A stretch of 64,000 nt of DNA from assembly GCF_000304475.1 (NCBI RefSeq), contig NC_018950.1, positions 310,001 through 374,000 of the forward strand. Reading direction: 5' to 3'. A model generated the notes under the pieces. It had not been told where the DNA came from and did no database searches. It saw only the letters and a list, made by a program, of their open reading frames with translations. Origin of the DNA: Kazachstania africana CBS 2517. Taxonomy: Eukaryota; Ascomycota; Saccharomycetes; Saccharomycetales; Saccharomycetaceae. Shown here in pieces: positions 1-64,000 of this stretch. The stretch's first letter is position 1. Each line of letters opens with the position of its first letter. The translations under genes and the position numbers were made by a program.

Positions 1-575
1 TGAAGTAATTGGAATATCTGGCAAACACTTGTATGGAATGTTCGTTTATACGTCCAAATGAATGTTCCAATCAATTTTGCTGCGGTATTTTGGCGTTCGT
101 CTCTCGTTTACGGTTGCAGATCGAAAGAGAATAAATGGCGTTATTTTGAAGAGAAGAAGTACGGGGAAAAATGTTCAATTTTGGTACCTTAAAGTGTATG
201 AGAAGCGAGATGATAACGGAAGACGCCATAGACGAAGGTCAATAATTCTCGCAACGGCTTGTTGAGCCATTCATTTTTAGTGTAAACTTGCGAACCGACA
301 GACGTGGAACCCCGCACCAAGAGTATCAGCGAAGCAGCCGTTCACTTGAAACCTTGGCTGAAATACGGAAAGGTATCGCTTGGGAGAAGGATCCATAACG
401 GTTCCGTCCGCCTCACGGAACCTGTACCTGAATTGACACTTCTTGGCTGAAAACATATAAAAGGGAAGTATAAAACGTCAAATTCAGATTCAAAATTCTA
501 TCTTTTTTCAATGGCATATTCAATTTTGATAAAATTGATATTTATATATACATCTACCCACCAACTCAAAATAAT
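1..575 (+). promoter_or_regulatory. Upstream region of the phenolic acid decarboxylase gene
   Basis: I see no credible gene here; a 67-codon frame at 62-265 is unsupported. A consensus TATA box (TATAAAAG) lies at 456-463, about 113 bp before the ATG at 576. ACGGAA occurs at 216-221, 365-370 and 415-420. The last copy is the right arm of a perfect 8-bp inverted repeat, GGTTCCGT (400-407) and ACGGAACC (415-422), with a 7-bp spacer. Paired CCG/CGG triplets are typical of binding sites for Zn2Cys6 transcription factors; that such a factor controls the gene is inference. Confidence 0.55.
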
Positions 576-1091
576 ATGCCTGCATTTGACAAACACGATT
601 TAAGCGGTTTTGCTGGTAAACACATTGTTTACACTTACGACAACGGCTGGAACTACGAAATTTACGTTAAAAATGAAAAGACAATCGACTACCGTATTCA
701 TTCTGGTATTGTTGGTGGTCGCTGGGTTAAAGATCAAGAAGTCTACATCGCTCGTGTCGGTGAACAAATTTACAAGATTTCATGGACTGAACCAACTGGT
801 ACTGACGTCAGTTTGACTGCCAATTTGACTGACTTAATATACCACGGTACCATCTTCTTCCCACGTTGGGTTATCAACGACCCAAAGAAGACTGTTTGCT
901 TCCAAAATGACTTCATCCCAAAGATGGAAGCCTATCGTGCCGAAGGTCCGGCCTACCCAACTGAAGTTATCGATGAATTCGCCACCATCACCTTTATTCA
1001 AGATGCTGGTCTCAATGATAATGATCTGATCAGTGTTCCACCTTCTGAGTTGCCACCAAACTTCCCAGAATGTCTACGTAAGAACAAATAA
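576..1091 (+). CDS. Phenolic acid decarboxylase, bacterial PadC type
   Basis: The 171-residue protein matches the small bacterial phenolic acid decarboxylases (PF05870 family, normally 160-180 residues), which remove CO2 from p-coumaric, ferulic and caffeic acid to give 4-vinylphenols without a cofactor. Visible family blocks are YTYDNGW (19-25), DYRIHSGIVGGRW (38-50), KISWTEPTGTDV (67-78) and HGTIFFPRWV. The catalytic set known from the bacterial enzymes is present: Tyr19, Tyr21, Arg49 and Glu72. The gene is complete and intronless, with a TATA box about 113 bp upstream. Codons are strongly biased to those preferred in yeast (GGT, GCT, CCA, AAG, TAC), suggesting high expression and long residence, though Arg is often CGT or CGC. 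It is unrelated to the prenyl-flavin PAD1/FDC1 system. S. cerevisiae has no such gene beside NNF2, so it was probably gained by transfer from bacteria or through another fungus. Likely cytosolic: no targeting signal is seen. Confidence 0.94.
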   Translation: MPAFDKHDLSGFAGKHIVYTYDNGWNYEIYVKNEKTIDYRIHSGIVGGRWVKDQEVYIARVGEQIYKISWTEPTGTDVSLTANLTDLIYHGTIFFPRWVINDPKKTVCFQNDFIPKMEAYRAEGPAYPTEVIDEFATITFIQDAGLNDNDLISVPPSELPPNFPECLRKNK

Positions 1092-1580
1092 GTCTACATG
1101 ACATAATTCCATCCACCATTTCGCTCTCTTCTTTTATACGTTTTATATAGCATTTAACAAAACTAAATTAGCTTAGTTCTCCCACTTTTCCTTCCTCTTC
1201 TTGGAAGCATACGATATGATATTCGCTTCAGTAATGATAGAGCTTCTTATTCAATGCAGATCTTTTATATGACTTTTATCCAATCTCTCTCCGAAGGAAA
1301 AACTTTGAATTTGACGGGAAATATTCCGTCCAGAAACCAAACAGTATACAATATTTTGAAAAATTTTGATGATTAGAAATAGTCATATAAAGTAACATCA
1401 CTACGTACATAAAGTGAGATTTTGCATTTCTCTGAAAGCTACATTGGTTAAGAATAACCACGCAAAATTGCATTCATTTTCGCTACTTTCTTTCTAGACA
1501 ATCAAGATCTCTCCTTTTAACACTGTAAAGAAATAGAAGAAAAAGGTAGATCACTTACTGACGTATAAGAGAAAGAAGAA
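1092..1580. other. Intergenic region between the decarboxylase gene and NNF2
   Basis: This 489-bp AT-rich spacer must hold the 3' end of the decarboxylase gene and the NNF2 promoter. I see no RNA gene, long repeat or convincing coding frame; a 65-codon frame on the minus strand has no recognisable features. Confidence 0.5.
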
Positions 1581-4298
1581 ATGTTCCGTGGTGGCTGCAT
1601 AAGCCTATCTAGTAGGCATCGCTTCGAAGATACTTTGGCATTGTTCATAGTGTTTTTAAGTTTCAATCACTTCTCTTCACTATGTTTATTAGTCACTTTC
1701 ATTTTAATGACCAAATTCAAAAATTTTATCACCAATATGTTTATTACATTATTTCTTCAAAAGAAGCCTTCGCCTCGTATCGAAGAAGTTTCCCATATTG
1801 AGAGCGTAGGCTCTTTGTCTTCACAGTCCTCGTCCATGAAGGTCCCAAATGGTGCAGCTACTAGTAAAAAATTATCTCGCAATCAAAACACAAGTATCTT
1901 CAAAGAGAAATTCATATTGGCCCCATTTCTACACGCGGTAGTTGAGTTCACACTGGCTACAGTCCTGAAAGTATATGGAGGAAACTACTTCGTAGTGCCA
2001 ACTGAAAAGTTAGCAATTGCAATCATTGCCTCGTTTATGATTAACGATCCTGGTGATTGTTTAAGTTATGCTACTATTTGCACAGTCCTTTATGCAGTAT
2101 CAAGTAATATACTGAAGAGATTGGCCCCTTTCAACGACGGACCACCATTCGTTTTCTATCAATCAATAAAGACATTCCCATTGAAAAGTCCATTGATATC
2201 ATTTTTTTACAGATACTCTTTGATTCTGTTTAAATTGCTCCATTTGTTTGTCCCCACAATTCCTAACGAATGGAACAAATATATTACCCATCTTTGTTAC
2301 TATCTATCTTTGCACATTGTATACACACAGTTTGCAAGAAATACAGTATTTTCTAGCGATTCTCAGCAACCAGTGGCGAAGAAAAATAGTGTTTTACGTT
2401 CCTTATCCACGTCTTCTCCTCATGGTTTCAAGAGCCATCAAGCCAAAGATGAACTCCATCATCGAATTCCCTCTGCAACTTCTCAAAGAATTTTATCATC
2501 TTCATCAGCAAAAAATGATAATTCTTTGAACACAAATGTTATTAATGATAATCCAGCAGGTTTGAAAAACAATACTGCAAATATAGGAAAGTCAAACAAC
2601 AATAAAACTTTTGTTAATAATATTTTACCCCATTTCACTAATGTTGTTGGTCAAATCAAGACTTTTGAACCAACTGTGACCGTTCCAGAAAAGACCAACG
2701 TACAGACAGTCACTACTACTTCAACAGAAAAAAGTTCCAACACTTCTTCAAGTAACGTTGTGCTTTCAAACAATGAAAATAATTTTATAAATCAATTTTA
2801 TGAAATAGGTATTGAAAATCTGGACACTGAAATTTCAAGTGATTTGAAAACAGATATTACCGTAACATCAAATTTGGAAAATTTCATTAGGTATCTTTTT
2901 GAGGCTGATAAGAAAGTTTTAATTTCACCCCTTTGGTCCATTTTAGTCACTTTGAAAACTACAAATTTCGAAAAGAAATATTTGAAGGAATTTAAAGAAA
3001 CAAAAGAGAAAGTCGATGATTTAACTCCACTCAGCTCATCGAATGATGATACTATAACTCCAGTACCCTCTGTAGAAGAGCATGGACCGCACAATTCTCT
3101 TGATTACTCTGCAATTGACGGCAGGAAAAGGACTAAAAGTGTATTCAATCGTTCTGACGACCCCTTGAACTCTATGGCTTTGATTGCCCAGACAGCATCT
3201 GATGATTTTAGTCAATTGAACCTATTATCCACGAATGATAACATATTCAACAGAAAAGAAAACGATTATAAAGTCTGTATCGTGGAAATAGGTACGCATA
3301 GTTTAACGTTTCACATTGAAAATTTACACGACGGTGAACTCATCGTTCTGGTTAATGGACTTATTTGGTCTGAAGTCTCTTGTTCTTTGATTTTAGAGCA
3401 CGTTGGTGAAGAATATGTCGTTGTTAATGGGCTAGTACCTTCATGTTCTTATGACATACAATTTATTAATAGGTTAAATCAGACCGCAGTATTTTTTAAT
3501 ACCGACTTGATAATTAGAACAAAAGGTCAAGGTGATCGTAATGTGTCCGACGATTCAGCGGATAAGCTTTCTAAAAATTTTGAAAAGCTAGATCTTACTT
3601 TCCCATCTTATTACCATAGAAAATTTTTATCACCTTTATTGACATTAAAGCACTCTGTCCTGACCACAAATGCAAATTTATCAGATGAGAGGCTTAAACT
3701 GAAAAAAACAAAGAAAGAGATTACCAAAAAACTGAATGCATTTAAACAAGAAATTGACCATTTGAAGAACAAATTGAAACAAAATGCATCTACAGAGGAG
3801 AAGAATTCATCTAAAGTGGAAAATCTGAAAATTGCGCTTCAACAAAATGAAAATTCTGTAGCTGAATTAGAAGAAGAGTTTAAAAACGTAAGCAAGGATG
3901 AATTTGAGCTAGAAGATAGATACTTGGAGAAAAAAAATTATCATCTCAAAAAGGAATTAGAATTCAGTAAAGCTGAAGAAAATTTGAAGAAGAAATTAGA
4001 TGAAGTCACAGGTAAAATGGGAAAATTAGAAACCGAATACAACCAGTTGTTGTCAAGAAAGGAGAAATTAGAAGCTAGACGTGATAGGTTACAGAAAGAA
4101 TTGGACCAAAATAACGAAATATTTGAAGTATTCAAGGCTAATTTCCTTCAAAAGAAGGAGAAGGAAAGATCCAAGAGAGAAGATATAAGGGCTCGTGAGA
4201 TCAATGAATTGGAATTGCAAATTAAGGGTCTTGAGCAGGATATTAGCCGTCTAGAGGCTGAAAATGAGAGAATTCAACCAATTTTGAATCGTTATTAA
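1581..4298 (+). CDS. NNF2: Nnf2-like membrane and coiled-coil protein
   Basis: The 905-residue protein corresponds to S. cerevisiae Nnf2 (about 936 residues) by position directly before UTP22 and by architecture. The N-terminal quarter carries several hydrophobic stretches (about residues 18-45, 108-125, 140-160 and 200-225) that look like membrane segments. A long polar Ser/Asn/Thr-rich middle follows, and from about residue 690 to the C terminus there is a charged heptad-rich coiled coil. Nnf2 is poorly characterised; genetic and physical links to the RNA polymerase subunit Rpb8 have been reported in S. cerevisiae, and I can add no function from sequence. The start is the first ATG of the frame; Met43, just after the first hydrophobic segment, is an alternative. 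The family assignment rests mainly on synteny. Confidence 0.8.
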   Translation: MFRGGCISLSSRHRFEDTLALFIVFLSFNHFSSLCLLVTFILMTKFKNFITNMFITLFLQKKPSPRIEEVSHIESVGSLSSQSSSMKVPNGAATSKKLSRNQNTSIFKEKFILAPFLHAVVEFTLATVLKVYGGNYFVVPTEKLAIAIIASFMINDPGDCLSYATICTVLYAVSSNILKRLAPFNDGPPFVFYQSIKTFPLKSPLISFFYRYSLILFKLLHLFVPTIPNEWNKYITHLCYYLSLHIVYTQFARNTVFSSDSQQPVAKKNSVLRSLSTSSPHGFKSHQAKDELHHRIPSATSQRILSSSSAKNDNSLNTNVINDNPAGLKNNTANIGKSNNNKTFVNNILPHFTNVVGQIKTFEPTVTVPEKTNVQTVTTTSTEKSSNTSSSNVVLSNNENNFINQFYEIGIENLDTEISSDLKTDITVTSNLENFIRYLFEADKKVLISPLWSILVTLKTTNFEKKYLKEFKETKEKVDDLTPLSSSNDDTITPVPSVEEHGPHNSLDYSAIDGRKRTKSVFNRSDDPLNSMALIAQTASDDFSQLNLLSTNDNIFNRKENDYKVCIVEIGTHSLTFHIENLHDGELIVLVNGLIWSEVSCSLILEHVGEEYVVVNGLVPSCSYDIQFINRLNQTAVFFNTDLIIRTKGQGDRNVSDDSADKLSKNFEKLDLTFPSYYHRKFLSPLLTLKHSVLTTNANLSDERLKLKKTKKEITKKLNAFKQEIDHLKNKLKQNASTEEKNSSKVENLKIALQQNENSVAELEEEFKNVSKDEFELEDRYLEKKNYHLKKELEFSKAEENLKKKLDEVTGKMGKLETEYNQLLSRKEKLEARRDRLQKELDQNNEIFEVFKANFLQKKEKERSKREDIRAREINELELQIKGLEQDISRLEAENERIQPILNRY

Positions 4299-4619
4299 GT
4301 GAAATATAATTTGTTTTCACGGCATATACACATATATAACAGTTTAATGTTACACTCTGAGTTGATTGCATGTAAAACATCTGATGAATATCTCTTGGGT
4401 TTCTAACTATGCTAATAGAATTTATATACCTGACGTTCGATAACTTGGATACCTATCCGAGATATATACATGGTGTTCTACATGATCTTAGCATGAAAAT
4501 AACATTTATTTAATTCTCTCAATTGTAGCTGCCTAACACCTTGCTTCGGAATCGAATTATGGGGACCGATTCTTATTACTAGAAGCTAATATACGCTGTT
4601 TACCCTCATCTTACAGGTT
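4299..4619. other. Intergenic spacer, NNF2 to tRNA-Thr
   Basis: This is a 321-bp AT-rich spacer. I looked for a long terminal repeat, because yeast Ty elements favour sites upstream of tRNA genes, and found no convincing TG...CA bounded element. Nothing else is recognised. Confidence 0.4.
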
Positions 4620-4691
4620 GCCTCCTTAGCTTAGTGGTAGAGCGTTGCACTTGTAATGCAAAGGTCGCTAGTTCAATTCTGGCAGGTGGCA
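4620..4691 (+). tRNA. tT(UGU): tRNA-Thr (anticodon TGT)
   Basis: The 72-nt cloverleaf has acceptor arm GCCTCCT paired with AGGTGGC plus discriminator A, A box TAGCTTAGTGG, anticodon stem TTGCA/TGCAA with loop CTTGTAA, and B box GTTCAATTC. The anticodon TGT is at 4652-4654 and reads ACA threonine codons. There is no intron. A T6 Pol III terminator follows at 4694-4699. A tRNA-Thr(UGU) gene also lies near NNF2 in S. cerevisiae as far as I recall. Confidence 0.97.
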
Positions 4692-4693
4692 TA

Positions 4694-4699
4694 TTTTTT
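4694..4699 (+). terminator. Pol III terminator of tRNA-Thr
   Basis: A run of six T residues starts three bases after the tRNA 3' end, the usual RNA polymerase III stop signal. Confidence 0.8.
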
Positions 4700-5300
4700 A
4701 CAATCCCCAAAAAAAATAAAAATTTTTCTGCAATGGAGTGCTGCACATAATCCAGCGTCCCTACAATGAGCATATCTCCATACGTACTGTTCATTCGTGA
4801 GAGTAATGCATATAAGCAGATAGCTTGCCTTGTTATATAACTTCTAGCACACCAACATAACTTCGCACGATATGCATTTTTCCCTTCAGCTTCGTTTCTC
4901 TCCGCCTAAAAGAAGAAACCAAAAAATTGCTCTTTCTCTATGCTCGGCGGAGGGAAAGTTTCGAATTGAATTTTCCCTCGCTGGAAAGAAAGCCCAGCTT
5001 GATTTCTCTCTCTCTCCAGAGAACGCGCTGCCCGTGTGTTTTGCCGGGAGAGGGAAAGCTCGCCTCTGTGTGAATAGTTAAGCTCTAGGCGGAAAATTTT
5101 CATTAGAGGAAATTGAAATTTTTCAATTTTGAGATGATCAAACTCAAGGTGTTCTAGTGGTCATAACTAGCATAGATACCAAGATTATACATTCTGCTGC
5201 TAGACCTTTGATTACTCACTCAACTGGTTACTTATTACATTCCATTTCTCTGTATTTATATCTATTGTGAATTCATATACCTTCCAGATTACATCGAAAA
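4700..5300 (+). promoter_or_regulatory. UTP22 upstream region with RRPE and PAC-like elements
   Basis: An RRPE element, AAATTTTTCA (reverse complement TGAAAAATTT), lies at 5116-5125 and a PAC-like GAGATGAT at 5131-5138, about 165-185 bp before the UTP22 ATG. This is the standard pair for ribosome-biogenesis genes; PAC is bound by Dot6/Tod6 and RRPE by Stb3. Further upstream, 4890-5095 is locally GC-richer and carries GAGGGAAA at 4950-4957 and 5050-5057, its reverse complement at 4972-4979, and TCCGCCTA (4901-4908) facing TAGGCGGA (5086-5093). A factor for those elements is unknown to me. Confidence 0.65.
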
Positions 5301-8300
5301 ATGGTTACAACGAAGAGAAAAGCCTCTGAACTTACAGAGTCAGGCGATATTACAACTTCCAATAAGAAGGTTAGTTTGAAAAGTGACATAGAAAATGATA
5401 CAAAGCTCACTGAACAGCATTTAAGTCATAGTGATGAGGATGATACGAGCGATGAGGACGAAGAATCACAAGTGAAAAGTAAGAATACAGCAAAGAATAG
5501 TAGCACAGCATCTCAAGATATACATATAGCGAGAGAAACAGCAGAGTTATTCAAATCAAACATCTTCAAATTACAAATAGATGAACTACTAGAACAAGTC
5601 AAATTAAAAGAGTCTCACGTTTTAAAAGTGGAAAAATTTTTACATAAATTATATGACCTTATTCAACAAGTTCCTGAGTGGGAATCAAAATCTATGTCAG
5701 AAGTCAACTCATTTTTCAAAGATAAGGTCGTTTCTGTTCCATTCGTTGATCCAAGGCCTTCTGAAGCAACAACTAAATACAAATTTGATTATAAGAGACC
5801 AGATGTATCTTTGATTGGTTCCTTTGCATTAAAATCCGGTATGTACCAACCTCAAGGTTCTGTCATAGACGTACTATTAACCATGCCGGAGTCTTTATTT
5901 GAGAAAAAAGATTATTTAAATTTCAGATGTTTACATAAGAGAAGTGTCTATTTGGCTTACTTAACTCACCATCTATCAATTTTGTTTGCCAAGGAAAAAC
6001 TAGATAGTTTCCTGGCTTTAGAATACTCTTACTTCAATAATGATCCACTATTACCAATTTTAACTTTGAATTGCCAAAAGCCAATAGAAGATCAACATAA
6101 TGAACTAAATTTCTATAAGACAAAATTTTCAATCAATTTAATTATTGGATTCCCATCCGAGATATTTGAACCAAAAAAATTATTACCAAATAAGAATTGT
6201 ATTAGAGTAGCGAACGAAGAAAATGCATTACCTGCCACACCACTCTACAATTTTGCAATCCTTTCCTCATCTACCCACGAAACCTATCTAAAGTACCTTT
6301 ACAAAGCAAAGAAACAAACTGAATCATTCCAAGAAGCAATAATATTAGGTAGATTATGGTTACACCAAAGAGGTTTCTCTTCAAAATCATCACATTCTGG
6401 CTCTCTAAGTGGGTTTGGAACCTTTGAATTCACTGTGCTTATGGCTGCCTTGTTAAATGGTGGCGGTGTCAACGGTAATAAAATCTTATTACACGGTTTC
6501 TCATCATACCAGTTATTCAAAGGTGTTATAAAATATCTAGCCACTATGGATCTTTGCGATAATGGCCATCTACAATTCCACTCTGATATTAACTATGCTG
6601 CATCCCTTTCCAAATACGTCCAAGAAGGTTTTCAAACCCCTACTTTGTTCGATAAAACTACAAAAGTCAATATCCTAACAAAAATGACAGCTAGCTCATA
6701 TCAGGCTTTGAAAGTATATGCAAAGGAAACTTTAGCAATGCTAAATAATGTTGTTCAAGACCAATTTTCCAATATTTTCTTAACTAATATCGGTAAACTA
6801 GATCAATTGAAGTATGATATGTGCTTTAATGTTTACTTTCCACAAGTCGGCAATGGTCCTTCCGCTTCAATCTTGACATCCAAATTCACTGCAAGTGAAA
6901 GAGTAAAATTCATTACTGCCGAAAATTTTCTAGTCAATAAGATAACGAGTGTTCTTAAATTCGCACTCGGTGATAGAATCAATGCCTTGGAAGTTGAATT
7001 AGCAGGCCAAAGATCAAGCTTCCCAGTTTCAAAGAGAAAAGTCCATTCTAATGGCTTAAATTTGCGTTGTATCAAAATTAAGCTGTTAACTAACCCAATG
7101 GAATCTGAGAAGTTGGTTACCAAGGGCCCAGCTCATTTTGAAGAGGTCACACCAGAAGCTGCTCTGTTTAAAGATTTCTGGGGTCCAAAATCTTCCTTAC
7201 GTCGTTTCAAAGATGGCTCCATTATAAACAGTTGTGTCTGGTCCACATCTTCATCTGAGCCAATTGTCTCTGCCATAGTAGATTTTGTATTGAAGAGACA
7301 TATTTCTGAAAAAATAAGGATAGAAAACAACATCACAAGACAAATACAAGATTTATTGCCACTACCTAACCTACCAGCAAGTTCTAATACCTCTGTACTA
7401 AACTTAACAAGCTTTTTCAATTTGAAAAAGTCGTTTGATGAATTATACAAGATTATGTTCAAGATGAAATTACCACTATCTATTAAATCATTATTACCTG
7501 TCGGCTCTGCATTTAGATACACAAGTCTTTGCCAACCGGTTCCATTTGCATATGCCAATCCAGATTTCCTTCAGGATGTTATCTTAGAATTTGAGACATC
7601 ACCAAAATGGCCAGATGAAATTTCTTCCTTGGAAAAATCAAAAACTGCATTCTTATTGAAAATTCAAGAGCAGCTAGCTTCTCAGTATGGTAGTCAATAT
7701 AAATCTTTCTTCACTCGTGATGAGGTAGTTCCATTCAATTTAGACGTCACCGCCTTAAATGTTTTAACTCCCGAAGGTTATGGGTTCAGATTCAAAGTTT
7801 TAACTGAACGAGACGAAATTCTATATCTAAGAGCCATATCCAATGCAAGAAATGAGGTCAAACCAGAATTAGAAAAAACATTTTTAAGTTTCACATCAGC
7901 ATATCTTGCCTCAGTTAGACATACAAGAACCATTGAAAACATCTCTCATTCATACCAATTTTATTCTCCAACTGTGAGACTCTTCAAGAAATGGCTAGAT
8001 ACACATTTACTGCTCGGTCACTTAAAAGAAGAACTTGTAGAGCTAATTGCAATCAAACCATTTGTTGATCATGCTCCATATTCTATCCCAGGTTCCGTAG
8101 AAAATGGGTTCTTGAAGATACTGAAATTTTTAAGTCAATGGAATTGGAAGGAAGATCCAATGATTTTAGATTTAGTAAAGCCAGAAGAGAGCTTTGATAG
8201 TTCTTTTGAAACCAGTATTGGTGCCAATGATTTGGATTCTGCTACTATGAAGAGACTTTCAGAAAATCTTACGCTGGCTCAATACAAGGATATCCAATCC

Positions 8301-8942
8301 AATTTTGCAAATTTAAGAAAGGGCGATCCAAATGGTTTACATGTTCAATTTTTTGTCGCTTCTAGAAACGACCCCAGTGGTATCCTATATTCCAGTGCCA
8401 TTCCTTTAGCTATTGCCACTAGATTGACTGCATTAGCTAAGGTCGCTACTAACCTAATCCAGGCACACGGATTAAACGAAGAAACAATAAACTTACTATT
8501 CACTCCAGGATTGAATGACTATGATTTCATTGCTCGCTTGAAAGTCCCATTCAGTATGAAAACTTCCTGTGGTGTTTTGGAAAGCACAGAATTCAAAAAC
8601 TTAACCTCATCTGGGTCTGCTTTCCCAGAGAACTTGGATGAACTAAGTGAAAAAATGGATCCAACATACCATTTAGTTAAGTATCTGAATATGAAGTACA
8701 AAAACAGTTTGATTTTTTCGAGCCATAGATATATTGGAGTAAATGGAGGCAAGAAAGGTGATAGAAATGTGATTACTGGTTTAATAAAGCCAATGTTCAA
8801 GAAACAACAGAAATTTCGTGTAAATATGGATTGTAACGTTAAGCCTGTTGATAATGAAAGTGTAGTTTTGAATAAGGAGGCTATATTTAATGAGATTGCT
8901 GCATTCGGAGACCAACTCATAGTAGATTTTCAGTCCCATTAA
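5301..8942 (+). CDS. UTP22: Utp22, U3 processome / UTP-C subunit
   Basis: The 1213-residue protein corresponds to Utp22 (1237 residues in S. cerevisiae; Nrap family). Utp22 is a nucleolar scaffold of the 90S pre-ribosome that binds Rrp7 in the UTP-C subcomplex, is needed for early pre-rRNA cleavage and 18S maturation, and also links to Ifh1 and CK2. An acidic low-complexity stretch at about residues 43-60 precedes the repeated nucleotidyltransferase-like and poly(A)-polymerase-like modules of the Nrap fold; I see no intact catalytic triad, as expected for this degenerate family. Length and the flanking genes NNF2 and PRP31 match S. cerevisiae. The upstream region carries RRPE and PAC-like motifs, consistent with control as part of the ribosome-biogenesis regulon. 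Confidence 0.95.
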   Translation: MVTTKRKASELTESGDITTSNKKVSLKSDIENDTKLTEQHLSHSDEDDTSDEDEESQVKSKNTAKNSSTASQDIHIARETAELFKSNIFKLQIDELLEQVKLKESHVLKVEKFLHKLYDLIQQVPEWESKSMSEVNSFFKDKVVSVPFVDPRPSEATTKYKFDYKRPDVSLIGSFALKSGMYQPQGSVIDVLLTMPESLFEKKDYLNFRCLHKRSVYLAYLTHHLSILFAKEKLDSFLALEYSYFNNDPLLPILTLNCQKPIEDQHNELNFYKTKFSINLIIGFPSEIFEPKKLLPNKNCIRVANEENALPATPLYNFAILSSSTHETYLKYLYKAKKQTESFQEAIILGRLWLHQRGFSSKSSHSGSLSGFGTFEFTVLMAALLNGGGVNGNKILLHGFSSYQLFKGVIKYLATMDLCDNGHLQFHSDINYAASLSKYVQEGFQTPTLFDKTTKVNILTKMTASSYQALKVYAKETLAMLNNVVQDQFSNIFLTNIGKLDQLKYDMCFNVYFPQVGNGPSASILTSKFTASERVKFITAENFLVNKITSVLKFALGDRINALEVELAGQRSSFPVSKRKVHSNGLNLRCIKIKLLTNPMESEKLVTKGPAHFEEVTPEAALFKDFWGPKSSLRRFKDGSIINSCVWSTSSSEPIVSAIVDFVLKRHISEKIRIENNITRQIQDLLPLPNLPASSNTSVLNLTSFFNLKKSFDELYKIMFKMKLPLSIKSLLPVGSAFRYTSLCQPVPFAYANPDFLQDVILEFETSPKWPDEISSLEKSKTAFLLKIQEQLASQYGSQYKSFFTRDEVVPFNLDVTALNVLTPEGYGFRFKVLTERDEILYLRAISNARNEVKPELEKTFLSFTSAYLASVRHTRTIENISHSYQFYSPTVRLFKKWLDTHLLLGHLKEELVELIAIKPFVDHAPYSIPGSVENGFLKILKFLSQWNWKEDPMILDLVKPEESFDSSFETSIGANDLDSATMKRLSENLTLAQYKDIQSNFANLRKGDPNGLHVQFFVASRNDPSGILYSSAIPLAIATRLTALAKVATNLIQAHGLNEETINLLFTPGLNDYDFIARLKVPFSMKTSCGVLESTEFKNLTSSGSAFPENLDELSEKMDPTYHLVKYLNMKYKNSLIFSSHRYIGVNGGKKGDRNVITGLIKPMFKKQQKFRVNMDCNVKPVDNESVVLNKEAIFNEIAAFGDQLIVDFQSH

Positions 8943-9117
8943 GTAACCAATAATTTATAACACATGGATATAACATGAATTTGTATAATATAAAGTTTTT
9001 AACTCAACTATATTGAATGTTACCGATTATTACATTTTATATGCGTGCTCTTAAAATAATTTGTACAAATATTATTAGCTAAAAAATATTAAAAGTGTGC
9101 CATGAAAAAGTGAAAAG

Positions 9118-9135
9118 CTCATCGAAAAAAATTTC
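9118..9135. promoter_or_regulatory. PAC plus RRPE-like element before PRP31
   Basis: CTCATCG at 9118-9124 is the reverse complement of the PAC core CGATGAG, and is followed directly by AAAAAAATTTCA, an RRPE-like sequence. It sits about 75-85 bp before the PRP31 ATG at 9205. UTP22 ends at 8942 on the same strand, so the element can only serve PRP31. Confidence 0.6.
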
Positions 9136-9204
9136 AGTTGGATAAAGCCCACAATTAGAAAAGAGCACGCTCTACTCTATTATGAATATTGATCCAGGTC
9201 TATA

Positions 9205-10725
9205 ATGAGTGATGAAGAAGATTTCTTAAAAGATTTAGAAGAAGACTTGGAAGACTTTTCTGCCAATGAGGAAGAGAATTTTGAGCAAAAGGAGGGGTCA
9301 TTAAGTGAAGCGAACAAGGAAGAAGTGGTAAAGCATATGGATGGGAAAGCAGTTGAGGACGACCTCACTATATTGAAAAAGTCAGCTGGTGCTAATGAGC
9401 CATTTATGTTGGCAAGGGCAGATTTGGTTACGATAGATCCGTCATCCATATCTAATATATACCAGCTTTCCAGCAGAATATCGCATATTTTATTGCAGCA
9501 TAATTCAAAGTTTACCATGTTGCTCCCGTATTTGAATCAAATATCATTGAATTTAAGGACTGAAACAGCAAATCTACATGAATATTTAAAACTTTCATAC
9601 TCAGCACGGTTTTCTGAATTGGAATCTCTGATTGCAACAGCTACCCAATATTCTAACGTCATATATGTACTAGAGACAAGCGAGAAAGATACGGAGGGAT
9701 CTCTTGTTACTTCCTTGGAACAAGTAGCACAACTTTCAAAGGAACAGATTCTAGTGTTAATGATGTCCATGAAAACCTCATTCAATGAGTCAACTCCATT
9801 ACCCTTGGAGATCAAACAAAGACTTCTTCGGGCAAGAGAAATGATAATAACTTTGGATGAACTACGTCATACCATTGCATCATATATATCCTCTAAGGTC
9901 TACCACATTGCGCCTAATCTATGTGCACTTCTCGGTTCTGAGATTACTGCACTTTTAGTTTCTCATGCAGGTGATATTCTCCAGTTAAGCCAGGTCCCAA
10001 ATTGCAACCTTGCCTCTATAGGTAAAAAAAAACACTTATCGCATGAACTACACACGACTGCAAGTGGTGTAAGACAAGAGGGTTATATATATAATTCTGA
10101 GTTGGTACAGGAAACACCAGTTGGGAGTAGGAAACAAATGCTGCGAATGCTATGTGCAAAGGTTGCCCTTGCAGCAAGAGTTGATGCAGGCCTTAATCAA
10201 TCCAACCCAGACGATTCCTTGGGAAGACAGTGGAGAGATGAGCTTCTCACTAAGGTGAAAAAGATCAATGAAGCACCAAATGTATCGGATACTAAAGCGT
10301 TACCAATTCCAGAAGATAAACCGAAGAAGAAAAGAGCAGGAAGAAAGTTTAGAAAGTATAAACAGCAATTCCAACTGTCTCATTTGAGACAGTTACAAAA
10401 CAGAATGGAGTTTGGGAAACAGGAGACTTCTATCATGGATGCCTTCGGAGAAGAAGTCGGTCTCGGAATGACCAACACAAGCATGCAGACAGTTTCAGGT
10501 ATTGTAGGAGGGTCTGGAAGGAACGTTAACAACTCTGCCAAGATGTCGAAGTCTATGAAACAAAGAATCAAAGACACAGACAAACAAGCGAAAGAGTATC
10601 TCATTTCATTAAATGAATTTTCAAATGGAACAGGCTCCACAGGGCATTCCCGACCCAGCAAGATACAAAAACAGGACCCAAATCCTGACCACGATTGGTT
10701 CTCACATCATCTACCACCATCATAA
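9205..10725 (+). CDS. PRP31: Prp31, U4/U6.U5 tri-snRNP splicing factor
   Basis: The 506-residue protein corresponds to Prp31 (494 residues in S. cerevisiae), which binds the 15.5K/Snu13-U4 snRNA complex and tethers U4/U6 to U5 in the nucleus. The N terminus is very acidic. A Nop domain spans about residues 235-375, beginning with APNLCALLGSE and containing the ASIGKKKH-type turn; it is shared with the snoRNP proteins Nop56 and Nop58. A basic segment rich in Lys and Arg (about 370-400) precedes the C-terminal tail. The ATG at 9205 follows a short leader in another frame. Its promoter has PAC and RRPE-like motifs normally seen on ribosome-biogenesis genes. Confidence 0.95.
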   Translation: MSDEEDFLKDLEEDLEDFSANEEENFEQKEGSLSEANKEEVVKHMDGKAVEDDLTILKKSAGANEPFMLARADLVTIDPSSISNIYQLSSRISHILLQHNSKFTMLLPYLNQISLNLRTETANLHEYLKLSYSARFSELESLIATATQYSNVIYVLETSEKDTEGSLVTSLEQVAQLSKEQILVLMMSMKTSFNESTPLPLEIKQRLLRAREMIITLDELRHTIASYISSKVYHIAPNLCALLGSEITALLVSHAGDILQLSQVPNCNLASIGKKKHLSHELHTTASGVRQEGYIYNSELVQETPVGSRKQMLRMLCAKVALAARVDAGLNQSNPDDSLGRQWRDELLTKVKKINEAPNVSDTKALPIPEDKPKKKRAGRKFRKYKQQFQLSHLRQLQNRMEFGKQETSIMDAFGEEVGLGMTNTSMQTVSGIVGGSGRNVNNSAKMSKSMKQRIKDTDKQAKEYLISLNEFSNGTGSTGHSRPSKIQKQDPNPDHDWFSHHLPPS

Positions 10726-10996
10726 CCATATCTAATCATACAGGCGTATATATCCTTCAATCATTTCCATAGACATCGAGAGCCTCATCTCTTTTATTTT
10801 TTTTTTTTTTTTCTACACAAAAAATCTTATTTCCCTATCCGGAAGTACCATAAATACGATCTTTGTCGAGGAGAGAAACGTTTACTTTCGAGTTTATATG
10901 TTCGAATCATTCATGAATAGAGTGGCTAATTGAAGAACACATTCAACAAACTACTTTCGATCACGGTACAATTGCTATTTATTAAACAGGACTGAG

Positions 10997-12706
10997 ATGT
11001 TTTCTAGAACTGACAGAAATGTTGACGCATTGGCTGGGGATATGAGCCAATTGAGTTTTGACTCAGCAGCTAATAATCGATTTGCTTATCCAACAGGCAC
11101 TCCTTCTAGACACAGGAACACTAGACATGGCGGGACACCTACACCCTCTCCTACCAAATCAGCTCTTTTTGCAGGGGATGAAAGCTCTAAGATGGATATT
11201 GATGACACTACTGCAGAAATCGAGCTCATGAACTCTCCAAAGAAACTACCACAAGGTTTCCACAGAACAGCATCTTCTGCTAAAACTCAGAGACTAGTGA
11301 GCGTGTGCAAAATGTACTTTTTGGATTACTACTGTGATATGTTTGACTATGTCATAAGTAGAAGACAACGTACTAAAAAGGTGTTGGAGTATTTAGAAGA
11401 ACAAAAGACTTTAGAGAAGATACCCAACAGCGCATTGAATGATGAATGGTACGGTTACCTCCAGAAAGAAAATGAAGTATTAAGAAAAAGGAGGCTGAAA
11501 CCAAAACATAAAGATTTTGAAATGATAACACAAGTTGGCCAAGGTGGTTATGGTCAAGTTTACTTGGCCAGGAAAAAAGATACGAAGGAAGTATGTGCCT
11601 TGAAGATTTTAAATAAAAAGTTACTCTTCAAACTTAATGAAACAAATCATGTGCTGACAGAAAGGGATATTCTTACTACGACAAGATCTGAGTGGCTAGT
11701 TAAATTACTATATGCATTCCAGGATCCTGAAAGTCTCTTTTTGGCAATGGAATTCGTCCCAGGTGGTGACTTCCGGACCTTATTAATCAATACTAGATAC
11801 CTGAAAAGTGCACACGCAAGATTTTATATAAGTGAAATGTTCTGTTCTGTGAACGCCTTACACGAACTAGGGTATACTCACAGAGATTTGAAACCAGAAA
11901 ATTTCCTAATTGATGCTAAAGGACATATAAAATTAACCGATTTTGGTTTGGCTGCAGGTACTGTATCAAATGACAGAATTGAAAGTATGAAAATAAGGCT
12001 ACAAGAGGTTAAGAATCTTGAATTTCCTGAATTCAAAGAAAAATCCATAGAAGATAGAAGACAAATGTACCATTCTTTAAGACGAACAGAAGTAAATTAT
12101 GCAAATTCTATGGTAGGTTCTCCAGACTATATGGCGTTGGAGGTTCTTGAAGGTAAAAAATATGATTTCACTGTTGATTATTGGTCTCTGGGCTGTATGC
12201 TATTTGAAAGTTTAGTTAGTTATACCCCGTTTAGTGGTTCATCTACTAACGAAACGTACGAAAATTTAAGACACTGGAAACAAACTTTAAGAAGGCCACG
12301 TCTAGATAATGGTAGACCCGCTTTCTCGGATAGAACATGGGATTTAATTACAAGATTAATTGCTGACCCAATAAGTAGATTAAGATCTTTCGAACATGTC
12401 AAGAGAATGCCTTATTTTTCGGACGTCAACTTCGACAGTTTAAGAAATATGTCGCCACCATTTATCCCACAACTGGATAGTGAGACAGATGCTGGGTATT
12501 TCGACGATTTTACAAACGAAGCTGATATGGCCAAGTATGCAGACGTCTTCAAGAGACAAAATAAACTTTCTGCAATGGTTGATAACGCTTCGGTTGACTC
12601 AAAGTTAGTAGGCTTCACTTTCAGGCATAGAAATGGTAAGCAAGGCTCCAGTGGTATACTTTATAACGGTTCTGAACATTCAGATCCATTTGCCACATTT
12701 TACTAG
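10997..12706 (+). CDS. DBF2: Dbf2, mitotic-exit-network NDR/LATS kinase
   Basis: The 569-residue protein corresponds to Dbf2 (572 residues). Dbf2 with its Mob1 partner is the terminal kinase of the mitotic exit network, phosphorylating Cdc14-related and cytokinesis targets at the spindle pole body and bud neck. A polar N-terminal tail with TP and SP sites precedes the Mob1-binding helix region (about residues 95-170). The kinase domain runs from about 174 (glycine loop GQGGYGQVYLA) through ALKILNKK, HRDLKPEN (about 294), DFGLA and GSPDYMALEV. ALE in place of APE is also seen in S. cerevisiae Dbf2. An NDR-type insert lies between DFG and the activation segment. DBF20 is the duplication paralogue in S. 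cerevisiae; the neighbours PRP31 and DRN1 favour DBF2. A long T-tract at about 10,797-10,812 lies in the promoter. Confidence 0.93.
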   Translation: MFSRTDRNVDALAGDMSQLSFDSAANNRFAYPTGTPSRHRNTRHGGTPTPSPTKSALFAGDESSKMDIDDTTAEIELMNSPKKLPQGFHRTASSAKTQRLVSVCKMYFLDYYCDMFDYVISRRQRTKKVLEYLEEQKTLEKIPNSALNDEWYGYLQKENEVLRKRRLKPKHKDFEMITQVGQGGYGQVYLARKKDTKEVCALKILNKKLLFKLNETNHVLTERDILTTTRSEWLVKLLYAFQDPESLFLAMEFVPGGDFRTLLINTRYLKSAHARFYISEMFCSVNALHELGYTHRDLKPENFLIDAKGHIKLTDFGLAAGTVSNDRIESMKIRLQEVKNLEFPEFKEKSIEDRRQMYHSLRRTEVNYANSMVGSPDYMALEVLEGKKYDFTVDYWSLGCMLFESLVSYTPFSGSSTNETYENLRHWKQTLRRPRLDNGRPAFSDRTWDLITRLIADPISRLRSFEHVKRMPYFSDVNFDSLRNMSPPFIPQLDSETDAGYFDDFTNEADMAKYADVFKRQNKLSAMVDNASVDSKLVGFTFRHRNGKQGSSGILYNGSEHSDPFATFY

Positions 12707-12963
12707 TGAAATTGATAATTTTTATAACATCTACAGGTAACACATATACATATACACTATTTTTTTATAATATATAGCAGCCACATCTGAGCAGGGACAT
12801 CGATAAACATAATTAATTCATAATTTTCAGTTCCTTGACATGTTCAAAACGTTTTCTTCTGCCAAGAAGAGTCTAATATTTGGCCGACGGTAATTTAATG
12901 GCCATCAAAAATTGCTCAAAACTTAGAAGGAATAGAAAGAGCAAGCACAATAATTCGACTGAA

Positions 12964-14445
12964 ATGGCTAAAATCAAGATTCTGGTTGTCCATGGAGAAA
13001 GCAAAGATTGTCATACCATCGTGGAGAAGGTTAAAAAATTGAATTCGAAGTCAGGACCATTTGAATGCATTTTCTTTTTAGGTGATGTCGTACAAGAATT
13101 GAATGTAACGAACATTGATGGCTTACCAGTAGTATATACATTCTCCTCTACATCAGAAGTAGAATCATCCAAGATAAAGAGTAATCTAATATCACTTAAC
13201 GGGTATGGTGTATATCAAACATCGAATGATCTTAGAATCGCTTACATTATGAACTCTGCCACTGAGCTAAATGGGTGTAAAGATGAAGTTCTGGCGAAGT
13301 TTAAAGAAATCGATGACACTGTCGATATTTTGATTACAAAAGAATGGAGCAGATGTGTTGCTGAAAGGGAGCAAAGAGTGACAGGCAGCGCTATATTGGA
13401 CGATGCAATTACACTATTACAGCCAAGATACCATTTCACTGGAAAAGAGGCCAACACCTTTTTCGAGTCTCCACCATTCCAATGGAAAGAAACCAACACC
13501 ATATCTCGATTCTTAAATTTAGCATCCTATGGGAAATCCGGCAAGAAATGGGCATATGCTCTCAATTTAGAACTGGACGCAACATTAGATACAACTGCAC
13601 CTACAAATGCCATAGAAAATCCATACTATGTAACTAAGAAACGTCCACAACCCGATGATAGTATACAATCTTATCAGAATAAGACAAAAAAGATTGGCAC
13701 TGTGGTGCCTGAGGCGTGCCATTTCTGCTTCACTAACCCCAAGTTACAAGACCACATGATAGTTTCAATAAGTGATTATGCCTATATTACAATTGCCAAA
13801 GGACCATTAAGTGTTCCCAAGGGAGAAATGAACTTTTCAGGTCACTGTCTACTGATTCCTATCGAACATATTGCTAAATTCAACGTTGGTCAAGAAAATC
13901 TTCTACAATCTGGTTTTGCACAGGATATGATAAATTACGAGAAAAGCATTGTAAAAATGAACTTCAATAAATTCGAAATGTCAACGGTAGTGTTTGAAAT
14001 TAACTCTGATCGTTCCATTCATTACCATAAACAGCTTCTTCCAATTCCAAAATATCTTATTATGAAATTTAGAACAGCTCTCGATAGGCAAATTCATTTC
14101 AATAATGAAAAATTAAGACAAAATGTCGCATTAAATTTCCAAACTTATAATTCCTTATCAGATTTCAACTATAAGAGCATAATGGAAAATGCACAAAACA
14201 ATTATATGCAATTTACTGTCTATGAAACAGCAGAAAGTGACCCTACAATCTACTTAGCCACATTTAAACTTGAAGATAGAATAGATTTACAATTTGGTAG
14301 GAGAGTTTTAGCATTTTTACTGAACTTACCTAGGAGAGTCAGATGGGACTCCCCAGTGTGCTCGCAAACCAAAGAGCAAGAAGTTAAGGAAGTTGAACTT
14401 TTCCAAAAGAGTTATAAGGAGTATGAACCCAGCAAGAGCAATTGA
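12964..14445 (+). CDS. DRN1: Drn1, CwfJ-family debranching cofactor
   Basis: This corresponds to Drn1 (507 residues in S. cerevisiae), a nuclear CwfJ-family protein that associates with the late spliceosome and assists the lariat debranching enzyme Dbr1. The N terminus resembles the Dbr1 metallophosphatase fold (KIKILVVHGES, then GPFECIFFLGDVV) but lacks a full metal-binding set. The C-terminal half has the two CwfJ regions, with CHFCFTNP and a HIT-like GHCLLIPIEH motif. I place the start at the ATG at 12,964 (493 residues), because the homologue begins just before the KILV strand. The open frame extends upstream only to a TTG at 12,880, with another ATG at 12,898 that would add 22 basic residues; that alternative cannot be excluded. 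Confidence 0.9.
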   Translation: MAKIKILVVHGESKDCHTIVEKVKKLNSKSGPFECIFFLGDVVQELNVTNIDGLPVVYTFSSTSEVESSKIKSNLISLNGYGVYQTSNDLRIAYIMNSATELNGCKDEVLAKFKEIDDTVDILITKEWSRCVAEREQRVTGSAILDDAITLLQPRYHFTGKEANTFFESPPFQWKETNTISRFLNLASYGKSGKKWAYALNLELDATLDTTAPTNAIENPYYVTKKRPQPDDSIQSYQNKTKKIGTVVPEACHFCFTNPKLQDHMIVSISDYAYITIAKGPLSVPKGEMNFSGHCLLIPIEHIAKFNVGQENLLQSGFAQDMINYEKSIVKMNFNKFEMSTVVFEINSDRSIHYHKQLLPIPKYLIMKFRTALDRQIHFNNEKLRQNVALNFQTYNSLSDFNYKSIMENAQNNYMQFTVYETAESDPTIYLATFKLEDRIDLQFGRRVLAFLLNLPRRVRWDSPVCSQTKEQEVKEVELFQKSYKEYEPSKSN

Positions 14446-14490
14446 GTTGGAGTAACTTTCAGAACAACAGCAATCCAATATTACTATATC

Positions 14491-14507
14491 ATATATATAT
14501 ATATATA
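14491..14507. repeat. AT dinucleotide microsatellite
   Basis: An uninterrupted alternating AT run lies in the spacer between DRN1 and the valyl-tRNA synthetase gene. It is probably part of the DRN1 3' end-forming region, where TATATA elements act as efficiency signals in yeast. Confidence 0.7.
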
Positions 14508-14724
14508 CTAAAATAAGCATGCACTTTAGATATATTTTTCTTTGGAATATCAGATGTAAACTAAGCGGTCTGGACGAGATATTGAAAATCAAGGCAATAA
14601 GAGTTGATAGAGACGTTACCAAGTCATCAGCTGGTAGAATATGCCGTTATATGTGCATGCCAATCGTTTAATATTCTGCAATCGCTACAAAATCTGATAA
14701 TTATTTATTTCATGGAAGTGAAAA

Positions 14725-17700
14725 ATGAAGCTGAGTGTAATATTTCAGATCGGGAGAACAACTCCTTCGAAACTTCATCACCGAGCAATTAGGAAGACAA
14801 GAAAGAGGATTGAACAGTCAGTTCATGATTCAAAGAGATATTACAGCCTGAACCGTCTTGAAAATGCAGTGGGTCGTACTTCAAATGCTGGGCATATTGA
14901 GAAAAAGGCACTTCTGCCGATTACATTGGCAGAAACATCGTCATACAATCCTTCTCTGGTAGAACAATCATGGTATGATTGGTGGGACCAGATTGGCGCA
15001 TTCAAACCCGATCTTACATCTGACAAGACAATAAAATCTGAAGGTTTATTTTGTATTCCTGCACCTCCACCAAATGTTACTGGTTCTTTACACATCGGTC
15101 ATGCGTTAACTATTTCACTACAAGACGCTCTCATAAGATACTATAGGATGAAAGGTGCTACTGTATTATTTTTACCAGGCTTTGATCATGCAGGCATTGC
15201 AACTCAATCTGTTGTTGAAAGGAAATTGTGGTCTACAGAGAAAAAGACAAAGTATGATTATGGGAGAGTACGATTCAACCAAAAAATATGGGAATGGAAG
15301 GACTTTTATCACAATAGAATCAAAGAACAAATCAAGAGGCTTGGAGCGTCATATGACTGGAGTAGAGAAGCTTTCACCTTGGATCCTCCACTGTCAGACG
15401 CAGTAGTGGAAGCTTTTGTTAGACTACACGACGAAGGCCTAATATATCGGGAATCCAAGTTAATCAATTGGTCTGTAAAACTTAACACAGCAATTTCTAA
15501 TCTCGAAGTCGACACAATGCAATTGAAGGGAAGGACTTTGGTGAATGTCCCAAATTATGATGAACCTATCGAGTTCGGTGTTTTGACAACTATTGCATAT
15601 CGAGTCTGTAACTCTAATGAAAAAATACAAGTCGCTACAACTAGGCCCGAAACTATTTTCGGTGATGTTGCAATAGCCGTTCATCCTGATGATCCCAGAT
15701 ACCAGCATCTACATGGCAGGTTCGTTGAACATCCTTTTCTAGCGAAAAAGATTCCTATTATCCTCGATGCTGAGATTGTTAACCAGGAACTGGGCGCTGG
15801 TGCTGTTAAAATTACGCCAGCTCACGACGAAAATGATTACAAAGTCGGAAAGCGGCATGGTCTAGAATTCATTAACATCTTCACCGATGATGGCTTATTG
15901 AATAACAATTGTGGACGCGCTTGGGAAGGAATAAAAAGATTTGATGCTAGAAGTCTTGTCATTAAGAAATTAAAAGAACTAGATTTATACTTCGGGCAAG
16001 AAGGTCATGAAACGACATTACCTATCTGTTCCAGATCTGGTGATGTCATTGAGCCTCTTTTGAAACCTCAATGGTGGTTGAATCAAAAAGACATGGCAAT
16101 AAAAGCTGCAGATGTTGTTAAAAGTGGTGAAATAAAAATTCTACCGAAACATTCAGAAAGAGAGTATTTTAATTGGTTGAAAAATATACAGGACTGGTGT
16201 ATTTCTAGGCAACTATGGTGGGGACATAGGTGTCCTGTCTATTTCATTCAATTAGAGGGACAAAAAACCGATAAAAACGACGGAAGATTCTGGGTAGCAG
16301 CCAGGAATTCAGAAGAGGCATATATGAAGGCACACAGAAAGTTTCCTGACTCTAAATTCACGCTATACCAAGATGAAGATGTCCTGGATACTTGGTTTTC
16401 ATCTGCATTATGGCCAATCTCTACTTTAGGATGGCCTAAAAACACAGAAGACCTGGAGTTATTTTCACCGTATTCTCTTCTGGAAACAGGCTGGGACATC
16501 TTATTTTTTTGGGTAACTCGCATGATTTTATTAGGAACTCATTTAACTGAGAAAGTACCATTCAAGCAGGTCTTTTGCCATCCGCTTGTTCGTGACGCTT
16601 CTGGAAGAAAAATGTCAAAATCTCTAGGAAACGTCATTGATCCACTGGATGTAGTGACTGGAGCAACCCCGGCGGAATTACAGGATAAACTATTAAGCGG
16701 AAATTTGGATTCCAAGGAGATTGCTAGAGCCCTTGAAGGGCAAAGGAAGATGTATCCAAATGGAATTGCACGATGTGGAGCGGATGCTTTGAGATTCTCT
16801 TTATGTGGCTATACCAGCAATCAGAACTCTGGCGATATTTATTTAGATATCAATCGTATAGAAACCAACAGAAAGTTCTGCAATAAAATTTACCAGGCTA
16901 CAAAATTTACAATACAAAAATTGGGTGGTGATTATCCTCCATTAAAAATTAAACTATCTGGTAACGAAACCATGATAGAAAAATGGATATTACATACTAT
17001 GGCCGAAACTTCCAACACGATGAATGATTGTTTTAAATTGAGAGATTTTTCTGGGGCTACATTGGCAATTCATCAATTCTGGCGCTCCATATGTGATGTA
17101 TACATCGAATATTTCAAATACATTCTGAGAAGTGGCACCGAAGCACAAATTGCTTCATGTAAGGAAACGCTTTATACCGTGAATGATAATGCGCTGAGAT
17201 TGTTACATCCTTTAATGCCTTTTTTAACTGAAGAATTATGGCAAAGGCTCCATCCTGAGGCTGCACAAAACGTTACAGTATCAAAACAACCGTATCCCGC
17301 TGCACAAGAAAATTTCATGGACGAAATTAGCTTCTATAAATGTACTATTTTATTGACGACAATAAGGGAACTTAGATCACTTCTTAACCAATATCATATG
17401 CTCAAGAAGTATAACGTTTCTATTTCTGTCACTGACGAGGTAATTTCGAAAGAATTAATAGATCAGGATCTTTTCATAAAGCATTCGGTCAAATCAAACC
17501 TCGTGGATCTTCATTATAACAACAATCATGAAGACTTCTCGAGAGGGTATGCAACAAAAACTGTTGATAAGAATGTGTCTATTCATTTGACTCTCCAAGA
17601 CAATGTTGAGAATCCTCATCGGGAAGTTTTGAAGTTAGAAAAAAAGTTGAAGAACTTAGAAAGAAAAAGATCCTCACTAGAACACTCAATGAATTCATCT

Positions 17701-17784
17701 GACTACGAAATGAAAGTTCCTGATGGAATAAAAAATCTAACCAAAAGGCATTGGATGATACTATTGCCAAAATTTCAGGTTTAA
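14725..17784 (+). CDS. VAS1: Valyl-tRNA synthetase, apparently mitochondria-specific; C terminus frameshifted
   Basis: The protein joins valine to tRNA-Val. Class I motifs are HIGH (residues 123-126) and KMSKS (629-633), with ATTRPETIFGD of the editing domain, an anticodon-binding domain, and the start of the C-terminal coiled coil. In S. cerevisiae one VAS1 gene (1104 residues) makes both enzymes by two start codons: a long mitochondrial form and a cytosolic form with a Lys-rich appendix. Here the frame has a TGA two codons before the ATG, and the next in-frame Met is residue 139, beyond HIGH. The N-terminal about 60 residues are Arg/Lys/Ser-rich like a presequence, and the Lys-rich cytosolic appendix is missing. 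The frame stops after 1019 residues, but 28 codons matching the family C terminus continue in another frame to a TAA at 17,817-17,819; one missing A in the A6 run at 17,730-17,735 would explain this. Identity to S. cerevisiae looks lower than for neighbouring genes. Confidence 0.93.
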   Translation: MKLSVIFQIGRTTPSKLHHRAIRKTRKRIEQSVHDSKRYYSLNRLENAVGRTSNAGHIEKKALLPITLAETSSYNPSLVEQSWYDWWDQIGAFKPDLTSDKTIKSEGLFCIPAPPPNVTGSLHIGHALTISLQDALIRYYRMKGATVLFLPGFDHAGIATQSVVERKLWSTEKKTKYDYGRVRFNQKIWEWKDFYHNRIKEQIKRLGASYDWSREAFTLDPPLSDAVVEAFVRLHDEGLIYRESKLINWSVKLNTAISNLEVDTMQLKGRTLVNVPNYDEPIEFGVLTTIAYRVCNSNEKIQVATTRPETIFGDVAIAVHPDDPRYQHLHGRFVEHPFLAKKIPIILDAEIVNQELGAGAVKITPAHDENDYKVGKRHGLEFINIFTDDGLLNNNCGRAWEGIKRFDARSLVIKKLKELDLYFGQEGHETTLPICSRSGDVIEPLLKPQWWLNQKDMAIKAADVVKSGEIKILPKHSEREYFNWLKNIQDWCISRQLWWGHRCPVYFIQLEGQKTDKNDGRFWVAARNSEEAYMKAHRKFPDSKFTLYQDEDVLDTWFSSALWPISTLGWPKNTEDLELFSPYSLLETGWDILFFWVTRMILLGTHLTEKVPFKQVFCHPLVRDASGRKMSKSLGNVIDPLDVVTGATPAELQDKLLSGNLDSKEIARALEGQRKMYPNGIARCGADALRFSLCGYTSNQNSGDIYLDINRIETNRKFCNKIYQATKFTIQKLGGDYPPLKIKLSGNETMIEKWILHTMAETSNTMNDCFKLRDFSGATLAIHQFWRSICDVYIEYFKYILRSGTEAQIASCKETLYTVNDNALRLLHPLMPFLTEELWQRLHPEAAQNVTVSKQPYPAAQENFMDEISFYKCTILLTTIRELRSLLNQYHMLKKYNVSISVTDEVISKELIDQDLFIKHSVKSNLVDLHYNNNHEDFSRGYATKTVDKNVSIHLTLQDNVENPHREVLKLEKKLKNLERKRSSLEHSMNSSDYEMKVPDGIKNLTKRHWMILLPKFQV

Positions 17785-17819
17785 AAAGTATGGCAGATAA
17801 TTTGAAAGCTTTAATGTAA
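17785..17819 (+). pseudogene. VAS1: Out-of-frame C-terminal codons of the valyl-tRNA synthetase
   Basis: Read in the frame reached by a one-base slip in the A-run at 17,730-17,735, the sequence encodes SNQKALDDTIAKISG followed by LKSMADNLKALM and a stop at 17,817-17,819. This aligns with the known Vas1 end (KSKLDNTVAEIEG, then LEATIENLKRL). It is therefore former or still functional coding sequence separated by a frameshift that is either real or a sequencing error. The slipped part begins inside the listed CDS, just after 17,735. Confidence 0.8.
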
Positions 17820-17890
17820 AAACGTATATATATTACTTTATAAGGTACATGTGAATATAGAATGATAATGGATTAATTATTATTAACTTC

Positions 17891-18553
17891 TTACATGAAC
17901 AAGTCTTTTTTTATTTTGGTTTCTATAGTTTTCCTGAAATCTTTCGCTAATGATAGAGCGTGTTTCTCACCGTACTCTAACACTTCAAATAGGGTCGATT
18001 CATCAAAATTTCCAAAACTGTCTAACAGCAGCACGTTTTCTACAACTTTTGAACCGTCTACTAGTTGGAAAACCAAAGCGTGAGTAGAGACAGATTTCTT
18101 CAATTGTTCGTTGCTTGGATCCACGATAAAAGTTCCATCTCCCATTACTGCCATGGAAACGCCCACGGCAATACTGTTTATGGCAATAGCAGCGTCAATG
18201 AGAGCGAATACGGTCGAGTTAATGCAGCCAATAAGTTCTTTAACATTAAATAAAGTTTCCTCTTCACCGGACTCTAAAATTTGTAGCGTTATTTGGCACA
18301 GCTGCCTTGGATATTTATAACGACAAATAATGGGGCTTATGACACCACGAATTTTGTCTTGTAAAGTGATTTCTCTAGTTGTTGGTACACCGATAGCGGG
18401 ACGAACTGTGACTTCCAGAGCCAACTGTGTTGGTAGTTCTTGACGAGCTTTAGGCTCGATTGGACCCGTTACTGAACATATCACTTTGACGGACTTGTTC
18501 TCATAGTGGGATGAACCATCCACTTTGTTCAAATAACCTGTTTGAACTTGCAT
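17891..18553 (-). CDS. RRP46: Rrp46, RNA exosome core subunit
   Basis: This corresponds to Rrp46 (223 residues in S. cerevisiae), an RNase PH-fold subunit of the hexameric ring of the nuclear and cytoplasmic exosome; in yeast the ring is catalytically inactive. Nearly identical blocks are VICSVTGPIEPKARQELPTQ and YPRQLCQITLQILESGE. The frame is open to an ATG at 18,670 (259 residues), but I choose the ATG at 18,553 (220 residues). The family begins at the equivalent of VQTGYLNKVDGSS, the extra 39 residues resemble nothing, and PAC (GAGATGAG, 18,583-18,590) and RRPE-like (18,595-18,605) elements lie inside the extension, as expected for a promoter. The gene is divergent from TPC1 with a 181-bp shared promoter. 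Confidence 0.93.
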   Translation of the reverse strand: MQVQTGYLNKVDGSSHYENKSVKVICSVTGPIEPKARQELPTQLALEVTVRPAIGVPTTREITLQDKIRGVISPIICRYKYPRQLCQITLQILESGEEETLFNVKELIGCINSTVFALIDAAIAINSIAVGVSMAVMGDGTFIVDPSNEQLKKSVSTHALVFQLVDGSKVVENVLLLDSFGNFDESTLFEVLEYGEKHALSLAKDFRKTIETKIKKDLFM

Positions 18554-18582
18554 CTGTAGCTGTTTTACTCCGTAAGTATTCT

Positions 18583-18605
18583 GAGATGAGATACAAATTT
18601 TTTCA
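18583..18605. promoter_or_regulatory. PAC and RRPE elements of RRP46
   Basis: GAGATGAG (PAC variant) is at 18,583-18,590 and AAATTTTTTCA (an RRPE with one extra T) at 18,595-18,605, within 30-55 bp upstream of the preferred RRP46 start. They fit ribosome-biogenesis regulation and help decide the start codon. Confidence 0.6.
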
Positions 18606-18734
18606 TCATTCAATTTTTCAATATTGGAAGCCGAATATTCTAAGGCGCCTTTAATATTGACTGTAATCATATATAGATATAAGTGTAATTAAGTGCATCG
18701 ATTGTAGCTGTCTAGAGGATCGATTACTGTCCAT

Positions 18735-19691
18735 ATGACCAGAGATGTTGGACAGGATCACCTGAGGAGGGGACAGGAAGTCAGCACTTTCAAGAGTTTC
18801 TTGGCTGGGAGCGTCTCGGGAGTGGCAGCCAGGACGGTCACAGCGCCAATGGATATACTGAAGATCAGATTACAGATCACACCTTATACTAGGAATGCGA
18901 CCAACGTATTGTCGCACCAATCCAGAGTATGGGGGATGGTGAAGGATATTGTCACAAAGGAAGGATTGCGTGGATTCTGGAAGGGTAATATTCCAGGATC
19001 AATAATGTACGTCATCTATGGCGGAATTCAGTTCAGTTCATATTCCAAGTTTAATTGGGCATTGAAATCCTTCAACTGGCCTGATCAGGTCCATAGTGCC
19101 GTAGTGGGTGCGTTGGCAGGATTCACTGGGTCTCTATGTGCATATCCATTTGACGTCTTGAGAACTCGATTTGTTGCCAATAAAGAAAGAACATCCTTCA
19201 AATTGGGGAAGATGATCACAGATATATGGAGAACAGAGGGGTTGCAAGGATTTTATCGTGGATGCAGTATTTCTATTGTCGCAATAACCATTTCATCATC
19301 CGTGATTTTTGGTACTTATGAGACTATCAAGATCTATTGTGACGAAAGGCTATCGAAAGAGTCGCATAGCTGGCTATACCGCAGTCTGAGCAGTAGTGCA
19401 GGTGCCATAGGTGGAATAACGTCCAAGATTATTACATTTCCAATCGATACTGTCCGTAGAAGGGTGCAAATAAAGGATTCGCAACATTTGGGAAGTTTCT
19501 TCAATGAACACAGCGAACGATTGTACCTTTCCCACCAGCACCGAGGATCCATGAAGATGGCCATGAGTATACTGCAAAAGGAGGGCATTCTGGGTCTGTA
19601 TCGCGGATTACTGGTAAGTTTATGCAAGAACGTTCCTACCACAATGGTCAGTCTGTGGACGTATGAACAGATCGTTAAACAGATAACGTGA
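18735..19691 (+). CDS. TPC1: Tpc1, mitochondrial thiamine pyrophosphate carrier
   Basis: The 318-residue protein is a mitochondrial carrier matching Tpc1 (314 residues), which imports thiamine pyrophosphate into the matrix in exchange for nucleotides. The three-fold repeat is clear: carrier signatures APMDILKIR, YPFDVLRTR and FPIDTVRRR each end an odd-numbered helix, and each is followed by a GxxGFWKG, GLQGFYRG or GILGLYRG matrix loop. Six transmembrane helices are expected in the inner membrane. It lies head to head with RRP46 as in S. cerevisiae (YGR095C-YGR096W). Confidence 0.94.
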   Translation: MTRDVGQDHLRRGQEVSTFKSFLAGSVSGVAARTVTAPMDILKIRLQITPYTRNATNVLSHQSRVWGMVKDIVTKEGLRGFWKGNIPGSIMYVIYGGIQFSSYSKFNWALKSFNWPDQVHSAVVGALAGFTGSLCAYPFDVLRTRFVANKERTSFKLGKMITDIWRTEGLQGFYRGCSISIVAITISSSVIFGTYETIKIYCDERLSKESHSWLYRSLSSSAGAIGGITSKIITFPIDTVRRRVQIKDSQHLGSFFNEHSERLYLSHQHRGSMKMAMSILQKEGILGLYRGLLVSLCKNVPTTMVSLWTYEQIVKQIT

Positions 19692-20407
19692 CTTTTGCGA
19701 AGGCACATAAACATGACTTCTTATAAATATCAGTATATAAACTCAAGAAATCCATCGCTAGACAAAACCGACTCGTCTTCCACTAAATTTCAATTCTGTC
19801 CCACCAACTTCCATTTTTTGTCCCACATGATTCCCACTGGGACAAAAATTTTCTCCTCAAATCTATCTTGCATCAGATCATGTGTTGGAGGACTCAAAAT
19901 TCCATAATCCGATTAAATTTCTCAGTCAGTAAACAAATAACAAGAAGCTGCGCTGGCAACTGAGCTTAACTAATGCATTACTCAAACATGCCCTTCTAAC
20001 TACTATCACTGCCAGCTGACTTGCCATCAACTCAGGACCTCTTTTCATTGCTGTGAGGGTCTCCCAATAAATCTACACGCCCATCTCCCTCCAAATTTTG
20101 ATCGCCCATTCATCTTTCTTGCCACGATGGCTCATTCTCGAGGCTTCGTTTCTTTTTTATCGTTGATCAACTTTTCACTATTTAGAGTGTAGAAGAAAAA
20201 AAAAAGATGTTATAATGTGATTGTTATTACTTGAAGAACTTGCTTTCGTTTTAGTGTCTTGTCATCATCGTCTGTCGATTATACTCCTCTCTACCCCAAT
20301 ATTCAGGGAACTTTAGTATCATATATTCTGTTTTCTGCCTTCAAAACGACAAAATTAGCCAATTTCAACTCTAATTGTAACTTTTCATTTAGAAAGACAA
20401 GACCAAT
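19692..20407 (+). promoter_or_regulatory. TPC1-ASK10 intergenic region with TGTCCCA repeats
   Basis: This 716-bp region holds the TPC1 3' end and the ASK10 promoter. Notable is a perfect 11-bp inverted repeat, TTTTTGTCCCA (19,815-19,825) and TGGGACAAAAA (19,838-19,848), with another TGTCCCAC just upstream at 19,797-19,804. It could be a dimeric factor site or an RNA hairpin. An A-tract lies at about 20,196-20,205. I see no gene. Confidence 0.45.
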
Positions 20408-23400
20408 ATGTCTGATTATTTCAGTGTAAAGCCTCCTGGCAGTGCTGCTGATAGTGGTTCATCCACTCCGTCTCAGTTGAAACCTAACTATAATAGGACT
20501 TCGTCCAGAGGCATGGGGGATGACGCTTCTTCTATTCATTCTAGTAACTCTCAATATCTTATGGATGCTCTCCCCGATAATTTAACTCTGAAAGATAATG
20601 TAACTTATTCACATATTAACACTAAGGATTACATTTTGCCAAAGACTGATGAGAAATCGCCTTATTATGTTGGTGTTCCTATTCCAAACCCTCTACCTTC
20701 TCCAGGTATCGCTAATGAAAGTACTCCGTCTGTGGATGCATCCACCGCCCCCTCTGAAGGAGAATCAGAAGCTTATTTGGTCAGAGAGTATCCTACAGAT
20801 ATTCTGGCTGATAGATTTTATAAATGGAGAAAGATCTTAAAGGCTCTGATTGCATACTTGAGAGAAGTTGCCTATGCTCAGGAACAATTTGCAAGAGTTA
20901 ACCATCATTTGAAAAGCTCAGTCAAATTCTCCTTTTTAACTGATATCCAAGATGGTTCCAATAAACTTTACGACCCATTATTATCTACAAAGAATCAACA
21001 ACCACTAACGAGAGCTCAACAGAAATTAAAAGAACAAGAAATGGAAAACGGTATTGGTCTATTAGATGCTGAAAACCCTATTTTCAATAACACTCATTAC
21101 AAGGAAAATAAAAATCGCAGCAGTACTGCTGCATCAGGTTTCATGAATTTTGGAACCGGTTCCATTCAAGATATTCAAGTTATATTAAAGAAACATCATT
21201 TAGCACAGGCAAATCAACAATTTAAAGTATCAAAAGAAATCGTTAACTCATTAATTCCCAACTTGGAAAATTTACGTAAAGATTTACAGTTCAAAATTAA
21301 AGACATTAAAGATCTTCACAACGATTTCAGAACAAACATCAATGCACACATCAAATTAACAGGTCAGTTATTGAACAAATACATCGGATCAATCAAATAT
21401 ATGAATACTCATGACTCATTAAACAATTTACAACCAAAACATGACCCTTATTTGTTAAAGTTACAACTGGATTTACAATTGAAAAGACAGACAGCTGAAG
21501 AAAACTATTTACAAGAAGCTTTCGTAAATTTACAGACATCAGGGTTAAAACTAGAAAAGATCGTTTATTCAAAGATTCAGAACTGTTTACAACGTTATTC
21601 TGCTTTAATTGATTCAGAAGCTCGTTTGATGATCAAAAATGTCTGTCAAGAACTACAACATGGTATATTATCAAAACCTCCAGCAATGGAATGGGATAAT
21701 TTTGTATCCCACCATCCATTATGTTTAATCAATTGGAAATCAAATGATCCAATGCCAAACCCAAGAAAAATTTCAGATATTGTTTATCCAAATATGAAGT
21801 CCCCTATAGCAAAATGTATTAGAGCAGGTTATTTTATCAAAAAATCTAATTTTGCTAAAGAGTATAACAAGGGATATTTTGTTTTGACGCCAAATTTTCT
21901 TCATGAGTTCAAGACTAGCGATTTCTTTAATATGGGTTCTAAGAACACTTCAACGTCTACTACTAATATGACCGATGTCAGTTCTTTAAGCGTAGCAACT
22001 CCTTCTACCTCCTCATCAACAGTCAACCTTATCCACAACCCTCATCACCATAAAAAAGGTAATTCATTTATTCCAATTTTGAGTATACCGTTGAATGAAT
22101 GTCAGCTAATCGATTCAACTGCGGATTCTTTCACGTTGAAAGGTAGGGCATCCTTCATAGAATTTCAAAGAACTGCATCAGGTCAACATCACTCTCGTTC
22201 CAAGTCAACCCCATATAAACTGGAACAAAATGCTTTGCCAAATGCATCTGCGGCTAAAAAGTCTACTTTTTCAAAATTATTGAGACCAGTAAAGTCAAAA
22301 CACCAAAAGAAAGAAGATCTAATTAAGAAACAGAAAGAGGCTGAAATTATAGATACAAGAAAGCAGGAATCAACAAATGGTGCCACTTGGACTTTTAAAC
22401 CAATCCAAGAATCACCAACTGATGAAGAAAAGAAGCATTTCAAGAAGTGGATTCAAGACTTAAACACTTTAACTTCTTTCAGTAACGTTAATGAAAGAAT
22501 TAAATTTCTTGATGAAAGGATCCTAAAGGGATATCACCAAAGATCAAAGAGTGCGGGTGTTAGACTAACAGCTTCCAATCACACTCCCACCTCTGAATTT
22601 AATGGAAATGCTTCCTCGTACTTCGAACAAAACTCTCCTATGCAAACCAACCAAAGTGGGGGGAGACCTCATTATATTCAACTACAAAATACGAACAACC
22701 CTTCTTCAATTGAACTAAATTTCCGCTCAAGAATAAACACACCTGCGATCGATGATAATGGGAATTTGATAACCATGGCAGAAAGAAGACCAGGCCCACT
22801 CTCTAATGGTTCATACTTCTCTTACTCTCCATCACATTCGGGAACATATACTCCAGCTTTGTCCCCAAATTATTCATTCAACTCGGATGGATCAAATAAC
22901 AGCCAATCTTCTGGTCAACAGCAATATGTAGTCAACACTCCTGCTGGTATCTCCATTACCAGTAATGGCATCAGACAGGTTCATTCTTTAACTAATATTG
23001 CGCGTCACCAAAGAAATGTCTCTTTACCAAATTCTTTAATGGCAATGAATAATAATGTTGTTTCAGTACATTCTCCAAACAGTCTGAACTCTGACAATAG
23101 TCAAGGTGGCTATTTTGCAATTCCTTTACACAGTGGCGATCAACAGCAACAACAACAGGTTTCTCCCAATCTATCTAGAATTACTACGTCTCATAATAGT
23201 AGCATAATTGTCACAGCCCCCTCTCCAAACCCGGAGGAACTGACAAAGAAAATGACATTCCCTCTTTCAAGGACCTCAAGCCGCGGTACAACGACAGTAG
23301 GCACAAGACATGCATCTATTGGATCTCAAAATACCATTCCGAAGAGTCCAGCCAACGACCAAGAAGTAAAAGAACAATTACCTAGTCTCCCGCATCTAAA

Positions 23401-23719
23401 GAAGACACCAAGTACTGGTAGTCTACCAACTATGACGGTGACTGATAATGGTACTGCTCCTTCGGATGCACCATTTTATCAAAGGGGGAATGGGAGTGCT
23501 ACAAATTTAACTAGCTCAAGAGTTCACACCGTTAGAAAGCACAAGAAGAACGTTTCCTTTAGTTCATTGAATAGTTTAATGTTCTCGAAAAAGAACAATT
23601 CAGGTTTTGCTGGAAACCAAATTTTACATGGTGGTGGTATACTCGAGGCCGATGATGATGGTGACTCTGGTGATGAAGATAAAGCTGCTATTAAACTCAA
23701 TAGATCTATTTACTCATGA
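20408..23719 (+). CDS. ASK10: Ask10/Rgc2, regulator of the Fps1 glycerol channel
   Basis: The 1103-residue protein corresponds to Ask10 (Rgc2; 1146 residues), a cytoplasmic PH-domain protein that, with its paralogue Rgc1, binds and opens the aquaglyceroporin Fps1 and is phosphorylated by Hog1 and Slt2 under stress. An N-terminal BAR-like helical region covers about residues 120-440. A split PH domain lies at about 465-690, interrupted by a Ser/Thr-rich loop. The C-terminal 400 residues are disordered, rich in Ser, Asn and Gln, with many SP/TP sites and a short Gln run near residue 915. The neighbours TPC1 and ESP1 identify it as the ASK10 rather than the RGC1 copy. Confidence 0.92.
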   Translation: MSDYFSVKPPGSAADSGSSTPSQLKPNYNRTSSRGMGDDASSIHSSNSQYLMDALPDNLTLKDNVTYSHINTKDYILPKTDEKSPYYVGVPIPNPLPSPGIANESTPSVDASTAPSEGESEAYLVREYPTDILADRFYKWRKILKALIAYLREVAYAQEQFARVNHHLKSSVKFSFLTDIQDGSNKLYDPLLSTKNQQPLTRAQQKLKEQEMENGIGLLDAENPIFNNTHYKENKNRSSTAASGFMNFGTGSIQDIQVILKKHHLAQANQQFKVSKEIVNSLIPNLENLRKDLQFKIKDIKDLHNDFRTNINAHIKLTGQLLNKYIGSIKYMNTHDSLNNLQPKHDPYLLKLQLDLQLKRQTAEENYLQEAFVNLQTSGLKLEKIVYSKIQNCLQRYSALIDSEARLMIKNVCQELQHGILSKPPAMEWDNFVSHHPLCLINWKSNDPMPNPRKISDIVYPNMKSPIAKCIRAGYFIKKSNFAKEYNKGYFVLTPNFLHEFKTSDFFNMGSKNTSTSTTNMTDVSSLSVATPSTSSSTVNLIHNPHHHKKGNSFIPILSIPLNECQLIDSTADSFTLKGRASFIEFQRTASGQHHSRSKSTPYKLEQNALPNASAAKKSTFSKLLRPVKSKHQKKEDLIKKQKEAEIIDTRKQESTNGATWTFKPIQESPTDEEKKHFKKWIQDLNTLTSFSNVNERIKFLDERILKGYHQRSKSAGVRLTASNHTPTSEFNGNASSYFEQNSPMQTNQSGGRPHYIQLQNTNNPSSIELNFRSRINTPAIDDNGNLITMAERRPGPLSNGSYFSYSPSHSGTYTPALSPNYSFNSDGSNNSQSSGQQQYVVNTPAGISITSNGIRQVHSLTNIARHQRNVSLPNSLMAMNNNVVSVHSPNSLNSDNSQGGYFAIPLHSGDQQQQQQVSPNLSRITTSHNSSIIVTAPSPNPEELTKKMTFPLSRTSSRGTTTVGTRHASIGSQNTIPKSPANDQEVKEQLPSLPHLKKTPSTGSLPTMTVTDNGTAPSDAPFYQRGNGSATNLTSSRVHTVRKHKKNVSFSSLNSLMFSKKNNSGFAGNQILHGGGILEADDDGDSGDEDKAAIKLNRSIYS

Positions 23720-23864
23720 TTTGCTTCAGTCACCTGAATGATTTTATTTACAAATATACAGTTTATAGATTTTTTTACGAATATAATCCTTTTCAACTTT
23801 GATAGTAAAAGCTCTTTCAACACTGTATTTTATTAACGTTAATGATATTCCGTGCAAACCGTCG

Positions 23865-24416
23865 TCACAGTTCATCTCCAAGCTGAAAGAATTTCTTATT
23901 ACAGTGCAATACACCGCCTGTAACTTCCTCCTTTCTATTCAAAATGTCAACAACTTCACCTACCCAAATTTCATGATCCTGCACAGCAAATGCATCCTTT
24001 TTTTTACATATTAGTATACGGTCCACTTGTTCCAAAATTGGAAGTTCGACCTCATTATTTAAGTTATTTTTGTATAAGGAATAATCAAGACCTTGTTTCA
24101 AGCCCATAAAAGGCCTGGATGGCCCGTCTAGACCATGCTTAGCAAATCTTTGAGCCAAGCTTACAGAAGAGGTCTCAGGATTGAGAAAGTGAATCGCAAA
24201 CAGATTGTGAGCCCAGAGATTAGTTGATGTTGCAGAGGGTATCCGTACATTGAATTGAACCAATGGTCTAGGATTTATGGATAAGGACGCCATCGATGTT
24301 ATCGTAAGCCCATGGTAATCCATCGGAGAAGATCCCATGACAGAAGATGAAGTCACGATCATGGTAGGCATACACATCTTTTTCATAGCTTGTAAAAACA
24401 GGCCTGGAGTAGTCAT
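23865..24416 (-). CDS. Flavin reductase-like (FMN-binding) protein
   Basis: The 183-residue protein has the flavin reductase-like split-barrel domain (PF01613). The opening LQAMKKMCMPTMIVTS, the strand GLTITSMASLSINPRPLVQFNV, the SVSLAQRFA helix, and the closing GGVLHCNKKFFQLGD match NAD(P)H:FMN oxidoreductases of the HpaC/DIM6 type. Such proteins reduce free FMN or act as small flavoproteins; the substrate here is unknown. It covers only the core domain, and no targeting peptide is evident. It is convergent with ASK10 and followed in the same orientation by ESP1. I recall no gene at this position in S. cerevisiae, so it is either an ancestral gene lost there or an acquisition. Its stop lies about 145 bp from the ASK10 stop. 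Confidence 0.8.
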   Translation of the reverse strand: MTTPGLFLQAMKKMCMPTMIVTSSSVMGSSPMDYHGLTITSMASLSINPRPLVQFNVRIPSATSTNLWAHNLFAIHFLNPETSSVSLAQRFAKHGLDGPSRPFMGLKQGLDYSLYKNNLNNEVELPILEQVDRILICKKKDAFAVQDHEIWVGEVVDILNRKEEVTGGVLHCNKKFFQLGDEL

Positions 24417-24691
24417 GGTAGGGGAAGTGTCGAGATTGATGTTTTAGGAACTATTTTACTGACGATGACTTTCAACAGGTCGAGGCTTCTCTTTATACTT
24501 TTCATCAACATTTTCTCCGCCGCTTCAAGTCATAACTCCGTTCTTCATCTCCACTTGAAAGAACACGTAAAATCGACCAAAGATTACATATAATTCGTTG
24601 ATTCATATCTATTTGTTATGTTACCGATGCAAGTTATATTCTTATGTTTGTAATGCTGTGATAGGCATCTTTTATATTTTAGTATATACCA

Positions 24692-27600
24692 TTAAACGAA
24701 CCGAGCTGGTAGGCCGTAGACTACAGGAGCTGCACCATTTAAAAACTTAAGGTGACATGTATCTCTTGATTCTGTCACTGCTTCACTTAAAGTCTTGTAT
24801 CCTGAGACTTCTCCCTCGATATTCTTTACAAATCCAATCTTTTCAAAGACATTTTGACTGAATTTATCAATATCTTTATCCGTAACATCCCATAAATTTC
24901 CTAATACCAGTGGACTACCACCTAACAAATGAGAGTAAACGGTACCCGTAGGCTCAAGTTTGCCATAATATTTCATACTCGCGGAGGAGCAGCCTAGTAA
25001 GAAGCTTGCCGACACCGAGTTCAGTTTCTTAATTTCTTTACTACGTATGTATTGCTCACCACCATTATGACCTACATAAATGAACAAATTTGATTCCGTC
25101 AACATACTTACTAGCTCTTCTTCAGTTGGCCTCTTGTTCATTATCAATTTCGATCCTGGTAAAGTCTCTGCAGTTTTCTCAAACAGTTCTTTGAAGCTAG
25201 ATTCTGTCCGTTTTAAATCACCATGCGGGTTAAGTACCATGGAAATATTACTGGACAGAGGTACATTGAGTGGAAAAGAATCAGAAGCATGCGCTTCCAA
25301 TAACTTTTGCAAGCACCTCACAGACGGCACCCTCGTGACAGATATATCTTTCATGAAAGATAACGTTTCCCAGGGAAATAAGTGGCAAGTGCTACTGACT
25401 ATCAAAAATGTATGTGATATTTGAGTTCTTCTCTTCACTCTAGAATGGTACCTTTTAATATGTTCCTCGAGCTGTACATGTAACACACTCAAATCAATTT
25501 CGTCGTAGGCATTTTCTTCCCCATGAAAGCGTAATGTATCCAATACAAAATATATCAAATCCTCCATCATTGTTATGAAATCTTGATCCTGAGGGTTTAT
25601 CTTGAGAAATAATTCAATGATCCAATCTTCTATATGCGTGAAAGTCAAGGGACCTCCGAATTGTTTCCTACTAGGTAATGTTTGGTGTAAGACGTTGTAA
25701 AATGATTTTTTGAAATCTTCAAAGGCATCTTCATCAATTAAATCGTGACTAAAAAATCCTCTAAAGCCATTAAACCAAGTTGCTTCAACTTTTTCTAATA
25801 AATTTTGTAATCTCTTGTCCAAATCATATCTTTTTCTCCACCATGCTTTTCTTGCATCACTTGTGGTAATCTTGCTTGTTACTTCTGCCGACGTAGTTTT
25901 GTCACTTTCATCAATTATATTTTGGAGTTCCTTTCTGGCCTCTTTGAAAGACAAATGTAAAGAATCTAAATCTCTAGCATTGCTTCCATTGAGGGGAATA
26001 TTCAAAAGAATTCTTCTCTTCTTCACGGTGTCGATTTTAGAAAGCAGTAGATTTCCCGTAACCGGACAGATGTCAATGGAAATCACGTTAAATGAGTGAG
26101 TCGAGTTCAAAATTTTTTCTTGTGCTGACAGAACATCGTTTCTTTCTGCAGTTACATTATCCTGGAAAGATGCAAATGAGAGTAGATCTAGCTTTTCATA
26201 AACATTCTTGTTCGTTTTGACTATAGTTTTATCAAAATATAATGGCATTGATTTTGGAAGATCTGAAAGGTAGAAATTATTCACCAACCCGTTGTTTGTT
26301 TTAGATTCATTCAATGTGATAGCTGAGAATAAGTTGGAGGTTAATGAATATAGTGATGAAACTTTTTTGACTTCATGATTATTCAGGTAGTCTATGTTTA
26401 AAGACTCAACTGTCGTTTTCATTATTCTTAGATTATTTATGGCAGCCACTCTGTCAAAAATTTGCCTCATATGCTTAGATTTTGGTGTCATATTCGAGGA
26501 TCTTGGAGAATCGGTCACGTTCGATCCGGATCCTTCCCCGACTACTAGAGATAGTACATTTTTTGGAACTATTGCAACAGGAACATTCTTTATGGATGGA
26601 ATTGCCAGTGCAGAATCAAAAACATCTTTGAAGAAGGGATCAATATCAATCTGGTTTAAAACATGCTTGAAACTCTTGTCAACATGATTAATGGAATTGA
26701 ATGAAGAATATTCTTCGGGATACAATTGCGCTTCAATAGTGCGCCCTAATTTCAGCATCCATAGTTTGGGTAAAAGACTACACTCATTATCTTTTCCAAA
26801 AAAAAGATTCAAAGATTGTTGTAATTTTTCATGCTCCCCGTTGTCATAAAGGTATTTTGTAAGACTTTGAATATCATGTTCTCCATCTATATAATCGAAC
26901 GCTTTGTTGGCCTTTTCCAAAGTTATTGATTTCAAAGAGTCTTGTTCCGTTAAACAATAATATTCATAAAGGAAATGTAAGCAATTATAGACGATCGATG
27001 GCTCACCAAGATCTGCAACAATTCGCGATAGCTCTTTGGCGTAAAAATCAGCATCCTTTGAAAGCCCAATCTTAATGTAGATACCTATCAACGTTTCATA
27101 AGCTGCCATCAACGATTTAATCAAGGCTAGCCTCGACCCTTGCGAGAATTGATGTTGTTTCTTCAACAGAGATAATGCTACTTTTAGGGCCCGTTTACCC
27201 TCTATAGTTGCAGCCAGAACATTGTAGTCGGACATATGCAATTTGCATGATGCAATAAACAGGTTAATATTGAACAAAAGAACCTTCACGTATAGCGATG
27301 TTGACATATTGGTCGAATTTGCAATATCATATAGATCTTTGCGCAGTATAGGTAAGTCTTGGATGAATAATTTTTCGAAATTAGATGTGTCATTTTTCCA
27401 TGTTACTATTCGTGCAACCATTTCTGAATATATTATTAACGTTTCAATTTTTGCTTCCTTAAGATCAATAGGGGATTGATTCAAACCCTCCTCAATAGAA
27501 CGAACGTGATCTGTCATTTGTAAATTGATCACAGCTTCTAGCAAATAGCGTTCAGCTAGCAAAATTATATGTTTATAATATCTTTGATTGAGTTGCAAAT

Positions 27601-29545
27601 TTCCGACAAGATCAATTATAATTTTGTTAAAATTATTAAAACTCAAATATTGAAGCAATGATTTTAAAAATTCAATTTCAAACAAAGATATTCTTTCATT
27701 CAAATTCGAAACATTATGAACCCATTTATGGACGTACAATTTTGTAAGTTGCGATAGATTAATAGTTATATGTTTACTCATTTCTAAATTCAGAAGATAA
27801 GAAGTCTTTATCAGAACTTCGTATCTATAAAGAAAATGACGCTTGTCAAGTTTCGTATTGAGTTTACCCATATCAACAGATAGATTGCCATTTATAGAGG
27901 AGAACAACATATTTGATATAGTAAACCATTGTTCCGTTGGAATTCCGATTGTACTTGAGTTGGCATAGACTAACGAGAGCATTACTTCTGAGCATTGCTG
28001 AAACTCGATGTATTCTTGTAAGTTCAATTTAGGGAAGCAACGAATAGAAATCTTTTGACAGTATTCGAAAATATCGGCGAAAGTGTCAAAGTGGGAAAAG
28101 ATGTGAATATTATAAATAAAATTGAAAAGCTCAATTTTGAGCTTTGTCGACGATGTTGCTGAAAGAAGTTTTTCAAACCTCGAAATAACATACCCAAAAC
28201 TCTGCTTTTCGGTGTTCATTATGAAGGAAATCATCTCCAATTTTGCTGCCGAGGATAACAATATCGAGTTCTTTGAAATGACAGCGAAATTAAATATAAC
28301 ATTAACAACATTTGACATTCTCTTGAACTGTTCGTATTGAATGCAATACTCTGATAAATTATCCAATAAATGCAAAGCAGGAGTGGTATTGTCCAAGATT
28401 TTTTTCATGTTGGAATTTACGAATGCCAATACCTTATCAAATAAACGAAGATACCATTTAGTCGATTTGAAATTTTCTGACCTTATTCTAGTCCATAGAT
28501 TATCAAGTAACTGCATTTTATGTGCTATAGATTCGCCGTCAGTGGAAGGAGATTCCAACATTTTTTGAGCATGTGATATTAAAATATCCATATCAGAATA
28601 GGATAAAGGTGAGGCGCTTGAAAGGATTGCCTCCATATCAGAAAAGTTCATTGTCGGTCTTTTGCTGTCTATCGCTTGTAGATTTGTTAAATCTGTAAGC
28701 ATAATTTTGGTCATACTTTGATTATATCGAGAATAATGAATATAGTAGGAATTAAGAAATTTCATTAAGAGTTTATCCTCTGACATAAATTTTTTTAGTT
28801 GTTTTTCAAAATCTAGAAGCTCTATGTTTTTAATGTACACTGAAAAATCTAATTCATATTGGGCAATATACTGTAGAAATTTCATGCCAAACAGCATTTT
28901 GTATTTGGGAGAGATCGTAAAAAAATTAAGTAGTAGTTTTACTAAAAGAGGTATTTTAACCTTTGGATCTTTCAGCAGATATCTGTCATCGTTAGAGAAT
29001 AAGTATAAAACTGTTTCTTGATATTGAAAAGCTTGTTTCCCCTTGATTATAGCCTGTAAAGCCATTACTTTCAATGTGGATAGGTAGTATTTGTTACAAT
29101 ATGTTAAGTCAGAAAGCAAAATGTCGTGCAAATTCTTCACTTTGAATGGATTTGTCTCATTGTACAGCAACAGCATCTCAAAAATTGCTTCATTAATTTG
29201 ACCTTGCGTTAAAAGTTTCGCAATGACAGCTAAATGCTGTTTCACAAGGGTCCTAATATGCTGGTGTGAATGGGTTCGAATCAGAAGATTATACAAATTT
29301 GCTATTGATTCGTGCAATTGATTCATTTGCGTCCTACCGTACACTGCGAGTTTCATGAACTCTGAGACACTACCTTGACTCAATTCATAGGCTTCAAGGA
29401 ACCCTACATTATTCTTAATATTCAGACTGTTTTCTTTGCCCCTGGTCATGGAATTGGCAAGTGAATAGTTCTCTAAAGGTAACGTAATCTTCCGTACGGG
29501 AGTATTCAATGTTACTTCTTTCAACGGGTCCTCTGGCTTTGCCAT
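24692..29545 (-). CDS. ESP1: Esp1, separase
   Basis: The 1617-residue protein corresponds to Esp1 (1630 residues), the caspase-like CD-clan protease that cleaves the cohesin subunit Scc1 at anaphase and is held inactive by securin Pds1. The N-terminal about 1150 residues are a divergent alpha-helical repeat region. The C-terminal protease domain has the catalytic His in YVGHNGGEQY (about residue 1493) and the catalytic Cys in LLGCSSASMK (residue 1519), both intact. The conserved NLWDVTDKDID segment follows. The shared promoter with TEL2 contains an SCB-like CACGAAA at 29,725-29,731, about 180 bp from the ATG. Confidence 0.96.
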   Translation of the reverse strand: MAKPEDPLKEVTLNTPVRKITLPLENYSLANSMTRGKENSLNIKNNVGFLEAYELSQGSVSEFMKLAVYGRTQMNQLHESIANLYNLLIRTHSHQHIRTLVKQHLAVIAKLLTQGQINEAIFEMLLLYNETNPFKVKNLHDILLSDLTYCNKYYLSTLKVMALQAIIKGKQAFQYQETVLYLFSNDDRYLLKDPKVKIPLLVKLLLNFFTISPKYKMLFGMKFLQYIAQYELDFSVYIKNIELLDFEKQLKKFMSEDKLLMKFLNSYYIHYSRYNQSMTKIMLTDLTNLQAIDSKRPTMNFSDMEAILSSASPLSYSDMDILISHAQKMLESPSTDGESIAHKMQLLDNLWTRIRSENFKSTKWYLRLFDKVLAFVNSNMKKILDNTTPALHLLDNLSEYCIQYEQFKRMSNVVNVIFNFAVISKNSILLSSAAKLEMISFIMNTEKQSFGYVISRFEKLLSATSSTKLKIELFNFIYNIHIFSHFDTFADIFEYCQKISIRCFPKLNLQEYIEFQQCSEVMLSLVYANSSTIGIPTEQWFTISNMLFSSINGNLSVDMGKLNTKLDKRHFLYRYEVLIKTSYLLNLEMSKHITINLSQLTKLYVHKWVHNVSNLNERISLFEIEFLKSLLQYLSFNNFNKIIIDLVGNLQLNQRYYKHIILLAERYLLEAVINLQMTDHVRSIEEGLNQSPIDLKEAKIETLIIYSEMVARIVTWKNDTSNFEKLFIQDLPILRKDLYDIANSTNMSTSLYVKVLLFNINLFIASCKLHMSDYNVLAATIEGKRALKVALSLLKKQHQFSQGSRLALIKSLMAAYETLIGIYIKIGLSKDADFYAKELSRIVADLGEPSIVYNCLHFLYEYYCLTEQDSLKSITLEKANKAFDYIDGEHDIQSLTKYLYDNGEHEKLQQSLNLFFGKDNECSLLPKLWMLKLGRTIEAQLYPEEYSSFNSINHVDKSFKHVLNQIDIDPFFKDVFDSALAIPSIKNVPVAIVPKNVLSLVVGEGSGSNVTDSPRSSNMTPKSKHMRQIFDRVAAINNLRIMKTTVESLNIDYLNNHEVKKVSSLYSLTSNLFSAITLNESKTNNGLVNNFYLSDLPKSMPLYFDKTIVKTNKNVYEKLDLLSFASFQDNVTAERNDVLSAQEKILNSTHSFNVISIDICPVTGNLLLSKIDTVKKRRILLNIPLNGSNARDLDSLHLSFKEARKELQNIIDESDKTTSAEVTSKITTSDARKAWWRKRYDLDKRLQNLLEKVEATWFNGFRGFFSHDLIDEDAFEDFKKSFYNVLHQTLPSRKQFGGPLTFTHIEDWIIELFLKINPQDQDFITMMEDLIYFVLDTLRFHGEENAYDEIDLSVLHVQLEEHIKRYHSRVKRRTQISHTFLIVSSTCHLFPWETLSFMKDISVTRVPSVRCLQKLLEAHASDSFPLNVPLSSNISMVLNPHGDLKRTESSFKELFEKTAETLPGSKLIMNKRPTEEELVSMLTESNLFIYVGHNGGEQYIRSKEIKKLNSVSASFLLGCSSASMKYYGKLEPTGTVYSHLLGGSPLVLGNLWDVTDKDIDKFSQNVFEKIGFVKNIEGEVSGYKTLSEAVTESRDTCHLKFLNGAAPVVYGLPARFV

Positions 29546-29941
29546 GATAACAGTGTGATTTTGTTATTCCCACTAAACGCCACGTACGGCAAATGTTAAA
29601 CTAGCAGCAATTATCAACGTATACTTCGACTAGTAAAAGGTTTGTATATTTATTTCGAGATTCGTTTTGTTTGGGATCTTAAATTTGTTTTGATACCGGA
29701 AGCGAACTTAGGGCTTGATGCTCACACGAAAAGCTTTGTATGGCTCGATGACACTAACTGTTGTATCACGTTGATTCACTACATTTAATGTATAACGCCG
29801 TTTGTTAGCCAGTGTTCAATTGATTCAGTTAGTAAGAGTCTCCATTCAAGTTTTGTTCCCAGGACACGCTCAGCTGGAGTGTTCATTAGGGTTTTTTCCA
29901 GTGTGATGGCTGGCTAAAATTGATTGAAAAATCCATTTGTG
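29546..29941. promoter_or_regulatory. ESP1-TEL2 divergent promoter with Tbf1-type sites
   Basis: This 396-bp region contains TTAGGGCT at 29,708-29,715 and TTAGGGTT at 29,886-29,893, both exact reverse complements of the Tbf1 consensus ARCCCTAA. It also has the SBF-type core CACGAAA at 29,725-29,731. The second Tbf1-type site is about 50 bp before the TEL2 ATG. Use of these sites is inferred. Confidence 0.5.
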
Positions 29942-32056
29942 ATGAGTAGAAGAAGAAAGAGAACCGCAAGAGACAAGTGTATAGAGATTGGGTATTCTGT
30001 TCCGCAGAGGATGGTAGATATTCACGTGTTGGAACAAGCGTCTGATGTGACAACCATACATGAAGCCTTGCAAGCTGTATTAGACGAGTTGGATGGCATA
30101 AAATTGGGCACAACTTTGGTTATTGCACAGCACATCATCCCCGTTTATCCATCACTACCTAGACAAACCAAGGCAATACTTCATGATATAGTGTGTGGTT
30201 CCTTCGTAGTTTTATCCCAACTGGTAGCGTTTACGAAGAATTTACCAGAAACTGGCAGAGAAGTCACGATTTACAAGCAATTTTTCATTGATTCATTGTC
30301 AAACAATCGCAAGTGTCTTTCTAATTACGTTTCTAAATGCTCGACTTCGAAAACTGGAAGAAATAGTTTGAAGTCACTTCTCTTCGGTAGCAAATTGTTT
30401 AATCTGGTATCGTCTGAAATCAGTATAATTGAATATTTAGAGTTACTACGAACACAGTGGGGATATATGATAGATTCAGAGTGGGATCAAATAGATAAAG
30501 TATTTGCTGGGGAACTAATCATCTCAATGTTATCGTTACACCCAGTTTACTCCCCAAATGTAGTATTTGAAGAGCTGTTCTTTTCAAATTCTACAAATTT
30601 CGAAAAATTGACGCAAGTTTTATATTCTTCGAGAGCTTTAAACAAGGAAACAATGGTTTCACGGTACATACTCCCCTTCCTAGAAATACGAACTTCCATG
30701 TCAAACTATGGCGATGTTTTTTGCATATTGAAAAAGTTACCTTTGGAGGATGGACTTAATATTAATAAAATATTAGAGATGAAATCAATTATACTGCAGA
30801 TACTCATTATAAAAACGTTGAATCGATATCAACTTGACAAGCTATTATCGTCACTGCTCTCGCAATTTAACGAGTTGAATGAAACGGAAGATGAAAATAT
30901 ATGTCAATTGCTTGTAATTATTTCGAAATATAAATTAGATGCTTCGAAGAGAGAAGAATTGTGTCACGATTCTAGGTTTTTGGATGCTGTAACAAAGAGG
31001 TTATCACATGAAGATACTGTTTTCAGAGAACGCACAATGTTTATTGCCAAAATGCTATCAAATAATGAGTTGAAATATGAAAGTGAATTTGTAATTGAAC
31101 TGCCAAGTTTGATATTTAATGATAATTCCTTAAATATATCTTTCCAGTCATTGCAGTTACCATCAGAAGATCATCTTCACAGAGAAACAAATACTACTGT
31201 ACAAATCTCCAATCATATGACCTCATTGTCTTTACAAGAAGAAGACAGTGATGATGACGATGAAATGTACGATAAAAGCTATAAGAGGATAGTGTTTTTG
31301 AAAGATTTAGCGCAGGAATTCGAAAATCGTGATAAAAATAAGAGGACGAATATGGTAAATCTACTTAGAGTATGTGTCAAATTGGTGAGACAAAAATCCA
31401 GCTTTCCCTTAGAAGTAGGATATTATAGTTCGCAATTAATGATGGAAATTGCGACTTTAAATAATAATTTTGATGAGAAAGACTTCGAAAAATGGAGAAT
31501 TAATGCTTTAGTTAGTTTACTGGTTGTTGTTCCTGACAAAGTGAAAGATTTGTTTCACATACTGTTTCAAAAAGAATTGTCACTACAACAGAGAATGTCT
31601 CTCCTTTCAGCATTGGGATTGTCAGCCAGAGAATTAAGAGGGTACGACGATGCAAGTATACTTAAGCCAAAATATGATTTTCCTACGAGCAGATTGCCCT
31701 GGGATAAAGAGGACAAGAAGAAATTGACAGAAATACTGGACACCCCATCCAATACTATCGATTCTCTTGGTACTGTTTGGAGATCTAAAAAGCTGGACAT
31801 GAAAACCAAATCAGAAGGCCCAAAGAACAACTTTAGAAAGGTGGCACCGTTATTCTTTTACCCTCTAGCACATGGCTGGCTCAATGGTATAGATCTAGGT
31901 ACCTACGACAAACTGTTCAAGGCACATTATATAGCAACTTTACGGATAGTATACTCCTGCGCAAATCCTGTGCATGAGTACGAGCTTATGACAGATCTTA
32001 TGGAACAAATTACCGTCCAAGCAATGGAACAAGGCGTTAATATAGAGCCAGCATAG
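29942..32056 (+). CDS. TEL2: Tel2, TTT-complex subunit for PIKK maturation
   Basis: This corresponds to Tel2 (688 residues), which with Tti1 and Tti2 forms the TTT complex that stabilises Tel1, Mec1, Tor and Tra1 kinases, and which affects telomere length. The protein is an alpha-helical repeat; the recognisable C-terminal domain contains FYPLAHGWLNGI and FKAHYIATLRIVYSCANP. An acidic stretch with several Ser, DSDDDDEM (about residue 438), lies in the linker where CK2 phosphorylation recruits Hsp90 adaptors in the family. The frame is open to a TTG at 29,924, but the first ATG is 29,942 (MSRRRKR), giving 704 residues. It is divergent from ESP1 as in S. cerevisiae. Confidence 0.93.
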   Translation: MSRRRKRTARDKCIEIGYSVPQRMVDIHVLEQASDVTTIHEALQAVLDELDGIKLGTTLVIAQHIIPVYPSLPRQTKAILHDIVCGSFVVLSQLVAFTKNLPETGREVTIYKQFFIDSLSNNRKCLSNYVSKCSTSKTGRNSLKSLLFGSKLFNLVSSEISIIEYLELLRTQWGYMIDSEWDQIDKVFAGELIISMLSLHPVYSPNVVFEELFFSNSTNFEKLTQVLYSSRALNKETMVSRYILPFLEIRTSMSNYGDVFCILKKLPLEDGLNINKILEMKSIILQILIIKTLNRYQLDKLLSSLLSQFNELNETEDENICQLLVIISKYKLDASKREELCHDSRFLDAVTKRLSHEDTVFRERTMFIAKMLSNNELKYESEFVIELPSLIFNDNSLNISFQSLQLPSEDHLHRETNTTVQISNHMTSLSLQEEDSDDDDEMYDKSYKRIVFLKDLAQEFENRDKNKRTNMVNLLRVCVKLVRQKSSFPLEVGYYSSQLMMEIATLNNNFDEKDFEKWRINALVSLLVVVPDKVKDLFHILFQKELSLQQRMSLLSALGLSARELRGYDDASILKPKYDFPTSRLPWDKEDKKKLTEILDTPSNTIDSLGTVWRSKKLDMKTKSEGPKNNFRKVAPLFFYPLAHGWLNGIDLGTYDKLFKAHYIATLRIVYSCANPVHEYELMTDLMEQITVQAMEQGVNIEPA

Positions 32057-32281
32057 GTCTTCATTATCTGTATATCTTATTTGTATGTATATATTATGAT
32101 TAACCCTGTAATGTCCGAAAAGCGCTCTATCGAAGATAAATTTAACTTCATAGAAAAATTTATTTAAGCACAGAGTAGGGATTTGAATCTGTCAGCATTG
32201 GCATAAGAAGGGCAAGTTGTACGCTAGAATTTTACTGGAAAAGTGTTCTAGAGCTATCAAGAAAGTTACAGTGAGACAATT

Positions 32282-35140
32282 ATGTCATTTTTCAGTTCCC
32301 TGAGAGAGAAGACAAAAATCTTAGATCGAATTACAGAGAGTTTTACACCAAGCTTAACAAGGGACGAAAAGTTCAAACTTCAATACAAACTCCCATCAGA
32401 GGAAGCTATTTTAGATGATGCAAATGCTGATATTTCATTTATTAGCGCGAATAATGCAGTGTATGATGAAAGTAAAAAGCAAAATGGCTTGAAGGGAGAA
32501 CCTGTAGCATACATCTTCTCAGGTAAATTATATTTAACTTCACATTATCTGGTGTTTAAAGACGCGTTCGACGAGTCTTCATGCGTCTTAATCCTCAATA
32601 TTTCAACTATTAAAAGGGTAGAACGATCACCTTCGGCTTCATACTCGTTTGCCTTAATGGTTACCTTATATTCTAGTAGTCAGCTACTGATTCAATTTAT
32701 AGGACTGCGTTATAAGTCTGAACAATTCTGTGAGTTACTCAAACAAAAATTAAGGGAAAATATACCTAATGCAAAGAAGCTAGACAAATTTTTAGCAACA
32801 TGTTACTCTGAGTTTTTGATATCTAAAAATGTTTTGAGACGAAAAGATATATTAGCCCCAAGAGCTGGTCTGGGCCAACATTATAAATATCCAGCACATC
32901 CAGAAATGGCTAAAGAAAAGGCTAAACTTAGACTTTGGTTCGAGTATTTTAAGGAAAATGGTGAAAATCTGGCCATCATGAAAAATCCAAAGTTTACGAA
33001 ATTGGTGAGAATTGGTGTGCCTAGTAGAATGAGAGGAGAGATTTGGGAATTATGTTCTGGTGCACTGTATCTACGCTATGCATTCCAAGGCGAATATGAA
33101 AGGATTTTGGAAGAAAATAAAGGTAAGACATCTCAAGCCATAGACGAAATTGAAAAGGATTTAAAAAGATCACTGCCTGAATATTCTGCGTATCAAACGG
33201 AAGAGGGGATTCAAAGGTTGAGAAATGTTTTGACAGCGTATTCATGGAAGAATCCTGATGTGGGGTACTGTCAAGCGATGAATATTGTTTGTGCAGCTCT
33301 ATTAATTTATATGACGGAGGAGCAAGCCTTTTGGTGTCTTTCAAATCTTTGTGACGTGTATGTGCCAGGGTATTACTCAAAGACAATGTATGGTACTTTA
33401 CTGGATCAAAAGGTTTTCGAAGCATTTGTTGAAGAAAAGCTACCTGTCTTAAATGACTACATAGTGAAGCACGATATTCAACTTTCAGTCGTCTCATTAC
33501 CATGGTTTCTATCACTATTTTATACTTCTATGCCGCTGGAATATGCCGTCAGGATTATGGATATTTTCTTTATGAATGGCGCTAAAACATTATTTCAGGT
33601 AGCTTTGGCTGTTTTGAAGCTGAATGCAGACGATATTTTACAAGCGGATGATGATGGCATGTTTATTGCAATTATTAAGAATTATTTCAGAACTCTTGGT
33701 GAGAGTGCCCATCCCGATTCACCAGATATTAGATACAGACAAATAACGAAGTTCCAAGAATTATTGGTGACAGCTTTCAAAGAATTTAGCGTGATCACAG
33801 ATTCCATGATTGCGCAGGGAAGACACAGATACCAGAAAGGTATATTGGAAAATATTGAAACATTTGTAAAGAAAACACAAGTGCGTCATATGCCAAAGAC
33901 ATTCTATCTCTCAACAGATGATTTATCCAACCTTTATGACATATACTACGACAGTATTGAAACACATAAAATAAGCATGGGTACAGGCTCATCGAATATG
34001 ACTTTTGAGGTCTTCGTACAATTTTTAGGTAAATTCTGTGATTGGTGTAAGCCATGTCAAATGGACAAAGATCCTGCTTTTAAGAAACAAAAAGAAGACT
34101 TTTTAAGAAAAATTTTTAACAATTGGGATAGTTCTAGTTTAGGTGAGCTAACTATAAATGACGTTGTTCTTGGTCTAGAAAAACTACTGACAACGGATTT
34201 ATTAGAATCAATGAATTATTTCTTTACGCTATATGATAGCGATTCCGATGGTGAATTGCAACGTGAGGAAGTACTAGAAATGTCAGAGGGATTAATTTTA
34301 CTGACGGAACCGTGGAGAAGTGGCAGACTTGTAGATTTTCTAACGAAGAAATCCATTGAGGATGATATTGCGGAAAAAATTGTTAAAGAGAATGGCGATG
34401 TTATTCAATCAATGGAAGAAATTGAACTTCCCACAGGCGTTGTTATCGAAGAAGAGAAATATAAATCAGAGCAATCTGAAAGATACCTAAAAGCTGCTAG
34501 TAGTTTCTTACAGAGATCTTTTGAATACGCTAAGTCATTGGACCTTTCTGAGGAAGTAAATTTAATTGATTTATCAGATAATGAAGACGATTCCGAAGCA
34601 AAAGAAAGTAAAAGAAAGAAGTTTCAATCTTTGAAGCACAATGCTGCCCTCGATCCAACACATTCTAAAGTAATTGACTTGGCCACATTTAGAATGATAA
34701 TTCTTGCGGACGAAACTTATGAATTGTTCTTTGCACAAACATTGAGATTATCTATTCATCTCAATGAAGGCTTTGCTACTAGCTCCACAAATAAAGTTTT
34801 GAAGAGTATGTTGGATGGTATCATTGCTGATGGTAAGAGAGTAGCAGAGCAAGTCCGTCGCCGTGTGGATTCCGTTGCTACAAGAGGTAGTGTCAATTCA
34901 CTTGATAGTGGCCCTCAAACACTCGGAGGTAGTATTACCAGATCAGAGGATATAGATGATTTTACATCTGAGCATCTTGAAGAACATGCAGATCTACTTC
35001 AAGATTCGCTTTTAGATATTTATGATACAAGTGACCACGAGGGGGGACAAACAAGTCAGCAGAGGAAGCTTGAAACTTTAAAGCCACGACCCGTAAGTGA
35101 AGGCAATAAGAAGGAAGACCTTATTGAATTCGAAGCATAG
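32282..35140 (+). CDS. MDR1: Mdr1/Gyp2, TBC-domain GTPase-activating protein
   Basis: The 952-residue protein corresponds to Mdr1 (Gyp2, 950 residues), a GAP for the Golgi Rab Ypt6 and related GTPases; it is not a drug transporter. A GRAM domain lies near residues 40-150. The TBC domain runs from about 240 ([19 protein letters not shown]) to 455 and has both catalytic fingers: the Arg in [11 protein letters not shown] and the Gln in [11 protein letters not shown]. An EF-hand-like loop [12 protein letters not shown] occurs at about residue 652. The C-terminal tail is acidic and Ser-rich. It lies between TEL2 and PCP1 as in S. cerevisiae. Confidence 0.95.
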
Positions 35141-35395
35141 TAATTTAGGTTTCAAAATAGAGTATATAGTTTAATAAAAATCGAACTAAATGTACTAGAA
35201 AAGTATTGATATAAAAATCAGACATTAATTGAAGAGCTGTGATTACTTCGAAATATCGTGTTTCTTCATTTCAAAATGTTTCTCTCGGGTAATGGCAAGA
35301 GGTAGCGAGCATATCGAAAACGAAGCCCTTCTAAGGTCAATTACTCTTAGGGGTTGAACCCAGTAATAGGAGACTGAAATACTGCGTAAGCCAAA

Positions 35396-36427
35396 ATGAA
35401 TAAGTTGATAAGATGCAATTCCTTTGCAGGAACTTTTGCATTGAGTTCGCTACATAGGAGCCAAGTGCATAAGATACCATATTTATTTAACAGGGCACTT
35501 CTTCAACCACATCAAGCCCATTTATTCGTAAGAAACTTTACGAATAATAAAGTATTACTCAATAGAATAGACAAGCACTATACCTCTGGGAGTAAGTTAG
35601 CGAGAGCTGCTTTGTATAATCCCTTCGATGACAGCTCATCAGACAGATATTCAAACTTGAATAGATTTCAACAATTTCAACATTCCAACAATCAAAAGAA
35701 GAACACCTTAAGTTCGCTTACCATAATTGGTCTAACTACAATGACAGCAATATATTTCGGTTCTGACTATTTGTTTGATCATATTCCGCCTTTTACTTAT
35801 CTGAAAAGAAAACCAAGAACTCTAGTATATATATTATTAGGTATTAATACTGCTATATTTGGCCTCTGGCAATTACCGAGGTGCTGGAGATTTCTACAGA
35901 AGTATATGCTACTACAAAAAGACCATATTCAATCAAAATGGTCGATAGTTGGAAGCGCATTTTCACATCAGGAATTTTGGCATTTGGGTTTCAATATGCT
36001 TGCTCTGTGGTCTTTTGGTACATCTCTTGCATCGATGCTGGGAACTTCCAATTTTTTCTCGTTATACATGAACAGTGCAATAGCTGGATCATTATTTTCG
36101 CTATGGTATCCAAAGATTGCAAGAATGTCTTTAATGGGGCCTAGTCTTGGTGCAAGTGGGGCCTTATTTGGTGTCATGGGATGCTTTTCGTATTTGATTC
36201 CCAATGCCAAGATTCTTTTATTTGTATTTCCTATTCCCGGTGGTGCTTGGGTAGCATTCTTGGGAACTTTAGCTTGGAATACGGCTGGCTGTGTATTACG
36301 TTGGGGATCATTTGATTATGCTGCACACTTGGGCGGATCTCTAATTGGTGTCATATATGGTTGGTGCATAAAGAAGGAAATCGAAAAGAGAAGACAAAGA
36401 CGCAAAAGATCTTTGAAATGGTTTTGA
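35396..36427 (+). CDS. PCP1: Pcp1, mitochondrial rhomboid protease
   Basis: The 343-residue protein corresponds to Pcp1/Rbd1 (346 residues), the inner-membrane rhomboid that cleaves Mgm1 for membrane fusion and processes Ccp1. A basic N-terminal presequence (about residues 1-50) is followed by a first hydrophobic segment (105-125) and the six-helix rhomboid core. The catalytic dyad is intact: Ser254 in GPSLGASGALFGVMG and His311 in FDYAAHLGGSLIG. The HLGFNML segment with the oxyanion-stabilising His and Asn is also present. Confidence 0.96.
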   Translation: MNKLIRCNSFAGTFALSSLHRSQVHKIPYLFNRALLQPHQAHLFVRNFTNNKVLLNRIDKHYTSGSKLARAALYNPFDDSSSDRYSNLNRFQQFQHSNNQKKNTLSSLTIIGLTTMTAIYFGSDYLFDHIPPFTYLKRKPRTLVYILLGINTAIFGLWQLPRCWRFLQKYMLLQKDHIQSKWSIVGSAFSHQEFWHLGFNMLALWSFGTSLASMLGTSNFFSLYMNSAIAGSLFSLWYPKIARMSLMGPSLGASGALFGVMGCFSYLIPNAKILLFVFPIPGGAWVAFLGTLAWNTAGCVLRWGSFDYAAHLGGSLIGVIYGWCIKKEIEKRRQRRKRSLKWF

Positions 36428-36539
36428 TCTTGGAAGTGCAAAGAGACTCAAAATAATTTTGTAAATAGTCGTAAGTATACAAGACTGAACACGAGCTGGG
36501 TCCTGCGACACAGAACGTTAAAAGATATCAGTTCATTAT

Positions 36540-37025
36540 TTATTTACTAAATTGGTTTTTCGCAACAACAAAGAATTTATTTCTGGAGGCAGTAGCGGCA
36601 GATGTTGGATCCCAGTAGCCGGTAGTCTCATCAGGGTATTTGGCACTTTTTTGTTCTTTGATTTTAGTCAAAAGATCGGTATACGTCAATGACTTTGTTT
36701 TCCTTGGTAATAACCTCGCATACCGTTCATTCACAGAAGTGCCTGTCAACGGAACTGAGTCTAATTGATTTATAAATGCAATTTGTTTATTCAATGCTTT
36801 CTTGAACCCTTTTGTATCTTGAGAAAACCCTGACAGCTTCATTAATTTATCAAATTCCTTCTGGGAAACTTCTTCTACACTTTCTATCTTATTAAATGAC
36901 TCTTTTAGAGACCATGATGGTTGTTCCAGATACTTTTTTACCTGGCCAATAGTGGTGAATTTAGATTGTACACTTGCCCTGTTGCTGTAAAAACACAATT
37001 GCTTTACTCTTAATTGTTTGAACAT
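36540..37025 (-). CDS. GTF1: Gtf1, GatF subunit of mitochondrial Glu-tRNA(Gln) amidotransferase
   Basis: The 161-residue protein corresponds to Gtf1 (183 residues), the yeast-specific third subunit of the GatFAB amidotransferase that makes Gln-tRNA(Gln) in mitochondria. The short basic N terminus looks like a mitochondrial presequence. The C-terminal region contains LPRKTKSLTYTDLLTKIKEQ and WDPTSAATASRNKFFVV, recognisable against Gtf1. It is shorter than the S. cerevisiae protein, but this family evolves fast. It is convergent with PCP1 (112 bp apart) and divergent from NOP7, the S. cerevisiae arrangement. Confidence 0.88.
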   Translation of the reverse strand: MFKQLRVKQLCFYSNRASVQSKFTTIGQVKKYLEQPSWSLKESFNKIESVEEVSQKEFDKLMKLSGFSQDTKGFKKALNKQIAFINQLDSVPLTGTSVNERYARLLPRKTKSLTYTDLLTKIKEQKSAKYPDETTGYWDPTSAATASRNKFFVVAKNQFSK

Positions 37026-37949
37026 ATCAATTGAGCTCTCTCACATGAGCAGATGTAGCTGGATGTGGACAATTTATTCGGCTGTTTTCAAACATCTGTC
37101 GTGACAGATTCCTCGAGCTCTTCCTATACCTTCCTGTATTCTCGAGGGTGTGTTTGATTGCTGAAGCGGTCGGGTAGTCTACTTTCAAGCCCTAATGTAG
37201 GGTCGGGCAAAAGTCCACCCAGCGATCCGACAGTCAAGGTAAGCCCTACTTCATAGCCCTAAAGCAGATATAAGCTTAGTTATCTATGCAACGAAGTTAC
37301 AGTATCACTTGTTCGTTGGCTATTTCTGGGATGGCGCACCATTTTTCGTTGCGGCCAGTAATTTAAGCAATGGTTAATCGCTAGCAATCCTCATTAAGTT
37401 AGAACGAAGCGTATAGTAAGTTTGTCGCGATATCGATCAAGCTTTTATCTGCCATCTTTATTTTCAGTATGCGTGTTTTACTATTTCTGCTTTAGGGCCC
37501 TACGTTTCGTCAGCAAATGCACCGGTACTCTGATGTCTCTCCCTTGCAATACAAGGCACTTCGTTAGTCCAGCTTTATATGACATGTCATAAAGAGAGGC
37601 GCAACTGACCTCTACACTCATCCAACCATATAGCACAGTCCCTTTTCAAAACAGTACGTGCAAGTGCATTCTAAAATTAACATGCTAAGCCAGTCGATGC
37701 GCAAAAGCATTGGAACTCTTCTCCTGTATATCTCTGCCATTCATCTGATTGCTCATTGCCAATATGTTCCATTGTGACAGTTTTAGCCCGTCTCTTATGA
37801 CGTCCGGGTAACAAATATTGAAAAATTTTCGTGAAAGGCAAAAAGAAAAATTTGTGATGAGATGAGCTATGGTTAATAGTATGGATATAATTTATTCTTT
37901 AGTATCATTTCTTTTAAATTATCGAGACAAGTAACCAAACTTTGCAATC
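37026..37949. promoter_or_regulatory. GTF1-NOP7 intergenic region: Tbf1-type cluster, hairpin, RRPE/PAC
   Basis: NOP7-proximal signals are clear: a perfect RRPE TGAAAAATTTTC at 37,819-37,830 and overlapping GATGAG PAC cores at 37,856-37,866. About 700 bp upstream is a second cluster: AGCCCTAA at 37,188-37,195, AGCCCTAC at 37,242-37,249, AGCCCTAA at 37,255-37,262, followed by a TATA-like GATATAAG near 37,267 and a palindrome TAGGGCCCTA at 37,493-37,502. GCAACGAA (37,288-37,295) can pair with TTCGTTGC (37,345-37,352). In S. cerevisiae ARCCCTAA (Tbf1) marks many snoRNA promoters, so an RNA gene between 37.27 and 37.8 kb is possible. I found no C/D box pair and cannot confirm an H/ACA RNA. Confidence 0.5.
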
Positions 37950-39728
37950 ATGAGAATCAAGAAGAAGAATACAAGAGGTAACGCTAGAAATTTCATTACC
38001 AGATCTCAAGCTGTACGCAAATTGCAAGTTTCTCTAGCTGATTTCAGAAGATTATGTATATTCAAAGGTATCTATCCAAGAGAACCTCGTAATAAGAAGA
38101 AGGCTAACAAGGGCTCTACCGCCCCAACTACCTTTTACTACTCAAAGGACATTCAATATTTGATGCATGAACCTGTTTTAGCCAAATTCAGAGAACATAA
38201 GACTTTTGCAAAGAAATTAACTAAAGCCTTAGGAAGAGGTGAAGTTTCGTCTGCTAAGAAATTAGAAGAAAATAGAAGTTCCTACAAATTAGATCACATT
38301 ATAAAAGAACGTTATCCAAGTTTCCCAGATGCCTTAAGAGATGTTGACGATGCTTTGAATATGTTATTCTTATTTGCAAACCTACCAGCCACTACTCAAA
38401 TCTCTGCTAAAGTAACTAAAGAAGCTCAAACTATATGTAACCAGTGGTTGGCTTACGTTGCCAGAGAACGTCTTGTTAGAAAAGTTTTTGTTTCTATCAA
38501 GGGTGTCTACTACCAAGCTACTATAAAAGGTGAAGAAGTTAGATGGTTAGTTCCATACAAGTTCCCGGAAACTATTCCAACTGACATCGATTTAAGAATC
38601 ATGTTGACATTTTTGGAATTCTATTCAACTTTATTGCATTTTGTTTTGTTCAAAATGTACACAGATAGTGGTTTAGTCTATCCTCCTAAATTAGATTTAG
38701 AAAAGGATGAGATAATAAGTGGTCTATCCTCTTACATTTTATCATCAAAGGACGAAAAATCTACAGTTTTTGATTCTGCAACTGAACAATCTAATAGCGA
38801 TAACGTTGCCACTTTAGATTCATCCGCTTTAGAATCAGCCTTACACGCAGATGAAGACAAAGAAGACCCACAACAAGATCAAGAAGATGATGAAGAAAAC
38901 GTTGAAAGCGTTGAGTTAGACACATTTGAAGACAACACTAAAAATAAGGGTGATTTGCTAGCTCAACCAACTGAATTCGATTCTCCAGTAGCAACTTTAT
39001 TCTCTGATTTCGTATTTTTCATTGGTAGAGAAGTTCCAACTGACATTGTTGAATTCTTGATATTGTCTTGTGGTGGTACTGTCATTACTGAAGTTGCATT
39101 AGATCATGTAGATGATGAAAAGAAGGAAAAGATGGACTTATCAAAGATTACACATCAAATTGTTGATAGACCAGTTTTAAAAAATAAAGTTGCTGGCAGA
39201 ACATACATTCAGCCACAATGGATATTTGACTGTATCAATAAAATGGAATTAGTTCCAGCTAACCTCTACTTGCCAGGTGAACCACTACCGCCACATTTAA
39301 GTCCTTGGGGAGATGCTATTGGTTACGACCCAAATGCTGAAGATGATGAGGAAGCTGGCTCCGAAAGTGAAGAAGAAGAGGAAGAGGTTGCAGAAGATGA
39401 AAACGAAGAAGTCGCTGTTGAAGAAGATGAAGATGACGAAGATCTTGCAGCTCAAAAGGAACTTGAAATGGAAGCAAAGGGTATTGCATACAGTGATGTA
39501 AAGGATACCATCAAGAGCGACAACAAGAGCAAAAAGAGAAAGAATGTAACTGAAGAAGATGAAGAAAAAGAATTGAAGATGATCATGATGAGTAATAAAC
39601 AACGTAAATTATACAAGAAGATGAAATACTCGAATGACAAGAAACAAGAAAAGGTCGATAACCTAAAGAAGAAGAAAGCGCAAATTTCGAAGACTAAAAA
39701 GAAATTGGAAAAGTTAGAGAAGAAGTAA
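37950..39728 (+). CDS. NOP7: Nop7, pescadillo homologue, 60S biogenesis
   Basis: The 592-residue protein corresponds to Nop7/Yph1 (605 residues), the nucleolar scaffold of the PeBoW complex with Erb1 and Ytm1, needed for 27S pre-rRNA processing and 60S maturation. The N-terminal pescadillo domain covers about residues 5-290, starting [25 protein letters not shown] domain lies at about 343-450, with [12 protein letters not shown] near its end. A very acidic stretch (about 460-505) and a Lys-rich C-terminal tail with coiled-coil character follow. The promoter carries RRPE and PAC elements. Confidence 0.97.
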
Positions 39729-39808
39729 TTCTTCGCTGTAATAAAGTAGTGTATATGTATATTATTAAGCCCTATAAAGTATAATTTTTTACTTGAGCTC
39801 TGTTTTTT

Positions 39809-40591
39809 CTATATGTCGTAGGCCATTCTCGAGTCCATAGAACTTCTATCGGGTATAGAAAGGTTTACGTACCCTTGCAATTCTTTTTGCAAATTCAGGA
39901 GTACTGATTCATTGTGGTTTATTTTATCAACATCTGTGGCCTTAGCGACGTTAATGAAGGCTTTTATTAAGAATCCACCTTTAGTAATTTGTGTATTGCT
40001 ATTTTCATCATTGACATTCCAAATTTTCTGTAGCTCGATGATCAGATTGTGCTTTAAGTTGAATTTAATACCAATAGTTACGTATTTGAATTCTGAAACA
40101 TATGCCAATTCGTTCATAAAATGTGTCAAATTTGAACTTGAGCCCGTGGAAGACAAAAGTACAGTTTCTGATATGTTTTGTACAGAAACTTTTCTATTAT
40201 TACTGCTAGCAGACGCAGGTATATCACTAATGGCAAAAGACCAAGCACTCAAATCCTTGCTTTGCAGAATTTCATTTATCCTTGAACTATCGATTATCCC
40301 GGTATTCTCATCATTTGGTAATGTTTTTAATAAATTATAATCCATAATTTCTGATTCTGGAAGATTGAACGAATTCAAGGAGAGGGTTTTCGAAACATTA
40401 ATTCTTGCCTTTTCTACTAACTGGTTTTTGGAATTTGTATTATTAATTTCATATTCAGGATTTGGTTTCCATATAGTCGATAATCTTGCAAATAGAATCG
40501 GTGGGTTTCCAGACAAAGTCGTTATCGTAGAAACAAACAAACTATATGAATCATCATCAATTGCACCAAATAAACTGAGTTGCTGGACCAT
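39809..40591 (-). CDS. SRB5: Srb5/Med18, Mediator head subunit
   Basis: The 260-residue protein corresponds to Srb5 (Med18; 307 residues in S. cerevisiae), which with Med20 (Srb2) forms the movable jaw of the Mediator head in the nucleus. The N terminus MVQQLSLFGAIDDDSY and the block LFARLSTIWKPNPEYE are characteristic; C-terminal strands of the barrel include FKYVTIGIKFNLKHNLIIEL and GGFLIKAFINV. It is shorter than in S. cerevisiae, mainly in the central loop. It is convergent with NOP7 (80 bp) and divergent from VMA21 (157 bp). Confidence 0.93.
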   Translation of the reverse strand: MVQQLSLFGAIDDDSYSLFVSTITTLSGNPPILFARLSTIWKPNPEYEINNTNSKNQLVEKARINVSKTLSLNSFNLPESEIMDYNLLKTLPNDENTGIIDSSRINEILQSKDLSAWSFAISDIPASASSNNRKVSVQNISETVLLSSTGSSSNLTHFMNELAYVSEFKYVTIGIKFNLKHNLIIELQKIWNVNDENSNTQITKGGFLIKAFINVAKATDVDKINHNESVLLNLQKELQGYVNLSIPDRSSMDSRMAYDI

Positions 40592-40748
40592 TTTTCAATC
40601 GGAGATGCTTCTTGGCATCTCTCTTTTCAGAAATAATGGTTCAACTTTTTCTTTTTTTTTGATATATTAACCGTTTACATATGGAAATATCTATTTGAAA
40701 TCATACAAACTCTAAGGCAACAGTACTCAGCGATCAGCAACACATAAC

Positions 40749-40982
40749 ATGGCAGTTGATATTCCACGTTCGGTGATTCAGAAATTGATGGGGTTCACTG
40801 TGGCAATGGTGGCGTTACCATTGTTGACTTTTTTCATAACACAGCAATTCACAGAAAATACTTTAGTGAGCGGTGGTCTCGCTGCCGCAATGGCAAATGT
40901 CGTATTAATTGGTTATATCGTTGTGGCATTCAGTGAAGATACCACTAATATTTCAACGAAGGAGCAAAAGAAAGAAGATTAA
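40749..40982 (+). CDS. VMA21: Vma21, V-ATPase V0 assembly factor
   Basis: The 77-residue protein has the exact length of S. cerevisiae Vma21, a small ER membrane chaperone that helps assemble the proteolipid ring of the vacuolar ATPase and escorts it to the Golgi. Two hydrophobic helices are visible (about residues 13-32 and 42-60). The C terminus KKED is the dilysine retrieval signal for return to the ER. Voa1, its assembly partner, is the next gene, convergent and only 62 bp away. Confidence 0.96.
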
Positions 40983-41044
40983 AACAGCTCATATAAGAAA
41001 AGATGTATTATTATGTATATATATGATCATATGTAAATTCTAAT

Positions 41045-41905
41045 CTATTGGTTTTTCTTTAATGGATTAGTTGACTTCTCTAATGCCCCATAACTGATAC
41101 TTATATTCATTATCCATGAGATCAACATTATTAATATCCAGAGTAACATGGCGGATACTAATAAACACATCAATAGCCCCTCGGTCCAGATTTCGCTTAG
41201 AATATCGTCATCTTTACCCTTGGAAGTGCCCTTGGTTGGTTTACTGGATGCTTTTTGTTTTGATGCAGTTGTACTAGCCGTGATTGACTTGGATTCTTCT
41301 ATAGATTCATCGAATTGTTCCAATGTAGTCATTTTATCTCTGGTGTTCAATATAATGTCAAGATGCTCGTCTTCTAGATATTCTTCTAATAATAGAGTAA
41401 CATTTTCCAAAAAAGCATCCAGTTCATTTATGTCAATGTCCTTGGAAGTGAACTCAAACCAGATGATCCTGAATGGAGTAGATTTCTTCTTACCAAGCGT
41501 TTCATATAAAGTTCTTGAAATGTCATTTGGAATTTCATGAAACTGGTAAATTTTTTCCGTTCTATCTTCTGATAAGCTGACTAGATCCAGGTCTTCAGGA
41601 ACCACAGTTGTGATTCTCGATGAGAAAAACTTGTTCAGATAAAGACTTGAAGGTGTATATTTCCCATTGTTATTGTAGTCTACCAACTTTTCTAATAGTC
41701 TATAGCGATCGAATTGGAACACAATTATTGGGCTATCTATAGAAGCGTTATCGATTAATTCATCTGATGTGGATAATTTATTATCGATATTATCAATGTC
41801 ATCTTTTGATGTGATTGAGATGAATGAAGTTGATGTGGACTTTGCATAAAGGGAAGTCGCCTGTAAAAAGAGCAGCGATATCAATGAGAGTATACTGAAC
41901 TTCAT
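41045..41905 (-). CDS. VOA1: Voa1, V-ATPase V0 assembly protein
   Basis: The 286-residue protein corresponds to Voa1 (265 residues), an ER membrane protein related to the Ac45 accessory subunit that works with Vma21 in V0 assembly. A signal peptide is clear at residues 1-21 (hydrophobic, ending LYAK). A luminal domain follows, then a low-complexity Ser/Thr/Lys stretch (about 205-235) and a single transmembrane helix at about 245-272. The C terminus KKNQ fits a dilysine KKxx ER-retrieval signal. The convergent pairing with VMA21 is conserved with S. cerevisiae. Confidence 0.92.
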   Translation of the reverse strand: MKFSILSLISLLFLQATSLYAKSTSTSFISITSKDDIDNIDNKLSTSDELIDNASIDSPIIVFQFDRYRLLEKLVDYNNNGKYTPSSLYLNKFFSSRITTVVPEDLDLVSLSEDRTEKIYQFHEIPNDISRTLYETLGKKKSTPFRIIWFEFTSKDIDINELDAFLENVTLLLEEYLEDEHLDIILNTRDKMTTLEQFDESIEESKSITASTTASKQKASSKPTKGTSKGKDDDILSEIWTEGLLMCLLVSAMLLWILIMLISWIMNISISYGALEKSTNPLKKNQ

Positions 41906-42555
41906 TGGAAGGATAATACGTGGGGTAAATCTGATAATGCTAGCCTTTCTAGCTTCAGCAGCTTTTTCTATTACTTGGTAAGGTCTCTCATTTATAAGAA
42001 ATTTTCCTCTATCGAATTTGAAGCTTTCGTCATGTTTCCGAATCTGGCATTACCCGGTTAGAGAATTATAATTTAAGCATTGCGTTGTCCACTTGATTCG
42101 TAGCTGTTAGAGATATCTGCAATGGTGAACATGCCTTAAATCATATTAGAATTGTGTTTCCTTCCACTGATTTTTCTCTCTTTCTACAAAACAGTTTGGC
42201 TCAATAATAAATAATTTCTGGCGATATTGTGAGAAAGATTTAAAAGATATATCTACATGCTAATGTAAAATTCCCATGGGCAAGATTTTAGAAATGCGTA
42301 GACTCAATCCAAATCAAGAAACTGCCTGCACTTGAATAACAGACCTAATCACGATATTTATGATACTCAAGCGTAATAAACTATACCTCCTTCTTATTTT
42401 TTTGTCGCTTGAAGTGTCAGATGAAAAAGAAAAAAATAAAAAAAAATGCTTACACCCACTCACCGCATACAATTGAGGCAGATCGACGTGACGGAGACCT
42501 TGAAGTCTTTTATTACGAGACGAGCAGGCCTTTTCTTCAGGAATTGAAGTACAGA
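41906..42555. other. Intergenic region, VOA1 to tRNA-Leu; synteny junction
   Basis: This 650-bp AT-rich spacer carries the VOA1 promoter and the 5' flank of the tRNA-Leu gene. I recognise no gene or LTR. In S. cerevisiae the next genes after YGR106C are a tRNA-Leu and the cyclins CLB1 and CLB6, but here the chromosome V order (ILV1 onward) begins after the tRNA. Confidence 0.5.
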
Positions 42556-42637
42556 GGTACTCTGGCCGAGTGGTCTAAGGCGTCAGGTTAAGGTCCTGGT
42601 CTCTACGGAGGCGCGGGTTCGAACCCCGCGGGTATCA
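42556..42637 (+). tRNA. tL(AAG): tRNA-Leu (anticodon AAG)
   Basis: The 82-nt class II tRNA has acceptor GGTACTC paired with GGGTATC and discriminator A, A box TGGCCGAGTGG, a long variable arm (CTCTACGGAG), and B box GGTTCGAACCC. The anticodon stem TCAGG/CCTGG encloses the loop TTAAGGT, so the anticodon is AAG at 42,590-42,592; after A34-to-inosine editing it would read CUU, CUC and perhaps CUA. There is no intron. S. cerevisiae has a very similar tRNA-Leu with GAG, so the loop differs at the anticodon. A T-tract terminator follows from 42,652. Confidence 0.95.
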
Positions 42638-42651
42638 TTATGTGCTTCTTC

Positions 42652-42663
42652 TTTTTTTTTTTT
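42652..42663 (+). terminator. Pol III terminator of tRNA-Leu
   Basis: A run of twelve T residues begins 15 bp after the tRNA 3' end, followed by a second T-tract around 42,665-42,671 as backup. Confidence 0.75.
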
Positions 42664-42773
42664 CTTTTTTTCAAAATTTTCAATTTTTTTCATGGCCTTT
42701 TCCGGGATGCGAAAAAAAAAATTTTCGAGCATTAAAATTGCGAAGGCACAGCTTTTATTTCCTCATTTTGATC

Positions 42774-42780
42774 TGACTCA
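42774..42780 (+). promoter_or_regulatory. Gcn4 site before ILV1
   Basis: TGACTCA is the perfect Gcn4 consensus, 151 bp before the ILV1 ATG. General amino-acid control of ILV1 through Gcn4 is established in S. cerevisiae. Confidence 0.8.
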
Positions 42781-42930
42781 TTAAGTGATGCTTGCAATGG
42801 CTTGTTGCTTGGCATCTCTGAACTCATTATTATAGTATTAGAGATTGCTTGTCTTTTCAGGATATACTTGTGATGTTAGCAGTCGAAGCATAATCTGGCA
42901 GTAGTCGATACATAGATAGTAAGTACATGG

Positions 42931-44682
42931 ATGATTGAACTTATGGCTACGACAGTATTGTTTAAAACGGCGTTGAAAAATGCTAATGGAAAATTATTTG
43001 CATATGGCAGTAGAGAGGTAGGTTCTTTCACTGCCACACAGTTCAGTCGTCGCCATCAATCTACGCTGAGTCCCTCATTAGTAAACTTGCACTCAGAATT
43101 GAAATTAGATGAATTACAACCTGATAATACTCCGGATTATGTCCGTTTGGTACTCCGTTCATCTGTATATGATGCGATTGACGAATCACCAATTTCTCCA
43201 GCTGTAGGTCTCTCTTCTAAATTGAATACGAATGTCCAGTTGAAAAGAGAAGATCTTTTACCTGTATTCTCATTCAAGTTACGTGGTGCTTATAATATGA
43301 TTGCCAAATTAGATGATAACGTAAGGAATCAAGGTGTCATCGCATGTTCTGCAGGTAATCACGCTCAAGGTGTCGCATATGCTGCAAAGAAACTAGGTAT
43401 ACCTGCTACTATTGTCATGCCAGTTTCCACTCCTTCTATTAAATATCAAAATGTCTCAAGATTAGGTTCACAGGTGGTTCTTTATGGTAATGATTTCGAT
43501 GAAGCAAAAGCTGAGTGTGCCAAATTGTCAGAAGAACGTGGTTTAACTAATATTCCACCTTTTGATCATCCATACGTTATTGCTGGTCAAGGCACCGTGG
43601 CTATGGAAATCCTCAGACAAGTTCATAATGCTAATAAAATTAACGCTGTCTTCGTGCCAGTTGGTGGAGGTGGTTTAATAGCAGGTGTCGGTGCTTATTT
43701 GAAGAGAATTGCTCCTCATATTAAAGTCATTGGTGTGGAAACTTATGACGCAACCACACTGCATACCTCATTGCAGAATGGTAAAAGAACTGAATTGACA
43801 AAAGTTGGAACTTTTGCCGATGGTACATCAGTCCGTTTAATCGGTGAAGAAACTTTTAGAGTTGCCCAAGAAGTCGTAGATGAAATCGTCCTGGTAAACA
43901 CTGATGAGTTATGTGCTGCTATTAAGGATGTTTTCGAAGATACTAGAAGTATCCTTGAACCATCTGGTGCTCTATCAGTCGCAGGTATGAAGAAATACAT
44001 CAGTGTGTTACATCCGGAGATTGACCATTCTAAACACACATACGTTCCAATTCTTTCTGGTGCGAACATGAATTTCGATAGATTAAGATTTGTTTCAGAA
44101 AGAGCAGTTCTTGGTGAAGGTAAAGAAGTCTTCCTATTAGTTACAATCCCAGACGTACCAGGTTCTTTCAAAAAATTACAGAAGATTATTCATCCAAGAT
44201 CAGTCACGGAATTTTCTTACCGTTACAACGAACATCGTCATCAATCCTCTAATGATGTTCCTAAAGCGTACATTTACACCTCCTTCAGTGTCGTTGATCG
44301 TGAAAAGGAAATTAAGCAGGTCTTACAACAATTACATAGTCTTGGCTTTGAAGCTATCGATATTTCCGATAATGAAATGGCCAAATCTCATGGTAGATAC
44401 TTAGTCGGTGGTGCATCTAAGGTACCTAACGAAAAGATCGTTTCTTTCAGTTTCCCTGAAAGACCAGGCGCTTTGACCAAGTTCCTTGCTGGTATGAGTG
44501 AATCATGGAATTTGACATTATTCCACTATAGAAATCATGGTTCGGATATTGGTAAAGTACTTGCTGGTATTTCTGTTCCTCCAAGAGAAAATTTGACGTT
44601 TCAAAAATTCTTACAAGATTTAGGTTATGCATACGTTGATGAAACTGATAATATGGTTTATCAGAAATTCTTAAAATACTGA
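42931..44682 (+). CDS. ILV1: Ilv1, threonine deaminase
   Basis: The 583-residue protein corresponds to Ilv1 (576 residues), the mitochondrial PLP enzyme that turns threonine into 2-oxobutanoate, the first step of isoleucine synthesis, inhibited by isoleucine. A Ser/Arg-rich presequence covers about residues 1-45. The PLP Schiff-base Lys is K116 in [10 protein letters not shown], and the phosphate-binding loop is GGGGLIAG. Two C-terminal ACT-like regulatory domains start at about residues 395 and 495. A start at Met5 is possible. A Gcn4 site lies upstream. In S. cerevisiae AIM10 lies next to ILV1; it is absent here. Confidence 0.97.
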
Positions 44683-44900
44683 TTCAAGAGAATGATCAAA
44701 ATAAATAGAATGAAATTATTATATAATTCTTCATTGAATTTTTTATCCATTGTGAAAAAATCCTTATTATATTAAAAGAGTACATAGTTAATACATATGA
44801 AAGTATATATACCGCAAAATAGTATATTAAATTTTGCCAAAAAACATATCAAAAGCAAAAAAGATGTGGCCTTTGCTCATAATTTCATAATTGATCTATT

Positions 44901-45167
44901 TTAAAAGATTTTACCAGTAACCTTGGAGATAACGTGTAAAGCAACCACGGAAAAGATGAAACCAACAGCTAAAAATAAGACGACTAAAGGATCAACCCTT
45001 AAGCCATTGGCTTCGTCTGTGTAGATTTTGAGAATTGAACTTGAAGAACCACCATGGCCAGCTGCTCTTGTGGAAGTTGGAGTTTGCTTAGTTTGCTTCT
45101 CCTTAGCTGATTGTGCTTGTCTTCTTTTTTGCAAAGTACGTTGACCGCCTGGAGGTGTTGTTGACAT
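44901..45167 (-). CDS. SBH1: Sbh1, Sec61-beta subunit of the ER translocon
   Basis: The 88-residue protein matches Sbh1 (82 residues), the tail-anchored beta subunit of the Sec61 channel. The N terminus TPPGGQRTLQKRRQAQS with its proline-flanked Thr and the C-terminal block GLRVDPLVVLFLAVGFIFSV are nearly identical to S. cerevisiae. One transmembrane helix lies at about residues 62-82. The frame extends 14 codons further upstream, but the ATG at 45,167 (MSTTPPGG) matches the family start. SBH2 is the paralogue; the neighbours ILV1 and DOT6 identify SBH1. Confidence 0.95.
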   Translation of the reverse strand: MSTTPPGGQRTLQKRRQAQSAKEKQTKQTPTSTRAAGHGGSSSSILKIYTDEANGLRVDPLVVLFLAVGFIFSVVALHVISKVTGKIF

Positions 45168-45561
45168 GTGTATAGTGTGTTCTTGTAGTTGTAGTTGAAT
45201 TGATTCCAATTGATATTTATGAGAAAAATGAATCTACCTTAAAACTACTTTAATATATATTTTATCAAGTGTGGGCCACGTAATAGAAGTTAACAGCCAA
45301 ACTGTTTCGTCTCCGCTTGGAAAATTTCTCTGACTTTTTTCGTGCCCGTAACAATTTTTGAGTAGTAGCAACTCCGGGTAAATTAGCAATACACTTGTCG
45401 AATCTTGTTGCATTTCTGTAGATGGAAGCTGGTGCCAGGTCTGGCTAAGCGCTAGACCATTATCATCTTGGTTCAAAAGGTGGTAATGCTATATTGTATA
45501 AGGAGCAATGGTATCTGATGGGAAGTAATGGTCTAGGAAAAAAATGGTAAAAAAGAAATGA
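45168..45561. other. SBH1 upstream region
   Basis: This 394-bp spacer holds the SBH1 promoter and the 3' flank of the minus-strand tRNA-Val, including an A-run (45,549-45,554) that is the T-tract terminator on the tRNA strand. No other feature is recognised; AIM10, expected near here from S. cerevisiae order, is missing. Confidence 0.5.
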
Positions 45562-45635
45562 TGATTTCGCCCAGGATCGAACTGGGGACGTTCTGCGTGT
45601 TAAGCAGATGCCATAACCAACTAGACCACGAAACC
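45562..45635 (-). tRNA. tV(AAC): tRNA-Val (anticodon AAC)
   Basis: Read on the minus strand, the 74-nt cloverleaf has acceptor GGTTTCG paired with CGAAATC plus discriminator A, A box TGGTCTAGTTGG, anticodon stem TCTGC/GCAGA with loop TTAACAC, and B box GTTCGATCC. The anticodon AAC is at 45,599-45,601 (minus). There is no intron. It matches the major S. cerevisiae tRNA-Val(AAC). Confidence 0.97.
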
Positions 45636-46490
45636 ATATTTTCTTGTTAATTGAGAGTTGGAGAGAGGGACCAGTTTGGTACTTTCAATTGATTCAAAAA
45701 TCCTCCTCATCTTTCTCAGGACCAGCAATTGAACCATATAAGTTACGAAAAAGATTAATCTGTGCACAGAAAGAGAATAACACTGAGAAAAATGGACTAA
45801 CTTCAAGATGTATGACAGAAGTGTGCCACCTAATATATGTCTGTCCAGCCAGCTTTTCAAGAGATAAGTAACTCAGTGCTGTTGGCATTGCTATTTTTTT
45901 ATATTTATGAAAAAAGGCCTTTGCAGCAGGTTAAGTATGCAAAAAGAGCGTCATTTGCAATATTGGCAGTCAGTGGCTGAATTCAAAATATGTGAATGAG
46001 ATATTTTAATAGTAAATGCTGCTTGCTTTTTAAGCAAGCTCATTTATAAAAATTTCACATCTATGGACTCGATTTATTCGACATCTACTAAACAAGTAGC
46101 AATTCTAAGCAGCTACTATTGATTAAAAAGCAATTGGAGATCAAGTTAGCCTCGACTTGTTTCGAGAGATAAGTTGTAAAATTCCGTCAATAAGCCCTTC
46201 ACTAATGGAGTGAGTGTACTTTGTAAGTGTAACAATTCTCGTTAAAATTAATACCAGATTTATTGAAACTAATGGAAGACCTTTCAAAAAAAAATTATCA
46301 TTTGGTCATCCCTCCACTCGTCAAACACCCCACCCTGTCTTTAAATAAAAACAAACGAAGTATATTTAAGTATTCGTAATTTATCATTGATAGTGAGCAC
46401 CTGTATATAATTTTTTATTAAAAGTGTATAATTAATAAAGATAGATGTAATTCTTTTTGTTTTCATAATGTCTATTTTTCATTCATCTCT
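45636..46490. other. Intergenic region, tRNA-Val to DOT6 3' end
   Basis: This 855-bp AT-rich stretch is the 5' flank of the tRNA-Val gene and the 3' flank of DOT6. A perfect hairpin GCTTGCTT-TTT-AAGCAAGC lies at 46,021-46,039. I searched by eye for Ty LTRs in the usual position upstream of the tRNA and found none I could support. Short frames at 45,621-45,888 are not convincing. Confidence 0.45.
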
Positions 46491-48194
46491 TCATACCATG
46501 GTTTTGAAAAGTGATCCTATACTTGGCAATTGAGGGGCATTAGCATTTGGAGTAAGACTTTGGGATCTCAAAGACCCTGCGGATTCCAAATCGTTTAGTA
46601 ATTCTTTTTGGTTCATTCCATTAACTAAAGTGGCGGCTGTTGACATTGATGAATTATTCGAAGTTGTGGAATTTGCTTCTTCAGAACCACATCTTTCATT
46701 ACTTTTCTTTACGTGTAATGGGTCAATTTCATCATCATCGTCATCGAATACAATTTCATTAATAGAAATGGATTTTCTCTTTGACGAATGTGTAGGAGAA
46801 GAGGAATAACCTTCTATTATTATGGAAGGTGGTGGGCATGATAAAGAAGTTACAGATGAAGATTTTGAAGAATCCTCCAGTAGAGATTCCCTATTTGATA
46901 TACAATTGAGTCTATATTCAATTTCTCTTTCTGACCTGTTTGCTAATAGAATGGAAAGTTCCAGTTTATTTAGATTTCTTGACCTATTTTCTAAAAGTAA
47001 TTGATCTTCTTCGTTTGTCCAAGGTTCGTACTTTTGTTCCTCTACCAATGGAGTGGTGTTTGATCTCTGTATTGATTGGGCTAATGGGATATCTGTGAAC
47101 TTGTAAGAATTAGTAAACATAGATGATTTTTTTTGATTTATTAACTCTTTTTTAATTAAAGAACCTCTTCTTTGTTGATTTGAAGCTGGACTATTAAAAT
47201 TGAATGAATTTGACACAGAGTTTGGTGCTACTATAGTAGAAGATCTTCTTGTTGGAAGACCACTGCTACCCACAGTGAAAGAAGACCTTCTTGACCAATT
47301 GGCGAAAGAATTCTTTCTTGATTTGGAACCATTCAAAGTTGTATTCAAGGCATTTTGTAAAGGAGAAGTTGGTGATGTGGAGTAAGCGGCGGCGGCGGCA
47401 GCAGCATTATTATTAGTTGGAAATGCGAAAGAATTACGTCTTGATCTCACAAAGACTTTTGGTACGAATCCTACATTTTCTGTGGTTTCCTGCGTAGAAT
47501 TGATCAAATTACTTATACTGGATGGATTTGTACTTAAAGGTTGGACGTTATTTGTGAAAGAATGCGAATAAGATCTTGGCTTGATGAATTTGCTATCGTT
47601 ATCTATTGGCACGATAGGAAGCATTGATGAAGAAGCTGGAGGAGATGAAGAGGAAGAAGAAGTTCTGAATTGTTGTGGATTTGGTAAAGGTTGAATATTT
47701 GTTGGGAAAGAATTTGAGGTGACAGGAGCCGGCCTTATGAAAGTGGATACACTGTCTAAATCAGTGACTATTGGCTTTTGGTTTTGATTATTTTGTGACT
47801 TAACTTTTCTACATTCTTTAATACTTGGATTTTTATTTAATATTTTAATTTGACCAGGAAATTGCGTGACATCCATCAAAGCTGTGGTATTTGATTTTAA
47901 ATTACCAGATTTTAAACGTCTCCATCTAAATTGACAGGCATTTGGAGTTCTATTTTCGAAATATTGAGCGATTTCCTTCCATCCCATTTTTTTGACTTCT
48001 TTCAAATGTCTTAAGAGTAGATCATCTGATGGGTCCCATGAAGATGGATTTTTCGATAGTGCAGGTGACGATTTCTTGATATTCAAGTCGTCCAACAACG
48101 CTGGGGTATTGCCATAAGAAGAAGAATCGATCTGATTATGGTTCATTGTATAATAATTTTGAGCATCCATGGGGAAAGTAAGAGGAACTGTCAT
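46491..48194 (-). CDS. DOT6: Dot6, Myb-type repressor of ribosome-biogenesis genes
   Basis: The 567-residue protein corresponds to Dot6 (670 residues), which binds PAC elements and recruits the Rpd3L deacetylase to repress ribosome-biogenesis genes when TORC1 or PKA is low. The Myb/SANT domain (about residues 50-105) contains WDPSDDLLLRHLKEVKKMGW and PNACQFRWRRLKSGNLKSN, nearly identical to S. cerevisiae. A second SANT-like motif WTNEEDQLLLENRSRNLNKL is at about 395. Basic RRxS sites such as FVRSRRNSFAF, SRRSSF and TRRSS are PKA/Sch9-type sites. A poly-Ala tract lies at about 262-269. TOD6 is the paralogue; SBH1 and PTC2 as neighbours indicate DOT6. Met9 is an alternative start. Confidence 0.93.
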   Translation of the reverse strand: MTVPLTFPMDAQNYYTMNHNQIDSSSYGNTPALLDDLNIKKSSPALSKNPSSWDPSDDLLLRHLKEVKKMGWKEIAQYFENRTPNACQFRWRRLKSGNLKSNTTALMDVTQFPGQIKILNKNPSIKECRKVKSQNNQNQKPIVTDLDSVSTFIRPAPVTSNSFPTNIQPLPNPQQFRTSSSSSSPPASSSMLPIVPIDNDSKFIKPRSYSHSFTNNVQPLSTNPSSISNLINSTQETTENVGFVPKVFVRSRRNSFAFPTNNNAAAAAAAYSTSPTSPLQNALNTTLNGSKSRKNSFANWSRRSSFTVGSSGLPTRRSSTIVAPNSVSNSFNFNSPASNQQRRGSLIKKELINQKKSSMFTNSYKFTDIPLAQSIQRSNTTPLVEEQKYEPWTNEEDQLLLENRSRNLNKLELSILLANRSEREIEYRLNCISNRESLLEDSSKSSSVTSLSCPPPSIIIEGYSSSPTHSSKRKSISINEIVFDDDDDEIDPLHVKKSNERCGSEEANSTTSNNSSMSTAATLVNGMNQKELLNDLESAGSLRSQSLTPNANAPQLPSIGSLFKTMV

Positions 48195-49481
48195 GTATGG
48201 GGAGATGGCTGTTTTCTATCAAGAATAAGAAATTGGAGAAAGATGGAATGAGTACATATTATATATATGGGGGAAGTGGAGGAGTAGGAAATGAACGAGA
48301 GGTCATCAGGTAGAACTGTCTGCATACATTGCGTCGTTTTTTCTTTCGACCCTTCTCCTTCTGTGTGGTGATGGTTGTGTTGTAAAACTGATTTTTTTCA
48401 TGCAGTCATAAGAAATCAGGAAATCCAGCCGTTAGTGTAAGTGGGAAAAGTAGTGCATTAAGTTATTAGGATCAAGGGCCAGATTGGGATGCAGCGATAG
48501 GAGTTCGGTAAATGTGCATTAAAGTGTATGTACAAAGAGGGAAAATCAGAGAAAGAGGTGTTGCATGGAATGGAAAATATTGTGGGAGAGATGTCAACGT
48601 TAAGTTGTTTTGATACGTGGGAGAGACCATCTCTGAGGAATTCGCCCATCATCGAAGAAGCACACTGTATGAGAAGAGTTCCGCGTGCGATGATGGGAAG
48701 AGCACCACCGTTGGGAAAGAGTCTCGTTGGGAAGAGCGTCGCGTCTCTGCAAGGCGACACTCTGACAAGGACACGTTACCCCTTCGTCTGCGGGCTTAAT
48801 ACGCTGTGCCTTTCCCGCCGTAATTTCTCGGTGAGCGAGAGCAAACTCTGCTGCAGAGAATAGTCCGCAGTGGAGTTTTCCTCTTCTGTCATTCGATATG
48901 TCTCTTTCGGGTTCCCCCATCGATGCCTCTCGAGCCAATGGGACCCAGAACTCGACGTAGTCCGAGATGTGAGGTACGTCCTGCTTCGGCATCTCCACTT
49001 TCCTTCGGTTGGTTTCTCCGCAGCTTTTCTACGTTCTCTGGGCTTCTACGCCGGACTGTTCGGAGAGGATGAGGCAATCACCTGACTGCACGAATCCGAG
49101 GAGAAGACAGGAATTTGACCCCCCAAGAGGACGTCGTTCTCCGTTTCAACGATCGCCGCCGCCGTCTGCCGAATGGAACCGCGGCCCAGAAGGACAGCCT
49201 CCCTGCCAAAGATTTCTCCGGCAGGTGACTGCGGACCTGAAGGACTGCATACTGTATTGCAATGGTGGTTAGTTGCTGTACCCCACGTAGCTTACGAATA
49301 TCAATCAATCTGCTTCTCTCTCTGTGAGAGGTGATGTGTCAATACCGTGTCTCTGTGACTCCTCCGCAAAAATAATACGATCTATACAGTGGGTGTTTTT
49401 CCGTTTGGAAAAACTATTAATTTATATTTCCAACTACTACTACTATTACTATATATCAAAGAATAATATAATTTACAGAAT
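48195..49481. promoter_or_regulatory. Long DOT6 upstream region with a GC-rich island
   Basis: At 1,287 bp this is the longest gene-free stretch in the window. From about 48,700 to 49,270 the GC content rises sharply; hand counts of three 60-base rows (starting at 48,901, 49,081 and 49,141) give 35, 33 and 40 G+C, against mostly AT-rich rows elsewhere. TTCTCCG (reverse complement CGGAGAA, which fits the Rgt1-type CGGANNA) occurs at 49,014-49,020, 49,137-49,143 and 49,214-49,220. Open frames here (132 codons minus at 48,600-48,998; 87 codons plus at 49,009-49,272) have no recognisable domain and overlap others. It may be a complex promoter, a long 5' leader or a structured RNA. Confidence 0.45.
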
Positions 49482-49497
49482 TCACTCCTTATCTTCT

Positions 49498-49532
<35 letters not shown>

Positions 49533-50861
49533 TTCCTCTTCCGCACGGTGTTGCTGTTGATACGCCCCTTTTCTAAATGATGCTAGCATCTCATTCAAAT
49601 TTCCAGATATATATTGTTCATTGTTTGGTCCCGTGGATAACGTAATTCCTCCTCCTAATAATGCTTCTAATGGTATCCCATCTATAATATTATTACTGTT
49701 ATTTCCCCTTCTATTCCTCTTTGCACCATCTTCAGTATCGTCAGCATCTGTATCTTCTACGTACATATTTTCATCTTCATCACCATACCCATTTGATGAG
49801 TCCTGACTGAATCTTTCTTCAGGTCTCTTCGTAGTTGTTTCAAATATGTCTTCATCATTTGATGGAAATTCAAAGTAACTATAAACTACTCTTCTTTTCA
49901 ATTCAAATGAAATTGGACGGTCATATTTCTTTGATCTTATACGTTCAAACCATTGGTCAACATTTTCATTTTCTTTTAATAATGCAACAATAGTAATACT
50001 CATATTGTCACATCCAATCCCTGTTCCCTCCGTTGTTGGAGAACAGCAAACATCAATGATTCTGGATGCAATATCATTCAATGACATGCCACCTTTATTG
50101 ATACCGTAATAGATTAAATCAACACATTCTTGAGACGAAAGACAATCCCATATACCATCACATGCCAAGATTACAAACTCATCGTCATCATAATTCAATT
50201 GACGTTGAACAATATCAGGGACACAAGTAACGATTTGTTCGTGAGGCCCTAAATCTTCATTTGATTTGAATTCAAAATCACCAATGGCTCTAGATAATGC
50301 TAAGTTACCATTGACACGATCCATTTCAACAAATCCATCTGCTGCCATAATTCTTGATTTTTCACTTATTAAAGTTGGTTTATGATCGTATGATAATGCT
50401 TTGGCTACACCTTTTGTCGCCAAGACCGTTCTTGAATCACCAGAATTGGCACATACAAGTAAATTCTGTAATTTTGATATTAAAATACTTGTCGCGGTAC
50501 AACCACTATGATCATTCTTCAAAATGTTATCCTTTAACATATCTTCATCCATGCTCAAATAAGCGTCAATAAGACATTGAGCAAGATTCCTTTCATTCTT
50601 GAACGAATTCTGCCTCAATAAGATTGGAATCATATTCTTACCTGCAAATTGTGCAACACTGGATCCACCATGACCGTCAAAGATAGAATACACCGCAATA
50701 TGATCCTCTTCCTGTTCATTGAGAACGTTGGGCTCGACAATATGAGAATCCTCCATGGACATTCTCCACCCTTGCATGGCACACGTACCAAAAGCAGTCA
50801 ATAAATCCTCACCTGAATGGTGTTCTTTGTCAATCACTGGATTAGATAAGATTTGACCCAT
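49482..50861 (-). CDS. PTC2: Ptc2, PP2C protein phosphatase
   Basis: The 459-residue protein corresponds to Ptc2 (464 residues), a type 2C Ser/Thr phosphatase that deactivates Hog1, Rad53 and Ire1. PP2C motifs are intact: [23 protein letters not shown] with the metal-binding Asp, [36 protein letters not shown] and [14 protein letters not shown]. The N terminus MGQ would allow Gly2 myristoylation, as suggested for family members. The C-terminal 110 residues are acidic and end in an almost uninterrupted run of 17 Glu followed by DKE, encoded by a GAA/GAG microsatellite. I recall no such tail in S. cerevisiae Ptc2. Confidence 0.95.
49492..49541. repeat. TTC/CTC trinucleotide repeat encoding the PTC2 poly-Glu tail
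   Basis: About sixteen tandem TTC or CTC triplets lie on the plus strand; on the minus strand they encode the Glu run at the end of Ptc2. Triplet slippage should keep the frame, so length variation between strains is expected. Confidence 0.9.
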
Positions 50862-51439
50862 TGTTCCTTCAAAACTTCGATTTTCAAATTACTTTCCAGC
50901 TCACAATAAACCCTATGTCCCAAAAACACACACTGTATTCAAGAGGGCCTGCTATGTCTTCCAGTATCGTCAACCACTGTTTGTGTGTCTGTATCTTTCT
51001 GTTTCTTAAATTTTACACCACCAAATTTTGTTTTTTTCCTTACGACTTTTCCTGGGATTTTGCGATTTTTGAGAAAATGAACCAATTTTTATATTTCAAA
51101 ACATGCGATTCCCACTCAGGAACAACACCATTTTCAATACCATCCTACCCAACAGAACACATCCTTGCATTCTAAAATACATACTATGGCCATAATTCCA
51201 TTTTAGACCTCGAAATTTGGTCAATTTTACCCAGTTTTCTAAGATGATCACTATATACGTTGTGTAATTTACCGCATTTTTCCCACCAGGCAATTTTTTT
51301 TTCACTCTCTGCCCAAAAAAAAAAGTCTCAGCAGGCTGCCGGGCAAAAAAAAATGGATTACTCACATCTTATATTTGAAGTCATCGAGATAACGAGTGTA
51401 AACCATTACTAGCGATAGAAGAACTAATCGCAAGCAGCT
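50862..51439. promoter_or_regulatory. PTC2-TRP2 divergent promoter
   Basis: This 578-bp AT-rich region has A-tracts at about 51,314-51,324 and 51,345-51,353 that probably exclude nucleosomes before TRP2. No perfect Gcn4 site is present; TTACTCA at 51,358-51,364 differs by one base and is weak support. No gene is seen. Confidence 0.5.
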
Positions 51440-52969
51440 ATGTCAGGCACCATCAAGATTCAGCCAAGTTTGGAACACTTGGAACAGTTAGTCGAGGAAA
51501 ATAATGGATCTTCCGTTAATATGTATCCAATTTATGCATTCTTACCATCTCTGTATTTAACTCCGCATGTCGCTTATTTGAAGCTAGCTGACCTGAACAA
51601 TCCTGATAGATCAGAATCTTTCCTTTTGGAAAGTGCCAAGACGAACAATAATCAACTAGATCGTTATTCTTTCATCGGTATCAAACCAAGAAAGATTATA
51701 AAGACCGGTCCAACTGAAAATTTGGAGGTCGATCCACTTATCATACTGGAAGAGGAACTAAAGGACAAAAAACTGGCTGAAAATATTCCTGGTTTACCTA
51801 ATTTAAGTGGTGGAGCCGTAGGTTACATCTCATATGATTGTGTCAGATATTTCGAACCAAAGACTAAGAGACCGTTAAAAGATGTTTTAGAAGTTCCAGA
51901 AGCATATTTAATGATATGTGACACCATTATCGCCTTCGATAACGTCTATCAAAGATTCCAAATCATCCATAACATCAACTTGAATGAAATTGAATCGCTC
52001 GAGAAAGGTTACGAACAAGCTTCCGAAATTATCAGTAAAATCATCGAAAAATTAACAGATGAGTCGGAACCAGTTCCATATCCTGCTCAACCTCCTATCA
52101 AATTAAATCAATCTTTCAAATCTAATATCGGTCAAGAAGGCTATGAAAACCATGTAAAGACTCTAAAGCAACATATCAAGAAAGGAAACATCATTCAAGC
52201 AGTCCCTTCACAAAGGGTCGAAAGGCCAACCTCTTTACATCCATTCAATATCTACCGTCATCTACGTACAGTCAATCCATCCCCTTATTTATTCTACATT
52301 GACTGTCTTGATTTCCAAATCATTGGTGCCTCTCCAGAACTTTTATGTAAGTCAGACAATAAAAATAAACTTATTACACATCCAATTGCTGGTACTATAA
52401 ACAGAGGTAAAACCACAGAAGAAGATAACAAACTGGCTGACGAGTTAGTGGGTTCTTTAAAAGATCGTGCGGAACATGTCATGTTGGTCGATTTGGCAAG
52501 AAATGATATTAATAGAGTATGTGACCCATTAACTACAAATGTCGACAAACTTCTAACTGTAGAAAAATTCTCTCACGTTCAACATTTGGTCTCTCAAGTT
52601 AGTGGTACTTTAAGACCAGATCAAAACAGATTTGATGCCTTAAGATCTATTTTCCCTGCAGGTACCGTAAGTGGTGCTCCTAAAGTTAAAGCAATGGAAT
52701 TAATTGCTGAATTAGAAGGGGAAAGACGTGGTGTCTACGCTGGTGCCGTTGGTAACTGGTCATATGATGGCAAAACAATGAACACATGCATCGCTCTTAG
52801 AACAATGGTTTACAAGAATGGTAGTGCTTTCTTACAGGCAGGTGGTGGTATTGTTTTTGATTCTGACGAATATGATGAATATATTGAAACCATGAACAAA
52901 ATGATGGCTAATCACAATACCATTGTTGAAGCTGAAGAAATCTGGGCTTCGAAAGTCGGTTCTGTTTAA
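51440..52969 (+). CDS. TRP2: Trp2, anthranilate synthase component I
   Basis: The 509-residue protein corresponds to Trp2 (507 residues), which with the glutaminase domain of Trp3 converts chorismate to anthranilate, the first step of tryptophan synthesis, in the cytosol. The feedback-inhibition segment SFLLESAKTNNNQLDRYSF is near residue 53. Chorismate-binding motifs are ASPELLCK, HPIAGTINRGKTTEED, VDLARNDINRVCDP and FPAGTVSGAPKVKAMELI. It is complete, highly conserved, and divergent from PTC2 as in S. cerevisiae. Confidence 0.98.
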   Translation: MSGTIKIQPSLEHLEQLVEENNGSSVNMYPIYAFLPSLYLTPHVAYLKLADLNNPDRSESFLLESAKTNNNQLDRYSFIGIKPRKIIKTGPTENLEVDPLIILEEELKDKKLAENIPGLPNLSGGAVGYISYDCVRYFEPKTKRPLKDVLEVPEAYLMICDTIIAFDNVYQRFQIIHNINLNEIESLEKGYEQASEIISKIIEKLTDESEPVPYPAQPPIKLNQSFKSNIGQEGYENHVKTLKQHIKKGNIIQAVPSQRVERPTSLHPFNIYRHLRTVNPSPYLFYIDCLDFQIIGASPELLCKSDNKNKLITHPIAGTINRGKTTEEDNKLADELVGSLKDRAEHVMLVDLARNDINRVCDPLTTNVDKLLTVEKFSHVQHLVSQVSGTLRPDQNRFDALRSIFPAGTVSGAPKVKAMELIAELEGERRGVYAGAVGNWSYDGKTMNTCIALRTMVYKNGSAFLQAGGGIVFDSDEYDEYIETMNKMMANHNTIVEAEEIWASKVGSV

Positions 52970-53247
52970 TTCAGAATACTTAAAGTAAAATCTTTATATA
53001 TTGACTTAAACTTTTTTTATTATAGAAATGAATAAAATGAACGTTTTTTATTAACAAATGTTGAATGCGTTATAATTTACAGAAGCGATATACCATATAT
53101 ATAGTAGAATATTATAAATATCGTAAAACGTCAAAATATTGATAAATGATGATGTTGAAATATCAAATCCAATAAATTGATGATTATGAAATGAGAAAAA
53201 TAAGATGAAGTACAAAAAAAGAAATACTCGATGCATCATGAGTAACT

Positions 53248-55551
53248 TCATTTCCTATATTGTTCACGGAAATACTTAGCAGCAGCAACCATATTGGTTA
53301 ATGATTGTCTGGTTTCTTCCCATCCTCTAGTTTTCAAACCACAATCTGGATTAACCCAGAATTTTTGAGCAGGGTAGGTTTTCAAGATAGTTTCAATCTT
53401 GGTAATGAATTCCTCCTTTGATGGGACTCTTGGGGAATGAATATCGAATAAACCTAAACCAATATGATTTGGGTAGTCTCTGAATTCGGCAATGTAACCA
53501 GCATCATCCTTCTTAGAGAATTCAATGGAGACAACATCAGCATCTAAAGCCTTAATATGGTTTGGATCTAAATCAGAGTAACAGAAATGGGAGTGAATTT
53601 GAGTCTTGTTCGTGACACCAGAAGTAGCAATTCTGAAAGCTTCAGCAGCCCAGACTTGGTAGTCAGATCTTTCAGCACCTGCTCTTAATGGTAAACCTTC
53701 TCTGATGGCTGGTTCATCGACTTGAATAATCTTAATACCAGCGGCTTCTAGATCGTTGACTTCGTCTCTCAAAGCTAAGGCTAATTGGTAAGCTTGAGTC
53801 TTTTGGTCAACGTCATCTCTTGGGAAAGACCATCTTAAACATGTAATTGGACCAGTTAACATACCTTTGACGTGCTTCTTGGTGATAGATTGAGCATAAA
53901 CAGATTCTTTAACAGACATGGCCTTTGGTCTAGATAAATCACCAACAATAATTGGAGGTCTGACGTATCTTGAACCGTAAGATTGAACCCAACCGTTAGT
54001 AGTGAAGGCGTAACCTTTTAATTGTTCACCAAAGTATTGAACCATATCGTTTCTTTCTGGTTCACCGTGGACTAAGACATCAAGATCGATTTCTTCTTGG
54101 AACCTGATAACCCTTTCAATCTCGGAATTAATGAAGGCTTCATATTCTTCAGCGGAGATGGTACCCTTGTTGAATTTGTTTCTGTTAATTCTAATGTCTT
54201 TAGTTTGAGGGAATGAACCGATAGTAGTAGTTGGGAACAATGGTAAGTTGAAGATTGGTTCTTGTTCAGCTAATCTTTCGGCGAATGGGGCGGCTCTTGT
54301 GGACATTTTGCTGTCAATGGAAGCAACTCTATCTTGGACCTTAGCATCATTGATGATGGTAGAGGTTTGTCTAGCAGCAATGGCATCTGCATTAGATTTC
54401 AAAGCAGCAGACACATCTTCGCCTGAAACATGTTTGGCGATGGTGACAACTTCATCTAATTTTTGAGTAGCAAAAGAGAAGTAATTTTTCAATTCAGTGT
54501 CTAAAGATTTTTCATTTGCTAAATCAACTGGAGTATGTAATAAAGAAGAAGAAGTGGATACAATGACTCTATCAGCACCAAAGATAGAAATTGCCTTGTT
54601 GACGAATTGAGAAGATTTAGCGAAATTGTTTTTCCAAATGTTTCTACCATCGACAATACCAACGGAAAGTTTTTGATTTGGGCCGACTGCAGAAATGACT
54701 TCTTCAAATTGTTCTGGAGCTCTAACGAAATCGAAATGTAAAGAATCGACAGGTAGACCCTTGATAGTGTCCAAGTTTGGAAGAACGGTACCGAAGTAAG
54801 AAGCCAAAGTGATCTTTGGTAATTTAGTTTGTTGACCGAAGAAAGAGTAAGCCTTCTTGATAGCAGCTAAAACTTCTTGTGGTAAATCTAAGACTAAAAT
54901 AGGTTCATCTAATTGGACGTCGGTGGCACCAGCAGCGCTTAATGTTGATAAAATTTCTGCGTATAATGGTAGCAATTTATCCAACAAAGATAATGGGTTT
55001 AAATCTAAGGAATCCTTGTCAGATTTACCCAGGTATAGGAATGAAACAGGGCCTAATAAGACGGGCCTAGTTTGAATACCTAATTCTTTAGCTTCTAAGA
55101 ATTCGTCAACAGGCTTTTGACCATTTAATTTGAAAGTAGTAGAATGGGAGAAAGTTGGTCTGACATAATGGTAGTTAGAATCGAACCATTTAACCATTTC
55201 TAGAGCGGTAACATCTACAGTCTTTTCAGTTTCAGTGGCTTTTCTTTGTAGACCTCTACCCATGGCAAAATAGGTATCTAAAGAAGGTAATTGATACTTG
55301 GAATAACGGTCAGGGATGACATTAAATAAGAGAGACAAATCTAGCACTTGATCGTAGAAAGAGAAATCATTGGAAGGGATGATATCGACACCAGCAGCTT
55401 TTTGTAATTTCCAATTGGAAGCTCTGATATCCTTAGCTACTTTTTGCAATTCATCGACAGTGACTTTACCGTTCCAGTAGCCTTCAGTAGCTTTTTTCAA
55501 TTCTCTGTTTGGACCAATTCTTGGGAACCCTAAGACAGCAGATTGTACCAT
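53248..55551 (-). CDS. MET6: Met6, cobalamin-independent methionine synthase
   Basis: The 767-residue protein has exactly the length of S. cerevisiae Met6. It transfers the methyl group of 5-methyltetrahydropteroyl-polyglutamate to homocysteine in the cytosol. The N-terminal barrel starts VQSAVLGFPRIGPNRELKKA. The C-terminal catalytic barrel has the zinc ligands in HSHFCYSDL and VNPDCGLKTRG, and the folate-site segment LVHGEPERNDMVQYFGEQL. Codon use is highly biased, as expected for an abundant enzyme. The upstream region contains Cbf1, Met31/32 and Gcn4 type sites shared with IES5. Confidence 0.98.
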   Translation of the reverse strand: MVQSAVLGFPRIGPNRELKKATEGYWNGKVTVDELQKVAKDIRASNWKLQKAAGVDIIPSNDFSFYDQVLDLSLLFNVIPDRYSKYQLPSLDTYFAMGRGLQRKATETEKTVDVTALEMVKWFDSNYHYVRPTFSHSTTFKLNGQKPVDEFLEAKELGIQTRPVLLGPVSFLYLGKSDKDSLDLNPLSLLDKLLPLYAEILSTLSAAGATDVQLDEPILVLDLPQEVLAAIKKAYSFFGQQTKLPKITLASYFGTVLPNLDTIKGLPVDSLHFDFVRAPEQFEEVISAVGPNQKLSVGIVDGRNIWKNNFAKSSQFVNKAISIFGADRVIVSTSSSLLHTPVDLANEKSLDTELKNYFSFATQKLDEVVTIAKHVSGEDVSAALKSNADAIAARQTSTIINDAKVQDRVASIDSKMSTRAAPFAERLAEQEPIFNLPLFPTTTIGSFPQTKDIRINRNKFNKGTISAEEYEAFINSEIERVIRFQEEIDLDVLVHGEPERNDMVQYFGEQLKGYAFTTNGWVQSYGSRYVRPPIIVGDLSRPKAMSVKESVYAQSITKKHVKGMLTGPITCLRWSFPRDDVDQKTQAYQLALALRDEVNDLEAAGIKIIQVDEPAIREGLPLRAGAERSDYQVWAAEAFRIATSGVTNKTQIHSHFCYSDLDPNHIKALDADVVSIEFSKKDDAGYIAEFRDYPNHIGLGLFDIHSPRVPSKEEFITKIETILKTYPAQKFWVNPDCGLKTRGWEETRQSLTNMVAAAKYFREQYRK

Positions 55552-56458
55552 TATATAGTTGTTTTCAAATTATTATTAGTATTGTTGGTGATAGTACAAA
55601 TGAGAAAAATAACTAAGAAAGAGGATGATATGAAATAATTATCACAAGAATAAAGACCTGCTTATATATAAAAGTGTACATGTTCCATCCCTTTGTGAGA
55701 TGGCGATCTTTCGAGACGAAATTTTCCACACATACACAACACACATAAAGAGTAGAGTAGTATAAAAGTACCGGATAATGCTAGTCACAATGATACGATT
55801 ATAGTGGAATGAGCTAAAGTAGTATTCTGTGTAAAAACTACAGTACATGATGATGATGATAGTAGCAATGAAGAAAACATGACATTACTCTGCAATTAAA
55901 AATAAAATTTACATACTTTTTCTCCTGCAAGACAGCTTATCGCATACCAAGAAGACTACATCAACACATGCTAATTATTGTGTAGATATCAAGCATAAAT
56001 AGTAATAGTTTCTGATTACGAAACAGATTTCAAAACTATGGCGCAACGTTATGATTTAAAGTGGTTCACACTTTTCGAGGTAATTTTCACAGTTTAAACT
56101 CCGTGAAACGATTAGAAAAAAAAAATCCTGACGAATAAGATGTGAGTTCGGTGGAAAATGAGTACCGAAATGTCACGTGGTTTGCTATTCCTATGCAATT
56201 GCGATTTTAAATGCAATGGTGGGATTTCAACGTTTTGTTGGCCTTGTTAGAGTATTGCTGACTCTGGTAGACTGAGATTAGCTGTCTTTTACAGCTATTT
56301 GAGTGAGTTTAGCATTTTTGGTGCGGTGCGTGGGTGTTATCATTTTATCACCTCTAAGCTTTTTTTTCAGTTGGAGCTATAATATATCCGGTACTGGAGC
56401 TTGATGGAAGTGCACGTTCCATAAGACGTAGTTGTACAGTACAGTTGCTGTTATAGCC
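55552..56458. promoter_or_regulatory. MET6-IES5 divergent region with sulfur and Gcn4 sites
   Basis: This 907-bp region contains CACAGTTT at 56,088-56,095 (Met31/Met32 core AAACTGTG on the minus strand), TCACGTG at 56,173-56,179 (Cbf1 with Met4/Met28) and TGACTC at 56,259-56,264 (Gcn4 core). Together they match the known sulfur and general amino-acid control of MET6, although they lie 540-710 bp from its ATG and closer to IES5. A short ATG-repeat tract is at 55,848-55,860. No gene is seen. Confidence 0.65.
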
Positions 56459-56833
56459 ATGAGTAGTGATTCTGTAAGAAGTGCTTTGGAAAAAGAGTAT
56501 CAGAAATTATCATTAAGGAACGATGAGCTCGTGAAACAGGACTCTACACTAAGGAAAGAGTATACTACTCTGCTTCGAAAAGCTTCTAGTTTGGCATCGG
56601 TTCTCAAGGTGATGGACTCGAAATTGGCCGAACAATGTGAAATAGAACAACCGAAACTTATTGGTGATAGGGCTTTGAAACTCGTTCCAGGATTGCAATG
56701 GTATAACGATCAAATAAATCTTGTTACGCAAAGTTTTGACAATGACAATGAAGAAATCGAAATCCCCAAAGAATTGTTAGATTCGTATACATTATGTAAA
56801 GATACACCTTTATTATATAAAGATTCACAATAA
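56459..56833 (+). CDS. IES5: Ies5, INO80 complex subunit
   Basis: The 124-residue protein corresponds to Ies5 (125 residues), a small yeast-specific subunit of the INO80 chromatin remodeller. The N-terminal half (about residues 1-60) is a predicted coiled coil; the conserved GLQWYNDQINLV lies near residue 82. I chose the ATG at 56,459, because the frame extends upstream only to a TTG at 56,432 and this start gives the family length. It is convergent with TSC11 (72 bp), matching S. cerevisiae YER092W-YER093C. Confidence 0.9.
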   Translation: MSSDSVRSALEKEYQKLSLRNDELVKQDSTLRKEYTTLLRKASSLASVLKVMDSKLAEQCEIEQPKLIGDRALKLVPGLQWYNDQINLVTQSFDNDNEEIEIPKELLDSYTLCKDTPLLYKDSQ

Positions 56834-56905
56834 AGAGAAAAAAAAAGTCAAAAAGAATTACAAAAAAAAAAAATAAAGTAGTTGTAATGCAGGGTAGAGG
56901 ATATC

Positions 56906-59900
56906 TCAATCGGTCTCTGATTGTTGTTGTTTTCTTTTCCTATCATGTCTTATGACGTTTTCTAATGCGTTGGTATTGATGAATAAACCACACAAAAATT
57001 TGCGTACGTGTGGCTTAAATCTGAATTTGTCCATCATTTCCATGACTTTGAAAAACATAATTTCACTCTCAAATAGAGTAGCTCCATACTTCCCGTTTAG
57101 TTCAGTAACCCTTTTGATTGCTGCATTGGATAATATATGATTATCCAGTTGACTAACTGTATCGAGAACTTTATCAATTATGTTTTCCCTATCTTCTTCA
57201 TCTTCAGTAGATATAGCATTTGTGCTATTCACTGTATTATGCCTCTCTCGATTACTGAAAAAATTGGCAACATCTTCAGTGGACTTAATACCAGCTTTAT
57301 TTAATATATTGATGCTATCAATTTCTTTGTTTTCATATAATGGGTTCTCAAGGACTTCCTTTTCCGCCAATAACTTATCTAAATTGATCTTAAAGGTACC
57401 AGAACTCTTGACCAAATCACCAGTATTTGTATCAAGTTCGATTAATTCATCTTTATGATCTTCAGATATTGTCCACTTCTTTTCATTAAAGGATAAAAAT
57501 GTGTCTAGCTTGTTAGGTAAAGTAATACCCAATGGGTCTCCATGCACTGTTACAGAACAATTCCATCCCATTTCGTCTAGAATCTCACAACCTTCTCTTG
57601 TTCTGCTCACTAATCCAAGTATGAAAAAGGCAGTAAATCTTAAACTTGTTGCACTGGCTTCGTTGGCAATTTTAACAACATCTTCAACTAAGGAATAGTT
57701 ATCCAATAGCCCAATGCCCAATTCGGTAGACCCGATGTAACCACAGCACCATAATGCGGCTTTAACTTCTATAATATCGGTTGAGACTTCGTCTCCCATT
57801 GAATCACTCACATATTTCTTGATGGTGTTCATAAATTGAACGAGATCACCACTCTGACTTAGAAGCGTTATCCCATCTTCTGTCTTAGCTAAACTTTCAT
57901 AGAAATGTAAAGGCAACCTATCATTTCTTTCGAAATGATGACTTTTCTCAGAACGAAATTGTGCAGTACTGAGGAATTCTTCAACGATACTCACATATTC
58001 GATATTTTTATGATCTAACCATGACTGTCTTTCTACTTCAACAAAATTAATGTCGTTTAGTAGTTGAAACCCATAGGACTTACTCAAAAGTTCGAATAGA
58101 ATAGGTGAACGAATAAATACCATTTGATCCAAAAATGTTTTTAATGAAAAACTAAATTCTTTCGAACCATATCCTTCCAAAATACATTCATATAAAGCCC
58201 GATCTGCAATGGCAACAACATTTGAACTCAAATCATATAACTGCCTTGTCAACATTTCAATCTTGAATCTACGTAATCTCAATTTATCTTCTTGTGAATC
58301 AATATCTTCCGGTTTTTCAACCATGAGATCCCTTAGTCTTTCTCCGATATGTTTTGTTGCTTTAATTCTAACCACTTCATTTGGATCAACCAACGCCTTC
58401 CCTATTATTATTCGGCAGTGTGGTGAATATGTGAGATTCAGTTCTGGCAACGTCAAAAGCAAAAATTTCAATGAAATTCTATTATCTGTCTGGAACATCT
58501 TGTAAATTATTGTAAAAAAATTCCACCTATCCAATATTTGAATACCATTTTTTGACTGCGTTAATACGCCAATGAATTTGAAGTATCCATATATCATTTT
58601 TGTCTTCAATGAATAGTCATTAAATACATTACCGGCCATATTATCTTCCATTGCTCTGAAAAGCAATGAAGCCACTTGTGGTATAATTTTCGTATCATCC
58701 ATGAGAATTTTCATACCTTCAGGATTTATTGTTAAAGTCTTGAAAAATTGACATCCTACTTGTACATACTTTGCAGACAGCCTCGAGCCCCTATCTACAT
58801 TGGAAAACCTCAACCTCAATGGTCTATAAAAAACCAGCAGTCTTCTGACAAACTTTGTCGACTTTGCTAACTCTTCCAACTGTTTTTTATTCATAAGAGG
58901 ACCTTCCAATAGTTCTTGGATAATATTCCAATTCCAACTAGTGAAATCTTTGGTTTGTAATACCCTAGAGTCATACACCATCTTTCTGAATCTCATGTCA
59001 TCTACCTCGGAAACTAGCGTACTTTCTTTAACTTTTTGAGAGTACTCCTTTATGTTTTCCATATAGCTGATCTTAGTCATTCCTAAAGTATTTCTGTTCT
59101 TATTCAAAGCCTGAATCATCTTACCTATTTGAAATGTCTCTTCCATTAGCGTGGTTGGTTTGAATGCGAAGTTATTAAAGTCAGGAAATAACCCATTATC
59201 AACCAGATTCATTCTTAGATTCATATATTCTGCCAGTAAGTACCTGGCTTTCAGAATTAGGTTGCTACTTACCTTTCTCCTCGTATCGTTACTTACCAGA
59301 CTTAAAACGTAATCATGAAAGTTGCATCTATCTAAAATTAAGATCATCAACGCTAAATGTTGATTTACGGGTAAAGAATCTTTTAAAAATTGGGATGGTC
59401 TCATTCTAAATTTATTTTTTGATTTAGTTTTGTAAGTCAAGGGCCTTATCTTGAGTACATCGAGAAAGATATCGATTAAATATTGTGCACACAAGGGAAC
59501 ATTGAAAAATGAAAGTAATTCCTTTATTGGTCTGAAGTTATCTATCGAGAAGAGCATAATACCATTATAGTTTTTAAAAGCTTTGGAAACTAGTATGGCT
59601 GCATTTTGCATTTTTTCTACGTTAACTGTCGTCTTAGTGCTTGTATCAGAGAAAATTGAGGAAAGAATTGTTATATTGAAATCGTTCAAAAAATATTTCC
59701 TTGTTTGATGAGTCGACATTAGATCAAGTATTGAATCCAAAATTATTGAAGCCAGGGAAAAGGAAGAGTAATCTTGAAGAATTTCTTCAAAGACTCGCAT
59801 CCCATGGCACTCCATAACAAGATTAGGATGTAAGTAGGAAAGTTCCAATAATGATTCCAGTGCCATATTTTTTAATGGATCATCTGGTTTCTCGACACAG

Positions 59901-61042
59901 CTGATAACTGCTTGCACTATCCCTTTTGTTATACCAATTTTGTATTCAGAAAATGCTCTCACCAGCTTTAGTGCCTGCTCTCTCTCCACATGATATGAAT
60001 TGTCCTTTGAAAATGATATCACTATAAAGGCATCCAATCTTAATTCCAGTAGATATGCGACAAATTGTTCTCCATTTATCAAATGTCGACAGATTCGATA
60101 AGCTGCAGATACAACCAATTTATCGTCACTTAATAAGAGGGTTTGAACACTGGGCATGAATGGAGCTAGCATTAGGTCTTGGCGAAGCTCAGGATGCTCT
60201 TTCAAAATATCCACCAAGCTATTCGCCTTGGTTAAAATGAATTCAGTTGATATATTAGCCTCCTGTAAACTTTGCATATAATCACTTATTAGCCATGTGG
60301 CACTTTCTAGAGTTGGTGTATTCGTCTTGGTATGAACACTTTCTGCTCGCAAAGGGGTTAGCATTTGATGAGTCCCTTGTTTAACCGTTAAGTTTTCCTG
60401 TATATCTAAGTCACTTTCTGCACTGGTATTATTATCTGATGTCGAGTTTTCATCCTCATCGATATGCGCATTGGAAAGATCTTCTTTTGACATTGTGCTC
60501 AGAGAATCGTTGGTAGATCGCCTTTCAAGCGTTTCTGACTTCCTTGTTTGCTCATATTGAACTCTTAATTCACTTAACCGTCTTTCAAGCTTCTTGATTG
60601 CCTTATCAAACTCTCTAATCAACGTATTTGTCTTAATTCTCATAGAATGTTTCTGCAAATGTTCCGTGGAATATGAGCCAGTGAAGATATCTGAGCTGGC
60701 TGTACTTCTCGTCTTTTCGATATCCTCTTTTTTCTTCTTTACCTGGGTCAATTCTAACTGTGTTTGATTGATTTCGGTTCTTAATGTCAACAGCTTTTTA
60801 GCTGTACTACCTCTATGTCTCCTTGACTGTAGCGGACTAGTTGGAGATGGCGAACCAGGCTCATACCTTCTTGTTGAAACAAAGGACGTTGAGAGAACTG
60901 GATTTTGTTTACCCTTCTTTGCTGTGCCATTGCTGGTTCCTTTGCTTTTGTTAGATTCCTCATACATGGAGCTTTGAAGAAACGCCTCCTTTGATGACGG
61001 GAGTGAAGAGTTTATACTCTTGTGAGGACTTGGCTCATTCAT
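56906..61042 (-). CDS. TSC11: Tsc11/Avo3, TORC2 subunit (Rictor homologue)
   Basis: The 1378-residue protein corresponds to Tsc11/Avo3 (1430 residues), the essential Rictor-type scaffold of TOR complex 2 at the plasma membrane that makes TORC2 insensitive to rapamycin and directs phosphorylation of Ypk1. A polar Ser-rich N terminus and a coiled coil (about residues 80-180) precede a long armadillo/HEAT-like body. Recognisable Rictor blocks include the region around GRTQ-free RMRPSQFLKDSLP, LRLRFSNVDRGSRLSAKYVQ and the C-terminal KAALWCCGYIGSTELGI and FFILGLVSRTREG. It is tail to tail with IES5. Confidence 0.94.
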   Translation of the reverse strand: MNEPSPHKSINSSLPSSKEAFLQSSMYEESNKSKGTSNGTAKKGKQNPVLSTSFVSTRRYEPGSPSPTSPLQSRRHRGSTAKKLLTLRTEINQTQLELTQVKKKKEDIEKTRSTASSDIFTGSYSTEHLQKHSMRIKTNTLIREFDKAIKKLERRLSELRVQYEQTRKSETLERRSTNDSLSTMSKEDLSNAHIDEDENSTSDNNTSAESDLDIQENLTVKQGTHQMLTPLRAESVHTKTNTPTLESATWLISDYMQSLQEANISTEFILTKANSLVDILKEHPELRQDLMLAPFMPSVQTLLLSDDKLVVSAAYRICRHLINGEQFVAYLLELRLDAFIVISFSKDNSYHVEREQALKLVRAFSEYKIGITKGIVQAVISCVEKPDDPLKNMALESLLELSYLHPNLVMECHGMRVFEEILQDYSSFSLASIILDSILDLMSTHQTRKYFLNDFNITILSSIFSDTSTKTTVNVEKMQNAAILVSKAFKNYNGIMLFSIDNFRPIKELLSFFNVPLCAQYLIDIFLDVLKIRPLTYKTKSKNKFRMRPSQFLKDSLPVNQHLALMILILDRCNFHDYVLSLVSNDTRRKVSSNLILKARYLLAEYMNLRMNLVDNGLFPDFNNFAFKPTTLMEETFQIGKMIQALNKNRNTLGMTKISYMENIKEYSQKVKESTLVSEVDDMRFRKMVYDSRVLQTKDFTSWNWNIIQELLEGPLMNKKQLEELAKSTKFVRRLLVFYRPLRLRFSNVDRGSRLSAKYVQVGCQFFKTLTINPEGMKILMDDTKIIPQVASLLFRAMEDNMAGNVFNDYSLKTKMIYGYFKFIGVLTQSKNGIQILDRWNFFTIIYKMFQTDNRISLKFLLLTLPELNLTYSPHCRIIIGKALVDPNEVVRIKATKHIGERLRDLMVEKPEDIDSQEDKLRLRRFKIEMLTRQLYDLSSNVVAIADRALYECILEGYGSKEFSFSLKTFLDQMVFIRSPILFELLSKSYGFQLLNDINFVEVERQSWLDHKNIEYVSIVEEFLSTAQFRSEKSHHFERNDRLPLHFYESLAKTEDGITLLSQSGDLVQFMNTIKKYVSDSMGDEVSTDIIEVKAALWCCGYIGSTELGIGLLDNYSLVEDVVKIANEASATSLRFTAFFILGLVSRTREGCEILDEMGWNCSVTVHGDPLGITLPNKLDTFLSFNEKKWTISEDHKDELIELDTNTGDLVKSSGTFKINLDKLLAEKEVLENPLYENKEIDSINILNKAGIKSTEDVANFFSNRERHNTVNSTNAISTEDEEDRENIIDKVLDTVSQLDNHILSNAAIKRVTELNGKYGATLFESEIMFFKVMEMMDKFRFKPHVRKFLCGLFINTNALENVIRHDRKRKQQQSETD

Positions 61043-61263
61043 TTAGTTTTTCTATATGGCTCCACGTAATGGAGTTGCTAGATGACTTTATACTATATTT
61101 ATTGACAGAATTTCAAGGTTTTACTATGTACAAAAGATGTCATGTTTCCGAGATCGAGTTTTTAAGCAGCGCTCACATGAATGAATCATGCTCATCGCAA
61201 GCAGTAAGCTACCAACAGAAGCATTCGGAGACAGTATGAAATAGTGAATATTAGTTAAATTGA

Positions 61264-61763
61264 TTATTTTTTGAAGATATTTGTAAACTCTTGAACGACT
61301 TGTGCCGTGTCGTCATCCATGGGAAGCTGTTCGTTAGGATCTTCGATTAACGTTCTGTTCCCAAAAAGGTTTCTCATTGTAGCATTGAACTCAGGTAGTG
61401 TTGATACGTCGAAGACCCATGCGAAACCAGTAATAGCCATGGAGAATATACCAGTTGTTATACCTGACGATAAAAATAGGGCTTTGCCTGCTTCACCATT
61501 GTAACTTTGAGTAGATGGAGGGGCATTGAAATCAAACAGTTTTGGCTTATCTAAATTAAAGCAAAGGTTAGTAATTTTGTTAATTGGGATCTTAATCAAT
61601 TGATATACGTACATTTCAATGAGCTAAGCGTTCTTGAAGTCAATCTTGAAAAGAATAATGTGAATGCTGTGGCAGCAACAAATTTGAACATCTGATTCTT
61701 TCTTCTAGCATCATATAGTGATATGGGCCCTCGAAGCTCATCCTCCTTGACGTGATTATCCAT
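61264..61763 (-). CDS. AIM11: Aim11, mitochondrial membrane protein (two exons)
   Basis: This corresponds to Aim11 (137 residues, YER093C-A, also intron-containing in S. cerevisiae), a small protein with two predicted membrane segments linked to mitochondrial function; its role is unknown. Exon 1 is 61,613-61,763 (151 nt) and exon 2 is 61,264-61,550 (287 nt); joined, they give 145 residues. Splicing creates the codon TAT and the sequence SSLKYKPKLFDF, which aligns with the KYxPxxF region of S. cerevisiae Aim11, whereas reading through the intron meets a stop. The start is the ATG at 61,763; the frame upstream is open only to a GTG. Hydrophobic segments lie at about residues 27-45 and 75-95. 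Confidence 0.88.
61551..61612 (-). other. AIM11: Spliceosomal intron of AIM11
   Basis: The 62-nt intron starts with GTACGT (61,612-61,607), a variant of the yeast GTATGT 5' site. It contains the invariant branch sequence TACTAAC (61,573-61,567) and ends with TTTAG at 61,551, only 15 nt after the branch motif. It interrupts the frame in phase 1. Confidence 0.88.
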
Positions 61764-62036
61764 TCTGTGGCTTACTAAATGTGCTTCCAATTTGACTTTC
61801 ACCTAAAATAACTCCAAGATATTTTTTTCAAATGTTACCTACCGGTCTTATATTGAAATTTCAAAGGGTTAAAATACCTTTGCATATACACTTTGGGAGG
61901 ATTATAGACATGGATCTCATCGACATTAAGAGGTTTTTCTTTTATACTATATGAGAATTTGTGCATATATGTTTGTTCATACGTAAGAGGAAAAAATATA
62001 AATGATATGTTACTTTTAAATTATGGTTGCTGAATA

Positions 62037-62654
62037 TCAATCTTGTCTCATCCTTAGATTTCTTTTTATGACTTTATCTTTCTTGATGATATAAACGACA
62101 GCACCCCACCCAGAAAGGGCATCACGATCTGCGGCATTCAATAAGGCCTGACTTATCGTTTCGAATAGATCTTCGGCTTCTAAGTTTGGTTCATATAGCG
62201 ATTCACACATACCAAATAATTGATCTGATGCGGTACCACTTACTATGAAATCTTTAGCTTCGTCAATACAACCGATCAAATCAAAACCTGCAATGAAAGG
62301 TTTGCCTGACTTGGAGTTGATTCCTGCAACTACAGGACCGACAAAATAAGGACCAAATCTTCTTTCATATAGAGTGCTTGACACGAGTTGTGCGAAAGTT
62401 TCTGGTTCAATGGCTCTGTCTTCTTTTAATTTGTATAAATTTGTCTTGTAACGGAAAACTTCATTTAATGTTGTCACGTCCGTAGCTAATCCTGTAATAC
62501 CAAAGAAAACATGTTCATAGTTGAAGATTTTCTCGAAATTATTCGATACACCTAACGACTGACTACCCAGACGCAAGTCACATGCAATGGCAACACAATC
62601 TTTACCGGCCATCGCAACCACAATACCACCGTTAATTGAACTTGGATCAGACAT
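62037..62654 (-). CDS. PUP3: Pup3, 20S proteasome beta-3 subunit
   Basis: The 205-residue protein has the same length as Pup3, a non-catalytic beta subunit of the 20S proteasome core. It begins with the short propeptide-like MSDPSSINGG followed by the beta fold (IVVAMAGKDCVAIACDLRLG, FGITGLATDV, YFVGPVVAGINSKSGKPFI). No N-terminal catalytic Thr is present, as normal for beta-3. A perfect PACE element for Rpn4 lies about 170 bp upstream. It is divergent from RAD51 as in S. cerevisiae. Confidence 0.97.
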   Translation of the reverse strand: MSDPSSINGGIVVAMAGKDCVAIACDLRLGSQSLGVSNNFEKIFNYEHVFFGITGLATDVTTLNEVFRYKTNLYKLKEDRAIEPETFAQLVSSTLYERRFGPYFVGPVVAGINSKSGKPFIAGFDLIGCIDEAKDFIVSGTASDQLFGMCESLYEPNLEAEDLFETISQALLNAADRDALSGWGAVVYIIKKDKVIKRNLRMRQD

Positions 62655-62822
62655 TTCTCTCTCTTTGTACTATGTTTTAATTACTATCTATATCACCTGC
62701 AAATAATCCAGTTTTAAGATGGTATCAATGTATTAGTTATCCTACACTAAACTAAGGCTATATCCCTTGTCAATTGAAATTGTTCTTAAAAGGTATTCCT
62801 CTTTAAAGCTCAATCTCTTTTT

Positions 62823-62831
62823 TTTGCCACC
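62823..62831 (-). promoter_or_regulatory. PACE box (Rpn4 site) of PUP3
   Basis: GGTGGCAAA on the minus strand is the nine-base proteasome-associated control element, about 170 bp before the PUP3 start. Confidence 0.85.
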
Positions 62832-63241
62832 TTACTTTACAAATAAAAACTAGAAATTGTTAGTCGTGTGTAATGATATTAACACATATTTTGGTCACGT
62901 GGATTATCCATTCTCATATTTGGAGGCCACAGTTGCAACGATGATCAAAACAGGCGAGCGCAGTATCTACGTGTCACTGTATAGTTAAATAGTATTCCTG
63001 TTACTTTGCATCTTATTTTGCGTCTGCGATTCTGAGTGCAGGAGCGTCATCATCTCTGCGTCACGCATCAGTTTCCCTCCACGGATCTGGCAATCGAACT
63101 GCGAACACCGTAGTGGAAAGAGCAACCCAAGTGTGAGCATTTGCAGTGTCTTCCAACGAAGTATCGCACCATTGCACAATGCGTACAGCTCAATAATGCA
63201 TTTGTAATATCACTTATCCTAAAAAAGTATAGTTGCTTTTA

Positions 63242-63247
63242 ACGCGT
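63242..63247 (+). promoter_or_regulatory. MCB element of RAD51
   Basis: ACGCGT is the core bound by MBF (Mbp1-Swi6), 112 bp before the RAD51 ATG, with a second GACGCG half-site 11 bp downstream. S-phase expression of RAD51 through such sites is known in S. cerevisiae. Confidence 0.75.
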
Positions 63248-63358
63248 TATTTACAGTGACGCGGAAAAAGATATATAAAAGAAGGCCTCAGAAGATCTGG
63301 ATCAAGTGAGAGAAAAAATTTTCTTTTGGGTGGCACCACATCAAAAGTACATTATATC

Positions 63359-64000
63359 ATGTCTCAGGTGCAGGAAGAAGTCGTTGAGGAGTCTCAAAAT
63401 ATTGAAATACCCGAATCTATAGTAGCATCTACCATCGAGCCAAATGAAAATATAACTTCGCAACAAGGAAACGATGAAGATTTAAATGAGGATGATGTGG
63501 CTTTGGCCTCTTTTGTCCCCTTGGAAAAGTTACAAGTGAATGGTATTACCACGACTGATCTGAAGAAGTTGAGAGAGAATGGGTTACATACTGCAGAAGC
63601 CGTGGCATATGTGCCAAGGAAAGATTTGTTAGAAATTAAAGGTATATCTGAAGCCAAGGCTGATAAATTACTGAGCGAGGCCTCTAGATTAGTCCCAATG
63701 GGATTTGTCACTGCAGCTGATTTCCATTCTAGAAGAGCAGAAATGATTTGTCTAACCACTGGTTCTAAAAATTTAGATACGTTACTAGGCGGTGGTGTGG
63801 AAACGGGTTCAATTACCGAGTTGTTCGGTGAATTTAGGACGGGTAAGTCTCAATTATGTCATACATTAGCAGTCACTTGTCAGATTCCTCTCGATATTGG
63901 TGGAGGTGAAGGTAAATGTCTATATATTGATACTGAGGGAACTTTTAGACCAATAAGATTGGTTTCCATTGCCCAACGATTTGGTCTAGATCCAGACGAT
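63359..64000 (+). CDS. RAD51: Rad51 recombinase, 5' part only
   Basis: The frame starts at the ATG at 63,359 and is open to the window end; the rest lies outside. The 214 visible residues match Rad51, the nuclear RecA-family ATPase that forms filaments on single-stranded DNA in homologous recombination. An acidic N-terminal tail is followed by the helix-hairpin-helix-like N-terminal domain ([33 protein letters not shown]). The ATPase core begins with [19 protein letters not shown], the Walker A motif GEFRTGKSQ (about residue 158) and [10 protein letters not shown]. The MCB element upstream fits cell-cycle control. Confidence 0.97.

Follow-up and report, generated by a model that had tools for sequence, protein, structure and literature searches.

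A PadC-type phenolic acid decarboxylase gene of probable bacterial origin and its altered head-to-head neighbour in Kazachstania africana

The stretch of DNA analysed here (the window; 64,000 bp, C11:310001-374000) comes from the 11,130,140-base, 12-contig genome of Kazachstania africana CBS 2517, and close to its left end lies a gene, called PAD1 in the following, whose product is a phenolic acid decarboxylase (PAD) of the bacterial PadC type. How a yeast chromosome came to hold such a gene, and what this gene and a second family member facing it, PAD2, may do there, was the question addressed. PAD1 and PAD2 as used here are distinct from the S. cerevisiae gene pair PAD1/FDC1. The features that the argument needs are as follows.

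1..575, no strand: right-hand 575 bp of the 901 bp that separate the head-to-head genes PAD1 and PAD2
400..422, no strand: perfect palindrome GGTTCCGT-N7-ACGGAACC, 23 bp with 8-bp arms, upstream of PAD1; weak candidate for a regulator site
456..463, + strand: TATA box TATAAAAG, assigned by consensus match alone, starting 120 bp before the PAD1 ATG
576..1091, + strand: PAD1, PadC-type phenolic acid decarboxylase, 171 aa, assigned by open reading frame, PF05870 profile and residue check
1581..4298, + strand: gene flanking PAD1 on the right, placed where NNF2 is expected and assigned by gene order; a 905-aa open reading frame with no Pfam match over the cut-off
5301..8942, + strand: UTP22/Nrap, native yeast anchor gene with six Nrap domains
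9205..10725, + strand: PRP31, native yeast anchor gene with Nop and Prp31_C domains
G000:C11:309153-309674 (L003:7153-7674), outside the window, - strand: PAD2 (KAFR_0K01490), 173 aa, assigned by PF05870
L003:6375-7091, outside the window, beyond PAD2: HSP31-like gene KAFR_0K01480, assigned by homology to S. cerevisiae YDR533c

The PAD1 protein and its chromosomal setting

PAD1, presumably KAFR_0K01500 judging from the tags of the neighbouring genes, was an intact reading frame running from ATG to stop with 0 internal stops. Its protein scored 285.3 bits against PF05870 (cut-off, 24.6), with residues 9-166 aligned over the full length of the profile (positions 1-158 of 158), and its nearest solved structures were the Enterobacter ferulic acid decarboxylases (3nx1 and 4uu3, E about 1e-89), which bears out the PadC-type assignment made in the preliminary description. 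The catalytic residues listed there, Tyr19, Tyr21, Arg49 and Glu72, were all four kept at the numbering of the Enterobacter enzyme, and the same residues are named as catalytic in passages of PMC5488193 and PMC13358373. Trp25, Tyr27 and Glu134, which a section of PMC3025021 describes as further residues probed in the Enterobacter enzyme, were present as well. The NCBIfam search gave no match for PAD1 or PAD2. Upstream of the gene, the consensus TATA box described earlier was located at 456-463. The palindrome at 400..422 was unique genome-wide at up to 2 mismatches; however, a control pattern read backwards gave 2 matches per strand, and because of this control the palindrome was given no weight.

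A genome-wide search with PF05870 recovered two genes, PAD1 and PAD2, both at this one locus, where they face each other across 901 bp. On the right side, the NNF2-UTP22 block beside which PAD1 had been placed was confirmed for UTP22 by its Nrap domains, while the 905-aa frame is taken to be NNF2 from the S. cerevisiae gene order; beyond PRP31, a protein kinase gene occupied the DBF2 position. The left block consisted of an IF-2B-domain gene, which we take to be GCD2, a gene without Pfam match, a tRNA-Gly gene, and PIL1. These flanks match the S. cerevisiae chromosome VII order GCD2-PIL1-(PDC6-CTT1)-NNF2-UTP22, and the PDC6-CTT1 slot of that order here holds the HSP31 gene and the two PAD genes. 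The single catalase match of the genome lay on another contig (C5:588494-589645). A repeat scan of L003:5000-9500 detected short imperfect repeats only and nothing that would point to a mobile element. The flanking of PAD1 by native yeast genes argues against contamination.

Codon usage and bacterial affinities of PAD1

Yeast-optimal codons, scored with the list of optimal codons of S. cerevisiae, made up 0.727 of PAD1 compared with 48.8% expected, and the maximum reached in 2000 random draws from the window codon usage was 0.606, whereas PAD2 with 49.4% was as expected from the window ORFs. The yeast-adapted codons that had been attributed to PAD1 are thus real, and together with the chromosomal context they support the earlier view of it as an established gene; judged by its codons, PAD1 would also be strongly expressed. 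The arginines tell of another history, as CGN codons encoded 6/6 of them in PAD1 and 5/7 in PAD2, compared with 23% in 23 window ORFs, one of which reaches 57%. If codons are treated as independent, the chance of these counts is 1.6e-4 for PAD1 and 0.009 for PAD2. CGN encoded 573/580 arginines in 80 bacterial PAD loci, versus 2/46 in the HSP31 twins and a gene that we take to be MET6. In PAD1 and PAD2 alike, the CGN-rich arginines were read as a relic of bacterial codon usage. By its codons, PAD1 has the appearance of a bacterial transfer that is partly ameliorated.

The protein search with PAD1 yielded 1413 matches, 120 of which were listed, and among the 119 listed non-self matches all the rows named by organism (30/30) were bacterial. 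A 95-row tree was then built from rows picked among 141 homologues and 80 loci, and fungal PADs were left out of this and all other trees, so that the phylogeny of PF05870 proposed earlier, with bacterial and fungal members, was run for its bacterial members. PAD1 fell within a 13-row betaproteobacterial set (Formivibrio, Uliginosibacterium, Paludibacterium, Rubrivivax) with 99/96 support, adjoining the row P0002 (95/90). Consistently, PAD1 grouped with the beta rows in a 38-row tree without PAD2 (100/97, the bootstrap being not fully settled), and its placement on the Vibrio/Celerinatantimonas side was rejected for the 38-row set (AU p 0.0059), the groups for this and the AU tests below having been named after a first tree was seen. 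At the 13 diagnostic columns, which are those separating 12 beta-clade rows from 77 gamma loci, PAD1 carried 10 beta, 2 gamma and 1 other residues.

The two parts of the protein differed in this respect. Residues 1-105 alone retained the beta placement (100/98), whereas residues 106-168 alone (63 columns) were nearest to Celerinatantimonas, without support, and residues 105-139 (window 888-992) matched the Celerinatantimonas diazotrophica PAD at all 35 positions, a longer exact run than with any other homologue compared. This Celerinatantimonas-like C-terminal part makes a mosaic or a gene conversion possible. At synonymous sites, no excess sharing was found between PAD1 and PAD2, nor between PAD1 and the bacterial loci compared with it (3 beta and 26 gamma); the result for the bacteria indicates that the transfer was not very recent or that the donor is unsampled. 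Of two further pairs in this test, an Enterobacter-Citrobacter pair showed an excess and a beta-clade gene pair showed none. Synonymous sharing was rejected as a clock and gives no date other than "saturated". A point against a beta donor is that PAD is rare in the order to which one beta relative belongs, with 3/399 sampled genomes positive, that relative included and one of them only at E 4e-4.

PadC-type genes were also observed on 81 records of a 72,556-record plasmid collection, 60 of them from Pantoea, which indicates that it can move from one bacterium to another.

Horizontal transfer, as proposed in the preliminary description, is supported by the betaproteobacterial nesting and the bacterial arginine codons, and we hold it very probable that PAD1 is a bacterial PAD gained by the K. 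africana lineage from a donor with a betaproteobacterial-type padC and later tuned to yeast codons. The gene would have passed from such a bacterium into the nuclear genome of this lineage, where it now has PIL1 on one side and the NNF2-position gene on the other, and would then have adapted its codons to the yeast, with the arginine codons still bacterial.

The earlier text had left the donor between bacteria and another fungus, and bacteria are favoured by the named matches, the beta nesting and the arginine codons. Arrival via another fungus rather than straight from a bacterium appears improbable, although passages of PMC3314683 place PadC-like proteins in Dekkera, Meyerozyma, and several ascomycetes and basidiomycetes. 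The uniformly bacterial named rows among the matches listed speak against it, as do the persisting CGN arginines. Further, the position at which all fungal PADs analysed carry a His according to a section of PMC10886158, that of Val91 in B. subtilis, corresponds to Val99 in both PAD1 and PAD2 (an offset of 8 from the structure alignment, which assumes that the numbering of that paper is the chain index). The same section gives basidiomycete PAD sequences a similarity of <50% with bacterial and yeast PADs. The closest row, P0002, could in principle be a yeast; K. africana was the only yeast given by name among the PAD matches listed, which are annotated proteins (120 of 1413 for PAD1, all 30 for PAD2). 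HSP31 matches in the same protein database carried the names of many yeasts, and one entry stood under Monosporozyma servazzii, formerly placed in Kazachstania. It is hardly credible that an ancient fungal PAD was inherited vertically and lost from the other yeasts, which had already been judged the less likely course, or that the assembly is contaminated. The patchy occurrence of PADs across yeasts, as reported in part of PMC3314683, would fit such a loss, but PAD1 nests in a betaproteobacterial clade, bears the bacterial codon relic, sits seamlessly among native genes on a 547,686-bp contig, and is one of two copies, one of which is strongly yeast-adapted in codons. Transfer directly from a bacterium remains the preferred reading of PAD1.

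PAD2 and the number of transfers

PAD2 and PAD1 shared 56% identity over 169 residues, and PAD2 scored 261.3 bits against PF05870 at the same cut-off of 24.6; a TATA-like box started 79 bp before the PAD2 ATG. The residues of PAD2 were compared with 221 other family rows, namely 141 homologues, a few of them fragments, and 80 named bacterial loci (216 distinct, gaps uncounted). Arg49, which is Arg in 220/220 of the other rows, was replaced by Leu, Tyr27 (219/219) by Cys, Trp25 (219/219) by Phe, and Thr106 (221/221) by Val. PAD2 also differed at Ile41 (220/220), Phe95 (221/221), and Thr71, which is Thr in 214/220. In contrast, Tyr19, Tyr21, Asn23, Glu72 and Glu134 were kept, so that the catalytic set Tyr19/Tyr21/Arg49/Glu72 is incomplete through the loss of Arg49. 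A pocket altered in this way, at seven positions that hardly vary or do not vary at all in the other rows, and with the phenolate-holding Tyr pair and Glu72 kept, was not seen in the other family rows examined.

For the Enterobacter enzyme, passages of PMC3025021 report that Y27A abolishes activity and that W25A cuts Vmax by 93.5%, a part of PMC5488193 reports that Y27F is still active in a nucleophile-addition reaction, and Arg49 is described as essential in a passage of PMC13358373. The structure model of PAD2 had a mean pLDDT of 83.9 and matched solved PADs (Foldseek E 2.9e-22, TM 0.76-0.78, rmsd 5.8); the low block confidence of 56-66 at residues 101-130 led us to leave the pocket geometry unread. 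By its sequence, PAD2 appears to be a family relative that has kept the fold and not the decarboxylase pocket, and its decarboxylase activity is most likely lost or changed, which would make it a pseudoenzyme or a protein with new chemistry.

The PAD2 reading frame was unbroken despite a very long tree branch, which suggests that the gene has been maintained. The pairwise dN/dS of PAD1 and PAD2 was 0.33/2.15, with dS saturated; this ratio was dropped as proof of selection on PAD2, because separate origins, which are possible, would make it mostly a record of bacterial history, and the claim is therefore limited to PAD2 being intact.

Two accounts of the pair were weighed. If there was one transfer, PAD2 would be a duplicate of PAD1 made inside the yeast, which diverged fast after its catalytic residues were lost; the adjacent, head-to-head arrangement and the CGN-rich arginines of both genes agree with this, as do Gly48, Phe113 and Pro156, which both proteins have and each of which occurs in <10% of 89 compared rows, although the motifs holding these residues were found in 7 to 15 of 141 homologues. 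AU tests did not reject a PAD1+PAD2 pair (p 0.323 and 0.375), and the pair was likewise retained when joined to the beta rows (p 0.457) or the Vibrio rows (p 0.216). However, PAD2 had more residues identical with Vibrio furnissii (107) than with PAD1 (95) or P0002 (93) among the nine sequences compared, and its observed gamma-minus-beta similarity was reached in 0/300 simulations on the duplication tree, under LG+F+G4 as well as under C20, while two weaker statistics were reached in 11/300 and 5/300 of the C20 simulations. Duplication is thus a serious possibility, held tentatively and at somewhat less than even chances.

The same simulations support a second account, that genes from two bacterial sources, one beta-type and one Vibrio/Celerinatantimonas-type, came to lie side by side, and that gene conversion perhaps gave PAD1 its C-terminal part, which resembles Celerinatantimonas. 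When PAD1 was omitted, PAD2 joined the Vibrio/Celerinatantimonas side (100/97), and at the 13 diagnostic columns it carried 6 gamma, 2 beta and 5 other residues. Yet the PAD2 branch amounts to 2 to 4 changes per column, so that its placement is fragile, and PAD2 with the beta rows was not rejected (AU p 0.222). The separate-origin tree itself reached the main statistic in only 13/300 C20 simulations, which makes the C20 fit uncomfortable here too, compared with 28% of the LG+F+G4 simulations, and parsimony counts against two insertions at one site. We give two sources a little less than an even chance and slightly favour them over duplication, since the simulations point to a second transfer and the AU tests reject neither.

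Pantoea plasmids with two PAD places were considered as a joint source and rejected: only one PAD was annotated in the P. agglomerans region examined (10.5 kb), so that in this region the two places do not lie next to each other. A motif scan of 80 bacterial loci, with up to 2 kb of flank each, found no second PAD.

Possible roles, known parallels and meaning

The K. africana genome gave 0 matches to the UbiD family (PF01977) and 0 to the UbiX-type Pad1 (TIGR00421) in searches that were positive in 9/14 and 11/14 control genomes, respectively, all of them prokaryotic. Three PF02441 matches lay in open frames of 463, 680 and 595 aa, and the two inspected have long acidic tails, presumably as in Hal3/Cab3 proteins. 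With neither UbiD nor UbiX matched, PAD1 is the sole candidate for making vinylphenols among the families searched, the altered PAD2 apart. The S. cerevisiae pair Pad1/Fdc1 (UbiX/UbiD, with prenylated FMN) carries out the same overall conversion of ferulic and coumaric acid, with proteins and a cofactor chemistry unrelated to the PadC type. PAD1 would probably serve in detoxification, replacing this absent pair; activity, expression and role are all deduced from the genome.

The HSP31 gene that adjoins the PAD genes encodes an ordinary protein of yeasts. It has a twin on C9 (KAFR_0I02470, L090:4520-5245) that is 84% identical to KAFR_0K01480 (dN 0.075, dS 1.04); an ORF two frames from this twin is, we assume, glycogen-phosphorylase-like. 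In S. cerevisiae, the end of chromosome IV carries HSP31 close to the PAD1/FDC1 pair. This is possibly an accidental parallel, and that HSP31 and the PADs share a role in detoxification is a guess. A fuller scenario, which we think unlikely as a whole, is that PADs gained from two bacterial groups form a small detoxification cluster with the duplicated, glyoxalase-type HSP31, and that PAD2 has been remodelled into an enzyme or a binding protein, for example hydratase-like or product-binding, that works with the decarboxylase and possibly forms a heterodimer with it.

Among known systems, the ferulic acid decarboxylase of Enterobacter sp. Px6-4 (FADase/FDC_Es; 3nx1, 3nx2, 4uu3; PF05870) matches PAD1 over the full length, with like residues and numbering, while PAD1 is encoded in the nuclear genome of a yeast and falls on the beta branch instead of the enterobacterial one, and PAD2 lacks Arg49, Tyr27 and Trp25 of that enzyme. 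Dekkera/Brettanomyces bruxellensis and Meyerozyma (Candida) guilliermondii are likewise yeasts with a PadC-family protein, and for Dekkera the absence of a Pad1p homologue together with the presence of a PadC-like gene is a published parallel (passages of PMC3314683, which also note that an unrelated Pst2-like protein has been claimed for D. anomala). These two are budding-yeast lineages other than Kazachstania, and they are likened here by their published description. URA1 of Saccharomycetaceae is also a metabolic gene of bacterial descent that has become established in yeast chromosomes (PMC5499181, in part), but it is another gene in another lineage, and K. africana has two genes, one of which is remodelled. 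Yeast genes acquired from bacteria are thus already in print, as are PadC-type enzymes of a few yeasts, and a full-text literature search, with most subscription journals outside its coverage, found no published account of the PAD1/PAD2 pair.

The locus presents a yeast with no detectable prFMN-dependent Pad1/Fdc1 that carries an unrelated enzyme of bacterial type, predicted to catalyse the same reaction without a cofactor. The interior, syntenic position of PAD1 makes related yeasts comparable there, and its codons would catch amelioration half-way, yeast-optimal overall and bacterial in the arginines. For the organism, the prediction is that a Kazachstania yeast may form phenolic off-flavour (4-vinylguaiacol and 4-vinylphenol). 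For the family, PAD2 would be a natural experiment on the PAD fold after changes of the catalytic Arg and of pocket residues, and the pair with its remodelled PAD2 is the part most worth experiment.
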